From: Sulfuricaulis sp.
GTDB taxonomy: Bacteria > Pseudomonadota > Gammaproteobacteria > Acidiferrobacterales > Sulfurifustaceae
Assembly (NCBI RefSeq): GCF_024653915.1
Contig: NZ_JANLGY010000026.1
Span: forward strand, 1-64,000
Length of the DNA stretch: 64,000 nucleotides
Direction of reading: 5' to 3'
A program made the position numbers and the translations under genes. The stretch's first letter is position 1. Every line of letters starts with the position of its first letter. Under the pieces are notes generated by a model. That model worked only from the letters and a program-made list of their open reading frames with translations, ran no database searches and had not been told where the DNA came from. This document shows positions 1-64,000 of this stretch, in pieces.

Positions 1-100
1 AGATTACGATGTAGGGTGAAGCGTATTTTTCGTGAACACACGTTAAGTGTGTTCACTAAAACTCCGCTTCACCCTACATCGTATTCTCGTTTTGTTAGGC
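1..100 (-). repeat. Nested palindrome, attC-like, cut by window edge
   Basis: Outer arms 1-23 and 65-87 are complementary with a single mismatch and run into the window edge. A second perfect palindrome (arms 32-41 and 47-56) sits inside. On the minus strand the heptamer GCCTAAC (94-100), which fits the integron attC consensus RYYYAAC, lies about 27 bases past the toxin stop codon and just before the fold. That is where an attC would sit behind a cassette gene. The partner GTTRRRY would lie outside the window, and no cassette boundary is visible on the other side of the toxin-antitoxin pair. A MITE or other palindromic repeat is the alternative. Confidence 0.45.
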
Positions 101-126
101 GTTAGTTGTGCGTCTTGTCTCAGACC

Positions 127-552
127 TCACCTACCGATCACGTTGAAACCTTCGCGCTGGGCGGCAAGGGCCAACCGCGTATCAAGACAAACAAAGTCCA
201 ACGTGGAGGGGCGATGCTCGCTCGCCATAATCGCCGCCGCCAATTGAAGCGAGTCGGCGGCACGCAAGGGATGCACGCGTAACAGACGCATGGCGATATC
301 GCGCAATGTCTCCAACGGCTGAACTTCCTGCCAGAGCCGCTGCATCTGCTTGAGCCGCCGCGCCGCCTTCGTAATCGAAACCGTGTCGAGTCTTTCTTCG
401 CGCTCAAGCCTGGCCAGAGCCGACATGCACTCCACTGGTGTGCCCCACCAAACGATCATGGTAGAGTCCTCTCCATATATCGCCTGCATACGATCGGTGG
501 TGGCGTCCTCCGTCAGCAACGGTACCACGGCAGAACTATCCCAGTACTTCAT
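127..552 (-). CDS. vapC: PIN-domain ribonuclease toxin (VapC type)
   Basis: A 141-residue PIN-domain protein, the usual size for VapC toxins, which are metal-dependent ribonucleases. The expected acidic quartet is visible: Asp5 (in WDSSAVV), Glu41 (VECMSAL), Asp100 (RAADSLQLA) and Asp124 (CLDTRLA). Its start codon overlaps the stop of the antitoxin gene by four bases (ATGA), which implies translational coupling. Activity follows from the family; the RNA target is unknown. It is a self-contained toxin-antitoxin module beside the polysaccharide locus and has no evident link to sugar synthesis. Confidence 0.9.
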   Translation of the reverse strand: MKYWDSSAVVPLLTEDATTDRMQAIYGEDSTMIVWWGTPVECMSALARLEREERLDTVSITKAARRLKQMQRLWQEVQPLETLRDIAMRLLRVHPLRAADSLQLAAAIMASEHRPSTLDFVCLDTRLALAAQREGFNVIGR

Positions 553-848
553 CTCCCCTGTTCGCGCTCCGCCAGTAATGCCTGGAGAATGCTCGCGCCT
601 TTCTTCGATTTTGGGGGCGGCTCCAGCAAAAGCCGGCTCCGCGCCGGCGAGATGGCCCGGCGCAGGATACCCGCGCGCTCCAAGCGGGCAAGACGTCCTG
701 CTTCATTTCCTTCTCCTTCCTGCAACGCGGGTTCCAAACGCGCCACCGGACGCCCGCGATCCATGATCAGGACGGTTTCCCCGTGGCGGACGCGATCCAG
801 CAGGGCGCTTAACTGATTTTTGGTTTGGGTAATTGAGGCTTTTTTCAT
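549..848 (-). CDS. Phd/YefM-family antitoxin
   Basis: A 99-residue protein with an N-terminal Phd/YefM-like DNA-binding fold, residues 1-40 (MKKASITQTKNQLSALL, then IMDRGRPVARLEP). A charged C-terminal half (41-99) is the likely toxin-neutralising part. In this family the antitoxin binds and represses its own promoter. Here a 13-base palindrome covers the -10 box. The ATG lies only six bases past the -10, so the mRNA should be leaderless or nearly so. The stop overlaps the start of the PIN toxin gene. Confidence 0.88.
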   Translation of the reverse strand: MKKASITQTKNQLSALLDRVRHGETVLIMDRGRPVARLEPALQEGEGNEAGRLARLERAGILRRAISPARSRLLLEPPPKSKKGASILQALLAEREQGR

Positions 849-850
849 AA

Positions 851-883
851 GGCTATAATAGCCACTTCATGCCACCCCGTCAA
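851..883 (-). promoter_or_regulatory. Toxin-antitoxin promoter with operator palindrome
   Basis: On the minus strand a -35 box TTGACG (878-883) and a -10 box TATTAT (855-860) are separated by exactly 17 bases. A perfect inverted repeat GGCTAT-A-ATAGCC (851-863) overlaps the -10 and is the obvious operator for antitoxin autorepression. Transcription starting about seven bases after the -10 would begin on the A of the antitoxin ATG (848). Boxes and palindrome are seen; the regulation is inferred. Confidence 0.7.
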
Positions 884-897
884 AAGTCTGAATGTGG

Positions 898-920
898 CAC
901 CGCGCAATCTAGGCGCGGTG
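898..920 (-). terminator. Hairpin at end of polysaccharide locus
   Basis: Perfect 8-base arms (898-905 and 913-920, CACCGCGC / GCGCGGTG) with a 7-base loop span the stop codon of the WbpL-like gene. There is no run of T residues immediately after it on the minus strand, so it is at best a weak intrinsic terminator or an mRNA 3'-end stabiliser for the last gene of the locus. Confidence 0.35.
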
Positions 921-1958
921 ATCCTCCTTACGGGTCCGCAAGTTTCCCGCCTCCAGCCGACGCACCATGGCGATGAGCAAGGCGTACACCATCGTCCAAA
1001 AACCGATGGTCCACCACTGAACGGTTTCAGTCTGTCGCACCACCCAGATCGCACTTCCCGCGCAGGCTGCCATCAATACGTATTCCCACAGCACCGTCTT
1101 GCGATGGCCCCACCCCGCCTGCACCAGGCGTTGGTAAAAATGGGTCTTGTGTGCCTGCCAGATTTTATCCCCTCGCAGAAGACGCCGAAAAAGCGTGACC
1201 GTGGCATCAACGATGAAAGGCGAGAACACGAGAAGCGCGATCCAGAAAGGGAAGATGCCGTCTCTGGCGCCCCACAGGGAAAGCGTCGCCGCCAGAAGGC
1301 CGAGCGTGGATGAGCCGACATCGCCCATGAATATCCGCGCCGGCGGGAAATTGAAAAAAAGGAATCCCGCGGAAGCAGCCGCAATGATCAGACTGACGGC
1401 CAGAAATGCGTCATGCCCGGCGGTCCAGCCCATGATGGCAAAAATCCCAAATCCAAACACCGCCATGCCGCCGGCAAACCCGTCCATCCCGTCCATGAAG
1501 TTGTAAAGATTAATCATCCAAACGATAAACAGGACTGAAAGCGACACACCGACAGGATATGACAAGTCCATGATTGTACCGGGTGCTTCAAATCTGTGTG
1601 GAATGAAACCGCTGTAGAGAATAGCCGCTGCTGCCAGCATATGCGCGGTTAGACGATAGATGGGCGGCACAGAATAACGATCATCAAGAAATGAAACTGC
1701 GGCTACTATCAAAATACCAGACATAATTCCGGCATATCCTTGGACAGGACGGAAGAAATCAGAGGCTAAACCAATAATAATGATGGCAATAAGGATTGCC
1801 AGACCACCGTTGCGCGGCACGGGCCGGTCATGAAGCGATCTATCATTAGGATAATCCAGCACAAACACGACAGAGCCAGGGCTGAGACATAAACGCGTAA
1901 GCAAGGCTGAAAGCACAAAAGCCATGGCTGTCAGCACGGTGACCACAAGAAGATTCAT
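909..1958 (-). CDS. wbpL: WbpL/WecA-like undecaprenyl-phosphate sugar-1-phosphate transferase
   Basis: A 349-residue polytopic protein of the MraY/WecA family. These enzymes transfer a HexNAc-1-phosphate from a UDP-sugar to undecaprenyl phosphate at the inner membrane and so start O-unit assembly. Family motifs appear in order: RSLHDRPVPRNGG (40-52), the metal-binding LDD (91-93), NLYNFMDGMDG (150-160), FMGDVGSSTLG (210-220) and HKTHFYQR (270-277). The HxxHxYQR form resembles WbpL. The neighbouring WbpV-like reductase fits, since WbpV makes UDP-QuiNAc, a WbpL-type substrate. This is the last gene of the polysaccharide locus. Confidence 0.88.
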   Translation of the reverse strand: MNLLVVTVLTAMAFVLSALLTRLCLSPGSVVFVLDYPNDRSLHDRPVPRNGGLAILIAIIIIGLASDFFRPVQGYAGIMSGILIVAAVSFLDDRYSVPPIYRLTAHMLAAAAILYSGFIPHRFEAPGTIMDLSYPVGVSLSVLFIVWMINLYNFMDGMDGFAGGMAVFGFGIFAIMGWTAGHDAFLAVSLIIAAASAGFLFFNFPPARIFMGDVGSSTLGLLAATLSLWGARDGIFPFWIALLVFSPFIVDATVTLFRRLLRGDKIWQAHKTHFYQRLVQAGWGHRKTVLWEYVLMAACAGSAIWVVRQTETVQWWTIGFWTMVYALLIAMVRRLEAGNLRTRKEDHRA

Positions 1959-2127
1959 GTCGATTTCCTGAGCCCAGCAAACATCTCGGGCGGCATAATC
2001 AGTGGATGTGATGTATAGACGTGATGGAATTTAATCTGCCAAGTAATATTTCCCGACTGTAGTCGGTATAACATGTCCAGGCGTTTCATGCGAATTTGCC
2101 TCTCAGCAAGAGAACCTTCGCAGGTTA

Positions 2128-3090
2128 TCATCGAAATGAAGACTCCAGAAAATGGCGAGCGGTGGCGCGCAATGCGTCATCAACGCTCACTGGAGGCGAC
2201 CAGCTCAGACGTGACCGGGTTTTGGTGATATCTACCTGGAGCGAGCCACACAAGCGCCTCAACACTGTACGCTTGCACAACAAGGCTGCACCTGCCTCCA
2301 GCATCCAAGGCGACACTGGCAGCAAACGCGCGGGCCTGCCCAGCATTTGGCCCATGCGCCTAAGAAGTTCGGTGGTGGAAAGATCCTCGCCATCGCTCAC
2401 CAGAAAAGTCTCATTGGCCGCAGCCGGGTGTTCGATGCAGGTGACAATTAAATCCACCAAGTTGCCTAGTGCCACCAGACTTCGCCGGTTGTGAATCGCT
2501 CCCAGCGGCAGCGGCATACCCTTGCTAAGCCAACGCATCATGCTCAAAAAGTTGGCCTTTACCCCCGGCCCGTACACCAACGGCGGGCGTATGATAACCA
2601 CCTCCATACCGGTTTCTGCAGCCAGTTGTCGCAAGCCATCTTCTGCCTCGCGCTTGGATATGCCATACGGATCGATGGGTGCGGGCGCGTCATCGGCGGA
2701 ATAGGGTCGCCCCAAAGGGGTACCCTCACCATTGACCTTAATCGAGCTGATGAAGATGAAGCGGCCTGCCCCAGCCGCCGCTGCCTGCCTTGCCAGGTTA
2801 AGCACAGCCACGACATTAACCCGGCGATACTCCGCCAATGGATCACCTGCCGTATCGTTCATCACATGCGCGCGGGCGGCGGTATGAACAATCGTATTTA
2901 CACCTGACACCGCTGGCTGCCAGTCGGTCTCCGGGCACAAGCCGCCTACCTGTACTGGCGTAACACCCCCCGGTATATTTGATATATCGCGTCGCAGCGC
3001 GGCCTTGACCTGATGTTGCGGATCCAGCGATAGACGCAACAGCAGCGCGCTGCCAACAAAGCCAGTAGCACCGGTAACCAGTATTTTCAA
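2128..3090 (-). CDS. WbpV-like NAD-dependent sugar epimerase/reductase
   Basis: A 320-residue extended SDR with GATGFVG at 7-13 for NAD(P) binding, an SSIKVNGE segment (115-122) and the catalytic pair Tyr142/Lys146 (PYGISK). It resembles WbpV/WreQ-type proteins, which reduce UDP-4-keto-6-deoxy-GlcNAc to UDP-QuiNAc. Next to a WbpL-like initiating transferase this role fits well. A 4-epimerase making UDP-FucNAc or UDP-GalNAc cannot be ruled out. No matching 4,6-dehydratase (WbpM type) is visible in the window, so it would have to lie elsewhere. Confidence 0.75.
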   Translation of the reverse strand: MKILVTGATGFVGSALLLRLSLDPQHQVKAALRRDISNIPGGVTPVQVGGLCPETDWQPAVSGVNTIVHTAARAHVMNDTAGDPLAEYRRVNVVAVLNLARQAAAAGAGRFIFISSIKVNGEGTPLGRPYSADDAPAPIDPYGISKREAEDGLRQLAAETGMEVVIIRPPLVYGPGVKANFLSMMRWLSKGMPLPLGAIHNRRSLVALGNLVDLIVTCIEHPAAANETFLVSDGEDLSTTELLRRMGQMLGRPARLLPVSPWMLEAGAALLCKRTVLRRLCGSLQVDITKTRSRLSWSPPVSVDDALRATARHFLESSFR

Positions 3091-3103
3091 AACAGAAACA
3101 CCC

Positions 3104-4291
3104 TCACATAAGAGAAAGCAGGTCGTCTGCCATGGTCCGCATCAGCCTGGTTCGGGAGTACTTTTCCATAAATTCTGTTCGCGGCATATCAACTAACAAA
3201 AGCTGTGAAAATACTTTTTGAGCCTCAACAGCATCGCAGGGAGCAAACACCACGGCGTTACTGATTTCAGACTTTACAAAGTCCGCGGCATAGCCAGATA
3301 CACCAGCCCAGACAGGCTTCCCCATTGCTGCATATTCGAACAATTTGGATGGCAGCACATTTTTAAAAGCGTCATAGTCGCTCAGGTGCAGAAAGAGAAC
3401 ATCCGCCTCTTGATAAGCCTGTATCAACTGATCGCGCTTCACTGGAGGTAAAATCTCCACGTTATCAACGTCGGCCTCTTGCAGGGCGGTTTGCAAGACT
3501 GCCTTACGGCCACCGTCACCAATTAACCTGAAAACAACGCGTCCCCGCATACTCTTGGCCAGAGCAGGCACTATGTTATGCAATCCCTGACCTTCCCCCA
3601 TGTTGCCGGCATAAAGCACAGTTAACGGCATATGCGCAGAATTTGCCCCCTTCACGCAAGTACCTGCTTCAATGAATTCTTCATCAACGCCGTTGGTGAA
3701 GAAAGAACATTGAAGATATGGATAGTGGGCCTCAAAGTAAGGCCTGAACCCCCTTGATACTAAATTGACCTTGTCAGCTTGGTTGATGGTCCAGCGCTCC
3801 ACCAGAGAAAGAAGGGGGGTAGTCGGCAGGCTCAACCAACGGGGCAACACATCATTAATGGTGTCGACAAAAATATCACGAATATCCAGATACAATTTTG
3901 CCTTCTGCTGCCTTGCAATCCAGGCTCCTAGCGTGGCGGTCATAAGCCGTGATGATGTCGCATAGACCAAGTCGTACTGACGAGACTGAACATGCCGCAT
4001 CACTCCTTTGGCGAAATGAATAAATGCCCTGGATTGATCGGCCATACCGCTTTTGTGGTTCGGCAACCTGATTCTACGAATAGCCAGACCGGGATGCGTT
4101 TCGATCTCAGGAGCCTCGCAACTGAAAGTACTATAGCGATTAGGCAGCGTGCTCACTACATCCACATGCGCCCCTTCTGGCAGCTTCTCGGTCAAGGCTT
4201 TTATTAACGCCGTTGTGCGAAAGGAACCCGCCGACAAATCGGGATGGTAGTAAAAACTCAGCACCAAAACTCTCAAATATCGCTCCCCCAT
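3104..4291 (-). CDS. GT4 glycosyltransferase, WbuB-like
   Basis: A 395-residue retaining glycosyltransferase of the GT-B fold. Features: an N-terminal acceptor-side strand (LRVLVLSFYYHPDLSAG, 6-22), TNGVD at 199-203, LYAGNMGEGQG (226-236) and the donor-site motif PSKLFEYAAMGKPV at 314-327. The ATG at 4291 is chosen because the longer frame would run about 100 bases into the upstream gene; this start overlaps it by 19 bases. It resembles WbuB/WcaI-type O-antigen transferases. Donor sugar not determinable. Confidence 0.85.
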   Translation of the reverse strand: MGERYLRVLVLSFYYHPDLSAGSFRTTALIKALTEKLPEGAHVDVVSTLPNRYSTFSCEAPEIETHPGLAIRRIRLPNHKSGMADQSRAFIHFAKGVMRHVQSRQYDLVYATSSRLMTATLGAWIARQQKAKLYLDIRDIFVDTINDVLPRWLSLPTTPLLSLVERWTINQADKVNLVSRGFRPYFEAHYPYLQCSFFTNGVDEEFIEAGTCVKGANSAHMPLTVLYAGNMGEGQGLHNIVPALAKSMRGRVVFRLIGDGGRKAVLQTALQEADVDNVEILPPVKRDQLIQAYQEADVLFLHLSDYDAFKNVLPSKLFEYAAMGKPVWAGVSGYAADFVKSEISNAVVFAPCDAVEAQKVFSQLLLVDMPRTEFMEKYSRTRLMRTMADDLLSLM

Positions 4292-5958
4292 TCGATCCGG
4301 GTAGTCAGATTGTGCCCGCTTAACTTTGCAACGATGCAAATATTGGGCACTGAGGTACCAAACTTTGGATGCCATGTAGACTCCACGAGCTCAATACCAT
4401 CAGCCCCCTGCACGCCAAATCTGATAGTTTTCTCTGAATCCGATATAAGCAAGAGTTGACAATCGGACAAATGCCGTCTATCGATGCCGATATCTGGATG
4501 CAGATAAAAACGCACTACGGCGCTCTGGAAGTTCCCTGTAATCGAATCATGCATCACCAGTGAGCGCCGGGTAAAAGTCCAGCTGCGTCGGTGGATAGCC
4601 TTGCCTTGTAGGCGCTTGTAGCCATCATGACTTGCCACGACAACAGCGGATTCGTCGTCTTCAGTAATGTATGGCTTGCTGGGGAATGCCCGGCGCGCCA
4701 CGCGAAACCCGCCCCACACCTCGCTGGAGGGCTCGCCGTCAACCACCACCGTGTTATGCGCTGCGGTGCTTCGCTGGCGCTGCCTTTCAACACCCTCGCC
4801 ATACTGCGACGTGCCAGAGTTGACGAACACGCGCCGGCCAAATAGGCTCAGCTCAAAACTGAGTGTATCTGCATGCCCATGTGCAGGGAGATAATCAGGT
4901 CCAATACGCGCCATGTCCAACAGGGCCACATCACCATCAGACATTTCTACCCGGCAATAGCCACTGTTTCCCAGCCATTGAAATGAAACCTTTCGATCAC
5001 CGCGAAGGCTCCTCAGCGACACCGGCTCCGCTTTACAGCCCAAGCTCGCGGCATAGGCTTTGATAGCTTCGGGGTCTGGAGCGATGTCAAATGCGGAATC
5101 ATTAAAGAAAGCAATGCGTCCATCCGGATGGGACATCGCTGCTAACCAGGTCAGACCCCGGTTAATCACCTCACGCCAACCAGACACCCGCTTTCTCAAC
5201 ACGCTTAACCCTGAGCGCTCGGCGAGGCTTAAAAGATCACACATATCGCCGAGCAGAATCGCGTGGTACATAGGAGAAAGCTCAAAGTGCCCGCCATCTG
5301 GAAGAAACTGTTCTGGGATCTCACGATCTAGAATTTGGAGACCCTTCTGCAGCCATTTCTGCGCTTCATCCCCGTCCAGAAAAGCACCAGCGAATACCAG
5401 CGCTTTGGCGTTTGCAAACAGATGATTTCCCAGAATATGAAACTCAAGCTGTTGATAGAGAGCTTGTGTTTGCAGCCCTAAACTTTTCTGCCAAGTGGGC
5501 TCAATAACATTCTGGCGTGAAAACCACTTCACCAGATTCACTATCCGTAACGAAAGCGGGTAAGGTTCCCAGCCGTGACCCATCACTGGCGGATTCTCCG
5601 CGATCCAGCGATTAATCAGATCCTTGTGCTCTTCGCGCCTTAACCCGGCGCCGACAGCATTCAGGTCATCCAGGTAGTGAAGGTTATAGAGCCAAAGCTT
5701 GCTCTTATGGGGGTCGTTCCATGCATCCTTATCCTTGAGATAGCCTTGCTCTCCAAGAAATTCGAAGCTACCGCGTGCAAGCATCCTCGAAGGCAACAGT
5801 CCTGGACTCGACCATGTACGCAGCCATGGTCTCTGCCCATACTCCCGCCTTTCGGTGAGATAAACCTTTGCAAACCTGTAATACAGACGGTAAATTAACT
5901 GCTCTATCTTCAGATGGCGTACTGTGTGAAACAGTCGGAGCATCTTGCGCAACGACAT
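4273..5958 (-). CDS. Heparinase II/III-family protein
   Basis: A 561-residue protein with an alpha-toroid N-terminal half and a beta-rich C-terminal heparinase II/III domain. Family motifs: EPYPLSLRI (131-139), NHLFANAKAL (178-187), DGGHFELSPMYH (221-232), PAHGHADTLSFEL (358-370), NSGTSQY (380-386) and AAHNTV (399-404). Lyases of this family cleave uronic-acid polysaccharides by beta-elimination. Copies in O-antigen/EPS loci are common but rarely characterised; it may trim or release the locus product. No clear Sec signal peptide is visible, so a cytoplasmic role is possible. Overlaps the next glycosyltransferase gene. Confidence 0.85.
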   Translation of the reverse strand: MSLRKMLRLFHTVRHLKIEQLIYRLYYRFAKVYLTERREYGQRPWLRTWSSPGLLPSRMLARGSFEFLGEQGYLKDKDAWNDPHKSKLWLYNLHYLDDLNAVGAGLRREEHKDLINRWIAENPPVMGHGWEPYPLSLRIVNLVKWFSRQNVIEPTWQKSLGLQTQALYQQLEFHILGNHLFANAKALVFAGAFLDGDEAQKWLQKGLQILDREIPEQFLPDGGHFELSPMYHAILLGDMCDLLSLAERSGLSVLRKRVSGWREVINRGLTWLAAMSHPDGRIAFFNDSAFDIAPDPEAIKAYAASLGCKAEPVSLRSLRGDRKVSFQWLGNSGYCRVEMSDGDVALLDMARIGPDYLPAHGHADTLSFELSLFGRRVFVNSGTSQYGEGVERQRQRSTAAHNTVVVDGEPSSEVWGGFRVARRAFPSKPYITEDDESAVVVASHDGYKRLQGKAIHRRSWTFTRRSLVMHDSITGNFQSAVVRFYLHPDIGIDRRHLSDCQLLLISDSEKTIRFGVQGADGIELVESTWHPKFGTSVPNICIVAKLSGHNLTTRIEWGSDI

Positions 5959-5966
5959 GCGATGCC

Positions 5967-8114
5967 CTAAATATCTCGCTGACTACGAAGCAGTCTCGCC
6001 GCCTCGATAGAAACTCTCGAAACCTCAAATACCTCATCAATGGGAATGGGTGTTTTGCCCCCCTCCGCTACCGCTGCCAGGAAACGACGGACACATTCGG
6101 TCTGTCCTTTGTCCTGCTTCCACAGGTTCATTTTCTTGAAGCCGGGCCAGCCATAGCCTTGCAATCTACGAAAGTTATCCAGTTGCAGCACCCGACCCGC
6201 TGTAAAGGCTTCGATGCGCTCCTTCGGAAAACTCGCCGCACCGTTGGCAAGGTAGTGAATGGTACCGAAAGAGCCATCCGCGAACCCCAATGTGATTGCC
6301 GCTTTGTCCTCAGTAATGGCGACACCAGGCGCATCGCCCATACGACGCGGTTGAATTGATACGATCTCGCTCCCGGCCAGAAAACGCATCAGGTCAATGA
6401 AGTGGCAAGCTTCACCGATAATGCGGCCACCCCCCACTTCGATGTCTTGGGTCCAGTGATCGGCTGGAATCATGCCCGCATTCATGGTCATGATGAACAA
6501 CTTGGGCTCGCTGACCGGCGTCAGAAGCGCCTTCATCTTCTGTACTTGCGGCGAGAAACGACGATTGAACCCCACCATCAAGTGCGGCCTGGCGCCCGCC
6601 GCATGCGACGCCTTGTAGGCTTTTTCTACTTCGGCAAGTTCATCATGATTGATGGCCAGCGGTTTCTCGACAAAGACGCTCTTGCCCGCCTGTAGCGCCT
6701 GCATCACGAAACGCGCATGGCTGTTGTGGCGCGTGACGATGGCGACGGTATTGATCTTATCGTTGGCTAACAGCGATTCAACATCGGTAGAAGCTTCGGC
6801 AAAACCAGCCTTTTTGCCATGAATCACGCCATTGATACCACCGGCGGTCACGATCGTATGAAGCTGCGCACCTGCCGCCTTGAAGGCCGGAATCAGGATG
6901 CGGGAGGCATAGTTACCCGCGCCGATAAATCCGACCACAGGCTTGCGGGCATCGAAGGTCGCATCCAGCTTCAGCGCTACGCGCTTCATGGCGCGTTGAC
7001 TGACATCCGAGGTGTATTGCAGCAGAATCCCCAGCGCGGATTTATCCTGGGTCAGCGCCTGATACGCATTCGGGACACTCTCAAACGCAAAACGCTGCGT
7101 GATCAGTGGCTTCACGTCCAGTTGGCCACTGGCCATCATGTCCAGCACAGCTTCAAAATTGCGCTGCTCGGTCCAACGCACAAACCCATAAGGGTAATCC
7201 TGCCCCTCCTCTTCATAATTCGCGTCATAGCGCCCCGGCCCGTAAGAGCAAGATACCTGAAAGGACAACTCCTTTTCATAAAAGTCCGCCCGGCTTAACT
7301 CCAACCCAGTAACACCAACCAGGATAATGCGGCCGCGTTGGCGACACATTTGGGCCGCCTGAGAGACAGGATCGCTGGACTTTGTAGAGGTGGCGATAAT
7401 CACACCATCCACGCCTTCCCCATGACTGAATGCCATGCCGGCGGCTACCGGATCTTCCCCCTTGGAGGGGTTACAAATAGCAGCACCGAATTTTCGCGCC
7501 AAAGCCAACTTGTGGTCATCGAGATCAATCGCCAGTACCCGGCAACCCTGAGCACGGAGTAGTTGCACAGTCAGCAGTCCGATAAGTCCCACCCCGGTCA
7601 CGACAAATGCCTCACCTAAAGTTGGTTGAGCCAGACGAATTCCCTGCAGGCCAATGCTTGCCATCACGGTAAAGACAGCAGACTCATCATCGACATTGTC
7701 AGGAATTTTTGCGCAAAGGTTCTTGGGGATTCTCACCACGTCTGCATGAGGGCCATTGGAAACAACCCGATCACCGGGCTTAAAACCCTCGACACCACGC
7801 CCGACTTCCGCCACTACCCCTACATTGCAGTACCCCAATGGTAACGGCTGCGCCAGCTTGGAACGCACCGCATCCATCGTGGTCATCAAACCGTCGGTTT
7901 TCACTTTCTCCAGCACCATCCGGACCTTCTCAGGCTGCTGTCGAGCCTTGTCGACAAATGAGGCTTTGCCAAATTCCACCAGCATGCGTTCTGTGCCGGC
8001 GGAAATCAGGCTGGTAGTGGTAAATATAAGTATATTGCCGGTGCTTACTTGGGGCGCCGGAGCCTCAACCACCCTTGTGTTGCCATTTGTAAGGTCTTGC
8101 AAGATTTGTTTCAT
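5967..8114 (-). CDS. Bi-domain oxidoreductase (MDR-type dehydrogenase + Gfo/Idh/MocA)
   Basis: A 715-residue fusion. Residues 1-370 are a medium-chain dehydrogenase-like domain with nucleotide motif VTGVGLIG (172-179). Residues 390-715 are a Gfo/Idh/MocA domain with GFIGAGNYA (395-403) and a downstream EKPLAIN active-site motif. The ATG at 8114 is chosen because upstream residues in the frame look random and overlap wecB. Such fusions repeatedly sit next to heparinase-like genes in O-antigen loci, as here. A role in oxidising or reducing a nucleotide sugar or glycan sugar is likely; substrate unknown. Confidence 0.85.
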   Translation of the reverse strand: MKQILQDLTNGNTRVVEAPAPQVSTGNILIFTTTSLISAGTERMLVEFGKASFVDKARQQPEKVRMVLEKVKTDGLMTTMDAVRSKLAQPLPLGYCNVGVVAEVGRGVEGFKPGDRVVSNGPHADVVRIPKNLCAKIPDNVDDESAVFTVMASIGLQGIRLAQPTLGEAFVVTGVGLIGLLTVQLLRAQGCRVLAIDLDDHKLALARKFGAAICNPSKGEDPVAAGMAFSHGEGVDGVIIATSTKSSDPVSQAAQMCRQRGRIILVGVTGLELSRADFYEKELSFQVSCSYGPGRYDANYEEEGQDYPYGFVRWTEQRNFEAVLDMMASGQLDVKPLITQRFAFESVPNAYQALTQDKSALGILLQYTSDVSQRAMKRVALKLDATFDARKPVVGFIGAGNYASRILIPAFKAAGAQLHTIVTAGGINGVIHGKKAGFAEASTDVESLLANDKINTVAIVTRHNSHARFVMQALQAGKSVFVEKPLAINHDELAEVEKAYKASHAAGARPHLMVGFNRRFSPQVQKMKALLTPVSEPKLFIMTMNAGMIPADHWTQDIEVGGGRIIGEACHFIDLMRFLAGSEIVSIQPRRMGDAPGVAITEDKAAITLGFADGSFGTIHYLANGAASFPKERIEAFTAGRVLQLDNFRRLQGYGWPGFKKMNLWKQDKGQTECVRRFLAAVAEGGKTPIPIDEVFEVSRVSIEAARLLRSQRDI

Positions 8115-8139
8115 CGATTCTGCTTTTCCATTCGTTGAT

Positions 8140-9243
8140 TTACACCAGCAATCGTTCCAGCTCGGCCACGATACGTTCGGCGGCATGGCCGTCCCACTTA
8201 TCCGGGATGCTGCCCTGCTTCCAGCGGCCATGCAGTAAACGCGCCATCGCGGGTGCGAGATTATCAGGATTGGTGCCAATCAGTTCATTAGTGCCGATTG
8301 TCACGGTCTCCGGACGCTCGGTATTATCGCGCAAGGTCAGACAGGGGACACCGAGCACGGTGGTTTCTTCGGTGATACCGCCAGAGTCGGTGATCACTCC
8401 ACGGGCGTGCTGCACCAGATAATTGAATTCGCGATAGCCCTGCGGATCTACGCAATGCAGACAAGGTATCTCCACATCGAGCTCACGCAAGTTCTTCGCC
8501 GTGCGTGGGTGCACAGGAAACACTACCGGCAGACCCCCCGCTCCCTTGGCAATGGCATGCAGCAGTCGCAGCAACTGCTGCTCACCATCTACGTTAGCGG
8601 GTCGGTGCAGGGTAACGACAAAATACTGTCCCGGCTGCAAGCCCAGTTCACTCCAGAACACTGGTGGCCGCAGGTCGGGTATCTGCTTGAGTAACGTATC
8701 GATCATGGTATTACCAACAAAGAAGATACGGTCGTCCATCACCCCAGACTGGCGCAGGTTTTCATTGGCCGTCTCACTGGTGGTGAAAAACCAGTTGGTA
8801 ATGGAATCGGTCACAACCCGATTTATCTCCTCGGGCATGGTCCAGTCGCCAGAGCGAATGCCACCCTCCACATGCGCCACCGGCACACCAAGTTTGCGCG
8901 CTACAATGGCGCAGGCCATGGTCGAGGTCACATCTCCCACCACCAGGCAGAGAGCGCTCTTCTGCTGCAGCAGAACTTTCTCATAGCGCATCATGATGTT
9001 GGCCGTCTGCTCAGCCTGCGTGCCGGAACCCACTTCCAGATTAATGTTTGGCACTGGAATGCCGAGTTGCTCGAAGAAGCCGCGGGACATAGCGCGGTCG
9101 TAATGCTGGCCAGTGTGTATCAGTCGATAGCGGAGCGAACTGCCATGCGTCATGGCGGCTTTCAGCGCATCGATGATCGGTGCGATCTTCATGAAGTTGG
9201 GGCGCGCGCCAGCGATGAGGTCCACTAATCGCATTTGGTTCAC
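8140..9243 (-). CDS. wecB: UDP-N-acetylglucosamine 2-epimerase (non-hydrolysing)
   Basis: A 367-residue WecB-family enzyme interconverting UDP-GlcNAc and UDP-ManNAc, or a 6-deoxy relative in FnlC/WbjD-type proteins. Family signatures: GARPNFMK near the N-terminus, HTGQHYD, VEGGIRSGDWTMPEEINR, VTLHRPANVD and the UDP-binding TDSGGITEE. The GTG at 9243 overlaps the stop of the upstream oxidoreductase gene; an ATG three codons later (9234) matches the usual N-terminus and may be the true start. UDP-ManNAc could feed the TviB/WbpO-type dehydrogenase at the head of the locus, but that pairing is inference. Confidence 0.9.
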   Translation of the reverse strand: MNQMRLVDLIAGARPNFMKIAPIIDALKAAMTHGSSLRYRLIHTGQHYDRAMSRGFFEQLGIPVPNINLEVGSGTQAEQTANIMMRYEKVLLQQKSALCLVVGDVTSTMACAIVARKLGVPVAHVEGGIRSGDWTMPEEINRVVTDSITNWFFTTSETANENLRQSGVMDDRIFFVGNTMIDTLLKQIPDLRPPVFWSELGLQPGQYFVVTLHRPANVDGEQQLLRLLHAIAKGAGGLPVVFPVHPRTAKNLRELDVEIPCLHCVDPQGYREFNYLVQHARGVITDSGGITEETTVLGVPCLTLRDNTERPETVTIGTNELIGTNPDNLAPAMARLLHGRWKQGSIPDKWDGHAAERIVAELERLLV

Positions 9244-10394
9244 GACAAGACAACCTTCTCACCACTATCGGTTGCCTGCCGGATGGCCAGAAAAAAACGG
9301 GCAGTAGCGTCAATGTACGAAGCGGCTTCTCCTCCCTCTTCTTCCTCGCTAGCCACCATGGAATGAACGATATTTGCCTCGTGGCCATGGTCCCGATAAC
9401 GCAGCATTTTCTTGGTTTTCCTTTCTATCACCTCGCACGTCAGGTTCTGGAAGTCAGCAAGATTTGCAAGAACATTCCCTTTGTGGACATTGAGAACCTC
9501 CCTAACCCCTTCAAAGGTAGGCCCCTTGGCGGAGAAGGTGATTGAGGCGCACGATTGATCCGCAAAAATGATCGAGACCATGAAATCGGATTTGGCACCA
9601 ACCGGAGTGGCCGGAATGATTGTGCATGGAAAGGCCTTCTCAAGCGTTACAAGATGAAGCGTAAGATCAGTCCAGTGACTCAAATTACCAAGGACGCGCC
9701 CTCCCTCCTTTTCATCGAAGTACCAATGGTCATCCGAAATCTCGTGACCAGCGATAAACCAGTTGATCATAAGAGGCCCGGGTTCGCGCGCCAGCACCTC
9801 CTGAAGCTCCCTGAACAGCCTGCTTCGGGGTCGATTAAATCCCAGAAACACCTTCGATTGCGGGTATCGCCGAATCGCCGCAAGAAGCCGATCGAGCTGT
9901 TCTTGATTTACGACATGGGGCTTTTCTATATGAACGTGCTTTCCCGCCTCGATACAGGCCACTGCATATTCAGCATGTGAAGCATGATTTGATGCAATGA
10001 ATACGGTCTTGACTTGCGGATCCTCGGCAATCTCCTTCCAGTCTGTTGCAGCATAGCTGCCACCATAGGCCCTGCAGAGCGACAGGGCTCTGCTCGCCTG
10101 GGTGTCGCAAGTAGCACGTAAGAAGCCTGGGTCGCGTTTCGCAAGATAATAGGCAATGTTAGAAAACGAATAATTTCCACATCCTATGATCGCGACCTTC
10201 CGACTTGCCGCATCGGGATCTTTGCACCCTGGATTCACCCACCTAGTCCCATTGAAACCAGCAGTAGCTTTAATGTGATACTGCCCCTTGATCTTCACCA
10301 AGGTTCTCGACAGACCGTAAAGCCCTATATATCGAACGGCTTTCCTGACCTTAAACAAAAAATCCGCTTGTGTGTAATCTCCACTCACTACCAC
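9240..10394 (-). CDS. Gfo/Idh/MocA-family oxidoreductase
   Basis: A 384-residue NAD(P)-dependent oxidoreductase with an unusual 65-residue leader before the Rossmann motif VAIIGCGNYSFS (67-78), followed by IEKPH (156-160), the family's EKP active-site motif. The FNRPRSRL segment also resembles this family. The leader resembles the linker before the Gfo domain in bi-domain oxidoreductases, so this could be a Gfo half that lost its dehydrogenase partner. It is coupled to wecB by a four-base overlap. Substrate unknown, probably a nucleotide sugar. Confidence 0.75.
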   Translation of the reverse strand: MVVSGDYTQADFLFKVRKAVRYIGLYGLSRTLVKIKGQYHIKATAGFNGTRWVNPGCKDPDAASRKVAIIGCGNYSFSNIAYYLAKRDPGFLRATCDTQASRALSLCRAYGGSYAATDWKEIAEDPQVKTVFIASNHASHAEYAVACIEAGKHVHIEKPHVVNQEQLDRLLAAIRRYPQSKVFLGFNRPRSRLFRELQEVLAREPGPLMINWFIAGHEISDDHWYFDEKEGGRVLGNLSHWTDLTLHLVTLEKAFPCTIIPATPVGAKSDFMVSIIFADQSCASITFSAKGPTFEGVREVLNVHKGNVLANLADFQNLTCEVIERKTKKMLRYRDHGHEANIVHSMVASEEEEGGEAASYIDATARFFLAIRQATDSGEKVVLS

Positions 10395-10546
10395 TTCTCC
10401 TTAATCGATAAAATAATCATGGGCCTTGCCACACTGGGAATCATTGCCCCATACCTTACGTGCACCATCACCGTTCTAACATGCGATGTGACGCGAGCAT
10501 CTAGGAGCCGTCATGCTTCTTCGCTTCGTTTAGCTTGTCGTCATGG

Positions 10547-11761
10547 TCACACATCAGCTGTTGAGAAAAGCTCCCTGCTTGCCGCCACCAAATGGGGATC
10601 CTGCGAAAATTTATTCGCACAGTCTTGCGCTGATTTGGACCATTGCTCGAAGACACAATCATCCATGGAAAGAAGATAAGTCAGAGACGCGTAAAACTGG
10701 TCAGGCGCTGACAACGATATATCCCATCCTGCCATTTTCTCTATCAAATTGCGCCACGGGGTCTGGTCACTGGTCATTATAAGACATCCTCCCTTAAGCG
10801 CTTCCAGGATGACGTGTCCAAAATTCTCCCCACGCGTTGGAAACAGAAACAGGTGATAGTGAGAGAAGATATTTACAACCTGTTCAGGATCAGCTTCTCC
10901 CATATATCTTACTTGAATGTTTGTGGGTAACTCGTGAATCAACGCATCACACTCTTGCCAGTACGGTTTGTCCTCAATTGGACCATATATGTCGAACTGC
11001 ACCTCACCGTTAACTTTTTTCAGAAGTCCAAGAGCAACATCAAGGTTCTTTTTACGGGCGATACGAGACAGGAAGATAATCCGCGCCGACCCTGCTTGCT
11101 TGGGTCTGTTTCTGGCCACAGTTATGTCCCCTCCCTTGGGCGGCAAATTCGGTGCTACCCGAATTGGTATTGGAGGTTTCCCACTGATGGAATCCTTACT
11201 GAAAATGGAGAGAATTTCTTCCTTTTCATATTCGCTCGATGCCTGCCAGGTTACATCGGCATATAAGCCAAAACGCTTTATCAGAAAGATATACAACCGT
11301 TTTTTAACGTATTTTAATGCCAAGGCCCCTCGTGAGAGTTCGCCGCGAGTTGCCAATACACTTGGTCTATCAGGAATCAGCCCTAATTTTCTCAGAAGCA
11401 GTATCTTGACCGTTAAGGGCGAGAAAAAACATTCAGGTATATCAAATCGTAGCTCAATCCTTTGAACAACTGACGCAGTGCGAGTATTGCCGTCTCTCTC
11501 GGAGCAAGATAAAGCACCTGTGCCCTACCGACAGGTTGCCAGACACCATGCTTTACACTTGTGTAGGGCCGACAATCCCCCAAGTCCCGGTCGTAAGTCA
11601 AAATGTATTGAGCTCTTACTGGAAACCGGCGTGACTGGCATGGCCATGAAGATATTCGAGACCACTTGGAGTATCCTACACAACATGGTGTACCTAATCA
11701 CACTGAAGTCTGCGCCGTATTGAGAGACCAGATGGACAATCGTCGTTGCAAAACAACCCAA
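10547..11761 (-). pseudogene. Truncated, frameshifted GT4 glycosyltransferase
   Basis: Homologous throughout to the intact glycosyltransferase at 20723-21979, but in three frames. The last 877 bases are open and encode the donor domain (RIARKKNLD, FPTRGENFGHVILEAL). At an A6 tract (11424-11429) one base is missing: upstream sequence resumes in another frame with LTYDRDLGD and YLNV, matching the paralogue's TTDRDIDD and YLNSF. Around 11610-11700 roughly 95 bases without counterpart interrupt the gene. The first 20 or so codons are gone because rpiA ends at 11797. The open C-terminal part may still be expressed but lacks the acceptor domain. Confidence 0.75.
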
Positions 11762-11796
11762 TCACTAGCGACAGATTTCTGAGTATGTCTCAAAGG

Positions 11797-12459
11797 TTAC
11801 AGAACTACAGTTATAATTTTAACCCCATCCGGCGAGCCTAGCAGCAATACGTCCGCTGGCCGCATGGCAAACAATCCGTTGGTAACTACGCCAACAATCT
11901 GGTTGATACTGGTTTCCATCTCCACCGGGTTGGGGATACTCAGGTTATGCACATCCAGGATAAGGTTACCATTGTCTGTGGTAAAACCAGCTCTCAGCAC
12001 GGGTTGCCCGCCCAGTTTAACCAGCTCACGTGCCACATAACTGCGCGCAGAGGGAATTACTTCGACCGGCAGAGGGAACCTGCCTAATACGTCCACCAAC
12101 TTGCTGGAATCAGCGATGCAGACAAATTTCTTGCTGCAAGCTGCAACAATTTTTTCACGAGTTAATGCCCCTCCTCCACCCTTGAGCATATACAGGTGAT
12201 CGGTAATTTCGTCAGCGCCATCTACATAGACATCTAATTCACCCACGTTGTTCAAATCCAGCACCTGAATGCCGTAGTTTCGCAAACGTTGCGCGGTTGC
12301 TTCGGAGCTAGCAACAGCGCCATCGATCTTGTGCTTGATTGCGGCCAATTCATCAATAAAACAGTTCGCTGTAGAACCGGTGCCCACTCCAATAATTCCG
12401 GAAGACACATATTCTATGGCCGCCCGTGCTACAGCCTGCTTCAAGTCGTCTTGCCCCAT
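11797..12459 (-). CDS. rpiA: Ribose-5-phosphate isomerase A
   Basis: A 220-residue RpiA, full length, interconverting ribose-5-phosphate and ribulose-5-phosphate. Diagnostic motifs: VGTGST (25-30), DGADE (80-84) and [11 protein letters not shown] (93-103). Its position is the point of interest. It lies directly after a transaldolase gene at the end of the GDP-heptose gene run, where both enzymes could raise sedoheptulose-7-phosphate, the precursor of that pathway. Whether the genome has a second rpiA cannot be seen here. Confidence 0.93.
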
Positions 12460-12516
12460 GTTCGTCGTGCCTGCCTAAGATTTTTAGCGTAAAACAATTC
12501 TTGCCGGATTCGAGTA

Positions 12517-13233
12517 TTAGAGTTTGAATCCCGCCGCAGCGGCGTCGTTGTAAAACATCTTCACCGTATCCAGAGAAAACTCATCATGATTGAGTCCGAC
12601 CAATGAAAGCTTCTTGAGGATATCATTGGTCACGGTAATGACGTGACAGCCAATCTCGTCAGCTTGAAAAATATTCAGTAATTCACGTGGGCTTGCCCAG
12701 ATCAGCTCCGCCGCAGGCGCAACTTTCAGTAGTTCGACAGCAGTCGTCATCATTGGAATTGGATCGTGTCCCGTATCCGCGATACGTCCGGCGAATACGG
12801 AAACATAGCTCGGAACATTGGGGTCAAGGGCCGCTACCACACCACGCACCTGGTCAAGCGTCATCAACGCCGTAACATTTAGCTTGACCTTTTGCGCCGC
12901 AAGCTTGCGGACCAATGCGTAGCAAGTTTCTCTCCTAGTATTGGTGACAGGAATTTTGACATAAACATTTTCACCCCATCCCGTAATCTCCAGTGCCTGC
13001 CGTTCCATATCGGTAAAGTCGTCCGAGAATACCTCAAACGAGATTGGGCGGTCAGGTATAGCAGCAAGAATATCCTTGGCGAATGCCTTGTAATCTGTAA
13101 TTCCCGCCTTGCGCATCAATGTCGGGTTCGTGGTCAAGCCTTTGATGTAAGGCTTGGCATACATCTCCTGCATCCCCGCCTTGTCTGCGCCATCCGCAAA
13201 AATCTTTACTTTCAGTTCTTCAATTTTCTTCAT
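12517..13233 (-). CDS. tal: Transaldolase (TalC/FSA-like short form)
   Basis: A 238-residue class I aldolase of the short transaldolase/fructose-6-phosphate aldolase group. TTNPTL (34-39) is the family's phosphate-side motif, Lys93 in YVKIPVT is the expected Schiff-base lysine, and NVTALMTLDQ (119-128) follows. Transaldolase makes sedoheptulose-7-phosphate from fructose-6-phosphate and erythrose-4-phosphate. The start overlaps the gmhB stop by four bases, so it is translated with the heptose genes. A fructose-6-phosphate aldolase-like or novel aldol reaction cannot be excluded. Confidence 0.85.
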   Translation of the reverse strand: MKKIEELKVKIFADGADKAGMQEMYAKPYIKGLTTNPTLMRKAGITDYKAFAKDILAAIPDRPISFEVFSDDFTDMERQALEITGWGENVYVKIPVTNTRRETCYALVRKLAAQKVKLNVTALMTLDQVRGVVAALDPNVPSYVSVFAGRIADTGHDPIPMMTTAVELLKVAPAAELIWASPRELLNIFQADEIGCHVITVTNDILKKLSLVGLNHDEFSLDTVKMFYNDAAAAGFKL

Positions 13234-13766
13234 GTTTGATCCTCCATCAAAATGGTCATAACAGCTTCCTGCGTAGATAAAACTCGGTAGTCACACGTCT
13301 GTGAATGTTTCTCGTCATAACCATAATCTATAAAAATCGTCTTGCAGCCAGCGGCGATACCCGCCTCCACATCTCGCCAGCGGTCGCCCACCATGAAACT
13401 CGAAGCCAGATCGACCCCGAATTCCCTTGCCCCAGCGAGCAACATGCCGTGGCGGGGTTTACGGCAGTCGCAACCATCGCTACTGTCGTGGTAACACATA
13501 AGGAAACGATCAACCGGGAGATGCTCCGCCAGAAAAGTATTAATCGCCTCAACTGTTTCCTGTCGGGTCGTACCTCTCGCTACATCGGGCTGATTGGATA
13601 CGACGATCAAGACAAAACCTGCCTCTTTCAAACGATGCAGGGCTTCAACTACGCCGGGCAGAATTTCGACTTCAGCAACGCTAGCAGGCGGATAAGGTTT
13701 ACCCTCCCGTACCACAGCCCGATTGAGCACCCCATCCCGGTCCAGGAATACTGCCCGGCGTTTCAT
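13230..13766 (-). CDS. gmhB: D-glycero-D-manno-heptose 1,7-bisphosphate 7-phosphatase
   Basis: A 178-residue HAD phosphatase of the histidinol-phosphatase/GmhB type. Motif I is FLDRDGVLN with Asp9 and Asp11; a zinc-binding loop CYHDSSDGCDCRKP and motif IV MVGDRWRDVEAG follow. It removes the 7-phosphate from heptose-1,7-bisphosphate in the GDP-heptose route. The ATG at 13766 is preferred, since the longer frame would run 70 bases into gmhA. It sits 14 bases after gmhA and overlaps the transaldolase start. Confidence 0.9.
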   Translation of the reverse strand: MKRRAVFLDRDGVLNRAVVREGKPYPPASVAEVEILPGVVEALHRLKEAGFVLIVVSNQPDVARGTTRQETVEAINTFLAEHLPVDRFLMCYHDSSDGCDCRKPRHGMLLAGAREFGVDLASSFMVGDRWRDVEAGIAAGCKTIFIDYGYDEKHSQTCDYRVLSTQEAVMTILMEDQT

Positions 13767-13780
13767 CGTGCCCACCGTCC

Positions 13781-14380
13781 TTACTTGACGGCCGATTCCC
13801 ACTTGGTTTGGTTGGCCTTCAGTTTTGGATGTGAGACCAACAAATGCCACACAACCGCCTGAAATGCCTCGGAATGCGGTGTGATGGTTTCTGGATTAAC
13901 TGTCGGCACGATTACACACACATCCGCCACCTGTGCTGTGTAGCCGCCATCCCGCCCGACCACGCCCGTTACCTTGGCACCAACCGTCTTGGCATACTGC
14001 AACGCCATCACCAGATTCGGACTGATGTTTTTTTCAAGGTTGCCACCACCAACGGACAAAACAAATACCGCATCCCTGGCGGAGAGCTTGCTCGTCTTCA
14101 GCCACTCAACAAAGATCGTCGCCCAACCTTCATCGTTGGTGCGCGCCGTCAGCTCCGAAACATTGTCTGTCGGTGCATAGGACTCGATTCCGACGATCTT
14201 GCGGAAATCATTCACCGCATGAGAGCAGTTGCCCGCGCTGCCCCCCACGCCGAGGAAGAAAATCCGCCCCCCTTCCTGCTTGATGTTGGCGAGCAAGTCT
14301 GCCATTTGCTCGATAGCGTTGACATCCATCCTCTGGAGAATATCAATCGCTTCACTGATATGGTGCTGTGCGTAACTCAT
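13781..14380 (-). CDS. gmhA: Sedoheptulose-7-phosphate isomerase-like SIS protein
   Basis: A 199-residue single SIS-domain protein of the GmhA family, which converts sedoheptulose-7-phosphate into D-glycero-D-manno-heptose-7-phosphate. Sugar-phosphate-binding segments GVGGSAGN (44-51) and LSVGGGN (108-114) are present. So are an acidic residue in VSELTARTND and a C-terminal HSEAFQAVVWHLL with the expected histidine. It is coupled by overlap to hddC and sits among gmhB and hddA, which supports a GDP-heptose rather than core ADP-heptose role. Confidence 0.88.
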   Translation of the reverse strand: MSYAQHHISEAIDILQRMDVNAIEQMADLLANIKQEGGRIFFLGVGGSAGNCSHAVNDFRKIVGIESYAPTDNVSELTARTNDEGWATIFVEWLKTSKLSARDAVFVLSVGGGNLEKNISPNLVMALQYAKTVGAKVTGVVGRDGGYTAQVADVCVIVPTVNPETITPHSEAFQAVVWHLLVSHPKLKANQTKWESAVK

Positions 14381-15084
14381 GCCTTTTCTTCCTTGCTGAA
14401 ATACTCAATGGTTTCGTCCAGCCCCTTATGGGAGCCGATTTCATAAAATCGTTCGAACACCTCGTGACCTGCCAACACACCGCGAATCGAAAGCTCGTGG
14501 TAGATATCCGCCAGATCAAAAGGCTCATTGGCGAGTGCATTCTCCAGAACCGAAGCAGACATCACCCCAAGCCCGTAGTCGATGTGCGTCATTTCAGGTC
14601 GCGGTGCCCGCTTATTGTATTCGGCGATGCGGCCATCGCGAAACAGCACATTGCTCTTGTCCCACTGGTTACCATTCTTCAGGACCGTCATCAGTGCCGG
14701 CTTGCCACTGGCGAGGAAGTCGCGCTCCACTGCCCGAAAATCAATAGGCAGATAAGAATCACCGTAAAAAATAAAAAACTGCTCTCCCAATAGCGGCAAG
14801 GCCTGCCTCAAGGCGCCGCCCGTACCCAGCAAGCGCGGGCCGTCCCATGAATAGCGCACATCCAAACCAAAAGCCGAACCATCACCCACAACCGCCTCCA
14901 CTTGCGCACCCAAATAACCCAAGCACAGCACCACACGGGAAATCCCTTGTTGCCGCAAGTAATCCAGCTGGCGAACCACAAAAGGCTGACCCGCAACATC
15001 CACCAATGCCTTTGGTATTTTTTCGGTGATCGGGCGCAAGCGGGTTGCCAAGCCACCCGCTAGAACGGCAACCGGCAAGCTCAC
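14377..15084 (-). CDS. hddC: D-glycero-D-manno-heptose 1-phosphate guanylyltransferase-like nucleotidyltransferase
   Basis: A 235-residue nucleotidyltransferase with signature LAGGLATRLRP (8-18) and Lys25 (IPKALV). The metal-site segment FIFYGDSYLPID follows. In this gene setting it should be HddC, transferring GMP from GTP to heptose-1-phosphate to give GDP-D-glycero-alpha-D-manno-heptose. Four-base overlaps on both sides tie it to hddA and gmhA. Specificity for GTP over CTP or dTTP is inferred from context. Confidence 0.87.
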   Translation of the reverse strand: MSLPVAVLAGGLATRLRPITEKIPKALVDVAGQPFVVRQLDYLRQQGISRVVLCLGYLGAQVEAVVGDGSAFGLDVRYSWDGPRLLGTGGALRQALPLLGEQFFIFYGDSYLPIDFRAVERDFLASGKPALMTVLKNGNQWDKSNVLFRDGRIAEYNKRAPRPEMTHIDYGLGVMSASVLENALANEPFDLADIYHELSIRGVLAGHEVFERFYEIGSHKGLDETIEYFSKEEKA

Positions 15085-16061
15085 GAAAGAACCACCTTGG
15101 TTCCCTCAAAATCGAACCCAAAACGCACTTCCTCCAGCCCCGCTTTGCTCATGGCATGACGCAATTTGTTACGGTCGGCCGCGTAGAACATCAGGAAACC
15201 GCCGCCACCTGCCCCCACCAGCTTGCCACCGACTGCGCCATTCTTCATGCCAAGCTGGTACCACTCGTCAATCCTGGGGTTGCTCATGCCTCCCGAACGC
15301 CGCTTTTTATGCTCCCAGTGCTCGTGCATTAACTCACCAAACTTTACGGCATCGTTCGCTTCCAGTGCCTCTTTACTGCGATAGCCAAGCTCCTTGACGA
15401 AATGAAGATTCTTGAGCATTTCGTTGTCGCTATTTTGTGTGCGATCTTTCTGATCCTTGAGAATACTACTGGCACTGCGGGAGTAGCCTGTGAAAAACAG
15501 AAGGATATTGTCTTCCAGATCAAAAATGGTATCCATTGAAACCTTGAGGGGTACGGCGGTAACGGTATCGTCCTTGTGAAAGGTGAAACACGTCAAGCCA
15601 CCATAAGCCGCAATATATTGATCCTGTTTGCCGATTGGCTCACCCAAGCGGTCAATTTCAATATGGCAAGCCAGCTCAGCCAATTCTTGTGGATGAATCA
15701 ACTGGCGGCGATGTGCATACAAAGCCTCAAGCAATGCAGTAGTAAAACTTCCAGACGAACCCAGTCCCGTTCCGGCAGGAATGTCGGCCAACGTAGTGAT
15801 TTCAATTTGTGGTGTACGTAGATTCTGCATTCTTAGTGCTTCACGAATAATCCGGTGCCGTACTTCATCCACCGAGACCACATGCTCCAATTCAGAATAC
15901 TTGAGAAAAACACCTTCGGTAAACGGGCGCATCACCGTCACATAGACATACTTATTAATTGCTGCAGCAACCAGGAAACCTTCGTGGTCACGGTAATATG
16001 AGGGGAGATCAGTCCCGCCACCGCCCAATGTGATGCGCAATGGACTACGGGCAATGATCAT
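15081..16061 (-). CDS. hddA: D-glycero-D-manno-heptose 7-phosphate kinase
   Basis: A 326-residue GHMP kinase. Motif 1 GGGGTDLPSYY (13-23), the ATP loop PAGTGLGSSGSF (95-106) and the C-terminal VGAGGGGFLMFY are all clear and match HddA proteins. It phosphorylates D-glycero-D-manno-heptose-7-phosphate at C1. The ATG at 16061 gives the canonical start MIIARSPLRITLGG; a codon nine residues upstream is less likely. It overlaps the end of the upstream Gfo/Idh gene by 17 bases. Confidence 0.92.
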   Translation of the reverse strand: MIIARSPLRITLGGGGTDLPSYYRDHEGFLVAAAINKYVYVTVMRPFTEGVFLKYSELEHVVSVDEVRHRIIREALRMQNLRTPQIEITTLADIPAGTGLGSSGSFTTALLEALYAHRRQLIHPQELAELACHIEIDRLGEPIGKQDQYIAAYGGLTCFTFHKDDTVTAVPLKVSMDTIFDLEDNILLFFTGYSRSASSILKDQKDRTQNSDNEMLKNLHFVKELGYRSKEALEANDAVKFGELMHEHWEHKKRRSGGMSNPRIDEWYQLGMKNGAVGGKLVGAGGGGFLMFYAADRNKLRHAMSKAGLEEVRFGFDFEGTKVVLS

Positions 16062-17040
16062 AACCAGACTCCTTGTAAATCTTTTCAACCACCTTCAACG
16101 CCTCAAAGGCATCATTCAAGCCCGCGGCTGGCTGCCGGTTCAGACGAATATCGTCGTAGAACTCTGCCATTTCGACTGACCATGAGTCATCTCCCATGGG
16201 GTATTCCCAAGCTGTCGTCTCAGGTGGCCCCATTTCAGGCAACATTTTGTAATACGTAAGCCGCTCGACCCCATAACTTCCTCCGAGGCCACTGATTTCC
16301 AGCTTGGCATTTCGTCCGTAAATTTCCATGGAGAACATGTTTTTCCACTCCGTACAACTAGCATGGAGAAATGCCACCTGCTGCTTCGCAGTTTTCAACA
16401 GCAAAAAGCCATTGTCATCTACGGGCATATCCCAATAATAGGTGTGGGCAAAACCCTGAACCTCAGTAAACTCACCCAGAAACCAGCGTGATAGATCAAT
16501 CAGGTGTGGCCCTTGGTCAATCAGCTCCCCACCCCCGGAAAGATCAGGTTTACTCCGCCACTCCTTATCGTAGCCAATCCGTCCACCGTGCCCATAGCGA
16601 GCACGGATGAACATCAATTCGCCCAATGCTCCAGCCTCGAACAACTCTCGAGCCTTGCGAAAGGCGCGGTGGTAGCGGTGATTAAAGCCCACATGCACCT
16701 TCACATCATGCCGTGCAGCCACCGCAGCCATCACTGGCTCCAGTTCGGTGGGGTTGCGCGCCGCGGGCTTTTCCACCAGCACATGCTTCCCCGCTTCAAT
16801 TGCCGCCAGCGTAATTTCTGCTAGCGAATCATGCAGGGTAGCGATAACAACGATATCGACTACCGGAAGCGTTAAAAGCCCGCGCCAATCACCGAACACC
16901 TTAGCCCCGCTGTTTCCCGCCAGTGCTTTTGCCCTGGCCTCATCGATATCCGCGCAGGCGACCAACCGCCCTTCACCCAAGGCCTTGGCCCGTTTTTGTC
17001 CGATCAGGCCACAACCAATAATTCCGACTCCGAAACTCAC
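16045..17040 (-). CDS. Gfo/Idh/MocA-family oxidoreductase of the heptose module
   Basis: A 331-residue NAD(P)-dependent oxidoreductase with IIGCGLIGQKR (7-17) and the catalytic EKP at 90-92 (VLVEKPAA). It lies between an SDR gene and hddA with overlapping ends, so it is almost certainly made together with the GDP-heptose enzymes. A role in oxidising or reducing a modified heptose or another nucleotide sugar of this module is inference; the sequence does not reveal the substrate. Confidence 0.82.
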   Translation of the reverse strand: MSFGVGIIGCGLIGQKRAKALGEGRLVACADIDEARAKALAGNSGAKVFGDWRGLLTLPVVDIVVIATLHDSLAEITLAAIEAGKHVLVEKPAARNPTELEPVMAAVAARHDVKVHVGFNHRYHRAFRKARELFEAGALGELMFIRARYGHGGRIGYDKEWRSKPDLSGGGELIDQGPHLIDLSRWFLGEFTEVQGFAHTYYWDMPVDDNGFLLLKTAKQQVAFLHASCTEWKNMFSMEIYGRNAKLEISGLGGSYGVERLTYYKMLPEMGPPETTAWEYPMGDDSWSVEMAEFYDDIRLNRQPAAGLNDAFEALKVVEKIYKESGYDHCP

Positions 17041-17915
17041 TTATCCCCCCACGAAAAACCTCGATCCCGACCGGCCATACGCCTCAGCGTATAGGCATCA
17101 CTCGAATTCAGCTCATCAAGATGTTCCGGCCAATGTTCCCAGTTATCCCACACAGCACTAATCAGTTTTCCGGTAATGCCGTCGCTGGCAGCGGATGCCA
17201 GGAATAAGGCAAGATCAGCCCCCCGATCCAAGCCCGCACCGCCCGATTCCCTCTGCTTGATCGACCTGTCGAAAAACGCTTGGCCAACTTTTCCAGGCCC
17301 GGCGGCGAGCACCTCGTCAAGCATGCGCGTATTCAATGCGCCAGGAGCAATCGCATTTACATCGATGTTTAACTCGCGCACTTCTTCTGCAAGCGTTTCT
17401 GCAAAACGCACGATGGCGGCCTTGGAAACGGCATATGCGCTGATGTTTGGCATCGGGTTGGTAGCCCCGCCACCAGAAAGCTGAATGATCTTGCCTCTTT
17501 GCTGTTTCTTCATAATGGGCAACACTGCTCTGCACATCAAGATCGAGCCAAACAAATTGATCTCGATTGTCTTAACCCACTGCGCCCAATCGATCGCTTC
17601 GATTGGCCCCATCGGGCCGTAGATACCCGCGTTGTTGACCAAAATGTCGATTCGACTAAACCGCTGTAAAGTCGTCTCCACCAATTGCTCAACGCTCCTT
17701 GGGTCCGAGACATCCGCTGGTAGCGCCTCAATGACCTGCCCTGCCGCTAATTCGTGTGCGAGATCTTCCCGTACTTTTAGCAACAGATCACCATTCCGTG
17801 CACACATAACAACCGATGCACCGGCATTGACGAATTTACGGGAAATCTCCAGACCAAGGCCTTGGTTGGCACCAGTAATAATTGCAACCTTTCCATTCAG
17901 TGTGAATAACATCAC
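17037..17915 (-). CDS. Short-chain dehydrogenase/reductase
   Basis: A 292-residue classical SDR: cofactor motif TGANQGLG (14-21), NNAG (94-97), catalytic Ser147 with Tyr161 and Lys165 (YAVSK). It overlaps the UGD-like gene upstream and the Gfo/Idh gene downstream by four bases each. The extra C-terminal stretch (residues about 230-292, with SSDAYTLRR) is longer than in minimal SDRs. It may reduce a keto-sugar made by its neighbours; not testable from sequence. Confidence 0.82.
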   Translation of the reverse strand: MMLFTLNGKVAIITGANQGLGLEISRKFVNAGASVVMCARNGDLLLKVREDLAHELAAGQVIEALPADVSDPRSVEQLVETTLQRFSRIDILVNNAGIYGPMGPIEAIDWAQWVKTIEINLFGSILMCRAVLPIMKKQQRGKIIQLSGGGATNPMPNISAYAVSKAAIVRFAETLAEEVRELNIDVNAIAPGALNTRMLDEVLAAGPGKVGQAFFDRSIKQRESGGAGLDRGADLALFLASAASDGITGKLISAVWDNWEHWPEHLDELNSSDAYTLRRMAGRDRGFSWGDK

Positions 17916-19219
17916 GCTAACCTTTCAATTGAAGGGGCTCCAACAGCGACATAACGAAGCGCCGCCACTGTTCCCAAAGATGACAGGAAACGATTCGGGT
18001 CGAGCACCACCAGTCCGGGGGACACTCTGACGACATAATCCTTGGGGATTTCCCTATATTCAGGCCACTCGGCTCCCACCAATAGAACTTGAGCCCCCTC
18101 CAACGCCCCTAACGCCTCGTCGAAACGCTGCACACAGCCATTCCAGTTTGTCGGGAGCTCTTTCACTACAGGATCATGCACCCTCACTCGGGCGCCTTGC
18201 TCAAGTAGCCAGTTACACAATTCAACTGCCAATGATCGGCGCAGGGTATCGGTGCCAGGCTTGTACGTCAGCCCCCAGACAACAACGACTACGCCATCCA
18301 GACTTGGCATGAGTGCTTTCAGCTTACGACGCACCCAAGACTTGTGACCATCGTTGCTCGTCTTCACTGATTCGAGCAAGGGAATGGAAATCTGATGCCT
18401 TTGGCTAACTACTTTTAAAAATTCAATATCGCGAGCCAATGTTCCCCCAGCGAAAGCTCCCCCAGGCGAAAGATAAGCCTTAGGGCCAATCCGATTCTCG
18501 GATTTAAGTCCGCGCTCCACCTCTTTGGCGTCTGCACCGACCATTTCACAGATTGAAGCAATTTCGTTGGCGAAGACGACCGAGGTTGCCAAAAAAGCAT
18601 TGATCGCGTGCTTGGTCATTTCCGCCGATTCCACCGACATCCATTCGATTCGACCGGTAATCGGTTGTAGCAATCGTCCAATTCGCTCCTTATCTCGTTC
18701 AGAACGCACTCCGACGACGACACGGTCAGGCTTTAAAAACACATCCAGCGCTTTGCCCAGTCGCAGGTTTTCTGGTGAGTAAGCAAAGCTCAATGCCTTT
18801 CCAGGACAGAGTTTGTCTGCAATTGCCTCCATCCGTCGAATCGAGCCTACCGGCATCTGCGAAGACACCAGCACAACCGAATTGGTCGGCAGGTATGGCA
18901 GCACGGCCGCTACCTGGGCAACAACAAAATTGACATCAGCCACATCATCTTCATCGACGGGCGTGTCATAGGCGACCCAGAGTAGTTCGATGTCGCTTGG
19001 CAGTTCTTCAAGGCTTGCAGTAAATCGCAGATGCCCTGAATCCAGGCTTGTCCGAATCATGTCCTCCAAGCCTGGCTCGAAAATGGGAGGCTTGCCTGCC
19101 CGAAGCCCTCGAATTACATCTTCATCGAGATCAAAACCAACGACCGTATGTCCAACTGAAGCAAGGCATCCCGCAGTGACTGACCCAAGGTGCCAAAGCC
19201 CCTGAACACAAACGTTCAT
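17912..19219 (-). CDS. UDP-glucose/GDP-mannose dehydrogenase-family protein lacking the catalytic cysteine
   Basis: A 435-residue member of the nucleotide-sugar dehydrogenase family with all three domains. The N-terminal Rossmann motif is GLWHLGSVTAG (7-17), the middle helix has SAEMTKHAINAFLA (198-211), and the C-terminal domain has GLTYKPGTDTLRRS. The active-site loop is GGAFAGGTLARD (253-264). Where the family has GGSCFPKD with the nucleophilic Cys, this protein has Thr260, and the Lys is Arg. It therefore probably cannot carry out the usual four-electron oxidation to a uronic acid. The ATG overlaps the previous stop (TGATG). See findings. Confidence 0.85.
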   Translation of the reverse strand: MNVCVQGLWHLGSVTAGCLASVGHTVVGFDLDEDVIRGLRAGKPPIFEPGLEDMIRTSLDSGHLRFTASLEELPSDIELLWVAYDTPVDEDDVADVNFVVAQVAAVLPYLPTNSVVLVSSQMPVGSIRRMEAIADKLCPGKALSFAYSPENLRLGKALDVFLKPDRVVVGVRSERDKERIGRLLQPITGRIEWMSVESAEMTKHAINAFLATSVVFANEIASICEMVGADAKEVERGLKSENRIGPKAYLSPGGAFAGGTLARDIEFLKVVSQRHQISIPLLESVKTSNDGHKSWVRRKLKALMPSLDGVVVVVWGLTYKPGTDTLRRSLAVELCNWLLEQGARVRVHDPVVKELPTNWNGCVQRFDEALGALEGAQVLLVGAEWPEYREIPKDYVVRVSPGLVVLDPNRFLSSLGTVAALRYVAVGAPSIERLA

Positions 19220-20178
19220 CAACGAGCCCCCATGACCCACTCATTAGCTTTCAGGAACTCCACAGTTTTAACAACACCTTCACGAATGGAGTGCTTCGGC
19301 TCCCAACCCAATGACCTGATTCCCCTGGTGTCCAAGAATATGAACGGGTTGTCTCCAATCCAGCCACGATCTCCACCTGTGTATTTCATCTGAGGCTTGG
19401 CGCCAAGCGCTTGACTAATCCAGCCGATGGAATCGTTAACCTCGCAATAGCCATCCACCCCCAAGTTGAAGATATTGACTTTGCCATTCGCCTTCTCAAC
19501 GGCAACTTGCATCGCATCGAGGCAATCCTGGATGTAGAGATACGATTTACGCTGCTTGCCGTTGCCCAGAACCCGCAACTGTGTAGGGTCTGCTTTCAAT
19601 TGTTTGTAGAAATCGTATACATGCCCATGCGTATAGCGTTCTCCGAGAATGGAAACAAAACGGAAAATCCATGACTGGAAACCGAAACCTTCACAATACG
19701 CCGCAATCAGCCCCTCACCCGCAAGCTTTGAAGCGCCATAAAGAGAGGTTTGAACCGGGAACGGCGCATCCTCCGGCGTGGGGATCATCGCTGCCTCGCC
19801 ATAGACAGACCCGGTGGAAGAAAACCCAATCCGCTTGATGCCATTGGACCGCATCGCCTCCAGCACATTGAAAGTGGCGATCGTGTTCTGCTCCAAGTCC
19901 TTGCGCGGATGCTCCGTACCGAAACGGACATCCGCATTAGCGGCAAAGTGGAACACCGTATCGCCTCCGGCGAACGCTTTGGTCAAGGACGGAAGATCAA
20001 GTAGGTCACCTTCAATCAGGCAGAAAGACGTGCTCTTCAAAGCCCCTTCGAGAAATCGGCGTTGGCCCGTAGAGAAGTTGTCAATCCCGGTGACACGATG
20101 CCCTTGGGCGAGAAGCCGGTCGACGAGGCTGCTGCCGATGAAGCCGGCGCAGCCGGTAATAATGAAATGCCTAACCAT
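19219..20178 (-). CDS. NAD-dependent nucleotide-sugar epimerase/dehydratase
   Basis: A 319-residue extended SDR with GCAGFIG (9-15), SSTGSVYGE (120-128) and Tyr147/Lys151 (LYGASK), the GalE-like arrangement. It is the first gene of the coupled heptose run. A second ATG at 20178 has an AAGG sequence eight bases upstream and is preferred over the ATG at 20184, which is too close. Likely activity is a 4-epimerase or dehydratase on a nucleotide sugar, possibly GDP-heptose given its neighbours; that last step is inference. Confidence 0.8.
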   Translation of the reverse strand: MVRHFIITGCAGFIGSSLVDRLLAQGHRVTGIDNFSTGQRRFLEGALKSTSFCLIEGDLLDLPSLTKAFAGGDTVFHFAANADVRFGTEHPRKDLEQNTIATFNVLEAMRSNGIKRIGFSSTGSVYGEAAMIPTPEDAPFPVQTSLYGASKLAGEGLIAAYCEGFGFQSWIFRFVSILGERYTHGHVYDFYKQLKADPTQLRVLGNGKQRKSYLYIQDCLDAMQVAVEKANGKVNIFNLGVDGYCEVNDSIGWISQALGAKPQMKYTGGDRGWIGDNPFIFLDTRGIRSLGWEPKHSIREGVVKTVEFLKANEWVMGAR

Positions 20179-20277
20179 GAACATAACCTTTTTTTAAAAT
20201 CCAATGCTTTGAAAGCAAGTAACCAACCACCATATAGACGGGGACAATGAGGGAGATATCAACCATGTCGAACTCTC

Positions 20278-20726
20278 TTACAGATTTTCAATGTATGAAA
20301 ACAAAATCCGCATGCAAGAACGCCGGTGGGCCGCACTAACCAGTAGGCGAACCTGTTCCGGGTCTCTCGGCAGTGTTTTTCCGCTCACCACGTCCTTCAT
20401 CGAATAGCCCATGTTCCAGAGCTTGCTGAGCATCTTGTCAACCACTTGGGGATTCTTTGCATACACGTAGGGCGCGCCAGTTCCAGCAGGATTCTGGGCT
20501 TGTGCCTGCCGATCGTTTCCGTGCGCCGCACAACACCTCGAATTCGTGGCCATCCACATCCAGTTTCACTTGAACCCACAACGCAAGCTGCCCCCCAGTT
20601 ACTGGCGATGCGCTCATGAAATTCTGCAACCCAAGGGGATCGCCACAACCAAAGAGACTGTAGCGCATCAACTAACAAGTTCGGATTCGAAAGAGAAAAA
20701 ATTTCTGCTTCAGTGGCTAAAGTCAT
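20278..20726 (-). pseudogene. Shredded FkbM-type methyltransferase
   Basis: Pieces of an FkbM methyltransferase C-terminal region appear in successive frames: KLDVDGHEFEVLCGARK, then TIGRHKPRILLELA, then APYVYAKNPQVVDKMLSKLW to the stop at 20278. At least two frameshifts are needed to join them. The S-adenosylmethionine-binding N-terminal half is missing. The remnant begins with an ATG overlapping the stop of the upstream glycosyltransferase (ATGA), suggesting a once-functional operon member. Not expected to make an active enzyme. Confidence 0.7.
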
Positions 20727-21979
20727 TGAAGGGGAGCGCCGTGAGTCATCTGCCTACGGAAAAGCCTCCGGTTAGATTCCATCACATCCACATCCGATCC
20801 GACACGTTTCGCATACGCTGTAGCCCGTACCAAAGTTACGCGCGTGGACTCTGAATTCCAGTCGGCCACGTCCTCGATCACACGCACGAAGGCCGACGGA
20901 TCACCGAGCGGCAGGGCCCAGCCGACTCCATGCTGCTCCAGGTCGCGCCACGGGGTTTGGTCACTCAACAGCACTGGCGTCCCGGCGCACAGCGCCTCGT
21001 AGATCACATGCCCGAAATTCTCGCCCCGGGTGGGGAAAAAGAATAGGTCGTGCTGAGTAAAAATCGCCACAACGTGCTGGTGTTCAACGCTTCCGCAATA
21101 AGTGGCTTCAACATGTGCCGGCAGGGCCGCTATCAAACGCTGACATTCGGCCCAGTACGCGGGCTCTTCCTGCGGGCCATAGATACTAAACCTTATGGGC
21201 ACGCGCACCTGTGCGAGAACCCGCAGTGCGTAGTCCAGGTTTTTCTTTGGCGAGATGCGCGACAGGAAGCAAAGCCTCAATGGCTCGCCCGCAGATCGGA
21301 ATTCGCGATTGTTCCGATGCACTGCGCCTTGCAATCCTTCTGAGGGGTTGAAGGCAATCTGAACAGGCACTTCCAAATCTCCAGACTCTCCTGTTGCCGC
21401 CTCCCCAACGATATCGGCTGCCACTACCATTTCCCCCCTCTGGTTGAGCGGGTTCATCACAAGCATGATGTCGGCTACCTCAAGCTCGCTCGATGCCTGC
21501 CATATCGCTTCACGGCACAAACCCAGCTTGCGCATCACCGCGATGTACGCCGCCTTCTTCCAACGCTTAATCTCCAGCGCTCCCACGGAAAATTCGCCCC
21601 GCGGAGCGATCACCAGCGCGCTGGCGGGCGCCCAGCCAAGGTAACGTGCCAACAGTGGTTTGAAGGTGAACACCGGGTCAAAAAAGCTGTTTAGGTATTG
21701 CACGTCGTGCGGAGTTTGTTGCATGATCTGTGAGATTCGTCGCAACGAACGTGAGCCCGGGCTCGCGTAGTACACTTGCGCATTCCCGACCCGGTTCCAG
21801 CGATCGACCTGTACCCCTCCATACGCCTGGGCGTCGTCGATGTCACGATCCGTAGTGACGATACGAAAATCAAACTCGTCGCCCAGTCGTTCCACCATGT
21901 TGGCGATAGTGCGCATAGCTCCACCTGCACGGTATCCCGGTAGGTAATACCTCGAGAAGGTCAGGATCGTCGGCCTCAC
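20723..21979 (-). CDS. GT4 glycosyltransferase
   Basis: A 418-residue GT-B glycosyltransferase. The N-terminal acceptor domain begins TILTFSRYYLPGYRAGG. The donor domain has FLSRISPKKNLDYAL and the family motif FPTRGENFGHVIYEALCAG, with the two Glu residues seven apart, then LLSDQTPWRDL. It is the intact paralogue of the broken gene at 10547-11761, so the two arose by duplication or were acquired with related O-antigen modules. Start and stop overlap its neighbours by four bases. Sugar and linkage unknown. Confidence 0.87.
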   Translation of the reverse strand: MRPTILTFSRYYLPGYRAGGAMRTIANMVERLGDEFDFRIVTTDRDIDDAQAYGGVQVDRWNRVGNAQVYYASPGSRSLRRISQIMQQTPHDVQYLNSFFDPVFTFKPLLARYLGWAPASALVIAPRGEFSVGALEIKRWKKAAYIAVMRKLGLCREAIWQASSELEVADIMLVMNPLNQRGEMVVAADIVGEAATGESGDLEVPVQIAFNPSEGLQGAVHRNNREFRSAGEPLRLCFLSRISPKKNLDYALRVLAQVRVPIRFSIYGPQEEPAYWAECQRLIAALPAHVEATYCGSVEHQHVVAIFTQHDLFFFPTRGENFGHVIYEALCAGTPVLLSDQTPWRDLEQHGVGWALPLGDPSAFVRVIEDVADWNSESTRVTLVRATAYAKRVGSDVDVMESNRRLFRRQMTHGAPLQ

Positions 21980-23271
21980 AGTATCGCGCCCTGACCTTCA
22001 TGCGATGAAAGAGACCGAACTGCCTTCCTCTGTGCCTTAGGCAACATCCGCTCCCATATGTCAAGGAGGGTATTGGCTGCAATCACCTCGGCGTACCGCT
22101 GCTCGATCGTGACACGTCCTCGTTGGCCCATTGCGCGATTCATCTCCTCATCCATACAGAGTCGCGCCAGCCGATCCGCAAGCGACCCAGAATCATTCAA
22201 CGGGACCAAGAATCCGTCTTCCCCATCTGCGATGATACCGTCCGGCCCGCCACTTCGCGTGGATACTACTGGCACACCACAGGCCATGGCTTCGAGGATA
22301 ACCAGGCCAAACCCCTCCTCATCCGAAGGTAAAGCGAATGCTGTCGCTCGCTGATACAGGGCAACCAGTTCTTCCGTTGAGGGGCGTGCCACATGGCGGA
22401 CTCGGTCGCCCAACCCCAACATCCGAACGCGATCCCAATACGACAGGGGCGGCTCGCCTGAGCCCGCCGTCACAAGATTAACCCGACCCAACGCCAGCGG
22501 GAGACGGTCAAACGCCTCTAACAGCAAGCCAATGTTCTTACGTGGATCATCTAGCCGGCCTACGCAGAGGATGTACGGATCCTGGGCCGGCATCCGCTCG
22601 CACAGCGGATGGAACATGGCAGCGTCCACACCGGGTGGTGCGTAGCGGATATCGACGTCGCTGCGTCCTGCGTTAATCGTGCGCGCGTAATCAAGCATCC
22701 ACGGATTCATGACTTGTATCGCATCCACCTTACGAAGCGCACTGTCATCAAGCCGGTTGGTGACCGCCGTCATGGCCTTACGCCACCAACCAGCCGGTCC
22801 TTGCGGACGGTAATCTCGGCGCCGGCGCTCAACCACGGCCCGAGTGGCACACAGAACCGCAACGGGCTTTCCCAGCCCACAAACCGAAAGGGCCCAAGCT
22901 GGAGATCCACAGACAACCTGCACAAGGTCACAGTCAGCAATGGCATTGGCAATCACCTTGCGTTGCCGGTAACGCTGAAATTCGAGCTCGGCCAGCCAGG
23001 CACCCACATGCGTGAAGGACCTCCCGCGCCATAAGCCATCACGGGCTTTCGGACTGGAAATCCACGTGGAAGGCGACAGCAATCTTGCTGACTCTGGGTC
23101 GGCCGCCGATGTAGCCAAGGATACGAGGTGCGCCTTCAGAAAACCTGTGCGCTCGATCGTGCGCACAATGAAGTCCGCAACTTGGGATATGCCGCCACTA
23201 TGATCTAGTAAAGGCACTACAACTGCTATCTGCGCAATCTTCCCAGTACTGTTGGCACGAGAGATAGTCAT
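21976..23271 (-). CDS. GT4 glycosyltransferase
   Basis: A 431-residue GT-B glycosyltransferase. AVVVPLLDHSGGISQV near the N-terminus is the glycine-rich acceptor-side loop. Downstream come CVGRLDDPRKNIGLLLEAF and the donor motif DEEGFGLVILEAMACGVPVV, followed by GGPDGII. Typical of mannosyl- or hexosyltransferases of O-antigen and capsule loci. It is coupled to the next glycosyltransferase gene by an ATGA overlap. Donor and acceptor cannot be assigned. Confidence 0.87.
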   Translation of the reverse strand: MTISRANSTGKIAQIAVVVPLLDHSGGISQVADFIVRTIERTGFLKAHLVSLATSAADPESARLLSPSTWISSPKARDGLWRGRSFTHVGAWLAELEFQRYRQRKVIANAIADCDLVQVVCGSPAWALSVCGLGKPVAVLCATRAVVERRRRDYRPQGPAGWWRKAMTAVTNRLDDSALRKVDAIQVMNPWMLDYARTINAGRSDVDIRYAPPGVDAAMFHPLCERMPAQDPYILCVGRLDDPRKNIGLLLEAFDRLPLALGRVNLVTAGSGEPPLSYWDRVRMLGLGDRVRHVARPSTEELVALYQRATAFALPSDEEGFGLVILEAMACGVPVVSTRSGGPDGIIADGEDGFLVPLNDSGSLADRLARLCMDEEMNRAMGQRGRVTIEQRYAEVIAANTLLDIWERMLPKAQRKAVRSLSSHEGQGAIL

Positions 23272-23326
23272 GAAAGTAATCGACTCCCAACCAGGGGGTA
23301 AGTGATGGTGAGCGCTCCCATCGCGT

Positions 23327-24376
23327 TCACTTCAGACAAGCATCTTCAACGGATTTTACCAGCCCCACCATTAACTCCTGCCAAGAGTAACCACTGGCAA
23401 TGCAACGCTCATGTCCAGCTGCCGCAATTTTTTCCCGCTCGGTATCATGCTTCAAGTAATAACGGGCCTTGTCCGCAAGTTCCTCCGCCGAACCAAAAAA
23501 CTCAGCCTCCCTGCCTTCATTATAAAAACCCTGATGTTCAATGGTACGCTGTGCCAGCAGGAACCCTCCCGCCGCGGGGATTTCGAATGTCCGCCCCGAC
23601 GACAGGTTTCGACTCTGGGCAGAATTGATCCCTAAGTTAATTTTTGTTGAAATGATGGCTGTAGCGTATTCTTCTTTTGGAACGGCAGAAGGCTCAATTA
23701 CAGACCTTAACACTCGCTTATTCCTCGCCTTACGCCAGGATGACCCACGAACCCGAAGTGGCAAACCCAGACTAACGAGCAACAGGAAGATTTCTTCTGT
23801 CGCCGGCTCCCAGTGTCCGATAAAACCCACCGCCGCACCAAGTCGTTGAGCCTCTGCCACCGTTACCACATGGGGTTTAAAAAGTTCTCGATTGTAACCC
23901 AATTGCGAGAGTATAACCTGCCTAGCTCCAAGTGCCTTGAGTTCTTCGACGTTGAATCGGTTGGTAGTAAAATAAACGTCATATTCTTTAATGCCTGGCA
24001 AATGAAGCCGCCAACCGTTTCGAGAGTAGCAAATATCGTCCGTATTGTAGCAAACGAGAAACGCACCGGTTTCCTTTTTGATCGCCTGAAGTGTATCCCG
24101 CGACACATAGTGACCCTTATCAATCCACAGAACGTCAGGCCGATGCTGACGTGCCATGTCCAATAAGCACCGGTTGTATTGCCAGATCCCGGGACCAATT
24201 CCCGATAGTGTCTGCAACGATTTAAACTTTTGCCCAAGAGATCCGAGAAACGCAGGGTATCTGAAAAACGGCTCAAAACTCAGGGTTACCACCTCCCTGC
24301 CCATGTCTACCAGCCCACAACGGCGAGCTTCGCATGTGCCGGAACCAACTAGCGATCCGGTATAAAGGTATTTCAC
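23327..24376 (-). CDS. CgeB-like glycosyltransferase
   Basis: A 349-residue protein of the CgeB/Glyco_trans_1_2 type (GT-B fold, distantly GT4). Visible parts: an N-terminal YLYTGSLVGSGTCEARR, a middle LVCYNTDDICY and YFTTNRFNVEELKALGA, and a C-terminal NLSSGRTFEIPAAGGFLLAQ, the nucleotide-binding segment. The tail EREKIAAAGHERC is also characteristic. Presumably adds a sugar to the O-unit. It follows the FkbM gene by about 35 bases. Confidence 0.8.
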   Translation of the reverse strand: MKYLYTGSLVGSGTCEARRCGLVDMGREVVTLSFEPFFRYPAFLGSLGQKFKSLQTLSGIGPGIWQYNRCLLDMARQHRPDVLWIDKGHYVSRDTLQAIKKETGAFLVCYNTDDICYSRNGWRLHLPGIKEYDVYFTTNRFNVEELKALGARQVILSQLGYNRELFKPHVVTVAEAQRLGAAVGFIGHWEPATEEIFLLLVSLGLPLRVRGSSWRKARNKRVLRSVIEPSAVPKEEYATAIISTKINLGINSAQSRNLSSGRTFEIPAAGGFLLAQRTIEHQGFYNEGREAEFFGSAEELADKARYYLKHDTEREKIAAAGHERCIASGYSWQELMVGLVKSVEDACLK

Positions 24377-24411
24377 TGTAATTTTCGAAAAAAGGAGAAT
24401 GATTACTTAAA

Positions 24412-25398
24412 TTAGCTAGTATGAGGACTTGTTGCCAATTCCTCAGGCACGGCAAGCGCATCAAAATCCTGCCCCATCACTAGATCGTCTTGCCGGACCT
24501 CTGGAAGCCCACGCCACTCGTCACGCTTGGCATGATGAACAGGTTTGACGCATCGAGGGTCGATGTGAAATAAACGGTATCGTGAAAGGGAAAGCTGCTG
24601 GATCAAATCTTCTCCGGTTGTTCCGGCTGCAGCCAAGCGCAGAGGGTTGATCTCAATAAGAAGGTAGGGGCGCGATTGTTCCAGGATAGACATGGCCCCT
24701 GTCAAGACCTCCTTCTCAAGCCCTTCCACATCGATCTTGATGACTGTCGGAGATAATCCATGTTCACGGCAATATGCATCGAGCGTTGTCACCCTAACCA
24801 TCGTTTTCCCCGCCTTCGGCAAGAAGGAGAATCCACCCGCAGGCTCATGGGCCATCGTCGACCATCCGGATCTGGCACTAATTGTCAGCTCGCCTTCACC
24901 TTCTACCGCCCCTACAGCACATGGATTGGCTACCATCTCAAACAAACTGCTATTCAGACTTTGGTTTTCCGACAGCCATGTAAACACACCCGGATCGGGC
25001 TCAAAGCAGTGCGCAACAATTTTGCCTTCTTTTGAACGTACCTTGCTGCAGGCCAGCAATGTGACAAAACCAACGTTCGCGCCCACATCAAGGAATGTCA
25101 CGGGCGGCTGCAATATCATATTTAATACCCGATCCATGTGACGATAGACAAAACCGCACGCTGCCATCACGGATGGATAAGAATCGCTATCGCAATACAT
25201 TCTGAAGCGATCCTGATACGACACCGTTCTTATGCCGCTTCCAACAACTAAATGACGCAGAATCCAAGCCATGCGTGGAAGCCCGCGTGGTACAGCGTAG
25301 CGTGATATTTCCTGCGCCAATCGCATCAGCGGCCGTGACACAAACGGGGACAATGGGTAGACAGGGCGTGAAATCGGGGAAGGTGTGTTCTCGTGCAA
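24412..25398 (-). CDS. FkbM-family methyltransferase
   Basis: About 328 residues. The S-adenosylmethionine motif FLDVGANVGFVTLLAC and the FkbM hallmark VIKIDVEGLEKEVLTGA are both present, so this is an O- or N-methyltransferase probably acting on a sugar of the polysaccharide. The open frame continues upstream into the neighbouring gene. A TTG at 25398 with AGGAGA (25408-25413) nine bases ahead is the best-supported start. Confidence 0.82.
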   Translation of the reverse strand: MHENTPSPISRPVYPLSPFVSRPLMRLAQEISRYAVPRGLPRMAWILRHLVVGSGIRTVSYQDRFRMYCDSDSYPSVMAACGFVYRHMDRVLNMILQPPVTFLDVGANVGFVTLLACSKVRSKEGKIVAHCFEPDPGVFTWLSENQSLNSSLFEMVANPCAVGAVEGEGELTISARSGWSTMAHEPAGGFSFLPKAGKTMVRVTTLDAYCREHGLSPTVIKIDVEGLEKEVLTGAMSILEQSRPYLLIEINPLRLAAAGTTGEDLIQQLSLSRYRLFHIDPRCVKPVHHAKRDEWRGLPEVRQDDLVMGQDFDALAVPEELATSPHTS

Positions 25399-25435
25399 GG
25401 TAATCGATCTCCTGTTAAATACTAAGCCATATGCT

Positions 25436-26575
25436 TCAGCGAACAGCCCCGGCCTTGATGGCTGCTTCAAATGCATTCCGATACTGCAAGCCGACCACGC
25501 GATGATAGAACACCTCACGAAACCGCCTGATGGCAGAGAGCGCGTAGTTCATGCGAATGTTCCTGTCCTGAGCCAACAGCGTCAGCCCTTCGGCGATTTC
25601 CTCCGGCGACGCTGGGTCAACCGCTATACCGGCCCTGCCATAACCCAGCATCCAATCCTGGGGGTCGGTGTTGCTGGAGATTATCGCGCAACCACCGGCC
25701 ATGGCTTCCACGATCACCCGGCCGTAAGTGTCAAACTGCGTAGGAAATACGAAGATATGTGCTTTCCGCATAAGTTCAGTCATATATGAGGCTCCAACAT
25801 TGGATAAGACTTCAGCTACTTTCTCTATTCCCGGCACCAGCCCGTCCTGAAAATTGGAGACAACCTTTAATTTGAGTCTGTCCTTCACTGGCTTTTCTAG
25901 CATGCGGAATGCTTCAAGGACCTGTGGCAATCCTTTGCGACGAGCTGCCCCACCAACGAATAGAACTTGGAGCTTTTCATCCTCTTGAGCCTTTTGCACA
26001 ATATAATCATCCGTGACCGGCTCGAGATAGGGCATGTAGATGGGAACCTGTAAAATGCGGCCTCTTGCCTCCGGCACATATTGATCAAATCGGGCCTTTG
26101 ACGCGGGGGTTGTGGTCAATATCACTTGGGCACGCTCCGTTGCCCATCGTTTGGCGTGAATCTCGCGTGGAAGACAGTGGAGCACACCCGCCATTTTCAT
26201 GTACCGTTCCGAGGCAAAGTACTCTACCGCCACAAGCGGCGTAGAACTTCCATGCCCGGTCAGGGGAATATGACTATGGGCGAAAATCACGTCCGGATGG
26301 ATATCACGCAAGTAATTACCCGGCAGATATGATACGCACTGCAAATTAAATAAAGGCTGAAGTATTCTCAGGTTCCTTTTCAGCAGTCGAAGTTTGTGAG
26401 CGGCATGCAAGATCAGGGCCCGCACATTGGCAGCTGCTATCGCGGCGGGAGACCGTACCTGCACAAACTGCATATCAGGAAACTGATTCCCCATTGCGGA
26501 TACTTCCGTGTTGGCATAGTAGTCTCCCACGTGGCTCAACAAAAAGTATGGCCACATATTCATCAACACTTTCAT
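25436..26575 (-). CDS. GT4 glycosyltransferase
   Basis: A 379-residue GT-B glycosyltransferase. The middle has VLFVGGAARRKGLPQVLEAF and the donor motif FPTQFDTYGRVIVEAMAGGCAII, followed by NTDPQDW. The N-terminal domain starts MKVLMNMWPYFLLSHVGDYY with no signal peptide. Donor unknown. An ops-like octamer on the minus strand at 26224-26231 is simply coding sequence. Confidence 0.83.
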   Translation of the reverse strand: MKVLMNMWPYFLLSHVGDYYANTEVSAMGNQFPDMQFVQVRSPAAIAAANVRALILHAAHKLRLLKRNLRILQPLFNLQCVSYLPGNYLRDIHPDVIFAHSHIPLTGHGSSTPLVAVEYFASERYMKMAGVLHCLPREIHAKRWATERAQVILTTTPASKARFDQYVPEARGRILQVPIYMPYLEPVTDDYIVQKAQEDEKLQVLFVGGAARRKGLPQVLEAFRMLEKPVKDRLKLKVVSNFQDGLVPGIEKVAEVLSNVGASYMTELMRKAHIFVFPTQFDTYGRVIVEAMAGGCAIISSNTDPQDWMLGYGRAGIAVDPASPEEIAEGLTLLAQDRNIRMNYALSAIRRFREVFYHRVVGLQYRNAFEAAIKAGAVR

Positions 26576-26644
26576 TCCACAACCGCCCCTACCATCAATT
26601 ATGATGCTGTAATTCTCGACATTGCCAGCTTGACTAAGCCGCCG

Positions 26645-28099
26645 CTAGGAAGGACCTGCTCTCACTCTGGCCCATCGAGTGCTCATCGGCAGGCAAATTG
26701 CGGATATCAGCGCAGTATAAGCCAGCACCACCACAGCCTTGCGAGGCAGGGATGTGACCCATGTAAGAATGTCGTCGGTATACGAGATTGTGAGAATGTA
26801 CAGTAGGGCGCTACTCAAGACGATCATTTGCACGCTGAAGCGTCTGCTCATAAGTGTTGAGATGGTGGTTAGAAACGCCGCCAGGAAAAAATGAACCGCG
26901 ATGACGCCAGGCCAGCCAAACCGGCGCCATGAATCCGCTAACAAAGTAACAGGCATGGAATGCCCACGCTCAGGGTCCACCGCCCACCCATAATGGCGTA
27001 AGAAAAGAACGCCAGAATTCTCATCTTTAGGAAGATCCGGAATCAAGAATGCAGGCAACCAACCCCAACCTAACTTAAGCCAGTCCGCCTCGCTCCAGCT
27101 CCAGTAGGGAAATTTCTCAGGTGTCCTGGCTACGATATCCAGAGCCGACAGCTCGGTGATACGAGCGCCAAATCGGAATATGGTGCGGCCCAATGTTTCA
27201 GGGTTATACAAAACAGCTCCAGAATCGTCTACACCTATCTGCTTTGGCCCTACAAGCGTGACTACGCGTTGGTACATATCCCCTACGCCAGCTGGTACCC
27301 GGCTGTGATACAACAACCGTACATCCTCGCTTTTCACAGCCAGCCAGGGAATTAGCAACGCAACAATCGCCGCAACTACAAATCGACGAGGATGCATTAA
27401 CCACTTCGGTGACGCCATCAGTAACCCCGCATAGAACATGAACTCGGCGAAAAGAACCGGCGCCCGCCCTCCAGTTGCCAGTTGAAGAATTCCATATACC
27501 AGGAAATACGTCACAAATATCCACCGTTCGCGGTGACCGTGTGGCCACCAGAGACCCAAGATAAAGAACGTCACGGGAGCAACTTTGGCCCCTATCTGAA
27601 TCAGATATCGTGAAATATCAGTGGTTGGTGTTCCACTATACGTAAAATACCATTGCGAACTGACAATAAGCATATGAAACACGAGTGACACATAACAAAC
27701 CATCCGCAGCGATTGCACTTGGCTTGCCGGCATGGCGCTCAAGTGGTCGTGCAGATGACCTGATGAACATCCAGGCAACGACGCGCCGATAGTTCGTCGG
27801 CCAACGATTATGGCCCACATGCCCGCAAGAGCGGCATACAACGCGATGAGGTTGATGAGCTGCAAGCGAGCCAATCCATCAGCATAAGGGAAATATCCAT
27901 AGAGCGTTAAATAGGTGTAATTCTGGTCAAAGATGGCTATGAGGGAACCACCAACACCAAAAGCAATGTGCTGAATTGAGAAATATACCAAAGTAAACCT
28001 AGCCAGTGGCACACCTCCAGACCGCTCCCATATATACATCTGCCAAAGTGGAATCAGACCGAGAAAAAACGATATCAGCGCAACCACGATATTAATCAT
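26645..28099 (-). CDS. Polytopic membrane protein, O-antigen polymerase (Wzy) candidate
   Basis: A 484-residue integral membrane protein with roughly 11-12 hydrophobic segments and a periplasmic-type loop near the middle (around LLYHSRVPAGVGDMYQR to AVDPERGHSMPVT). Size and layout fit a Wzy polymerase, and no other gene in the locus is a better candidate, while Wzx is present. Wzy proteins share little sequence, so this call rests on topology and context. A membrane glycosyltransferase is the alternative. Confidence 0.6.
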   Translation of the reverse strand: MINIVVALISFFLGLIPLWQMYIWERSGGVPLARFTLVYFSIQHIAFGVGGSLIAIFDQNYTYLTLYGYFPYADGLARLQLINLIALYAALAGMWAIIVGRRTIGASLPGCSSGHLHDHLSAMPASQVQSLRMVCYVSLVFHMLIVSSQWYFTYSGTPTTDISRYLIQIGAKVAPVTFFILGLWWPHGHRERWIFVTYFLVYGILQLATGGRAPVLFAEFMFYAGLLMASPKWLMHPRRFVVAAIVALLIPWLAVKSEDVRLLYHSRVPAGVGDMYQRVVTLVGPKQIGVDDSGAVLYNPETLGRTIFRFGARITELSALDIVARTPEKFPYWSWSEADWLKLGWGWLPAFLIPDLPKDENSGVLFLRHYGWAVDPERGHSMPVTLLADSWRRFGWPGVIAVHFFLAAFLTTISTLMSRRFSVQMIVLSSALLYILTISYTDDILTWVTSLPRKAVVVLAYTALISAICLPMSTRWARVRAGPS

Positions 28100-28106
28100 C
28101 GTACGT

Positions 28107-29951
28107 TTACTTCTTTTCCCACAAGAATAAAGGCGCTGGATTGTCCGTTAATTTCCAGACCAGGCGATAGTTCTCGCGCAACCAGGGCACAACCACCTCT
28201 GGGCGCATGAAACTCCATTTTCGGTCCTCCCACTCATCGAAGGTGGAGCTGACTATATATTCGGGGGGGTTCGCCCGAACGCCGTCCCCAAACTTCTTCT
28301 CGGCCAAAGGAGGTACATTATTTGCCGATAAACCATGGATACCGTAGCTGTACACCTTTCCGCCAAAGGCGATGCCGGGGCCGGGCACCAACCACAAAGT
28401 ATTTTTCCCCTCAAGACGTGGAGAGACATTTCTTAGCACCTCTTCTATCGTCTTGCTTGAGCTCCACACGGGGTACGAGCCTGGAACGCTCGCACCGCCC
28501 TCCGGCCAATAGAGGCCGGAGAATTTGCTGTCCCCTGGTAACCGCGTTAACTGAGAAAATGTGCTCTTCCAGTTTGGTGCCAGGTGCCAAGCGGCTGTCC
28601 ACAGAACCAGCAAGGCTATTGTCATCCTGTAAAAAGCACGTTCCCGGCCGCGGCCATACTGCAACACCAGCATTGGCATAAATAGCATCGCGGCGAAGAC
28701 GCTGTTGTGGCGCCCAGAGGCGACAATGCCCAAAGTCCATATTAGGCATATAAATGAAACCCAGAAAGGCTGCGTGATGTCGCCTGAATATTCTTTCCGA
28801 ATTATCCCGGCGGCAAGAGACACCACCAAGGCAACCACGACCATGAGATAAAGCAGTTGCCACAGAAAGAATGGCAAGCTAACCAGCTGGAAGTCGTAAA
28901 AAAGCGATGCAAATCTGTGCGGAAACTCCTGAGGCCATAAAGACCAAACACTTAGCGCAATAATAATACCGCACAGCAGCCAAAGCAGTTTTTCTGCGAA
29001 CTCCTGGATTGGTGTATTCGCATCCACCGCACCCATCTGATCTTTGCTTCTGGCATGAAGAAGGCGCCCAAAAAAAATCGTAAATAGCCCAAGCAGCGGC
29101 AAGCTGATACCCAGCTCGACGATATAACGAAAGGGCGGCTCGAAAGTTGTGGAAATGCGCGGAAACACTCTTAGAGCCAGCGCCAAAATTCCCCCCTTAA
29201 TCTGGCTTCCCCCGACAAGAATTTCCGTTACCAGTTCGCTATAACCACCGTACCAGCCCGGTATCGCCACTGCCACCAGAGCCCCCGCCACCGCCCCAAT
29301 CAGAACTAGAAGCCCGGCCATTAAGTATTTCGGGCGCGCTTCATGCTGAACCAGAGCAATGGCACCAGACACGGCGATTAACGCCATGACAATAGCAACG
29401 CCGACATTCGGCTTGACAAGGATAGCCACTCCGCCGGCTCCACCTGCCAAAATGGCTAAAAAGCTTTTTCCAGTTTTGGAATACCGCAACATACATACCA
29501 CGGCAAAACCCGATAGAGCTGACGCAATAAGTTCGACGGATTTTCCACCATTATTGGGAGGCACGGTCAGTAAGGCGACGGTCATCATCACAAATGCGAC
29601 TTGAACTGCTGATGCGCCATAAGTACGCATCAGCCAAGCAACTACCCCCACATTTATCAACCACCAAAACCACAGGTGGATGTTGACAACAAGATAGCTG
29701 TGCCCAAGCATCTTCATAAAGAGAAGAAGCGAATAGCCAGAGATTGGGGGATAGACACTAAAGAAGTCACGACTCTGCCATTGATCTGCCATTAGCCGTG
29801 AAGCCAACTCGTAGTCCATACCAAAGTCACCGGACCCGATAACAAAGATCCAGCGCGCAAAGAGCACGGCCAACGAAACAAGCACTGGAATGAAAATGCC
29901 CCAGCGAAACGCTCTTATATGCATTTTCTGGTTTATCGTTTCATTACCCAC
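28107..29951 (-). CDS. Polytopic membrane protein, GT-C/ArnT-like glycosyltransferase candidate
   Basis: A 614-residue protein with about a dozen membrane segments. The first periplasmic loop (GSGDFGMDYELASRLM, then DFFSVYPPISGY) has the acidic residue and aromatic/proline pattern of GT-C enzymes such as PMT/ArnT (GT39/GT83), which use polyprenyl-phosphate sugars. A soluble C-terminal part (about 470-614) follows. The GTG start at 29951 has AGGGA seven bases upstream and overlaps the preceding gene by 19 bases; an ATG at 29924 is the alternative. Confidence 0.6.
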   Translation of the reverse strand: MGNETINQKMHIRAFRWGIFIPVLVSLAVLFARWIFVIGSGDFGMDYELASRLMADQWQSRDFFSVYPPISGYSLLLFMKMLGHSYLVVNIHLWFWWLINVGVVAWLMRTYGASAVQVAFVMMTVALLTVPPNNGGKSVELIASALSGFAVVCMLRYSKTGKSFLAILAGGAGGVAILVKPNVGVAIVMALIAVSGAIALVQHEARPKYLMAGLLVLIGAVAGALVAVAIPGWYGGYSELVTEILVGGSQIKGGILALALRVFPRISTTFEPPFRYIVELGISLPLLGLFTIFFGRLLHARSKDQMGAVDANTPIQEFAEKLLWLLCGIIIALSVWSLWPQEFPHRFASLFYDFQLVSLPFFLWQLLYLMVVVALVVSLAAGIIRKEYSGDITQPFWVSFICLIWTLGIVASGRHNSVFAAMLFMPMLVLQYGRGRERAFYRMTIALLVLWTAAWHLAPNWKSTFSQLTRLPGDSKFSGLYWPEGGASVPGSYPVWSSSKTIEEVLRNVSPRLEGKNTLWLVPGPGIAFGGKVYSYGIHGLSANNVPPLAEKKFGDGVRANPPEYIVSSTFDEWEDRKWSFMRPEVVVPWLRENYRLVWKLTDNPAPLFLWEKK

Positions 29952-30769
29952 AATGATGTCCCTGGCCGATTTTTACACCAGCGATAGGCAGGCAGTAACT
30001 CTGATACTAACTCAGGCCTATTCCAGGCAACGAAAGAACACCCAGTTAGAACATTAAATTGCGACTGATGATTATGGAAAAAATCAAGCACTACAAGCTC
30101 TTCCTCATATGCCTGTCGATAGGGATATGCAATATCATGTATGTGAATCAAAACACCACTTTTCAATAAAGGTAGAATGTGTTGGGTGTAGTAGGTCGCA
30201 ATTTCTCGCGTGTGCCAAGCATCAATAAACAAGATGTCACCAGCCTCCAATGAGGCATAAACGTCCTTGCTAACATCCTCCATCTTCATTTTTAAAGATT
30301 CCACCCTTTTGGGCAGCGAACGTCTCGGCACAGGATCAATACTCAAAATGAGCCCCACGCCATTACGCGACATAGCTTGAGAAACAAACGAGGTAGAGTG
30401 CCCCGAACCAATTTCTATAACAAGTTTTGGGCGAAAATGGCGTACAAATGAATACAGAAGCTCCACATCTTGTGACATGAAGACAGCATTATAAACTCTG
30501 CCAACCTGCCAGGTGAATTCACGCGTGAACGGGCGGATGATACTTGCAAACTGTTCAGATGCATGCAGAAAGAGCGGATCGTACTTGCGCTGCGCTTCTG
30601 ACAGAAGTTCCCAGGTGAATTCTCCCCCTTGGAATTCTTGATGCAGAAATCTTCCTTTTGACAGGATAATTCTAGCCGACCGATATAAATATCTTACTTC
30701 AGCATACAAACGAGTGGAACTGAGTAATTTTCGAATGCCCGTCATAATCATTTTCTCCCCCTTGTCCAT
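29933..30769 (-). CDS. Class I SAM-dependent methyltransferase
   Basis: A 278-residue protein of the Methyltransf_24 type. Motif I is LVIEIGSGHSTSFVSQAMS; a later ILFIDAWHTREIATYY and LIHIHDIAYPYRQ resemble the catecholate-like methyltransferase fold. Likely O-methylates a sugar of the O-unit. About 195 AT-rich bases lie upstream (30770-30963) with no gene or clear signal, so transcription is presumably from far upstream. Confidence 0.8.
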   Translation of the reverse strand: MDKGEKMIMTGIRKLLSSTRLYAEVRYLYRSARIILSKGRFLHQEFQGGEFTWELLSEAQRKYDPLFLHASEQFASIIRPFTREFTWQVGRVYNAVFMSQDVELLYSFVRHFRPKLVIEIGSGHSTSFVSQAMSRNGVGLILSIDPVPRRSLPKRVESLKMKMEDVSKDVYASLEAGDILFIDAWHTREIATYYTQHILPLLKSGVLIHIHDIAYPYRQAYEEELVVLDFFHNHQSQFNVLTGCSFVAWNRPELVSELLPAYRWCKNRPGTSLWVMKR

Positions 30770-30963
30770 ACAGTAAGTAAATCATGTGTGCTCAATAAAG
30801 TGTCGCCAAGTAAACAATGGGGAAATACGACAATATGGCAGACAGAGGCATCGGATTTTTCTTGGTTTTTATTTTCATTTAAGATGATTAGATTAATTTC
30901 GGTTCATCGGTAGCACTCTTAATAATAGAAAAGACTGAACAGCCGCTGGCAAAGAAAATTGAT

Positions 30964-32496
30964 TCATGCAACAAAAAGCAACTTTGCTGCTGCCTTGGCA
31001 GACATCTTGAGCAATAACCACCCATGGGAAAATCGGCTAATGTTGGTCTCGCCATAGGTGCGCTGCCGGTAACGGACAGGAACCTCAACAATCTTAAGAT
31101 TAAGCTTTGAGGCGCCGAAAAGGAGATCAAAATCACCAAAGGGATCGAAATCGCCAAAGTAACCACGGCCATTGGCTATTTTCTCATAGTCAACCCGTCT
31201 TAGAACTTTCGTGCCGCAGAGAGTATCCTTGATGGGCTGGCCCAGAATCCAGCTTAACAAAAGTGCAAAAGATTTATTGCCCAAGAGATTCAGGAAGCGC
31301 ATTGCCCGTGGATCCATCGCATAGACCAATCTTGATCCATTAATAAACTCGCCTTTACCGCCTATGAGCGCGTCATAATATTGAGGCAGATCCTCCGGGG
31401 GCACGCTAAGATCGGCATCCAGGATCATTAGTATGTCTCCAGTCGCCATCGAGAATCCCAATCGAACAGCATCGGCTTTACCCTTGCCTTCCTGAACAAA
31501 TACCTTGATGCCTTTGTCAGGCATCGCCGCCGCTACCCCTCGACACTGCTGAAGGGTATCGTCTTTTGAATGTCCCTCAACAAAAATCAATTCTGTATGT
31601 GAGCCCATCGCTGGCAGGCGGCGAACCAGGTTTTCGATATTGCCCGACTCGTTACGACAGGGGCAAATAACCGAAACCCGTGGTGGAGAATCAGGTAATC
31701 CCAGGTCTGATTGAACCTCTAGCGGCCTCGCAACAATCCAGTTGGTAAGACATAGCGAACGGAAGCCCGGGAGATGCACCAGATAACGGTTAGCGATTGT
31801 GCTTAGAAGAGGTATCCGTTTAGGTAACAGAATGTGCCCGCGATGCTGAACCACTTCGAAACCCGCAAGGTAAAAAAGATTGGAAATATCCTGCGCTGTT
31901 GTCCAATTAAGCAGAGGTTGAGGAAACTTGAACCCAAGCTTCTCAGCCAGCGTAAGAATTGGCTGCCAAAGCCTGCTGTACCAGTTCAGAACTATTCGCG
32001 TACGTGAGTGGCAAACCGTGCGGAGGCGCTCAAATACCAGGCGAATGTCATATAGATAGCCAACCAAGTCTGATAAAACTATATAATCGAATTTTCTGCT
32101 GGGTAATGTCAGACGCTCAGCGCACATCTGTTGAAATTCAAGATTAGGATATTTCGCGGCTGCGAGGCGGACCATCTCTCCTGAGATGTCAATGCCAAGG
32201 CCATAGGCAGGATTCAGGGAAGCCAGCAGGTCGCCGTTACCGCTGCCAATCTCCAGCACGCTTGCATCGGGGGGTATATAGAACCCGTATAGCGAGGCAA
32301 TAGCCCCATGATAGCCCGCATTGCGCTGATGCCAGTGATCTACATGGGCAGAGTAGCCATCAAAGAACGTCTCCCACTCGTGCAAGTATTCATCCATATT
32401 CAAGGGCGGCCGTTCCGTTCGTACTGCCCGAACCCACTCATGGTGCCCCATCATTTGTTTGGTGCTCGATGTGGTGATTTGCTTCTTCGAATCCAT
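30964..32496 (-). CDS. Methyltransferase-GT2 glycosyltransferase fusion
   Basis: A 510-residue two-domain protein. Residues about 78-220 are a class I methyltransferase with motif I VLEIGSGNGDL (80-90) and GLGIDIS (99-105). Residues 274-510 are a GT2 transferase of the dolichyl-phosphate-mannose synthase type with VSVICPCRNE (274-283), VQEGKGKADAV and the DAD motif at 360-362. The C-terminal end YRQRTYGETNISRF is typical of DPM-like enzymes. It may methylate and transfer in one step, or act on a polyprenyl-phosphate sugar; both are inference. Confidence 0.82.
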   Translation of the reverse strand: MDSKKQITTSSTKQMMGHHEWVRAVRTERPPLNMDEYLHEWETFFDGYSAHVDHWHQRNAGYHGAIASLYGFYIPPDASVLEIGSGNGDLLASLNPAYGLGIDISGEMVRLAAAKYPNLEFQQMCAERLTLPSRKFDYIVLSDLVGYLYDIRLVFERLRTVCHSRTRIVLNWYSRLWQPILTLAEKLGFKFPQPLLNWTTAQDISNLFYLAGFEVVQHRGHILLPKRIPLLSTIANRYLVHLPGFRSLCLTNWIVARPLEVQSDLGLPDSPPRVSVICPCRNESGNIENLVRRLPAMGSHTELIFVEGHSKDDTLQQCRGVAAAMPDKGIKVFVQEGKGKADAVRLGFSMATGDILMILDADLSVPPEDLPQYYDALIGGKGEFINGSRLVYAMDPRAMRFLNLLGNKSFALLLSWILGQPIKDTLCGTKVLRRVDYEKIANGRGYFGDFDPFGDFDLLFGASKLNLKIVEVPVRYRQRTYGETNISRFSHGWLLLKMSAKAAAKLLFVA

Positions 32497-32519
32497 ATTC
32501 TGTCTCTATCGCTTATTGA

Positions 32520-33836
32520 CTATCCCGCCAACCTGCGTCTGAAACTTAGCAGTTGGTCCCAAAGTAAAAACAGATCCTCACGGCGAGGAATCACCATCTT
32601 CCAAGGACTCACCTGCGTCCTGCGTGAAATGAGAAATACCAAAGTGGCCAGCGTTACCAAATAACTCGCTAATGAGGCCACGGCTGCTCCCATTAATTCA
32701 TAGCGACGTAGCAGCAACACTAGCATTACAACTGTCGTCCCGAGCCCGATAAATTCAGCGACCATTGGCAGCTTCGGCGCCCCGATGCCTCGCAAACCAT
32801 CGCTGGCCACCTGATTAAAACTTGCTATGCTGGCGGCAACAACCAATACCAGCGCTGCCGGAACCGCCGACATGAAAGCCGCCCCGAAGAGCAACGGCAA
32901 GACTAAGGGCGTTAGCGCTAGTAACATCACCGCCAGCATGGCGGCACTTAACACACACAGGCGCAAGGTTCGATGCAAAGTTTCTGCCTGCACTTGCTGG
33001 TCGTGAGTGGCGGCCAATCGAGGAAAAACAACCTGCGACACCGAAGTCAAAAGTGGAGAGAACGCGCCGCTCCAAGCCACTGCCACTACATAAAGGCCCA
33101 AGGTATCCGCTGACAGAAATGTTGCCATCAGCAGTTGATCGAGGCGTAGGTTCAATTGTTGAGGCACAGCAGTAAGGGAGGCTGGTAACCCATAACGCAG
33201 CAGTGTCGGCAAATGAGAAACTTCGGGCTGGTGAGGCGGTGGAACTTTACGTAATGCCAGAACGACAAATACACAGGCGACACAAATCATCACCGCCAGG
33301 TAAAACAGCGAGATAGCCCCTGCGGTTACCATCCCCAACATCCAAGTCAGTCCAATCACAGCCAGCCATGCCACTGGGGCCTGAAAACGCAGAATATTCC
33401 AGAGCTTAAATTTTCCAAGACCTTGCAACACCCAGAGAGGAGCGCCAGCAGCAAATTGGATAGGTATCATCAGCAGGTAGATTTGCGCGTAGTGTATGAC
33501 GCTGGCCGATTGAGCATCCAGCAAAAAAGGCATCATTAAGTATGCGATGGCAACGAGCGGAATTGACCACAATAACAAAGCCACCAGAGCAGTAGTCATC
33601 AAACGCCCGGCAAGGCTGGGATCTCTTCCCGAGAAGTACGCCGCCGCGGTAGTTATCCCAAGCGCGCCAACTCCAAACAGAATAGTAGCCGGGTTCTGGA
33701 TTGCGGCCAGAGCACCACGCCCCTCTGGACCCAGAATCCGCGCAAGCATGACGCCAGTCAGCAGGCCAAGCAAGGTCGCGGCAATATTTACCGCCGTAGT
33801 CCAAGCGAGGTCGTGGGTGAAATTCCTCTTGCTCAC
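32520..33836 (-). CDS. wzx: O-unit flippase, Wzx-like
   Basis: A 438-residue protein with about 12-14 membrane segments of the MOP/polysaccharide-biosynthesis family. The N-terminal LLTGVMLARILGPEGRGALAA is the hallmark (LARxLGPxGxG) of Wzx/RfbX flippases, which move undecaprenyl-linked O-units to the periplasmic face. With WbpL-like initiation and a Wzy candidate this indicates a Wzx/Wzy pathway rather than an ABC-transporter pathway. No wzz is seen in the window. Confidence 0.85.
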   Translation of the reverse strand: MSKRNFTHDLAWTTAVNIAATLLGLLTGVMLARILGPEGRGALAAIQNPATILFGVGALGITTAAAYFSGRDPSLAGRLMTTALVALLLWSIPLVAIAYLMMPFLLDAQSASVIHYAQIYLLMIPIQFAAGAPLWVLQGLGKFKLWNILRFQAPVAWLAVIGLTWMLGMVTAGAISLFYLAVMICVACVFVVLALRKVPPPHQPEVSHLPTLLRYGLPASLTAVPQQLNLRLDQLLMATFLSADTLGLYVVAVAWSGAFSPLLTSVSQVVFPRLAATHDQQVQAETLHRTLRLCVLSAAMLAVMLLALTPLVLPLLFGAAFMSAVPAALVLVVAASIASFNQVASDGLRGIGAPKLPMVAEFIGLGTTVVMLVLLLRRYELMGAAVASLASYLVTLATLVFLISRRTQVSPWKMVIPRREDLFLLWDQLLSFRRRLAG

Positions 33837-33855
33837 TATTCAACAATCACAATAT

Positions 33856-34989
33856 TTATTGAAACGTCGCTAATACACTATCAATCACTTTACCCTGAGA
33901 CTCTTCATCTAGTCCTGCATACATCGGCAAGCGTAACAATGTAGCACTGACCCGATTCGTTACTGCCAACTCCCCCTCTGCCCGTCCAAACCGCAGCCCC
34001 GCAGGTGAGCTATGCAATGGAATGTAATGAAAAACCGAGATGACGCCCTGTTCGCGCAACTTTTCAATCATCCCATTACGGGCGGATTCACTCGGCAATA
34101 GCACGTAATACATGTGCGCATTATGATCAGAATAGTCCGGCACGACTGGCCGGCGCAGCCAGCCCCGCGCCTCCGCGCTGGCAAAAGCCTGGTGATAAGT
34201 CTCCCAGCACGTTAGTCGATTCTCCGTAATCACTGTCGCTTCCTCCATTTGCGCCAGCAGAAAGGCAGCAATGATTTCACCAGGCAGGTACGAAGATCCC
34301 ACGTCTACCCACGTGTATTTATCCACCAAACCGTGCATGAATTGCTTACGATTCGTACCTTTTTCACGCAAAATTTCGGCACGAGCCACTAACCGATCAT
34401 CGTTGATTAAAAGCGCCCCACCTTCTCCCGACGTAATGTTCTTGGTTTCGTGAAAAGAAAGGGTCGCCAAGTGGCCAATGCTCCCAAGAGGGCGGCCCTT
34501 GTAGCGGGAAAGCACGGCCTGTGCCGCATCTGCGATCACAAGCAAGCCATGCTTTTCCGCAATTGCCATGATCGTGTCCATCTCACACCCTACTCCTGCG
34601 TAATGTACCGGAACAATGGCACGCGTACGTGAAGTAATCGCAGCTTCAATCAATCGCTCATCCAGATTCAATGTGTCGGGCCGAATATCCACAAACACCG
34701 GCACAGCCCCGCGCAACACAAAAGCATTGGCCGTGGAAACGAAGGTGTAAGAGGGCATGATGACTTCATCACCCGGCTTCAGATCGGCCAGGAGCGCTGC
34801 CATCTCCAGAGCCCCCGTGCAGGAATGGGTTAGTAACGCCCGTATGCTTCCCACCGTCTGCTCTAGCCAGGTTTCACAGCGCCGGGTAAATGGCCCATCG
34901 CCGGACAATATGCTGTTATGGTGAGCCTGAGCGATATACCAGAGCTCTCTGCCAGTCATATGAGGGCGATTAAAAGGAATTTTTGACAC
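33856..34989 (-). CDS. wecE: dTDP-4-amino-4,6-dideoxyhexose transaminase (WecE/RffA-like)
   Basis: A 377-residue PLP-dependent DegT/DnrJ/EryC1 aminotransferase. PLP contacts are DAAQ (154-157) and Lys183 in SFHETKNITSGEGG; MPSYTFVSTANAF (79-90) is also diagnostic. WecE converts dTDP-4-keto-6-deoxyglucose to dTDP-Fuc4N. The next gene is a formyltransferase, so an N-formylated 4-amino sugar is likely. No rmlA or rmlB lies in the window, so the dTDP precursor must come from elsewhere. Confidence 0.87.
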   Translation of the reverse strand: MSKIPFNRPHMTGRELWYIAQAHHNSILSGDGPFTRRCETWLEQTVGSIRALLTHSCTGALEMAALLADLKPGDEVIMPSYTFVSTANAFVLRGAVPVFVDIRPDTLNLDERLIEAAITSRTRAIVPVHYAGVGCEMDTIMAIAEKHGLLVIADAAQAVLSRYKGRPLGSIGHLATLSFHETKNITSGEGGALLINDDRLVARAEILREKGTNRKQFMHGLVDKYTWVDVGSSYLPGEIIAAFLLAQMEEATVITENRLTCWETYHQAFASAEARGWLRRPVVPDYSDHNAHMYYVLLPSESARNGMIEKLREQGVISVFHYIPLHSSPAGLRFGRAEGELAVTNRVSATLLRLPMYAGLDEESQGKVIDSVLATFQ

Positions 34990-35066
34990 AACAAAGCCTC
35001 CTTATTAGTTGGTGGGGGTAGCTAGCAGGGCATATCACCATCACAATAATAAGGACGACCTACCTG

Positions 35067-35200
35067 TGGGCACCTCTATACATATAAAAAAACTGCGTCC
35101 TTCCCGCAAAGGCAGGAATCCAGTTCCTTTGATTTTAAAGGGAAAGGTCACTGGATCCCAGCCTTCGCGGGGATGGAAAATAAATTTTTAGAGGTGCCCA
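35067..35200. repeat. MITE-like palindromic element
   Basis: A 134-base non-coding element with perfect 12-base terminal inverted repeats (35067-35078 and 35189-35200, TGGGCACCTCTA type). Inside is a second, imperfect inverted repeat of the form GCAAAGGCAGGAATCCAGT / ACTGGATCCCAGCCTTCGC. It fills most of the gap between the aminotransferase and formyltransferase genes. Structure fits a miniature inverted-repeat transposon or REP-like repeat; no clear target-site duplication was found. Confidence 0.6.
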
Positions 35201-35212
35201 TATCGTATCGTT

Positions 35213-36094
35213 TTATGTAAAGCGGGTACGGAATTGTTGCAGTGGAAGCATGGACTGGCCATTCGAATCATCGAGTAATGTCAGTACTTTTAATAACCCT
35301 TGTCCACATACTACGATGGGATGCGGCCCATCCATCCAAACTACTTTGCCGGACGTGCGATTTTCAATCGCGATATCTGGCAACGGCTTAGTCTCGATTA
35401 TACGTGCACGGACACCATTCACTAAGGTCATTGCTCCTTTATAGGGAAAGCCTACGGCGTCTACAAATCGAGCAATCCAGTCTGCTGACCGGTCCCATGG
35501 CACATGGTAATCGGCATCATCACGCCACAGGCTAATGCTCGCGTTTGCCTCCTCTTGGGGTGTTCCGGAAATGGCCTTCTCTTGATTTATTAAAGAAAAA
35601 ATATGACGCGCAAGAGTCAAGTAATTTTTCGTTACCAGATCAATTGCTGTCTCGATCTTGATTGGATAGCGTATCGGTGTAGATGACTGGGCGATAATAT
35701 CGCCCCGATCGTAGTTTGCTGCACCAAAAAGCGCACTGACTCCAACTAATGGCTCACCATTAATCAGGCACGACACTAAAGGGTTGAATCCCCGGTATCT
35801 GGGCAATAGCGAATCATGGAGAATTATCAGACGGTTCGCAGGTAAATCATTGATCAACCAGCGCCATGAAATCGCCAACGCGTATTGAGTTCTCACAGAT
35901 TGATAAAGGCTACGGTCGATGCACTTAAGGCCGACTTTTTCGCACAATGCAGATATCTCATCGTAGTAATCATTAGCCACATTGAGATCCCGAGCGACGA
36001 CAACTTCTTCAAACAAGTGGCCCAACTCTTCAAGAGAGTCATTCAGCACACTGTAACCCTTGCGGGTCATGAGAAATAAAGTAATCGGTTTCAT
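35213..36094 (-). CDS. Sugar N-formyltransferase-like protein
   Basis: A 293-residue protein of the formyltransferase fold, which uses N10-formyltetrahydrofolate. The signature ILHDSLLPRYRGFNP (91-105) contains His93 and the SLLPxYRG loop, and Asp129 lies in YDRGD. The family's Asn two residues before the His is Ile91 here. It follows a WecE-like aminotransferase, so formylation of a 4-amino-4,6-dideoxyhexose is the likely role. The missing Asn makes activity uncertain, though the folate loop is intact. Confidence 0.75.
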   Translation of the reverse strand: MKPITLFLMTRKGYSVLNDSLEELGHLFEEVVVARDLNVANDYYDEISALCEKVGLKCIDRSLYQSVRTQYALAISWRWLINDLPANRLIILHDSLLPRYRGFNPLVSCLINGEPLVGVSALFGAANYDRGDIIAQSSTPIRYPIKIETAIDLVTKNYLTLARHIFSLINQEKAISGTPQEEANASISLWRDDADYHVPWDRSADWIARFVDAVGFPYKGAMTLVNGVRARIIETKPLPDIAIENRTSGKVVWMDGPHPIVVCGQGLLKVLTLLDDSNGQSMLPLQQFRTRFT

Positions 36095-36323
36095 GACAAT
36101 CGCTGCGCGCCAGGAGGAATGAAGCGATAGCGCGTAGCCCTCGGTAGCCTCGCTTCGCGAGGCGTAGAGTCACTACGGCGGTTCTCAGCCGCAGGACGGC
36201 CGGGACCTGCGCAGCAGAATAACGCGCCGTGCCCGAGTGATCGCAAGGGACTGAGAAGTCCTGTCGCGTTTAGCGAGGGCCGGTGCACAACGTAAGGCTT
36301 CACCATCTTAGAATTGACGAGCA
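36095..36323 (-). other. GC-rich multi-hairpin insert, unknown
   Basis: About 230 bases much richer in G+C than the genes on either side. It holds several perfect stems: GCCTCG/CGAGGC (36147-36152 with 36158-36163), GCAGG/CCTGC (36191-36195 with 36206-36210) and GGACT/AGTCC (36248-36252 with 36257-36261). A 77-codon frame from GTG spans it on the minus strand, but its composition (Arg, Pro, Ser-rich) does not look like a conserved protein. A dispersed repeat or structured RNA is more likely. Confidence 0.45.
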
Positions 36324-37307
36324 CTACATGTTGTCCACGCTGGTATTTGACACCGCATTTTCGTCGCGTCGGGTAGCATCCATAACTGTGTCGGCAACAA
36401 TATATGCTGGTCGCTCCATGGTACGGAAGTGCATTCGAGCTAGATATTCACCAATAATGCCAATAGTAAATAACTGTGCACCGGAGAAAATGGCAATGAT
36501 GGACGCCAAAAATGCGAAGCCCGGCACGCTTACTCCTTCAATAAGGTACCGCCCTAAGACATAGGCCAGTATGCCTAGCCCGAGCAAGGTGAAGCCAAAC
36601 CCGATCATGCTAGCCAATTGCAAGGGTATCGTACTGAAGCCGGTCACCATGTTCATGGCATGGTTGAATAATTTTCTCACATTGTAGTTAGAGACTCCTA
36701 CCACACGCGGTTCGTGGCGAACCGCGATATGTGAGAAACGGGTAGTTCCCCAGGTAAGCAGCACATCAATGGAGACAAATGGGCCACGGAAATTGCAGAA
36801 AGAGTCCCGTAGTCTGGTTCGGAAAATGCGGAAAGCACTTGCATGGCGAGCTGTTTCAGCACCCATAGCGCCTTGCAAAACTATTTTAGTAATGCGCGAT
36901 GCTTGGTCTCTCCAAAAATTATGCTGCTCTCGTTCAGGCGTGCCGTATACCACGTCACAATGCTCATCAAGCTTTTCTAATAACTTGTAAATCTCTTCTG
37001 GGGGGTGCTGTAAATCATCGTCCATCGTAACGATGCTGGAATAGCATGCCGCTCGTATGCCGCAAAGCAGGGCGTTGTGTTGGCCGTAATTACGGCTCAA
37101 GCGGATGCCCACGACCCGATCGTCATCGCGAGCCAGAGATTGAATAGCAGTCCAGGAGGTGTCGGTAGCGCCGTCTTCGACAAAAATTATTTCGAAGTGA
37201 ATCGCCATCTCCTCCAGTGCAGATACCAAACGCCGGTGGAGAAGCGCCAAGGTTGCGGCGGAACGGAACACTGGCACAACCACTGAGATTCCAGGTTTCA
37301 CGTTCAT
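36324..37307 (-). CDS. GT2 polyprenyl-phosphate glycosyltransferase (DPM/GtrB/ArnC type)
   Basis: A 327-residue GT2 enzyme. It begins SVVVPVFRSAATLALL, has the TMDDDLQHPPEEI metal/donor motif and ends with two membrane segments (around LASMIGFGFTLLGLGILAYV and FAFLASIIAIFSGAQLFTIG), followed by GEYLARMH. This is the GtrB/ArnC layout; such enzymes load a sugar onto undecaprenyl phosphate for use by a periplasmic GT-C transferase. The neighbouring polytopic proteins could be that partner. Confidence 0.86.
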   Translation of the reverse strand: MNVKPGISVVVPVFRSAATLALLHRRLVSALEEMAIHFEIIFVEDGATDTSWTAIQSLARDDDRVVGIRLSRNYGQHNALLCGIRAACYSSIVTMDDDLQHPPEEIYKLLEKLDEHCDVVYGTPEREQHNFWRDQASRITKIVLQGAMGAETARHASAFRIFRTRLRDSFCNFRGPFVSIDVLLTWGTTRFSHIAVRHEPRVVGVSNYNVRKLFNHAMNMVTGFSTIPLQLASMIGFGFTLLGLGILAYVLGRYLIEGVSVPGFAFLASIIAIFSGAQLFTIGIIGEYLARMHFRTMERPAYIVADTVMDATRRDENAVSNTSVDNM

Positions 37308-37373
37308 AAGGATGCCATGGGTTGAATCATGTGAGCCTTAATTATGATTATTATACCGGTATTCGACCCTTCA

Positions 37374-39197
37374 TTAGCTTGTTGGGCGTTGATATTTCAT
37401 GCGGCGCGATAAGAAGAAAGTGGCGATTAAACCCGCGATAAATAAAGCCAGGAACCACAGGGTCAGCCTCACCCCAACTTCATGGCCTATACCTGCATAG
37501 GTCAACTCCAGGTTTCCCGCGGAATCGGGCATCACGCACATGGTCTCGCCAAAATCAACCAGCTTGCGATGTGAAAACTGACTTACTCCATTTACCATCC
37601 AGGGCTTGCCTACGTGCACATTTGTGCTGATGCAGTGGGTAATATCCCTGGTAGCGAAGACAATCCGGTTGGGTGACCAGTACACAGGCGTAATCGGAAC
37701 CCCATTCTGTAAAAATTCTCCCTGGTAACTTGGGTCACCAATACCCAATGCCTTGCGCGTTGCCGGCGTCAGATGGGAATCTCCCGAATGGAGAACGCCG
37801 ATATTAAATTTCAATGCCGCCTTGACCTCCGAAATCTGCCCCTCTTTCAATTCGATCGGCAGTCTGGAGTAATTAACAAACGGGCGCTCGCGCTGAAATG
37901 TCACTGGGGATGATCCGGATATTGTTGTGACACGCTCATGGGAAGAAACAAAAACGGTAAACGAAGCCAGAAAAATATCGACCAATATCAGAACCAGAAG
38001 ATAGGATGGTTTAATTTCAAACGCCCGAAATTTAAATGGCCGAATATCACCCACCCTAACGGCATAAATCAGAACGGCACCCACGACAAGCGGGCTCAGC
38101 AATCGCAATCTGGTTGTGCAGAGATGTGAGTCAAAGGTCGGAATTAGCTTGAGCAGGTACTGGAATTGAAAAGGATAGGTGTCGCCCGAGTAAGCAGCCA
38201 GCAGAAAAACAAAGGGAACAAGATAGATCGACTTTCGCGTCCGCCAAACCAGCAGTAAGACAAGCAAGATTGCCACAATGCCTAAATAATTGGCCTGTTC
38301 GTGGACTCCTGTGCAGGTAAGAGAGTTGCAGGTAAGAGAGTCCAATAGAACTTCCCGATACGACAAATAGGGCCAGGACGCAAATTTAAATATCTCAAAA
38401 AACTCGACGTGAAAACCCCCGACTGCTTTTCTCGGGAAGTCGAGCATCACTGGCAACAGGGTAACGAAACGATATGTCGCGAGCAATCCAAAGCCAATGA
38501 AAGCCTGAACTATCCAGAGTGACATCCTGCGAATATCAATTACCTTTGTCCAGACCTGCCATATAAAAACCACCCCCAGCACCAGCAGCATATATTGGAA
38601 GGTATAAAGCGGGCCGTCGCAAAACGCGAGCGCAAGCAGTAAACCGAATGTAAATCCGGCATACCAACGGCTTGCGAAATTCAGCAGCAGATATAGCAAG
38701 GCGGGTAACACCAAGATATTCAGAAATATGATATGTCCGGCATAAAGATGCCAAGCAAGCGCATTGCCAAAAAGGACATAGAGTGTAAAAAATAGTTGCT
38801 GAAATGGGCTCAGCTTGAAATGCCCAGCCAATTTCCAGCAGCCTGCGTAGCCAACCAGATAGTAAGCAACGAGAGCAAGCCGTAGTCCGACATAGGGTCC
38901 AAAAAGGATTGAGAGGCCACCGAATAAACCGTAGGGCGCAAATTGGGAATTTATCAGCGGCATGCCACCGGCTATCCATGGGTTGTTTCCTGGCCATTGG
39001 CCGAAATACACAAGCGTCTGCTGGATAGCTCCGAAGCGTTGCTCAACTTGATCCCAATCCCATTTTCCATCCAGTTCAAAAATGATGGGTAAAAATGAGA
39101 TGGGGGACAGATAAATTAGCAGTATGAAAATACCAAGAAAAACGAATGCACGCTGCCCCAGCTTCACGGATAGTCGGCTTGTAAGGGCGATTTGCAT
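37374..39197 (-). CDS. Polytopic membrane protein, GT-C/YfhO-like
   Basis: A 607-residue protein with about a dozen membrane segments, then a C-terminal soluble part (about 430-580) and a last membrane helix. The first periplasmic loop (DGKWDWDQVEQRFGAIQQ, then GNNPWIAGGMPLINSQF) resembles YfhO-type proteins. It may use the polyprenyl-linked sugar made by the adjacent GT2 enzyme. A perfect 15-base tandem duplication (38312-38341) repeats five codons giving SLTCNSLTCT. Confidence 0.55.
   Translation of the reverse strand: MQIALTSRLSVKLGQRAFVFLGIFILLIYLSPISFLPIIFELDGKWDWDQVEQRFGAIQQTLVYFGQWPGNNPWIAGGMPLINSQFAPYGLFGGLSILFGPYVGLRLALVAYYLVGYAGCWKLAGHFKLSPFQQLFFTLYVLFGNALAWHLYAGHIIFLNILVLPALLYLLLNFASRWYAGFTFGLLLALAFCDGPLYTFQYMLLVLGVVFIWQVWTKVIDIRRMSLWIVQAFIGFGLLATYRFVTLLPVMLDFPRKAVGGFHVEFFEIFKFASWPYLSYREVLLDSLTCNSLTCTGVHEQANYLGIVAILLVLLLVWRTRKSIYLVPFVFLLAAYSGDTYPFQFQYLLKLIPTFDSHLCTTRLRLLSPLVVGAVLIYAVRVGDIRPFKFRAFEIKPSYLLVLILVDIFLASFTVFVSSHERVTTISGSSPVTFQRERPFVNYSRLPIELKEGQISEVKAALKFNIGVLHSGDSHLTPATRKALGIGDPSYQGEFLQNGVPITPVYWSPNRIVFATRDITHCISTNVHVGKPWMVNGVSQFSHRKLVDFGETMCVMPDSAGNLELTYAGIGHEVGVRLTLWFLALFIAGLIATFFLSRRMKYQRPTS
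38312..38341. repeat. 15-base tandem duplication inside a gene
   Basis: Two exact, head-to-tail copies of a 15-base unit (38312-38326, 38327-38341). They keep frame and add five residues to the membrane protein. The likely origin is slippage or short duplication. Confidence 0.8.
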
Positions 39198-39212
39198 AAT
39201 ATATTGATTTTG

Positions 39213-40181
39213 TTACAGGGGTGCATCAGCATTTAATTGCGCATTCACCATCAACCGCACTACGTCGTGCATTTTATACCGCGCCTGCCATCCCAGCTTT
39301 TCACAAGCCTTCGCCGGATTTCCGTGGCCAACCATAAGATCGGTGGGTCGTAGCAGAGTCTTGTCTATTACAACGTGATCGCGCCAATTGAGCCCCACAC
39401 AAGAGAAGGCCACGTCTACAAACTTTTCGAGACTGTAGCTCTCCCCCGTTGCAATCACAAAGTCATCTGGGATGTCCTGCTGCATCATCAGCCACATGGC
39501 CTCGATATATTCCGGCGCCCAACCCCAATCACGCCGGATCGAAATATTCCCCAAATACAGTTTCTCATCGCTTCCTGAAGCGATTCTACAGGCGGCAGCA
39601 ACAATCTTTTTGGTCACAAAACGTTCCGGCCGTAGTGGTGACTCATGGTTAAAGAGAATGCCGGAGCACGCAAACATTCCATAGGCCTCGCGATAATTCG
39701 CCACTTCCCAGAACGCGGCTGATTTCGCTACGGCATAGGGACTCCTCGGCCGAAATGGAGCGGACTCATCTGCCGGAGTGCCACCTGTATCACCAAAACA
39801 CTCACTCGAACCCGCGTTGTAGAATTTGATTGGTTTGGAATAAAAACGTATCGCCTCGAGAAAATTTAACGTGCCAACACTGATACTATCCAAAGTTTCT
39901 ACCGGTTGCTGAAATGACAGCCCCACGGAACTTTGACCCGCCAGGTTATAGACCTCGTCGGGCTGTATCTTCATGAGGGCCTGTAAAACACTGCGGAAAT
40001 CATTAATGGCAACCGATTCCAGGTTTATGCGATTGCAGATCCCTAATCGTGTCAGGTTGTGAAACGATGACATTTGTGCGTCACGAGAAGTGCCGCAAAC
40101 TACATACCCCTTACCAAGCAGAAACTTTGCAAGATAGGCCCCGTCCTGTCCTGACACTCCACATATAAGAGCTTTTTTCAT
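39213..40181 (-). CDS. GDP-mannose 4,6-dehydratase-family protein (short paralogue)
   Basis: A 322-residue extended SDR of the Gmd/Rmd family. N-terminal [19 protein letters not shown], active-site NAGSSECFGD, the Tyr/Lys pair in SPYAVAKSAAFW, and FNHESPLRPERFVTKKI all match Gmd. It is about 50 residues shorter than the canonical gmd product at 43427-44545. It could be a dehydratase or reductase on another GDP-sugar, such as the GDP-heptose made by this locus (as in 6-deoxyheptose pathways), but that is inference. Confidence 0.8.
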   Translation of the reverse strand: MKKALICGVSGQDGAYLAKFLLGKGYVVCGTSRDAQMSSFHNLTRLGICNRINLESVAINDFRSVLQALMKIQPDEVYNLAGQSSVGLSFQQPVETLDSISVGTLNFLEAIRFYSKPIKFYNAGSSECFGDTGGTPADESAPFRPRSPYAVAKSAAFWEVANYREAYGMFACSGILFNHESPLRPERFVTKKIVAAACRIASGSDEKLYLGNISIRRDWGWAPEYIEAMWLMMQQDIPDDFVIATGESYSLEKFVDVAFSCVGLNWRDHVVIDKTLLRPTDLMVGHGNPAKACEKLGWQARYKMHDVVRLMVNAQLNADAPL

Positions 40182-40345
40182 AAAAGTTATTTTATAAGTC
40201 GAGGGTTCAACACATTGCTTATATCTGTGTTCATGATCTGGAAACAGTTATTACAGCAGGACATTTCGACATGTATTTATCCAACGCACATATTTCATAA
40301 TGCCAAATAGCATAGGAACGTATGCAGGCACACCCGTTATCGTGC

Positions 40346-41290
40346 TTATGCAACATAACATCTGCTTTTATTTTTTATGGCAGCCAACATCACAAAAGCT
40401 CCTGGCAGGGAAGATACCCACAACACCAATAGAAATAACAGCGACAGAGCAATTGCCAACTGCCCATCGGCCCCTCCAGTCACAAGGAGACCGACCAGAA
40501 CGCCTTCGCGCACACCAAGGCCACCTATGGAAATCGGGAGGCTGGCGGCTACGGCAACAACAGGTATGACAACAAGATAGGTAACGAATGGCAATTCAAG
40601 ACCAATGCTGCGCCCCAAATAATAGTAGATAAAGATAACTAACCCTTGCATGGCTACAGTGAGCCCGATAGCCGCAAGGATGATTTTTTTTGCAGATCTG
40701 TAGGAATGACACAGACTGATGATTTCCAGCAGGCCTTTGCGTACACGGGTATGCTGATATTTACGCGCCAGTCTTTCGATCAGGCCTATGAAACGAGAAG
40801 TAAGGAACAGCCAAGAGCCAGTAATAACTACCAGCACTGCTATCAAGAGAAATATTTTTCTGGAACCGACCAGGTTAACATCCAGGGACAGAAGAAGACC
40901 AGTTGCTCCAATGGCCAGTACAACGACTAGACCAATAATTCTATCGACTATCGCTGACGCGATAAGTATCTTGGCACTTAAACCACGCAGAGTTAGATGC
41001 AAAGTTCGTATAGCATCCCCACCCATACCCGTTGGTAAAACGTTGTTAAAAAATATCCCCAGATAGTAGCTGGGCAGTACCTTGAGAAACGGCGGCGAGG
41101 TGCCTCTATACCTGAAAAGCAGCCACCATCGAAGTCCCCCAAGCAAGAACACAGAGATATGAAGACCAATTGCACCGATGATTTGTATCGGCTTAATCAA
41201 TGTCAGAATCTTTGCGATGTTATCGCCATCAACACTGGAAAACAGCCAGTAGATTAATCCGCATGTTATGAGTATTTTTACAAATACCAA
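40346..41290 (-). CDS. Lysylphosphatidylglycerol synthase/flippase-like membrane protein
   Basis: About 314 residues with seven to eight membrane segments, of the UPF0104/LPG-synthase transmembrane family (PSYYLGIFFNNVLPTGMGGDAIR and SLPISIGGLGVREGVL are its two signatures). These proteins occur widely in polysaccharide loci and may flip polyprenyl-linked sugars; function is unproven. The start is uncertain: TTG at 41290 is the first codon found, but the frame extends upstream through a basic DKKK segment typical of this family, possibly from a CTG at 41314 with GGAG eight bases ahead. Confidence 0.75.
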   Translation of the reverse strand: MVFVKILITCGLIYWLFSSVDGDNIAKILTLIKPIQIIGAIGLHISVFLLGGLRWWLLFRYRGTSPPFLKVLPSYYLGIFFNNVLPTGMGGDAIRTLHLTLRGLSAKILIASAIVDRIIGLVVVLAIGATGLLLSLDVNLVGSRKIFLLIAVLVVITGSWLFLTSRFIGLIERLARKYQHTRVRKGLLEIISLCHSYRSAKKIILAAIGLTVAMQGLVIFIYYYLGRSIGLELPFVTYLVVIPVVAVAASLPISIGGLGVREGVLVGLLVTGGADGQLAIALSLLFLLVLWVSSLPGAFVMLAAIKNKSRCYVA

Positions 41291-41426
41291 GGCTGTTATT
41301 TTTTTCTTATCCAGGTCGTGTACTCCAAATCTATTACGGGATCTATTAATTTCCTAGGTGCTAATATTTCATGGCAATAGAACAGATCAGAGCGCGAGCC
41401 TTTTCCAGCCTAGCAATAAGATTTTG

Positions 41427-41457
41427 CTAAAAATAGAGCAGGAACGCTGTTCCTGCT
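41427..41457 (-). terminator. Intrinsic terminator inside the locus
   Basis: A perfect 9-base stem (41437-41445 with 41449-41457, AGCAGGAAC/GTTCCTGCT, 3-base loop) is followed on the minus strand by CTATTTTT. It overlaps the end of the asparagine-synthase fragment. It would stop unmodified RNA polymerase in mid-locus unless read through. Confidence 0.65.
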
Positions 41458-41639
41458 TCACTCAGATCAATGATCACAAGCCGTCGATGGGCCAAGCCGG
41501 TTCGGCTGTTCGTAGAGAGCCAGAGTCCTTCACCATCCGGCCCCCGCATGCGCATGGCATCACGCATCCGCACCAGTTCTTCCTGGTCAGCCGGCGCTGC
41601 CTGCTGCCCGTAGGCGAACACGCCAGCGATACCGCACAT
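41427..41639 (-). pseudogene. 5' remnant of an asparagine synthase (AsnB-like)
   Basis: Only about 62 residues of the glutaminase domain remain. It starts MCGIAGVFAYG with the catalytic Cys2 and continues with MRMRGPDGEGLW, LAHRRLVIIDLSEAG, then a junk tail and stop; a full AsnB has about 600 residues. O-antigen AsnB-like proteins amidate uronic acids. The rest has been deleted, with the junction about where the terminator hairpin lies. It starts directly behind the preceding methyltransferase gene. Confidence 0.8.
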
Positions 41640-42368
41640 CTACTTAACTGCCACAGCCAGAAGGTTCTGCGTGAGGATATGGTCCTTTCCGCCAGCACCC
41701 GTCTCGGCCGCCAGATACAAGCGCAGAATCCCACGAATGCACTTCCAAACTATCCAGCGTGCCGCGCTTCGGATCCCGCGTGGAACAGGCGTATCCTCGT
41801 AAGACTTGATGGAGGAAAAACCATAAGCCAGGAACAACTGACTGATAGCTTCACGCGTAAACGCCTGCTCATGGGTCAGATCGCCATATCGAATCATGCC
41901 AAAAAACGGTGAACCTCCGTTTGGCGTATGCACAATACAACGCCCGCCACAGCGGAGAACGCGATGAGTTGCAGCAGCAAACTCCATGAGTTCGTCCTTC
42001 GTCAGGTGCTCAATGACATCGAAGGCCACAACAACATCCACGCTCTCGTTCGCCTGAGCACGTAGAGCGCTGAAAAGATCACCCTCTCTCACGCCATCGA
42101 TACCTAGGCGCCGTGCCGCGGCGACCTGTTCTGGAGAACGGTCAAATCCAGTGACATTCTGGTACCCTAACCGACGCGCAAAATGAATCAACGCTCCATG
42201 GCCACAGCCGACCTCTACAATAACGGCGTTCCTGTCATATGGAAAATGAAGACGGATGAGGCGCTCAAGATAACTCGAGCGAGGGGCAAGATTTTCGATG
42301 GACGCAGGGGCTGGCGACGTGAGTCGGCTCTGGACATATCTTTGATAAAGAACTTCCCGATAGTCCAT
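41640..42368 (-). CDS. Class I SAM-dependent methyltransferase
   Basis: A 242-residue methyltransferase: motif I VIVEVGCGHGALIHFA, the acidic end of strand 2 at GFDRS, and motif DVVVAFDVIEHLTKDEL, as in Methyltransf_11/23 proteins. Probably acts on a sugar of the O-unit. Followed without gap by the asparagine-synthase fragment. A 107-base gap separates it from fcl. Confidence 0.8.
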   Translation of the reverse strand: MDYREVLYQRYVQSRLTSPAPASIENLAPRSSYLERLIRLHFPYDRNAVIVEVGCGHGALIHFARRLGYQNVTGFDRSPEQVAAARRLGIDGVREGDLFSALRAQANESVDVVVAFDVIEHLTKDELMEFAAATHRVLRCGGRCIVHTPNGGSPFFGMIRYGDLTHEQAFTREAISQLFLAYGFSSIKSYEDTPVPRGIRSAARWIVWKCIRGILRLYLAAETGAGGKDHILTQNLLAVAVK

Positions 42369-42475
42369 TTATTCCCTCGCCATATCGCTTCGTGTGCCAG
42401 GCTGACATCTGGCCCGATTCACGTAACCCAAGAAAATACCGGATCTGCCCTGGTGTCGGTTATGCACTAAGAGAC

Positions 42476-43423
42476 TTATACCGCGTGGGTGATGTTCTTC
42501 AAAAAATCCGAGTAGGCTTTGGATATTCCTTCCCTGAGGTTGGTCTTGGCTTGCCAGCCAAGTGCGAGCAACCGAGAAACATCCAACAGCTTGCGAGGTG
42601 TGCCATCCGGTTTCGAGCCGTCGAATACCAGCGTTCCATGAAACTCAACGACTTGCGCCACAAGTTCTGCCAGTTCATGTATGGTAACCTCCCGGCCTGA
42701 ACCGATGTTTATAAACTCACCGATCTCCTTGGCGTTGCGGCCCTCCATCAGAAAAACACATGCATCAGCGAGGTCATCGCTGTACAGAAATTCTCGCCGC
42801 GGTGTTCCCGTGCCCCAGACCACAACTTCCTTCCCCCCATTCGTTTTGGCCTCATGCATTTTTCTGATCAGCGCAGGCAACACATGGGAATTCTGCAAAT
42901 CGTAATTGTCACCCGGGCCATAGAGATTAGTTGGCATGGCACTGATGTAATTTGTACCGTACTGGCGGTTGTAGGCATCGCACATCTTGATGCCGGCGAT
43001 CTTGGCGATGGCATAAGGCTCGTTGGTGGGTTCGAGCAAGCCCGTCAGCAGGTGCTCCTCTTTCATCGGTTGCGGGGCGTACTTGGGGTAAATACAACTC
43101 GATCCGAGGAACATGAGTTTTTTCACGCCGTGCCGATACGAAGCGTGAATGACGTTCGACTCGATCATCAGGTTCTGGTAGATGAAATCGGCCCGGTAAG
43201 TGTTGTTGGCGTGGATGCCGCCAACCCTGGCGGCGGCAAGAAAAACATATTCCGGCCGCTCGCGCGCAAAGAACTCATCCACCGCCCGCTGGTCAAGCAA
43301 ATCCAGCTCCGCGTGGGTGCGCAACGACAAATTGGAATATCCGCCCGATCGAAGCCTGCGGGTAATCGCCGAACCCACCAGTCCGCGATGGCCGGCGATA
43401 TAAATCTTGCTGTCGGGTTTCAT
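42476..43423 (-). CDS. fcl: GDP-L-fucose synthase
   Basis: A 315-residue bifunctional epimerase/reductase (Fcl/WcaG) turning GDP-4-keto-6-deoxymannose into GDP-L-fucose. Motifs: [12 protein letters not shown] at the N-terminus, GSSCIYPK, and the Tyr/Lys site in [18 protein letters not shown], followed by [14 protein letters not shown]. It follows gmd by three bases and completes the manC-gmd-fcl set. Confidence 0.94.
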
Positions 43424-43426
43424 GGT

Positions 43427-44545
43427 CTATTCGTGATAATCGTAGGCAGAGTAGCCATGCCGCTTCACCAGTTCGTCACGCTCGGCCGCTTTCAGGTCCT
43501 CGCGTACCATCTCGGCGACCAAGTCCTTGAACTTGATCTTGGGTTTCCAGCCTAGCTTCTTTTTAGCCTTGGACGCATCGCCCAGCAGAGTCTCCACTTC
43601 CGTCGGACGGAAATAGCGCGAATCGACGCGCACGACGACCTGGTCCTTGCGCGGATCGGCCTTGCCCTTGCCATCGACTGCGCTGATCACTCCTGTTTCT
43701 TTCAACCCTTTGCCACGCCATTCAATCCTCATTCCAATCTCTTTGGCGGCAGCGTTCACAAAATCGCGGACGCTGTACTGCTCGCCGGTGGCGATGACAA
43801 AATCCTCCGGATTCTTCTGCTGCAACACCAGCCACTGCGCCTCAACGAAGTCGCGCGCGTGGCCCCAATCACGTTTGGCATCCAGGTTGCCGAGGTAGAG
43901 ACAGTTCTGCAGACCCAGCTTGATGCGTACCAGTGCCCGGGTGATCTTGCGCGTAACAAATGTCTCACCGCGCGTCGGCGATTCATGATTGAAAAGGATG
44001 CCGTTGCAGGCATATAGGCCATAGGCCTCGCGGTAATTCACCGTTATCCAGTAGGCATAGAGCTTGGCCACGGCATAGGGTGAACGTGGATAAAACGGTG
44101 TTGTCTCACGCTGGGGTATCTCCTGGACCTTGCCATACAGTTCCGAGGTCGAGGCCTGGTAAAAACGGGTTTTCTTTTCCAAGCCCAGGATTCGTATGGC
44201 TTCCAGCAAGCGCAACGCGCCCAGAGCATCGGAATCCGCCGTGTATTCCGGTTCCTCGAACGACACGGCCACGTGACTCTGGGCGGCGAGATTATAGATC
44301 TCATCTGGCTGAACCTGCTGCACAATGCGAATCAAACTGCTGGAATCGGTCATATCGCCATAGTGCAGGACAAATTTACGTGCCTTCACATGTGGGTCTT
44401 GGTACAGGTGATCAATTCGATCTGTGTTGAACAGTGACGTCCGACGCTTAATGCCGTGCACCTCATAGCCTTTCTTTAACAAGAATTCAGCCAAGTAGGC
44501 TCCGTCCTGGCCGGTGATACCCGTGATAAGCGCTTTTTTAGCCAT
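43427..44545 (-). CDS. gmd: GDP-mannose 4,6-dehydratase
   Basis: A 372-residue canonical Gmd. Signatures: [46 protein letters not shown], the Tyr/Lys pair in [12 protein letters not shown], and [17 protein letters not shown]. It produces GDP-4-keto-6-deoxy-D-mannose, used by the adjacent fcl. Length and motifs match E. coli Gmd closely. Three bases separate it from manC. Confidence 0.95.
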
Positions 44546-44547
44546 CT

Positions 44548-45951
44548 TTATTTTGTCCGGTTGTATTTGTCTTCGAACCGCACGATGTCGTCTTCGCCGA
44601 GATAGCTTCCGGATTGCACCTCGATAATTTCGAGCGGGATGTTGCCGAGATTCTCCAGCCGGTGCTTCGTGCCCAGCGGAATATAGGTCGATTGGTTTTC
44701 CGTCAGCATGAACACCTCTTCACCTTTCGTTACTCGGGCCGTTCCCTTGACCACGATCCAGTGTTCGGCACGATGATGATGCATCTGCAACGACAATGCC
44801 GCGCCGGGATTGACCATCAGGCGTTTAACCTGAAAGCGTGGCCCGGCGTCGATCCCTTCATAAGAACCCCATGGGCGATACACTCGCCGGTGCGTTTGAT
44901 ATTCGCTGCGTTTCTCGCTCTTTAATCGACTGACCACTTCTTTCACATCTTGCGCATGATTTTTATGAGCCACCAGGACAGCATCCGGGGTTTCAACAAC
45001 GATAATATCATCGAGCCCTACAGCAGCCAGGAAACGATGTTGCGAAATCAGCAGGGTATTCTGCGTCGCATGCATAAATACATCTCCCTGCACCACGTTC
45101 CCCTCTGCGTCACGCGTGGAGGCCTCCCACAGGGACGACCAGGCGCCGATATCCGACCATCCTGCATCCAGCGCTACTACCGCCGCCCGACTGGTTGCTT
45201 CCATGACGGCGTAATCGATGGAATTTGACTGGCAACTGCCGAATGCCTGCGCATTGATGCGATAGAAGTCAGCATCGCGGTGGCCCTGCTCGTGAGCGGT
45301 TTTGCACGCTTCCAGCATGGCGGGGTGAAATCGTTTCAGTTCGTCGAGCCAGACAGAAGCCAGCATCATGAACATGCCGCTGTTCCACAAATATTCACCT
45401 GAGGTAAAATACTTCTCGGCAGTTTTGGCATCCGGTTTTTCCACAAAAGCTTCAACCGCATTGCCATTTCCACGTTTGATATATCCGTAGCCAGTTTCCG
45501 GCATCGTCGGCACGATGCCAAAGGTAACCAGATGGCCTTTCTGTGCCAGAGAAGCGCCTTCTCCAACAGCGGCATGAAACTTTTGAGTATTCTTGATGAC
45601 ATGATCTGCCGGCATGACCAGCATCAACGCGTCATTGGATGAATGCTTCATAAGCGCCAGCGCGGCCAGCGTCAACGCCGGGGCCGTGTTGCGCCCCGCC
45701 GGTTCCAGAATAATATCCGCCGGAACTTTTCCTATCTGCCGTAATTGCTCGGCAATCAGGAATCGGTGTTCCTCATTACACACCAACAAAGGCGCCGCCA
45801 CTTCTTTCATGCCATCAAGGCGTGAAACCGTTTGCTGGAGCAATGTTTGCTCGCCCAGCAGACACAACAGCTGCTTGGGATAATGTTCGCGTGAAAGCGG
45901 CCATAACCGCGTCCCGGAACCGCCAGACAGAATGACAGGATTGATTTTCAT
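44548..45951 (-). CDS. manC: Mannose-1-phosphate guanylyltransferase/mannose-6-phosphate isomerase
   Basis: A 467-residue two-domain protein (ManC/AlgA/WbpW type). The N-terminal nucleotidyltransferase has [24 protein letters not shown] (6-29). The C-terminal cupin isomerase domain has [16 protein letters not shown] with metal-binding histidines. It makes GDP-mannose for the GDP-fucose branch. The bifunctional form supplies both steps from fructose-6-phosphate except phosphomannomutase, which is not in the window. Confidence 0.94.
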
Positions 45952-45987
45952 GAACGCAGAATTTTCACCATCAGGAAAGGGAATTCA

Positions 45988-46998
45988 TCAGGCGATGCCG
46001 TGATATGACTTGTACCACTCCACAAAGCGGGCAATGCCATGCTCAACGGAAGTACCTGGTCGGAAACCGACATCATTTTCAAGACTGTCGACATTGGCTG
46101 TGGTTGCCGGTACATCCCCATTCTGCATTGGCAGCATTTCCAGCTTGGCCTTCTTTCCGAGGCATTTTTCCAGTACTTCGATGTAGCGCATCAATTCGAC
46201 CGGCTGATTATTGCCAATATTATAGATACGATAAGGAGCGTAGCTGGTGGCCGGGTCAGGCGCCTTACCAGACCAGGTCGAGTCGGGCTGAGCCGGACGG
46301 TCAATCACGCGGATAACTCCCTCAACAATGTCATCGACGTAAGTGAAATCACGGATCATCTTTCCGTGATTAAACACAGGTATCGCTGCTCCTTCCAGTA
46401 TGCCCTTGGTAAACAAGAAGAGTGCCATGTCCGGCCTTCCCCAAGGACCATAAACCGTAAAGAACCGCAAACCGGTGCACGGCAACCGGTACAAATGCGC
46501 ATAACTGTGCGCCATGAGTTCATTGGCCTTTTTGGAAGCGGCATACAGAGAGACAGGATGATCCACGTTGTCATGCTCGGAAAAAGGCAGCTTCGTGTTG
46601 GCACCATAGACTGAACTTGAAGAGGCAAATACCAGGTGCTTGACGCCATTATGCCGACAGCCTTCAAGGATATTACAGAAACCGACCAGATTGGCATCGA
46701 CATAAGCCTCTGGATTGGTAATGGAATACCTTACGCCGGCCTGTGCCGCCAGATGCATCACCGCATCAAATTTCTCTTTGCGGAATAATTCAGCCATCCC
46801 CGTCCGGTTGACGATATCCAGCTTTTCAAACCGGAACTGGTGATGATCAATCGTGCGTTTAAGGCGGGCCTCCTTGAGATGAACATCGTAATAATCGTTC
46901 ATATTATCGATTCCATACACCGTATCGCCCCGCTCCAGCAGTCTGAGCGCAAGTGCCGAACCAATAAACCCGGCAACTCCAGTGATCAGAATCTTCAT
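45988..46998 (-). CDS. UDP-glucuronate 4-epimerase-like protein
   Basis: A 336-residue extended SDR with [33 protein letters not shown] and the Tyr/Lys site in [19 protein letters not shown]. This pattern is characteristic of UDP-GlcA 4-epimerases (WbnF/LpsL type), giving UDP-GalA. The second ATG (46998) has AAGG eight bases upstream; the ATG at 47004 is too close to it. First sugar gene after the ops element. Confidence 0.88.
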
Positions 46999-47039
46999 GC
47001 TCATTACCTTAATGATGCGTTACGCTATACGAATTCTGG

Positions 47040-47051
47040 CACGCTACCGCC
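47040..47051 (-). promoter_or_regulatory. ops (JUMPstart) element for RfaH antitermination
   Basis: The minus strand reads GGCGGTAGCGTG exactly, the 12-base ops sequence at the 3' end of JUMPstart. There RfaH is recruited to paused RNA polymerase in E. coli rfa, capsule and hemolysin operons. It lies 41 bases before the first sugar gene start (46998) and downstream of an RfaH-like gene. A 12-base match at this place is very unlikely to be chance. Confidence 0.85.
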
Positions 47052-47086
47052 ATGCAGAACACCCGGTTCCACACAGATCAACAAAT

Positions 47087-47116
47087 CTATCACAACCATG
47101 GACTTTACCCGTCCAA
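47087..47116 (-). promoter_or_regulatory. Possible promoter upstream of ops
   Basis: On the minus strand TTGGAC (47111-47116) and TGATAG (47087-47092) are spaced by 18 bases, placing a start about 30 bases before the ops element. The boxes are only moderate matches, so transcription could instead continue from the regulator gene. Confidence 0.3.
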
Positions 47117-47143
47117 ACGGATATCGCCTGATTGTCGTAAAAT

Positions 47144-47746
47144 CTATTCCAGACGCAAAATATCTGGAATCAGTATGCGTTCCTTGTCGACTTCCTTGAG
47201 CAATTGCTCGTAACTGAGCAACGGCGAATTCAATTCGGTCAATACACAACCATCATACGCATCGGCCTGTTGCAGCGAGCGCCAGACGGAAACACCGGCA
47301 AAACGACGGCGCTCGGTATGAGGGTCCAGAATTCCGACAATATGGACATCCTGCTCCTGCGCACGCAGTGTGGCGATCTCGGCAAGATCTGACATTCCAC
47401 ACAACAGGATCCTCTGCCAACCACGTTCCTCGCATTTATTGAAAACATTCACGCAGGAATCACCGGCACGTCGATAGAACGCAAAAGACGTGGACAGGTA
47501 TAACGCGGTGAGCCGGCTTTTTTCCGTGAAGCCTTTCGGCGTCAGATAGTAGAGGTAGCGATTGGCAGGGGCCTCGCTGATTTTGATGAAGCCTTTGCGG
47601 ATACAGCGCTTGAGGTAGGAATTGGCCAGTCCCAGGGCGATGCCCATGTTGCTGGCCAGACGGCGCTGACTGACATTGCTTTGCTTGCCGACGGCTTCCA
47701 GCAGTTCCAACATCCGTTGTTCTTCCCGGTCAGCCTTGGTGTTCAT
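47144..47746 (-). CDS. Winged-helix (MarR-like) EPS regulator with Rossmann-like domain
   Basis: A 200-residue protein. Residues about 12-75 form a winged helix-turn-helix (SQRRLASNMGIALGLANSYL, then YLTPKGFTEKSRL), resembling MarR-family EPS-associated regulators. Residues about 110-195 look like a nucleotide-binding Rossmann half (RILLCGMSDLAEI, IVGILD). The second domain may sense a nucleotide sugar or cofactor; that is inference. The ATG at 47746 is favoured and lies inside a perfect 19-base palindrome, suggesting autoregulation. It sits between rfaH and the ops element. Confidence 0.78.
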   Translation of the reverse strand: MNTKADREEQRMLELLEAVGKQSNVSQRRLASNMGIALGLANSYLKRCIRKGFIKISEAPANRYLYYLTPKGFTEKSRLTALYLSTSFAFYRRAGDSCVNVFNKCEERGWQRILLCGMSDLAEIATLRAQEQDVHIVGILDPHTERRRFAGVSVWRSLQQADAYDGCVLTELNSPLLSYEQLLKEVDKERILIPDILRLE

Positions 47747-47757
47747 AATATGAACAC
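47739..47757. promoter_or_regulatory. 19-bp palindrome over regulator start codon
   Basis: GTGTTCATA-A-TATGAACAC is a perfect inverted repeat (arms 47739-47747 and 47749-47757) covering the ATG of the winged-helix regulator. Size and symmetry fit the operator of a dimeric MarR-like protein. A loose promoter-like TTGACC (47776-47781) lies just upstream. Confidence 0.6.
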
Positions 47758-47797
47758 TATAACCCCCATCTGCCCCGGTCAAGTACACATGCGTGTC

Positions 47798-48334
47798 CTA
47801 GGCTGGCTCAATAGAGGCAGAATTAACTCTGGTAAGGGCTTTTCGGCCCAACACATCCAGCAGCACTGTCACGCGATCACGGCTGCCGGAGGCCTGAAAA
47901 ATCCCTTCATACCCGGCAAAACCACCTTGGGTTATTCGTACGCGACTTCCAGGTTTGTACTCCTCCACGGGGAGAATTTGTAGTCCCTGCATATCCTCGC
48001 GAGACCGAAGCAGAGTGACGAGATCGTCTGGAACACGCGCGGCCGAGCGACCAAATCTTACGATGGAAACCACTCCCAAGGTGGAGCGGATCGGGGCCCA
48101 ATTGTCAGTTTGGCGGTTGAGATGAATAAACAGATACCGAGGGAACATCGGAGCTATCAATACGACACGCCTCCCCTGACGTCGGCGCGCATCGCGCATG
48201 ATGGGAAGGTAGGATTCGAATCCTTGACGGGTCAGATTTTCACGGGCGACGGATTCTTGACGCGGCTTGCAATAAACCAGATACCAGTCCCTCGCCGCGG
48301 GGTCATTCGTCGCCGTTTTCAAGTTCAGTATCAA
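47798..48334 (-). CDS. rfaH: RfaH-like transcription antiterminator (NusG paralogue)
   Basis: A 178-residue NusG-family protein with N-terminal NGN domain (WYLVYCKPRQE, 17-27; APMFPRYLFIH, 61-71; TLGVVSIVRFG, 85-95) and C-terminal KOW domain (123-177). MFPRYLF and the VVSIVRFG strand match RfaH rather than housekeeping NusG. RfaH binds polymerase at ops sites and suppresses termination over long operons. Start overlaps the upstream dehydrogenase stop (ATGA). An ops element lies about 750 bases downstream. Confidence 0.88.
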   Translation of the reverse strand: MILNLKTATNDPAARDWYLVYCKPRQESVARENLTRQGFESYLPIMRDARRRQGRRVVLIAPMFPRYLFIHLNRQTDNWAPIRSTLGVVSIVRFGRSAARVPDDLVTLLRSREDMQGLQILPVEEYKPGSRVRITQGGFAGYEGIFQASGSRDRVTVLLDVLGRKALTRVNSASIEPA

Positions 48335-49632
48335 AGCCTCCAGACATGCATGCCGGCATCGGTGAATACTTTGGCATCGAAGCGTGCCTTGACATCAATA
48401 AAACAACCGCCACGCTCAAGCTTCTTGAGATACACATCCGTTCCCATGCCGAGAAACGACTTATGCGCCACGGCAGCCACAATCGCCTTGGCCTTGGGCA
48501 AGGATTCCCATGAGATCAACTCAATCCCGTACTCGTGCCGCGCTTCCTCGGCGTTGGCAACCGGATCGTGCACGGAGACTTTCACGCCATATGACAGCAG
48601 TTCATTGACGACATCGATCACGCGTGTGTTCCGGGAGTCCGGGCAATCCTCCTTGAAGGTGATTCCCATGACAATGACATGACTACCGTTGACAGAATGT
48701 CCCGCCTGGATGATCTGCTTGATAGTTTGCTCGGCAATATATTTTCCCATGCTGTCATTGATTCGGCGCCCGGCCAGAATCACTTCCGGATGGTAACCCA
48801 TGCGTTCAGCTTTTTGCGTCAGGTAATAGGGGTCAACGCCGATACAATGGCCACCGACCAGTCCGGGCCGAAAGGGCAGAAAGTTCCATTTCGTGCCTGC
48901 GGCTTCCAGCACCTCGAGAGTGTCTATCCCCAGTTTATGAAAAATAATGGCGAGTTCGTTCATCAGGGCAATATTCAGGTCACGCTGGGTGTTTTCAATT
49001 ACCTTGGCCGCCTCGGCTGCCTTGATGCTGGAAGTACGGCATACACCCGCCGTAATGATGAGCTCATACAGTTGTGCGACCGTTTCCAGCGTGGAAGCAT
49101 TATCGCCTGAAACGACTTTTTTAATGGTCGTCAGCGTATGCACCTTGTCTCCCGGGTTGATGCGCTCGGGCGAATAACCGACATGGAAATCCTGCATCCA
49201 GCGCATGCCGGAACCCTTCTCAAGCACCGGAATGCATTCCTCTTCCGTAGCTCCCGGATATACAGTAGATTCGAAAATAACAATGGCGCCTCTCTTCATA
49301 TGCGGCGCAATCAATTCACAAGCGGAGTGCAAGGGGCTGAAGTCGGGCTGGTGCGCGTCATCCACGGGGGTGGGCACAGCCACGATAATAAAATCCGCCG
49401 GCGCCATGTCAGCTGGATTGCTCGAATATCCTAGCTTGCCGGCGGCACGCAGGTCTTCCTCTCCCACGCCGCCGGTCGGATCCTGGCAACGGCGATAACT
49501 GGCAAGTTTTGCCTCGTTAAGATCATATCCGATCGTTGTCATTCGCTTTCCAAACTCAACCGCAAGCGGCAAACCCACGTAACCCAGTCCCACGACAGCA
49601 ACCGTTTTATTTTCCAGCTCAGTTTTTTTCAT
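48331..49632 (-). CDS. tviB: UDP-N-acetylhexosamine dehydrogenase (TviB/WbpO type)
   Basis: A 433-residue nucleotide-sugar dehydrogenase with cofactor motif VGLGYVGLP (14-22), AKVIENTQRDLNIALMNE with Lys210/Asn214, and the catalytic Cys263 in GGHCIGVDPYY (260-270). The GHCIGVDPYYL form is that of TviB/WbpO, which oxidise UDP-GalNAc or UDP-GlcNAc to the uronic acid. This intact Cys contrasts with the other family member at 17912-19219. It heads the locus and is coupled to the rfaH-like gene. Confidence 0.9.
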   Translation of the reverse strand: MKKTELENKTVAVVGLGYVGLPLAVEFGKRMTTIGYDLNEAKLASYRRCQDPTGGVGEEDLRAAGKLGYSSNPADMAPADFIIVAVPTPVDDAHQPDFSPLHSACELIAPHMKRGAIVIFESTVYPGATEEECIPVLEKGSGMRWMQDFHVGYSPERINPGDKVHTLTTIKKVVSGDNASTLETVAQLYELIITAGVCRTSSIKAAEAAKVIENTQRDLNIALMNELAIIFHKLGIDTLEVLEAAGTKWNFLPFRPGLVGGHCIGVDPYYLTQKAERMGYHPEVILAGRRINDSMGKYIAEQTIKQIIQAGHSVNGSHVIVMGITFKEDCPDSRNTRVIDVVNELLSYGVKVSVHDPVANAEEARHEYGIELISWESLPKAKAIVAAVAHKSFLGMGTDVYLKKLERGGCFIDVKARFDAKVFTDAGMHVWRL

Positions 49633-49687
49633 GCTTTAATGCTCAAATGCTAAAAATAGATACTGATCACTTGAAACGGCTGATACC

Positions 49688-50680
49688 TTAATCCCCCGAC
49701 AAACGGGAAATGTATCGGCCAACCCCCTCTTCTACCGTCAAAAAAGTCTTCTTGTAACCGGCGCGGCGGAGTGCCGTGATGTCCGCCTGCGTGAAGCTCT
49801 GATACTTGCCCTTGAGTGATTCCGGGAACGGTATGTATTCAACCTGGCGATCATCTTGAAGCGTTTTAATGCTCGCCGGCGGCTTGCCGGCGCGTTTCCG
49901 GAAGCTGTTAATCACAGCAGCTGCCACGTCGTTGAATGGCTGGGCCCGACCGGTACCCACGTTGAAAATGCCGCTCTTTTGCGGGTGGTCCAGGAAAAAA
50001 AGGTTCACGGCCATGACATCCTCGACGGAAATAAAATCCCGCCGCTGTTCTCCGTCACCAAACCCGTCGCAACCCTCGAACAGCTTGACCTTGCCGGAAT
50101 CGCGTAACTGGTTGAAATGATGGAATGCCACCGACGCCATACGCCCCTTGTGCTGCTCGCGGTCGCCGTAAACATTGAAATAACGGAAGCCAACAATCTG
50201 CGCGGTCTTTTTAGGCAGGAGGCGACGCACATACTGATCGAACTGCCACTTGGAGTATCCGTAGACGTTGAGTGGCGACTCATGCTCACGTAATTCACGA
50301 AAGACTTTGCCGGTACCGTAAACGGCCGCCGAAGAAGCATAGAGATAAGGAATGCGCTTATCCTGACAGTAATGCAACAGGACTTTGGAATATTCGTAGT
50401 TGTTACCCATCATATAAACACCATTATGTTCCATGGTGTCGGAACAGGCGCCCTCGTGCAGGATGGCCTTGAATTTCTTTTTGAAATAGCCGCTGTTAAC
50501 TTGCTCGAGAAAATCGCGCTTGTCGAGATAATCCGCAATTTCACAATCCACCAGATTCCTGAATTTGTCGCCGTGCTCCAGATCGTCCACAACGATAATA
50601 TCTTTTTCGCCACGTTCATTGAGGGCCTTGACCAGATTGGCCCCGATAAAACCGGCTCCACCCGTAACGACGTACATCAT
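49688..50680 (-). CDS. hldD: ADP-L-glycero-D-manno-heptose 6-epimerase
   Basis: A 330-residue HldD/RfaD. Signatures: [24 protein letters not shown] and the Tyr/Lys site in [15 protein letters not shown], followed by [14 protein letters not shown]. It makes the ADP-L,D-heptose used in the lipopolysaccharide core. This ADP-heptose route is separate from the GDP-heptose genes further left. Start overlaps the hldE stop by four bases. Confidence 0.94.
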
Positions 50681-51639
50681 CCCTCCTGCAAAGACAGTTC
50701 GTGCAAAATTTCCGCGGGGCTCGCCGTCGCCGCACCGAGCTTACCGACGACGATGCCCGCGGCGATGTTGGCCAGCTGCAGGGCGTCTTCCAGCCCGCTG
50801 CCAACGGCCCAAGCGCAGCCGATCGCCGCGATCACCGTATCGCCGGCGCCTGTCACGTCAAACACTTCCTGGGCGCGCGCCGGGATATGCAGGGCCCGTC
50901 CACCCTTTTGCACCAGACTCATGCCTTTCTCGCCGCGTGTCACCAGAATACCACCCAGGTCCAGATCCTGGATCAGCTTTACGGCCCGCCGCTCAAGATC
51001 AGCGTCGTCGCGGAAACGGCCGGCCACCTGTTCGAATTCCTTGCGGTTCGGGGTGATCAGGTTCGCACCGCGGTAACCACTGTAATCGTCGCCCTTGGGA
51101 TCGATCACCACCGGACGGGAGACAGCACGCGCCGCCTGGATCATTTCCTGGATGTTGCTCAATCCGCCCTTGCCATAATCCGAAACGATGACGGCATCGT
51201 ATTCAGGAAGATGCTTGAGGTAGTTGTCGAGAAGTTTGACGCGTGCGTCCTTGCTGACCGGGCTGTCAAAATCGATCCGCAACATTTGCTGGTGCAGATG
51301 TTTGGAAACGACGCGCAACTTGACGGTCGTATTCACCAACTTGTCCCGCTCCAGGCGACAGTGGATGTCGTCCTTGTCCAGCAGCTGCTCGAGGCTGTCC
51401 GCTTCGCGGTCGTCACCGCTGATGGAAAACAGGGTGCACGCGGCACCCAGCTTGCGCACGTTCCGCGCCACGTTGGCGGCGCCGCCTGGAAGCTCTTTTG
51501 CTTCCTTCACTGCCACCACGGGCACCGGCGCCTCGGGCGAAATGCGCTCAACGTCGCCGTACCAGTAGCGGTCGAGCATGGCATCGCCCACAACCAATAC
51601 CTTGGCACGGGCAATTTTTTCAAGAAGCGGCGGCAGCAT
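50677..51639 (-). CDS. hldE: D-glycero-beta-D-manno-heptose-7-phosphate kinase (HldE domain I only)
   Basis: A 320-residue PfkB-family kinase: [39 protein letters not shown] and the anion-hole motif [12 protein letters not shown]. It corresponds to the kinase half of E. coli HldE; the C-terminal adenylyltransferase domain is absent, so that function must be a separate gene outside the window. The ATG at 51639 is chosen from the homologous N-terminus. Precedes hldD. Confidence 0.9.
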
Positions 51640-51762
51640 GTTTGTTAATTTTCTTGGTAATGAATCTATCGCCCGATGCACATCGATCTTGCCGGGCAGG
51701 GAATTAAAGGTATTATCGGGGCATTTCTCATGGCTGTCGATTGGTGACGTTCCAATAAAGAT

Positions 51763-52461
51763 TCAACGGATCAGGATTTCACGGTTGATGGCGTCCAGCA
51801 CCGCCGCGGGATCCGGGGCGCGCGTCACCGGCCGACCAATCACCAGATAATCCGCGCCTTCGGTCACGGCATCCACCGGCGTGCGCGTGCGGCGCTGGTC
51901 GTCCATGGCATCTCCGGCCTGTCTGATGCCTGGGGTAACCAGAACAAATTCCTTCCCGAAGCGGCGACGTAACAGCGCCGCTTCGAGAGGCGAGCACACC
52001 ACACCATTCAAACCGGCGTCCTGAGCAATGCCCGCCAAACGTTCCACCTGACGTTCGGTTCCACGCGCAAGCCCAATCTCGGGCAACTCATCATCGTTGT
52101 GGCTGGTCAAAAGTGTCACGCCGACCAGCAATGGACGATGCTTCGAACGTTCAATGGCTTCACGCGCCGCCACCAGCATTCTTTTCCCGCCGAGGACATG
52201 CACATTCAGCATCCACACGCCCAGCTCAGCCGCCTGCGAGCAGGCATGCGCAACAGTAGTAGGTATATCGTGGTATTTCAGGTCAAGAAAAACGTCAAAA
52301 TTCCGGGCCGCCAGATGCTCCACCAGGCCGGGACCGGCCGCGGTAAAAAGCTCCATCCCGACCTTGAGCCGGCATCGTGAGGGCGTTACGCGTTTGACGA
52401 ATGCCTTCGCCGTATCGGCGTCGGTGAAATCCAGGGCGACAATAACACGCGGATCCGCCAT
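51763..52461 (-). CDS. pyrF: Orotidine-5'-phosphate decarboxylase
   Basis: A 232-residue PyrF, last step of UMP synthesis. VIVALDFTDAD at the N-terminus and the catalytic Lys/Asp tetrad in FLDLKYHDIPTTV are clear, and LVTPGIR with a C-terminal DYLVIGRPVT provides the phosphate site. The ATG at 52461 shares bases with the lapB stop (TGATG); the longer frame is a continuation into lapB. This adjacency to lapAB is conserved in gammaproteobacteria. Confidence 0.95.
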   Translation of the reverse strand: MADPRVIVALDFTDADTAKAFVKRVTPSRCRLKVGMELFTAAGPGLVEHLAARNFDVFLDLKYHDIPTTVAHACSQAAELGVWMLNVHVLGGKRMLVAAREAIERSKHRPLLVGVTLLTSHNDDELPEIGLARGTERQVERLAGIAQDAGLNGVVCSPLEAALLRRRFGKEFVLVTPGIRQAGDAMDDQRRTRTPVDAVTEGADYLVIGRPVTRAPDPAAVLDAINREILIR

Positions 52462-53627
52462 CACTCCTCCTGCACCGGCTTGATGGTGTTCCAGTGATTG
52501 CACCCGGGGCACATCCAGTGGAGTGCTTTCCCTTTGAAGCCGCACTCCCCACAGGCATAACCGAGATGCTGCGTGCGCAGCTCCTCGATAATGCCCTTCA
52601 GCATCAGCAGATCGTTGCGGGCAGAGTCTTTGGCCTTGATCAGATTGAGCTCCAGTAACTTGTGCAATCCATGAACATTCGGCGTGCGGCGCAGCCATTC
52701 GATAATGAATTTCTCCGCTGCCTCGACACCTTCACGGCTGCTGATGACATCGGCAAAAGTCAAAGCAAGCGACACCCCGCCATGGCGTCGCAGAGCGACA
52801 TTAAAATAATCATAAAGTCCCTGCTCATCGCCCAGCTGCCGGAACGCTTCAGCGATTCGCTCGGCTACCTCGCCCAGGTAATGGATATCCTGTTTCTCAA
52901 TCTGCTGCCACTGCTCTATCGCACGAGGGTGATTGCCTTCCAGGACATCGACATCGCCGAGCAAAATACTGGCACGAACACATTTGTCATCCGCCGCCAA
53001 TGCTTGCTTCAGGCGATCGCGCGCGGAAGAGCGATTGTTTCGCGCAACATCCATTTCCGCCAGTTCACAGAAAAAATGAGCAACCATGTTGTCCAGGTTA
53101 CGGCCCGACGCGCGCGCCAGCTTGCGCACCACGGAAATCGACTTTTCCCATTCCTTTTCCTGCTGATAGATGTGCAATAACATCCGCAGCGCCAATTCGC
53201 TGTGGGCGCGAATCTCGGCGAGCTCCAGAAACAGGTTTTCGGCTCTGTCGAAGAGACCGGCCTTGAAATAATCCTGGCCCAGTTCCAGTAACGCCTGACT
53301 GCGTTGCTCCTTGTCGAGCGTGGGCCGGGCTATCAGGTTCTGGTGAATGCGAATGGCGCGCTCAACTTCACCGCGGCGACGAAAAAGATTTCCCAGCGCG
53401 AGATGGGTCTCCACGGTATCCGAATTGACTTCCAGTACTCGAATAAACACCTCAATGGCCTTGTCGGGCTGCTCGTTCAGCAGGAAATTGAGGCCCTTGA
53501 AATAGGCGGAAGGGAGATCGAGAGTACTCTGGACGCGCCGTCTCTGTTCAAGCCGCGCCACATACCAGCCGGATGCCGCCGCCAGCGGTAACAACAGCCA
53601 CAACAAATCGTTGGCATCAAATGACAT
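52461..53627 (-). CDS. lapB: Lipopolysaccharide assembly protein B
   Basis: A 388-residue LapB/YciM: N-terminal membrane anchor (LLWLLLPLAAASGWYVA), a series of TPR repeats and a C-terminal rubredoxin-like metal site with two CxxC pairs (ACGECGFKGK and MCPGCNHW). In E. coli it works with FtsH to control LpxC turnover and lipopolysaccharide synthesis. It overlaps lapA upstream and pyrF downstream. Confidence 0.93.
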   Translation of the reverse strand: MSFDANDLLWLLLPLAAASGWYVARLEQRRRVQSTLDLPSAYFKGLNFLLNEQPDKAIEVFIRVLEVNSDTVETHLALGNLFRRRGEVERAIRIHQNLIARPTLDKEQRSQALLELGQDYFKAGLFDRAENLFLELAEIRAHSELALRMLLHIYQQEKEWEKSISVVRKLARASGRNLDNMVAHFFCELAEMDVARNNRSSARDRLKQALAADDKCVRASILLGDVDVLEGNHPRAIEQWQQIEKQDIHYLGEVAERIAEAFRQLGDEQGLYDYFNVALRRHGGVSLALTFADVISSREGVEAAEKFIIEWLRRTPNVHGLHKLLELNLIKAKDSARNDLLMLKGIIEELRTQHLGYACGECGFKGKALHWMCPGCNHWNTIKPVQEE

Positions 53628-53913
53628 CTTTGATGGGGAGTGCGCGCAGATTGATGACTTCCTGCTCTATGTGGCGGATTTCCTTGCGTGCCTGCACCAG
53701 CTGACGCTGCATCCGCACCACCATCCGCAGACTGGCGATATAGCCGGCCACCACGCCAATGGCAAAACTGGTCAGCAGCGCCAGTGACAACGGCCCGCTC
53801 CAGTTGAGACCGAAGTAATAATTCAGCTCGACCAGCTGTTTGTTTTGAATGGCAAACGCGATGCCGATGAGCAGAATGAGAATCGCCAGAATCGTGTAAA
53901 TGATCCGCTTCAT
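53617..53913 (-). CDS. lapA: Lipopolysaccharide assembly protein A
   Basis: A 98-residue protein with two membrane helices (IIYTILAILILLIGIAFAI and GPLSLALLTSFAIGVVAGYI) and a C-terminal coiled segment (RMQRQLVQARKEIRHIEQEV). This is the LapA/YciS layout. The ATG at 53913 matches the normal MKR-I-IY start. It overlaps lapB by 11 bases, the conserved arrangement. Confidence 0.92.
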   Translation of the reverse strand: MKRIIYTILAILILLIGIAFAIQNKQLVELNYYFGLNWSGPLSLALLTSFAIGVVAGYIASLRMVVRMQRQLVQARKEIRHIEQEVINLRALPIKDVI

Positions 53914-53982
53914 GATGCCTCCTTGAACCGGCCGCACCACTGTGCCGCCGTCTAGTGGTCAGTGTGTCTTATTTTTGGTCAC

Positions 53983-54016
53983 AAAAAAACGGCATGGGTG
54001 ACACACATGCCGTTTT
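53983..54016 (-). terminator. Intrinsic terminator after ihfB
   Basis: Perfect 11-base arms (53986-53996 with 54006-54016) with a 9-base loop, followed on the minus strand by seven T residues (53983-53989). It lies 26 bases past the ihfB stop and before lapA, so lapAB is partly insulated or read through. Confidence 0.88.
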
Positions 54017-54041
54017 GCGATCCGCACCCGGGAAAGTCGCG

Positions 54042-54329
54042 TCACTCTGTGCCGTTATTGACGCGCTCCCGTAATTCCTTGCCAGGCTTGAAATGGGGAA
54101 CAAACTTGTCCGGCACCTGTACCGCCGCCCCGGTCTTGGGGTTGCGGCCCGTCCGCGGCGGCCGGTAGTGCAGGGAAAAGCTGCCAAAACCCCGCACCTC
54201 GATACGGTCTCCCGAGGACAGCGCGGCTGACATCTGTTCCAGCAATTCCTTGACCGCCAGCTCCACGTCCCGGTAATCCAGTTGTGGTTGCTTGGCCGCG
54301 AGCAAACTGATTAGTTCTGATTTTGTCAT
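54042..54329 (-). CDS. ihfB: Integration host factor subunit beta
   Basis: A 95-residue HU/IHF DNA-bending protein starting [39 protein letters not shown] is split here only by the usual beta-arm, with the conserved Pro at the arm tip. IhfB pairs with IhfA. ATG at 54329; a promoter-like pair of boxes lies just upstream and a strong terminator downstream. The rpsA-ihfB order is conserved. Confidence 0.96.
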
Positions 54330-54339
54330 ACTCACTCTA

Positions 54340-54368
54340 CCTATAGAAAATAAGTAGAAAGATATCAA
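54340..54368 (-). promoter_or_regulatory. Candidate ihfB promoter
   Basis: On the minus strand TTGATA (54363-54368) and TATAGG (54340-54345) are spaced by 17 bases, with the predicted start a few bases before the ihfB ATG, giving a very short leader. The -35 matches well; the -10 is moderate. Confidence 0.45.
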
Positions 54369-54498
54369 GGACTTTTGGCAGAGAAAGCACAGATTTCCCC
54401 CGCCCTGGTCCTAGCCACAAACCGCACGATAACCCTAATTTATCCATTCTGGCGCGTGAAATTCGGCATTTCCGTGCCAGCCGCTCAAGGTACGCGCC

Positions 54499-56184
54499 TT
54501 ATGCGTCCGAACTGTCTTGTCCGTCCAGTTTCTCCTTGAGCTTATCGCCCAGGGAAGAGGTAGCCGAGCCACCCTTGCGCGCATACTCCTGTACCGCATC
54601 GTTCTCCTCCTCCATGTCCTTGGCCCGGACAGAAAGTGAGATCTTGCGGTTCTTGCGGTCGATGGTGGTGATCTTGGCCTCCACGCTGTCGCCGTCCTTG
54701 AGTACGGAACGGGCGTCTTCCACGCGCTCGCGCGCGATATCGGCGGCACGCAAATAGCCTTCGACCTCATCCGCGAGCTTGATAACGGCACCCTTGGTTT
54801 CCACGCTTGTCACGGTGCCCTTGACGACGGTGCCTTTGCCGTGGACCGTCACATAGTTCGTAAACGGGTCGCCATCCAGCTGCTTCACACCGAGCGAGAT
54901 GCGCTCACGCTCGGGGTCCACGGCCAGAATAACGGCCTCGATTTCATCGCCCTTCTTGTAGTTGTGCACGGCCTCTTCACCCGGCAACGCCCAAGACAGG
55001 TCGGACAGATGAATCAGGCCGTCGATACCACCTTCGAGACCGACAAAAATACCGAAGTCGGTGATGGATTTGATCTTGCCGCTGACCTTGTCATTCTTGT
55101 TGTGGTTGGTGGCAAACTCTTCCCAAGGATTCGGCTGGCACTGCTTCATGCCGAGCGAGATACGGCGGCGCTCGGTGTCGATGTCGAGGATCATTACCTC
55201 AACCTCATCGCCCAGCTGCACCACTTTGGTCGGATGGACGTTCTTGTTGGTCCAGTCCATTTCAGATACGTGCACCAGACCTTCCACGCCCGGCTCGATT
55301 TCCACGAACGCGCCATAGTCGGTGATGTTGGTGACCTTGCCGAACAGGCGCGTGCCTTCCGGATAGCGGCGCTGAATATCGACCCACGGATCGTCGCCGA
55401 GCTGTTTCAGGCCCAGCGAAACGCGGTTGCGCTCGCGGTCGTAGCGCAGCACCTTGGCTTCGATTTCGTCGCCGATCTTCAGTACTTCACTCGGATGCTT
55501 CACGCGCTTCCACGCGAGATCGGTGATGTGCAGCAGTCCGTCGATGCCGCCCAAATCGATGAACGCGCCGTAATCGGTGAGGTTCTTGACCACGCCCTTG
55601 ACGGTTTGACCTTCTTCCAGGCCCGAGAGCAGTGCTTCGCGCTCGGCGGAAATTTCTTTCTCGACCACGGCACGACGCGAAACCACGACATTGTTGCGCT
55701 TGCGGTCGATCTTGATAACTTTGAATTCGAGTTCCTTGCCTTCGAGATAGCTGGGGTCGCGCACGGGGCGGACATCGACAAGGGAACTGGGGAGGAATGC
55801 GCGGATGGTATTCATGGCGACGGTGAAACCGCCTTTCACCTTGCCGGTCATGACGCCGGTGACGATGGATTGCACCTCGAATGCCTTCTCAAGATCCTCC
55901 CACGCCTTGGCGCGGCAGGCCTTCTCGCGCGACAAGCGGGTCTCGCCGGACCCGTCTTCGAGCATTTCAATCACGACTTCCACGGTGTCGCCGACCTTGA
56001 CGGTCACTTCACCGCGGGCATCCTGGAACTCAGCCACGGGGATCACGGCTTCGGACTTGAGGCCGGCGTAGACGACAACGATGTTTTCATCCACGTGCAC
56101 GACTTCGCCGGTGATCAGCGAGCCGGATTGCAGGCGAACTTTACTCAGGCTCTCTTCAAATAGTTGCGCAAAACTTTCAGTCAT
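54499..56184 (-). CDS. rpsA: 30S ribosomal protein S1
   Basis: A 561-residue S1 with six S1/OB repeats, e.g. [43 protein letters not shown] and [22 protein letters not shown] (partial motifs), close in length to E. coli S1 (557). It binds mRNA at the 30S subunit for initiation. A 119-base gap separates it from cmk. No intrinsic terminator is evident after its stop. Confidence 0.97.
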
Positions 56185-56303
56185 ATAAGGTTAGTTTGGT
56201 TCCGGTCGGCGGCCGCGCATTAGAGCAGCTTCACCAACTTCGTCACTCGGGTAGATTGATAAATGGAGATCCCAGCACCCTTCCGTTCCCTGGAAAGGCA
56301 GAT

Positions 56304-56996
56304 TTACCCCGGCCGCCGCTGTAGCAGCAGGCCGTAAACACGCTCAACCACCCCGGAAATGTCGAGCTGAGAGGTATCCAGAATGCACGCATCTTGCGCC
56401 GGCTTGAGCGGTGAAACCGCCCGCCCGGCGTCGCGCGCATCGCGCTCACGGATCTCGTCCAAAAGCCGCGGGAGGTTAACATCGAATCCCTTGTCTATCA
56501 ACTGTTTATACCTCCTCTCGGCACGCACTTCAGGGCTGGCAGAAAGATATACCTTAAGTATCGCGTCCGGGAACACAGTCGACCCCATGTCCCGGCCGTC
56601 CGCGACCAGGCCGGGCAAGCGGCGAAACGAGTGCTGTTTCTGCAACAGGGCGCTGCGTACTTCGGGGATGGCCGCCACGATCGACGCCAGCTTGCCGCTC
56701 TCTTCCGTCCGCAGCTGGTCACCGATATCCCCGCCATGCAGCAACACGGCCGCGGCACCGCCGTCGGTCCGGGGCACAAACCGGATATCCATGGATGTCG
56801 CCAGACGTGCCAGTGCCGGTCGGTCTTCGAGACTGACACGCTCCCGCGTAGCCACTACCCCCACGACCCGGTAGAGGGCTCCGCTGTCGAGAAAGTGCCA
56901 GCCGAGCCGCTGCGCCAGGATTTGTCCTACCGTACCCTTGCCGGAACCTCCAGGACCATCAATGGCCAGCACTGGTGCCTTGGCCGCCACGATCAT
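56304..56996 (-). CDS. cmk: Cytidylate kinase
   Basis: A 230-residue CMP/dCMP kinase. The P-loop is IDGPGGSGKGTVGQ, followed by FLDSGALYRVVG and DGRDMGSTVFPDA. Its start overlaps the aroA stop by four bases. The aroA-cmk-rpsA order is conserved in proteobacteria. Confidence 0.96.
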   Translation of the reverse strand: MIVAAKAPVLAIDGPGGSGKGTVGQILAQRLGWHFLDSGALYRVVGVVATRERVSLEDRPALARLATSMDIRFVPRTDGGAAAVLLHGGDIGDQLRTEESGKLASIVAAIPEVRSALLQKQHSFRRLPGLVADGRDMGSTVFPDAILKVYLSASPEVRAERRYKQLIDKGFDVNLPRLLDEIRERDARDAGRAVSPLKPAQDACILDTSQLDISGVVERVYGLLLQRRPG

Positions 56997-58303
56997 CGCC
57001 CACCCTGCACTTCTATCGACAGTCCCGCGCGCTTCGCCAGCGGCGCAAAACCCGGAAACGAGGTATCCACGTTCTTGCAGTCACGCACCGTGACCGGACC
57101 AGCGGACACGAGACCCGCCATGGCAAAAGACATGGCAATACGGTGATCACCGTGGCTGTCGATCTCACTGCCCTGCAGCCGCCCACCTTTAATGAGGATG
57201 CCATCCGGGGTTTCGCGGGCGTCGATGCCGAGGTGTTTCAGGCCCTGTGCCATCACCGCAATGCGATCCGATTCTTTTACCCGTAATTCATGCGCACCCG
57301 TCAGAACGGTTTCTCCCTCGGCACAGGCAGCAGCAATAAAGATCGCCGGGAATTCGTCGATGGCCAGCGGCACCTGATCTCCCGGAATTCTAATGCCGTG
57401 CAACTTGGCAGCGCGCACGCGGATGTCCGCGACCGGCTCGCCGCCCACTTCGCGTGGGTTCAACAATTCGATATTGGCACCCATGAGCTTCAGAATATTG
57501 ATCACGCCGATGCGCGTGGGATTAATGCCGACATGCTCCAGCACCAGGTCGGAACCGGGCGCAATGCTGGCGCCGACAAGAAAGAAAGTGGCAGAAGAAA
57601 TATCCGCCGGGACATCGATGTGGCAGGCCTTGAGTTTACCATCGCCACGCAGACTGATGCGCGCGCCTTTTGTCTGCACGTCATATCCGAAACCGCGCAG
57701 CATGCGCTCGGTGTGATCGCGCGTGGGCGCGGGCTCGGTAATCACCGTTTCACCTTGTGCGTACAACCCTGCAAGCAACAGCGAGGATTTCACCTGCGCG
57801 CTGGCCACCGGCATGTGGTACTCAATCCCGCGCAGCTTCTGACCACCTTTGATTCTCAGCGGTGGCCGGTCGCCTTCCGCCGCCTGGATGACAGCACCCA
57901 TGCGGCAGAGCGGATCGGCCACACGCTTCATCGGTCGTTTGCTCAGAGATTCATCGCCGATAAGTTCCGAGTCAAAATTCTGGCCTGCCAGAATGCCAGC
58001 CATCAATCGCATGGCCGTACCGGAATTGCCCATGTCGAGCGCACTTTGGGGAGTCTTTAAACCATGCAAGCCCGCGCCGTGTATAACCAGACTTCCCTGT
58101 TCAGGGCCTTCGGCACGCACGCCCATGACGCGGAAGGCGGCCAACGTGGACAACACGTCCTCGCCATCCAACAGGCCGGTGACGCGTGTTTCGCCCTCTG
58201 CCAGTGAACCCAGCATGACCGCGCGATGCGAAATGGATTTGTCGCCCGGCACGCGGACGCGGCCGATCAACTTGCCACCAGGCTGGGTCACATAATCAAT
58301 CAT
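56993..58303 (-). CDS. aroA: 3-phosphoshikimate 1-carboxyvinyltransferase (EPSP synthase)
   Basis: A 436-residue AroA catalysing the sixth step of the shikimate pathway. Motifs: GDKSISHRAVML, LDMGNSGTAMRLM and RVKESDRIAVMAQGL. The ATG at 58303 is chosen; further upstream in frame the sequence is part of the hairpin repeat between aroA and tyrA. It overlaps cmk downstream. Confidence 0.96.
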   Translation of the reverse strand: MIDYVTQPGGKLIGRVRVPGDKSISHRAVMLGSLAEGETRVTGLLDGEDVLSTLAAFRVMGVRAEGPEQGSLVIHGAGLHGLKTPQSALDMGNSGTAMRLMAGILAGQNFDSELIGDESLSKRPMKRVADPLCRMGAVIQAAEGDRPPLRIKGGQKLRGIEYHMPVASAQVKSSLLLAGLYAQGETVITEPAPTRDHTERMLRGFGYDVQTKGARISLRGDGKLKACHIDVPADISSATFFLVGASIAPGSDLVLEHVGINPTRIGVINILKLMGANIELLNPREVGGEPVADIRVRAAKLHGIRIPGDQVPLAIDEFPAIFIAAACAEGETVLTGAHELRVKESDRIAVMAQGLKHLGIDARETPDGILIKGGRLQGSEIDSHGDHRIAMSFAMAGLVSAGPVTVRDCKNVDTSFPGFAPLAKRAGLSIEVQGGR

Positions 58304-58327
58304 AATTGGAAGAAATTTGTATGAACA

Positions 58328-58421
58328 TTTGACGCAAAGACGCGAAGGCGTAAAGAAAAACAAACCAAAATTCTAAATATTTTTTCTGATTTACTTTGCG
58401 TCTTTGTGCCTTTGCGTCAAA
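58328..58421. repeat. Inverted repeat, family copy 1 (aroA-tyrA gap)
   Basis: Arms 58328-58355 and 58394-58421 (28 bases) pair with five mismatches, all of which would be G-U pairs in RNA of one strand. Built from short GCGTCTTTG-like units. Its right arm includes the tyrA stop codon. Related to the elements at 60398-60511 and 63912-63983. Confidence 0.8.
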
Positions 58422-59280
58422 ACTTCTTATTTAACCCATCGCGCGCATGCTTGGCGCGCGTGAACGTATTAACCAGCCACTTGCCATCACCCTTCTCGAT
58501 GGCTTTCACCAGTGCGCCGAGATCGGTGTGATACTGGCGCAATGCGTGCAACAAGGCGTCCCGATTGGCAAGACAGATGTCACGCCACATCACCGGGTCG
58601 CTCGCCGCGACACGCGTGGCGTCGCTGAAGCTGCCGGCGGAGTTTTCCATGATGGCGCGGTAATCGTCGTGCCGCACCACCATGTCGACCAGGCAGTAGG
58701 CCAGCATGTGCGGCAAATGACTGCTCACCGCCAGGATGCGGTCATGGTCCGTCGCCGTAAGCGAAACCACCTCGGCACCGGCCGCCTCCCACATGGCGCG
58801 CACATGCATAAGTGCATCGGTATCCGTATCGGCTTCAGGCGTCAGAATCACGCGCCGACGCTGGAACAAGTCCGGTAGCGATGCCGCGACACCCGATTGT
58901 TCCGTGCCCGCCAGCGGATGTCCCGGAACGAAATGGGTGAAACGTGAACCCAGCGCCGCGCGTGCCGCCGTAATGACGCTGCCTTTGACGCTGCCAACAT
59001 CGGTCACCACGGAATCGTCCGGCAACACCGGGCCGAGCGTGTTCAAAATATCCGCCATGTTCCCCACCGGAACAGCCAGCACAATCATGTCGGCGCCGCG
59101 CACCGCATCCGGCAATGAGACTTCCGCGCGGTCTATCACGCCGAGTTCCACTGCCTGCTGCAGATTGCCGATGCTGCGACCGTAGCCGATGATCTCGCGC
59201 GCCTGGCCGGCGTCGCGCAACGCGCGCGCCAGCGAGCCGCCGATGAGACCGATGCCTATTATGCATAGCTTGTTAATCAT
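58417..59280 (-). CDS. tyrA: Prephenate (arogenate) dehydrogenase
   Basis: A 287-residue TyrA with IIGIGLIGGSLARAL at the N-terminus, DVGSVKG and PGHPLAGTEQSGV, the active-site segment with the catalytic His. It has no chorismate mutase domain. It oxidises prephenate or arogenate in tyrosine synthesis. Start overlaps the hisC stop by four bases. Confidence 0.94.
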   Translation of the reverse strand: MINKLCIIGIGLIGGSLARALRDAGQAREIIGYGRSIGNLQQAVELGVIDRAEVSLPDAVRGADMIVLAVPVGNMADILNTLGPVLPDDSVVTDVGSVKGSVITAARAALGSRFTHFVPGHPLAGTEQSGVAASLPDLFQRRRVILTPEADTDTDALMHVRAMWEAAGAEVVSLTATDHDRILAVSSHLPHMLAYCLVDMVVRHDDYRAIMENSAGSFSDATRVAASDPVMWRDICLANRDALLHALRQYHTDLGALVKAIEKGDGKWLVNTFTRAKHARDGLNKKF

Positions 59281-60386
59281 TTCTGGGTGCTGATTGCTTT
59301 TTTCAGGGCATTGATAAATCTTTCATTTTCTTCGGGCAGACCGACGGTGATGCGCAAATGATTGGGCATGCCGTATTCGGCTACCGACCGGACGATCACG
59401 CCCTGACGCATCAGGGCCTCGTTCACCGCTTTCGCAGGATTCTTTAAATCCACGCAGATAAAATTTCCGGCGGAAGGAATATGCGCCAGTCCCATCTCCG
59501 TGAAGGCCGTGATCAGCAGGCGCATCCCATCGCGGTTGTTCTGCACGGCGCGTTCAACGTGCGTCCCATCCTCCAGCGCCGCCACGGCAGCGGCCAACGC
59601 CACGCTGTTCACGTTGAACGGCGGACGCACACGATTCAGAACTTCGGCCACCGCCGGGCTGGATATGCCATAGCCCACGCGCAATCCGGCCAGTCCGTGA
59701 GCCTTGGAAAAGGTGCGCGTGGTGACAAGATTCGGGTATTTCGCGGCCCAGGTGATGGTGTCGGGATATTCCCGTTCCCCGGCGTACTCGAAATAGGCCG
59801 CATCCACCGCCACCAGCACATGCGCCGGAAGCGCTCTGATGAAATCCTCCAGCTCGTCGGACTTGAGCCAGGTGCCTGTAGGGTTGTTCGGGTTGGCGAT
59901 GAAAATCAGGCGCGTGCGCGAATTAACTGCCTGGCGCATGGCCGCGAGGTCATGGCCCCAGTTTTTTGCCGGGGTAATCACGGCTTTGGCGCCGACCGCG
60001 CGCGTCACGATGGGGTAAAGCGCGAAGGCGTGCTCGGAAAAGACGACTTCGTTTTCCGGCAGCACAAAGGCGTGCGCCAGAAATTCCAGAATGTCACTCG
60101 AGCCGTTGCCAAGCGTAATGCCGTCCGGCCTGACGCCATGTTTTTTCGCCAAGGCTTTTTTCAACGCAAAACCGCTGCCATCCGGGTAGCGGTGGATACC
60201 CGTCAGGGCATCGCGTGCCGCCGCCAGCGCGCGCGGATTCGGTCCGAGAGGATTTTCGTTGCTCGCGAGCTTGATCGCGCCGGTGACGCCGTACTCGCGC
60301 TCCAGTTCCTCGATCGGCTTGCCCGGCTTGTACGGTTCAAGCTCCCTCACGCCGGGCGTGGCGAGATCAAGGATTCGATTATTCAT
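59277..60386 (-). CDS. hisC: Histidinol-phosphate/aromatic aminotransferase
   Basis: A 369-residue class I/II PLP aminotransferase of the HisC type: LASNENPLGPNP, IFIANPNNPTGTW and the PLP lysine in RTFSKAHGLAGLRVGY. Placed between pheA and tyrA it is the HisC2 form, probably acting on aromatic substrates as well as histidinol phosphate. Coupled to tyrA by overlap. Confidence 0.94.
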   Translation of the reverse strand: MNNRILDLATPGVRELEPYKPGKPIEELEREYGVTGAIKLASNENPLGPNPRALAAARDALTGIHRYPDGSGFALKKALAKKHGVRPDGITLGNGSSDILEFLAHAFVLPENEVVFSEHAFALYPIVTRAVGAKAVITPAKNWGHDLAAMRQAVNSRTRLIFIANPNNPTGTWLKSDELEDFIRALPAHVLVAVDAAYFEYAGEREYPDTITWAAKYPNLVTTRTFSKAHGLAGLRVGYGISSPAVAEVLNRVRPPFNVNSVALAAAVAALEDGTHVERAVQNNRDGMRLLITAFTEMGLAHIPSAGNFICVDLKNPAKAVNEALMRQGVIVRSVAEYGMPNHLRITVGLPEENERFINALKKAISTQK

Positions 60387-60397
60387 AAAGAAAATTC

Positions 60398-60511
60398 ACC
60401 GCAAAGGCGCAAAGAACGCAAAGAAGAATTGAATATTAAAAACAAATATTCATTCTCGCTTTTACTTAACATTTATTTTGTTTTCCTTTGCGATCTTTGC
60501 GTCTTTGCGGT
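60398..60511. repeat. Inverted repeat, family copy 2 (hisC-pheA gap)
   Basis: Arms 60398-60424 and 60485-60511 (27 bases, ACCGCAAAG-type units) pair almost perfectly around an AT-rich 60-base middle. Fills the gap between pheA and hisC. Same family as the elements at 58328 and 63912. Confidence 0.82.
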
Positions 60512-60519
60512 AAAAGTTC

Positions 60520-61623
60520 TTACAGCACGGCCTTGGGATAGGAACCGAGCCGTTTCAGGAACGCTGCTTCTTTTTCCAGATCGGCAAGCGCCTTGGCGAC
60601 CTTGCGATCCTTCATGTGGCCGTCAACATCGACGAAGAAGACGTACTCCCACATGCTCTGGCGCGAGGGGCGCGACTCAATGCGCGTCATGTTGATCTTG
60701 TTCTTTGCCAGCGGCGCCAGCAAGCGTTGCAACGCGCCGGGGCGGTTGCGACTCGACAGCAGCAGGCTGGTCTTGTCGTTGCCACTCGGAGCCGTGTCGA
60801 GCGTGCCTATGACGAGGAAGCGCGTAGTGTTGTCCGGGCGATCTTCTATATTGCTGGCGAACATGTGCAATCCATAAAGCTGCGCCGCGGTATCGCCGGC
60901 AATCGCGAGCGTGCCGACATCCGCCGCCGCGAGCCGCGCCGCCTCGGCATTGCTCGCCACCGACACACGCTTCACACCCGGCAGGTTGGCATCCAGCCAC
61001 TCGCGGCACTGCGCCAGCGATTGTTGATGCGATGCCACACAATTCGCGCCGCTGAGGTCGTTGCCTTTACCGAGCAGGTGATGATGGATGCGCAGCGCCA
61101 CTTCGCCGCAGATTTTGAGCGGCGAAGCCATGAACATGTCGAGCGTATGATTAATGACACCTTCGGTGGAGTTCTCGACTGGCACCACGCCGAAATGGGC
61201 GCTGCCCGACTCAACCTCGCGGAAGACTTCGTCGATGGCCGCGAGCGGCACGGTTTCCACGGCGTGGCCGAACTGTTTGAGCGCGGCCTCCTGGGTGAAG
61301 GTCCCTTCCGGCCCGAGAAACGCAATGCGCAGGCGCGATTCCAGCGCCAGGCAGGCAGACATGATTTCGCGAAACAACCGCGCCATGGCCTCCTCCGAAA
61401 GCGGCCCTTGATTGCGCTCCAGCACCTTGCGCAACACCTCGGCTTCGCGCTCCGGGCGGTAATAATTATTACTCCCTTCCTTCTGCTTGATTGCGGCGAC
61501 CGCCAGCGCCAGCCGTGCGCGTTCGCTGATCTGCGCCTGAATTTTTACATCCAGCGCGTCGATCTGTTCACGCAATTTGTTTATTTGCGCGTCGGCCCCG
61601 CCGGTTTTGCTCTTTTTGGTCAT
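60520..61623 (-). CDS. pheA: Chorismate mutase/prephenate dehydratase (P-protein)
   Basis: A 367-residue bifunctional PheA. The N-terminal chorismate mutase helix domain (about 15-100) has LREQIDALDVKIQ and YRPEREAEVL. The prephenate dehydratase domain starts IAFLGPEGTFTQEA and has VVPVENSTEGVI. A C-terminal ACT domain has NRPGALQRLL and IESRPSR, the phenylalanine-binding site. Four bases follow the dehydrogenase gene upstream. Confidence 0.95.
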   Translation of the reverse strand: MTKKSKTGGADAQINKLREQIDALDVKIQAQISERARLALAVAAIKQKEGSNNYYRPEREAEVLRKVLERNQGPLSEEAMARLFREIMSACLALESRLRIAFLGPEGTFTQEAALKQFGHAVETVPLAAIDEVFREVESGSAHFGVVPVENSTEGVINHTLDMFMASPLKICGEVALRIHHHLLGKGNDLSGANCVASHQQSLAQCREWLDANLPGVKRVSVASNAEAARLAAADVGTLAIAGDTAAQLYGLHMFASNIEDRPDNTTRFLVIGTLDTAPSGNDKTSLLLSSRNRPGALQRLLAPLAKNKINMTRIESRPSRQSMWEYVFFVDVDGHMKDRKVAKALADLEKEAAFLKRLGSYPKAVL

Positions 61624-61627
61624 GTCC

Positions 61628-62791
61628 TCAGATGATGCGCGCCATCAGTACGCCGTTGATGCCCGCGATCTTCTGGCGTACGTCTTCCGTCACGGGACTG
61701 TCGAGATCCACCACGGTGTAGGCGTAGTCGCCGCGCGAGCGGTTGACCATGTCGTGAATGTTCAGCTTGGAATTACCCAGCGTCTCGGAAATCAGGCCGA
61801 GCATGTTGGGCACGTTGGCATTGGCCACCACCAGGCGATGTTTCGTCTCGCGCGCCATCACCACGTCCGGGTAATTCACCGCGTTGCGGATATTGCCGTT
61901 CTCAAGAAAATCCTTCACCTGCTCCGCCACCATGATGGCACAGTTGTCCTCGGCCTCGGCGGTCGAGGCTCCCAGATGCGGCAGCGTAATCACGCGCTCG
62001 TGATTTTTCAGGAGGTTGCTCGGGAAGTCGCACACGTAGCCATAGACCTTGCCGGCCTTGATGGCGGCGCTGACCGCGGCATCGTCCACGATGCCCTCGC
62101 GCGCAAAGTTGAGGATGATGACGCCATCCTTCATGGCCTTGAGGCGTTCGGCGTTGATCAGATTCTTGGTGGCATCGATCAACGGCACGTGGAAGGTTAC
62201 AAAATCCGCCGCGCGCAACGCCTCTTCCACGCTGTTGGCCTTCTTCACGTCGGCCGACAACTGCCACGCACCTTCCACGGTCAGGCCCGGGTCGAAGCCG
62301 ACCACCTTCATGCCAAGCGCGATGCCCATGTTGGCGACGTTGCGCCCGATGGCGCCGAGGCCGATCACCGCGAGCGTGCGCCCGGGCAATTCGAAACCGG
62401 CGAAATTCTTTTTTCCCGCCTCGACTGCCTTGCCGATCTCGGGATCCGAGCCGGACAGACCACGCGCAAATTCCCATGACGCGGGGATATGGCGGCAGGC
62501 CAGCAGCATGCCAGCCAGCACCAGTTCCTTCACGGCATTGGCGTTGGCGCCGGGCGCGTTGAACACCGGTATGCCCATCTTGGTCAGCTTGTCGACCGGG
62601 ATGTTGTTCACGCCTGCGCCGGCGCGGCCGACGGCCTTGAGCGACTTCGGCATTTCCATGTCGTGCATCTTGAACGAGCGCAGCAGGATGCCGTCCGGCT
62701 CCTTCGCGTCGGTCGAAACCTGGAACTGCTCTTTGGGCAGACGCGCCAGTCCGAGCGGCGAGATATTATTGAGTGTCAGTATCTTGTACAT
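61628..62791 (-). CDS. serA: D-3-phosphoglycerate dehydrogenase
   Basis: A 387-residue 2-hydroxyacid dehydrogenase with NAD motif VIGLGAIGRNVANMG, LNFAREGIVDD and a His/Glu pair (LPHLGASTAEAED), plus a C-terminal ACT-like domain. First step of serine synthesis; directly followed by pheA and preceded by serC by three bases. It lacks the long linker of some SerA enzymes. Confidence 0.92.
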   Translation of the reverse strand: MYKILTLNNISPLGLARLPKEQFQVSTDAKEPDGILLRSFKMHDMEMPKSLKAVGRAGAGVNNIPVDKLTKMGIPVFNAPGANANAVKELVLAGMLLACRHIPASWEFARGLSGSDPEIGKAVEAGKKNFAGFELPGRTLAVIGLGAIGRNVANMGIALGMKVVGFDPGLTVEGAWQLSADVKKANSVEEALRAADFVTFHVPLIDATKNLINAERLKAMKDGVIILNFAREGIVDDAAVSAAIKAGKVYGYVCDFPSNLLKNHERVITLPHLGASTAEAEDNCAIMVAEQVKDFLENGNIRNAVNYPDVVMARETKHRLVVANANVPNMLGLISETLGNSKLNIHDMVNRSRGDYAYTVVDLDSPVTEDVRQKIAGINGVLMARII

Positions 62792-62794
62792 GTT

Positions 62795-63880
62795 TCAACC
62801 CTGCTTCTTCATGAAATCCTGCATGTAAACGATCAACGCATCAATGCCGGCTTCGGGCATGGCGTTGTAGATGGAAGCGCGCATGCCGCCAACCGAGCGA
62901 TGGCCCTTGAGCTGCACCAGCCCCGCGGCCTTGGTACCCTTGAGGAAAGGCTCGTCCATTGCCGCGTCCTTCAGCGTGAAAGGCACATTCATCCACGAAC
63001 GGCTGTGTTTTTCCACCGGGTTTTTGTAGAACCCGCCGCTGGCATCGATGAAGGCATACAGTTTTTCGGCCTTGCGCTTGTTGATTTCAGCCATGCCCTT
63101 GAGACCGCCCTTTTTCTTGAGCCAGTCGAACACCAGCCCGGCGATATACCAGCCATAGGTCGGCGGGGTGTTGTACATGGAACCGTTTTCGGCGTGGATC
63201 TTGTAATCGAACATCGAGGGGGTGCTGGCCGCGGCACCACCGATCAAGTCCTCGCGCACGATCACGATGGTCAGTCCGGCCGGGCCGATGTTCTTCTGCG
63301 AGCCGGCGTAAATAATCCCGAACTTCGTCACGTCTACCGGGCGCGACAGGATGGTCGAGGACATATCCGCCACCAGCGGAACATTGCCGGTCTGCGGCAC
63401 GAAGCTGAACTCGACGCCACCGATGGTTTCGTTCGGCGTGTAGTGCAAATAGGCCGCGTCCGGATCGGTCTTCCAATCCTGTTGCGGTGGCACGGTGCTG
63501 AAGTTGGTCGCTTCCGATGTCGCGGCGACGTTCACGCCGCCGAATTTTTTGGCTTCCTTGATCGCTTTCTTCGACCACTCGCCGGTGTTGATGTAGTCGG
63601 TGGATTTCTTGCCGCGCAGCAGGTTCAGCGGCACCATGGCAAACTGCGCCGAGGCGCCACCTTGCAGGAACAGCACCTTGTAGTCCGCCGGGATGTTCAT
63701 CAGCTCGCGCAGATCGGCCTCGGCCTTCTCGGCGATGGCGATGAATTCCTTGCCGCGATGACTCATCTCCATCACCGACATGCCGCTGCCGTGCCAATCG
63801 TTCAACTCGGCTTGCGCCTGCTTCAACACTTCTTCCGGTAACACCGCCGGGCCCGCACTGAAATTAAATACTCTTGCCAT
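62795..63880 (-). CDS. serC: Phosphoserine aminotransferase
   Basis: A 361-residue SerC. It begins RVFNFSAGPAVLP, and the PLP lysine lies in YAGSQKNIGPAGLTIVIVR, with NTPPTYGWYIAGLV downstream. It converts 3-phosphohydroxypyruvate to phosphoserine. It heads the visible operon; the next gene upstream lies outside the window. Confidence 0.96.
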   Translation of the reverse strand: MARVFNFSAGPAVLPEEVLKQAQAELNDWHGSGMSVMEMSHRGKEFIAIAEKAEADLRELMNIPADYKVLFLQGGASAQFAMVPLNLLRGKKSTDYINTGEWSKKAIKEAKKFGGVNVAATSEATNFSTVPPQQDWKTDPDAAYLHYTPNETIGGVEFSFVPQTGNVPLVADMSSTILSRPVDVTKFGIIYAGSQKNIGPAGLTIVIVREDLIGGAAASTPSMFDYKIHAENGSMYNTPPTYGWYIAGLVFDWLKKKGGLKGMAEINKRKAEKLYAFIDASGGFYKNPVEKHSRSWMNVPFTLKDAAMDEPFLKGTKAAGLVQLKGHRSVGGMRASIYNAMPEAGIDALIVYMQDFMKKQG

Positions 63881-63911
63881 TTCGTATTACACCTTTTGTA
63901 TATGATTTATC

Positions 63912-63983
63912 ACCGCAGAGATCGCAGAGGACGCAGAGAAAAGAGTTTAGAATTACCCATCAATTCTCTGCGCACTCTGCGGT
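63912..63983. repeat. Inverted repeat, family copy 3 (upstream of serC)
   Basis: A left arm from 63912 (ACCGCAGAG units) pairs with a right arm ending at 63983 (CTCTGCGGT). Same design as the elements in the aroA-tyrA and hisC-pheA gaps, with CAGAG in place of CAAAG. It lies in the 120 bases upstream of serC; no gene is seen there. Confidence 0.7.
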
Positions 63984-64000
63984 AAGATTTATTACTCATC

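Follow-up and report, generated by a model that had tools for sequence, protein, structure and literature searches.

What reaction is left to a nucleotide-sugar dehydrogenase once its catalytic cysteine is gone? The question is raised by a gene of the window (the whole stretch of 64,000 nucleotides analyzed here), whose product, P0001, carries threonine at the position of a cysteine that was reported to be invariant across 229 members of the family (Cys260; PMC4794789). P0001 belongs to a whole clade that lacks this residue and is found almost always in a single nine-gene operon of the putative nucleotide-heptose type. Our results point to a new one-step oxidation as the probable reaction of P0001, in place of uronic acid formation.

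The gene and its neighborhood

The initial annotation placed the gene at 17912 to 19219, and these coordinates stand while the strand had to be corrected: the plus strand is interrupted by many stop codons throughout, and the minus strand, read from 19219 to 17912, codes for the 435 residues of P0001. Its ATG overlaps the stop codon of the upstream gene (TGATG). In minus-strand order, the nine operon genes and one further downstream gene are as follows.

19219..20184, minus strand, GalE-like NAD-dependent epimerase/dehydratase, 321 aa, first core gene, matched in 75 of 80 loci
17912..19219, minus strand, P0001, Cys-less nucleotide-sugar dehydrogenase homologue, 435 aa, with Thr260 and the motifs GLWHLG, SSQ, PENLRLG, and AGGTLARD
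17037..17915, minus strand, classical SDR oxidoreductase, 292 aa, Tyr161/Lys165 conserved, overlapping the P0001 stop codon
16045..17040, minus strand, Gfo/Idh/MocA oxidoreductase, 331 aa, Glu90-Lys91-Pro92 conserved
15081..16088, minus strand, HddA-like kinase, between the Gfo/Idh and HddC/MurU-like genes
14377..15084, minus strand, HddC/MurU-like sugar-1-phosphate nucleotidyltransferase, 235 aa
13781..14380, minus strand, GmhA-like SIS-domain isomerase, 199 aa, scoring far under the GmhA cut-off
13230..13850, minus strand, GmhB-like HAD phosphatase, 206 aa
12517..13233, minus strand, transaldolase, 238 aa, over the TIGR02134 cut-off
11797..12459, minus strand, RpiA ribose-5-phosphate isomerase, downstream of the transaldolase

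P0001 is a full-length member of its family by fold. All three Pfam domains of the UGDH family score above their curated cut-offs (PF03721, NAD-binding; PF00984, central; PF03720, UDP-binding), and the model for "nucleotide sugar dehydrogenase," TIGR03026, is passed with 290 bits against a cut-off of 189.8. Against the UDP-glucose 6-dehydrogenase model of TuaD (NF047673), P0001 reaches 243.4 bits, below the curated 700. Its AlphaFold model (pLDDT 92) matches 3gg2 with Z 44.4 and 1.9 Å over 419 aligned residues.

Residues kept and residues lost

Alignment to 3gg2, 4a7p, and 2y0e sets Thr260 of the P0001 loop (PGGAFAGGTLARD) opposite the Cys of GGSCFPKD, as had been claimed from the single sequence, and threonine is found there in all 80 relatives from genome contigs (42 to 83% identity). 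The Cys motif is present in 40 of 40 control family loci of the same phylum. The clade thus lacks the catalytic Cys260 that characterizes the four-electron NDP-sugar dehydrogenases (UDPGDH, GDPMDH, and UDPNAMDH). Since the peptides used for the search excluded positions 260, 9-10, 121, and 151-154, conservation at these positions is no search artifact; Asp85 and His204 lay inside the search peptides.

Eighteen residues with assigned roles are invariant in the 229-member set (PMC4794789), and the clade retains 14 of them. The four that are lost are Gly9 of the NAD loop, Thr118, which places the active water, Gly257, which contacts the uridine ribose, and Cys260, and a further residue, Tyr10, present in 98% of the set, is the reported catalyst of thioester hydrolysis (PMC4794789). 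The residues of thioester formation, water placement, and hydrolysis, namely Cys260, Tyr10, Thr118, and Glu145, are replaced jointly by Thr, His, Gln, and Leu (these four, like Lys204, Asn208, Asp264, Thr83, Asp29, and Arg327 below, are given in S. pyogenes numbering). Gln121, standing for Thr118, and His10, standing for Tyr10, occur in 80 of 80 aligned members, and leucine replaces Glu145 in essentially all of them; the replacement residues are themselves invariant or nearly so in the clade.

The residues of the first oxidation (Lys204, Asn208, and Asp264), of NAD binding (Thr83, Asp29, and Arg327), and of diphosphate binding (Lys320) (PMC4794789) are kept. Lys203, Asn207, and Asp264 of P0001, which correspond to the first three, are found in 81 of 81 sequences, and the P0001 helix SAEMTKHAINAF retains the Lys and the Asn, as the initial annotation had stated. 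Its further statement that the cofactor motif is intact is true of Asp30, Thr86, and Arg327, which the clade keeps in all or nearly all members, and is not true of the GxGxxG loop itself. This loop reads GLWHLG in P0001, with Trp9 for the second Gly and His10 for the Tyr10 that follows, and the GxWxxG form occurs in 79 of 80 aligned members. With Trp9 in its dinucleotide loop, the protein could have difficulty in binding NAD in the ordinary way.

A second cysteine might have taken over the role of Cys260, and such a residue was looked for through conservation across the clade, with none found. The only near-universal cysteine of the clade, Cys224, occurs in Cys-type homologues as well, and none of Cys147, Cys335, and Cys4 is universal, a pattern that appears to rule out a stand-in.

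The Cys-less clade and its spread

That a Cys-less clade might exist had been raised as a point to check, and the 80 Thr260 relatives are indeed monophyletic (SH-aLRT 99, on a stem of 1.5 changes per site) in a quick tree of the clade with 15 Cys-type family members, without GDP-mannose dehydrogenase. No intermediates between Cys-type and Cys-less proteins are seen in this tree; the nearest Cys-type relative found (L088, 38.5% identity) is fully canonical. Codon comparison gives a dN/dS of about 0.1 (0.09 to 0.13), and the clade is under purifying selection. With Thr260 shared by every relative, this rules out a chance mutation, a sequencing error, or a pseudogene.

By assignment, the clade loci cover 17 named phyla and range from Proteobacteria to MAGs that bear an archaeal label; many members derive from metagenome bins, which may be misnamed, and the archaeal members lie on short contigs. 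The distribution is rare and patchy: a search for an exact DNA signature of the gene gave a match in 1 of 398 genomes from the phylum and no match among 59 relatives (8 of the same genus), exact matching making both counts lower bounds. The entire operon lies on plasmid 3 of Lawsonia intracellularis (L087, NC_008014.1), where the gene is annotated simply as a nucleotide sugar dehydrogenase, and it is also found on a Rhizobium jaguaris plasmid. If our reading is true, every gene of the clade is misannotated in this way by automatic annotation. Near the operon of L. intracellularis, an intracellular pig-gut bacterium, two very large hypothetical proteins (about 1090 aa) are encoded. In the open-access literature, we found no description of the Cys-less clade or its operon.

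Viral contigs, when scanned, yielded members that branch deeper (37 to 41% identity), which also lack the Cys and carry Thr or Ser instead, with Gln121, Asn151, and His204 kept, and His10 too where covered. One of them combines Ser260 with an ordinary GxG (L110), and another reads GGTLGRD. The signature of the wider clade is therefore Asp85, Ser119-Ser120-Gln121, Pro-Glu-Asn151, His204, and Thr/Ser260, with His10 wherever covered, Trp9 being common and not universal. The L110 gene (7004-7843) adjoins HddA, HddC, GmhA, and transaldolase genes and is a candidate early-branching member.

A conserved operon of putative heptose type

Adjacent reading frames of the operon overlap (TGATG, GTGATG), and at least eight of its nine genes are present in 44 loci. 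The 45 loci whose downstream flank reaches 7 kb or more contain the SDR in 44 cases, HddA in 43, Gfo/Idh in 42, the GalE-like gene in 41, HddC in 38, GmhA and the transaldolase in 37 each, and GmhB in 36. The SDR gene lies within 300 bp of the dehydrogenase in 62 of 65 loci. Among 40 control loci, which are Cys-type family members of the same phylum examined with flanks of up to 8 kb, left and right, HddA, HddC, GmhA, and the transaldolase are found in none and a GmhB-like gene in one. These counts bear out the coupling to the SDR and Gfo/Idh genes, which the initial annotation had put forward, and show a tight linkage to the GmhA/HddA/GmhB/HddC-like set as well.

For the operon genes, pairwise distances are correlated with one another (rho 0.53 to 0.86, with no permutation that high), as expected of genes that travel together, and the catalytic motifs of the partner proteins are conserved. 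No aminotransferase belongs to the conserved gene set. RpiA is attached to the operon only here and in L009 among the 80 loci, and a second RpiA lies on another contig of this genome (C5); the attached copy is possibly an extra precursor supply. In two loci, L106 and L108, the dehydrogenase is 58 to 60% identical to P0001 and the adjoining SDR and Gfo/Idh proteins are just 26 to 30% identical, which suggests that the later pathway steps may be swappable and that the final sugar may differ. Frames of 404 to 430 aa with an HddC-like domain, possibly GmhB-like phosphatase fusions, are found in two other loci (L086:7423-8715 and L039:11592-12806).

Sugar and nucleotide

We infer heptose as the sugar from the family resemblance of the HddA-, GmhA-, and HddC-like operon enzymes, all of which score below the curated cut-offs: 172.7 bits against 600 for HddA, 50.9 against 209.45 for GmhA, and 81.5 against 300 for the GDP-type HddC, the UDP-type MurU model scoring higher than the last, at 114.6. 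Since these scores lie under the cut-offs, both sugar and nucleotide could differ from the NDP-heptose that we propose. The GmhA-like isomerase (13781-14380) has an invariant Asp58 where the GmhA alignment has Glu, and its substrate may not be exactly sedoheptulose 7-phosphate.

The nucleotide evidence appears divided. Ala255 and Leu261 of the P0001 loop resemble GDP-mannose dehydrogenase (PGFAFGGSCLPKD), in which the guanosine contact Ala263 corresponds to Ala255, whereas the GDP-mannose-specific His217, which contacts the mannose, is Leu210 in P0001, as in UDP-glucose dehydrogenases. The loop thus seems GDP-mannose-dehydrogenase-like in two features, and the nucleotidyltransferase is at least as MurU-like as it is HddC-like.

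The proposed reaction and its alternatives

The pattern of residues kept and lost is, as far as the sequences can tell, the one expected if a single hydride were transferred, and we think it likely that P0001 is a two-electron NAD dehydrogenase. Such an oxidation had been suggested from the missing Cys, and the joint loss of Tyr10, Thr118, Glu145, and Cys260 favors it; we infer its stoichiometry, as we do the substrate, the C6 site, and the final sugar. P0001 would bind NAD and a nucleotide sugar, most likely an NDP-heptose and at best guess a GDP-linked one, supplied by the transaldolase and the GmhA-, HddA-, GmhB-, and HddC-like enzymes of the operon, and would use its Lys/Asn/Asp site to transfer one hydride only. 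A heptopyranose has a secondary alcohol, the exocyclic C6-OH, at the place of the primary C6-OH of a hexose, and oxidation of this secondary alcohol would yield a ketone and end after two electrons. Because a ketone cannot form a thioester, the Cys and Glu145 would become dispensable, as would the Thr that places the water and the Tyr that serves hydrolysis, and all four would be lost together while the hydride-transfer site stayed. His10, Gln121, and Thr260 may hold the extra C7 hydroxymethyl group in a putative C7 pocket, and the SDR, Gfo/Idh, and GalE-like proteins would then act on the keto-heptose, epimerizing and reducing it to a sugar of a surface polysaccharide.

The full proposal, a Cys-less subfamily that converts an NDP-heptose to a C6 ketone for later epimerization and reduction, has in our judgment slightly less than an even chance of being correct, and we are somewhat more tentative about the wider claim that this is an undescribed NDP-heptose pathway, moved as an operon across about 17 phyla, in which a Cys-less enzyme of UGDH fold makes the C6-keto heptose. 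If true, a known fold has been turned to the oxidation of a secondary alcohol at an exocyclic carbon, this clade amounts to a natural experiment in which the first oxidation is uncoupled from the second, and a new surface sugar is to be predicted from the operon in many bacteria. The pathway would also lead to heptoses altered at C6, a change to which no enzyme has been assigned in Campylobacter, and P0001 is a testable candidate for NDP-heptose C6 oxidation, the step left open there (PMC10680097).

The loss of the Cys and the hydrolysis residues also fits the release of an aldehyde, formed from a primary alcohol (heptose C7 or hexose C6) and used by the SDR, the Gfo/Idh protein, or a later step, and two more oxidoreductase genes follow P0001 directly. 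Free aldehydes are reactive, however, the operon has no obvious consumer for one, such as an aminotransferase, and the heptose position that matches hexose C6 is a secondary alcohol, so that we regard this as unlikely. Rather less probable is an epimerase-like cycle, in which C6 or a ring carbon is oxidized and then re-reduced on bound NAD, as in HldD. Trp9-His10 in the cofactor loop could grip NAD tightly, and GDP-heptose C6 epimerization in Campylobacter has no known enzyme (PMC10680097), but Trp9 is absent from L110, and the nearly constant linkage of the SDR and Gfo/Idh genes suggests that the reduction is left to other proteins.

Uronic acid formation through an aldehyde hydrate or an oxygen ester of Thr260 is a slightly poorer prospect again. 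The Cys276Ala variant of UGDH can oxidize aldehyde that is supplied to it, and with Cys276Ser a covalent adduct is trapped (PMC3184952), so that loss of the Cys alone would not exclude a four-electron reaction, and the Ser260 of L110 would also fit. Yet Cys276Ala fails to complete the reaction from UDP-glucose (PMC3184952), threonine is a poor nucleophile, and since Thr118, Tyr10, and Glu145 have gone as well, a four-electron reaction is improbable. A catalytically dead protein with a binding or structural role in an operon complex would explain the loss of four family invariants, including Gly9 of the NAD loop, but it is very improbable, since the hydride-transfer site and the NAD contacts Thr86, Arg327, and Asp30 are retained almost without exception, dN/dS is low, and the new residues are invariant.

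Comparison with known systems

UDP-glucose 6-dehydrogenases (BceC, 2y0e; Porphyromonas gingivalis, 3gg2; Sphingomonas, 4a7p; and human UGDH) share with P0001 the full-length fold (Z 40 to 44), the three Pfam domains, the Lys/Asn/Asp site, and the NAD-contact Asp/Thr/Arg, at about 30 to 34% identity for the bacterial enzymes. P0001 differs from them in the replacement of Cys260, Tyr10, Thr118, Glu145, and Gly9 as a set and in its heptose-type operon. GDP-mannose 6-dehydrogenase (AlgD, 1mfz/1mv8; about 24% identity) shares the loop Ala at the guanosine-ribose position and the Leu after the Cys position, whereas P0001 lacks the Cys and has Leu210 for His217. 6-Phosphogluconate and 3-hydroxyisobutyrate dehydrogenases, which perform two-electron oxidations without a Cys, have the same wider fold (Z about 18), but they have no match to the NDP-binding C-terminal domain of P0001 and act on different substrates.

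The operon and the GDP-heptose pathway of Campylobacter jejuni presumably have an HddA/HddC/GmhA/GmhB supply in common. HldD, the ADP-heptose 6-epimerase, is a short-chain-type epimerase, whereas in the P0001 operon oxidation and reduction appear to be divided between proteins. The oxidation and reduction of heptose C6 by HldD is known chemistry, as cited in PMC10680097. As is proposed for P0001, the C. jejuni pathway oxidizes an NDP-heptose to a keto sugar in an NAD-type reaction before epimerases and reductases act, but there C4 is oxidized, and Cj1427, which is a different enzyme, does so; this review of Campylobacter heptoses makes no mention of UDP-glucose dehydrogenase (PMC10680097).

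Two other candidates for comparison were set aside. The virenose O-antigen cluster of Coxiella was dropped as an instance of the same system, no UDP-glucose-dehydrogenase gene being named beside cbu0676-0678 in the part of its description available to us. Human UGDH with bound UDP-4-keto-xylose is no precedent for oxidation of a ring carbon, as this ligand, made in E. coli by ArnA, was carried along through the purification.

The rest of the genome and window

The same genome encodes a separate Cys-type paralogue, a second GmhA, a second transaldolase, and HldE, so that the operon would constitute a dedicated second pathway. Within the window, a UDP-ManNAc-dehydrogenase-like gene lies close to HldE (49084-49605 and 50698-51624). 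A 770-aa frame at 5967-8279 joins a zinc-type alcohol dehydrogenase to a Gfo/Idh domain and is followed by a heparinase II/III-like protein at 4273-5958.
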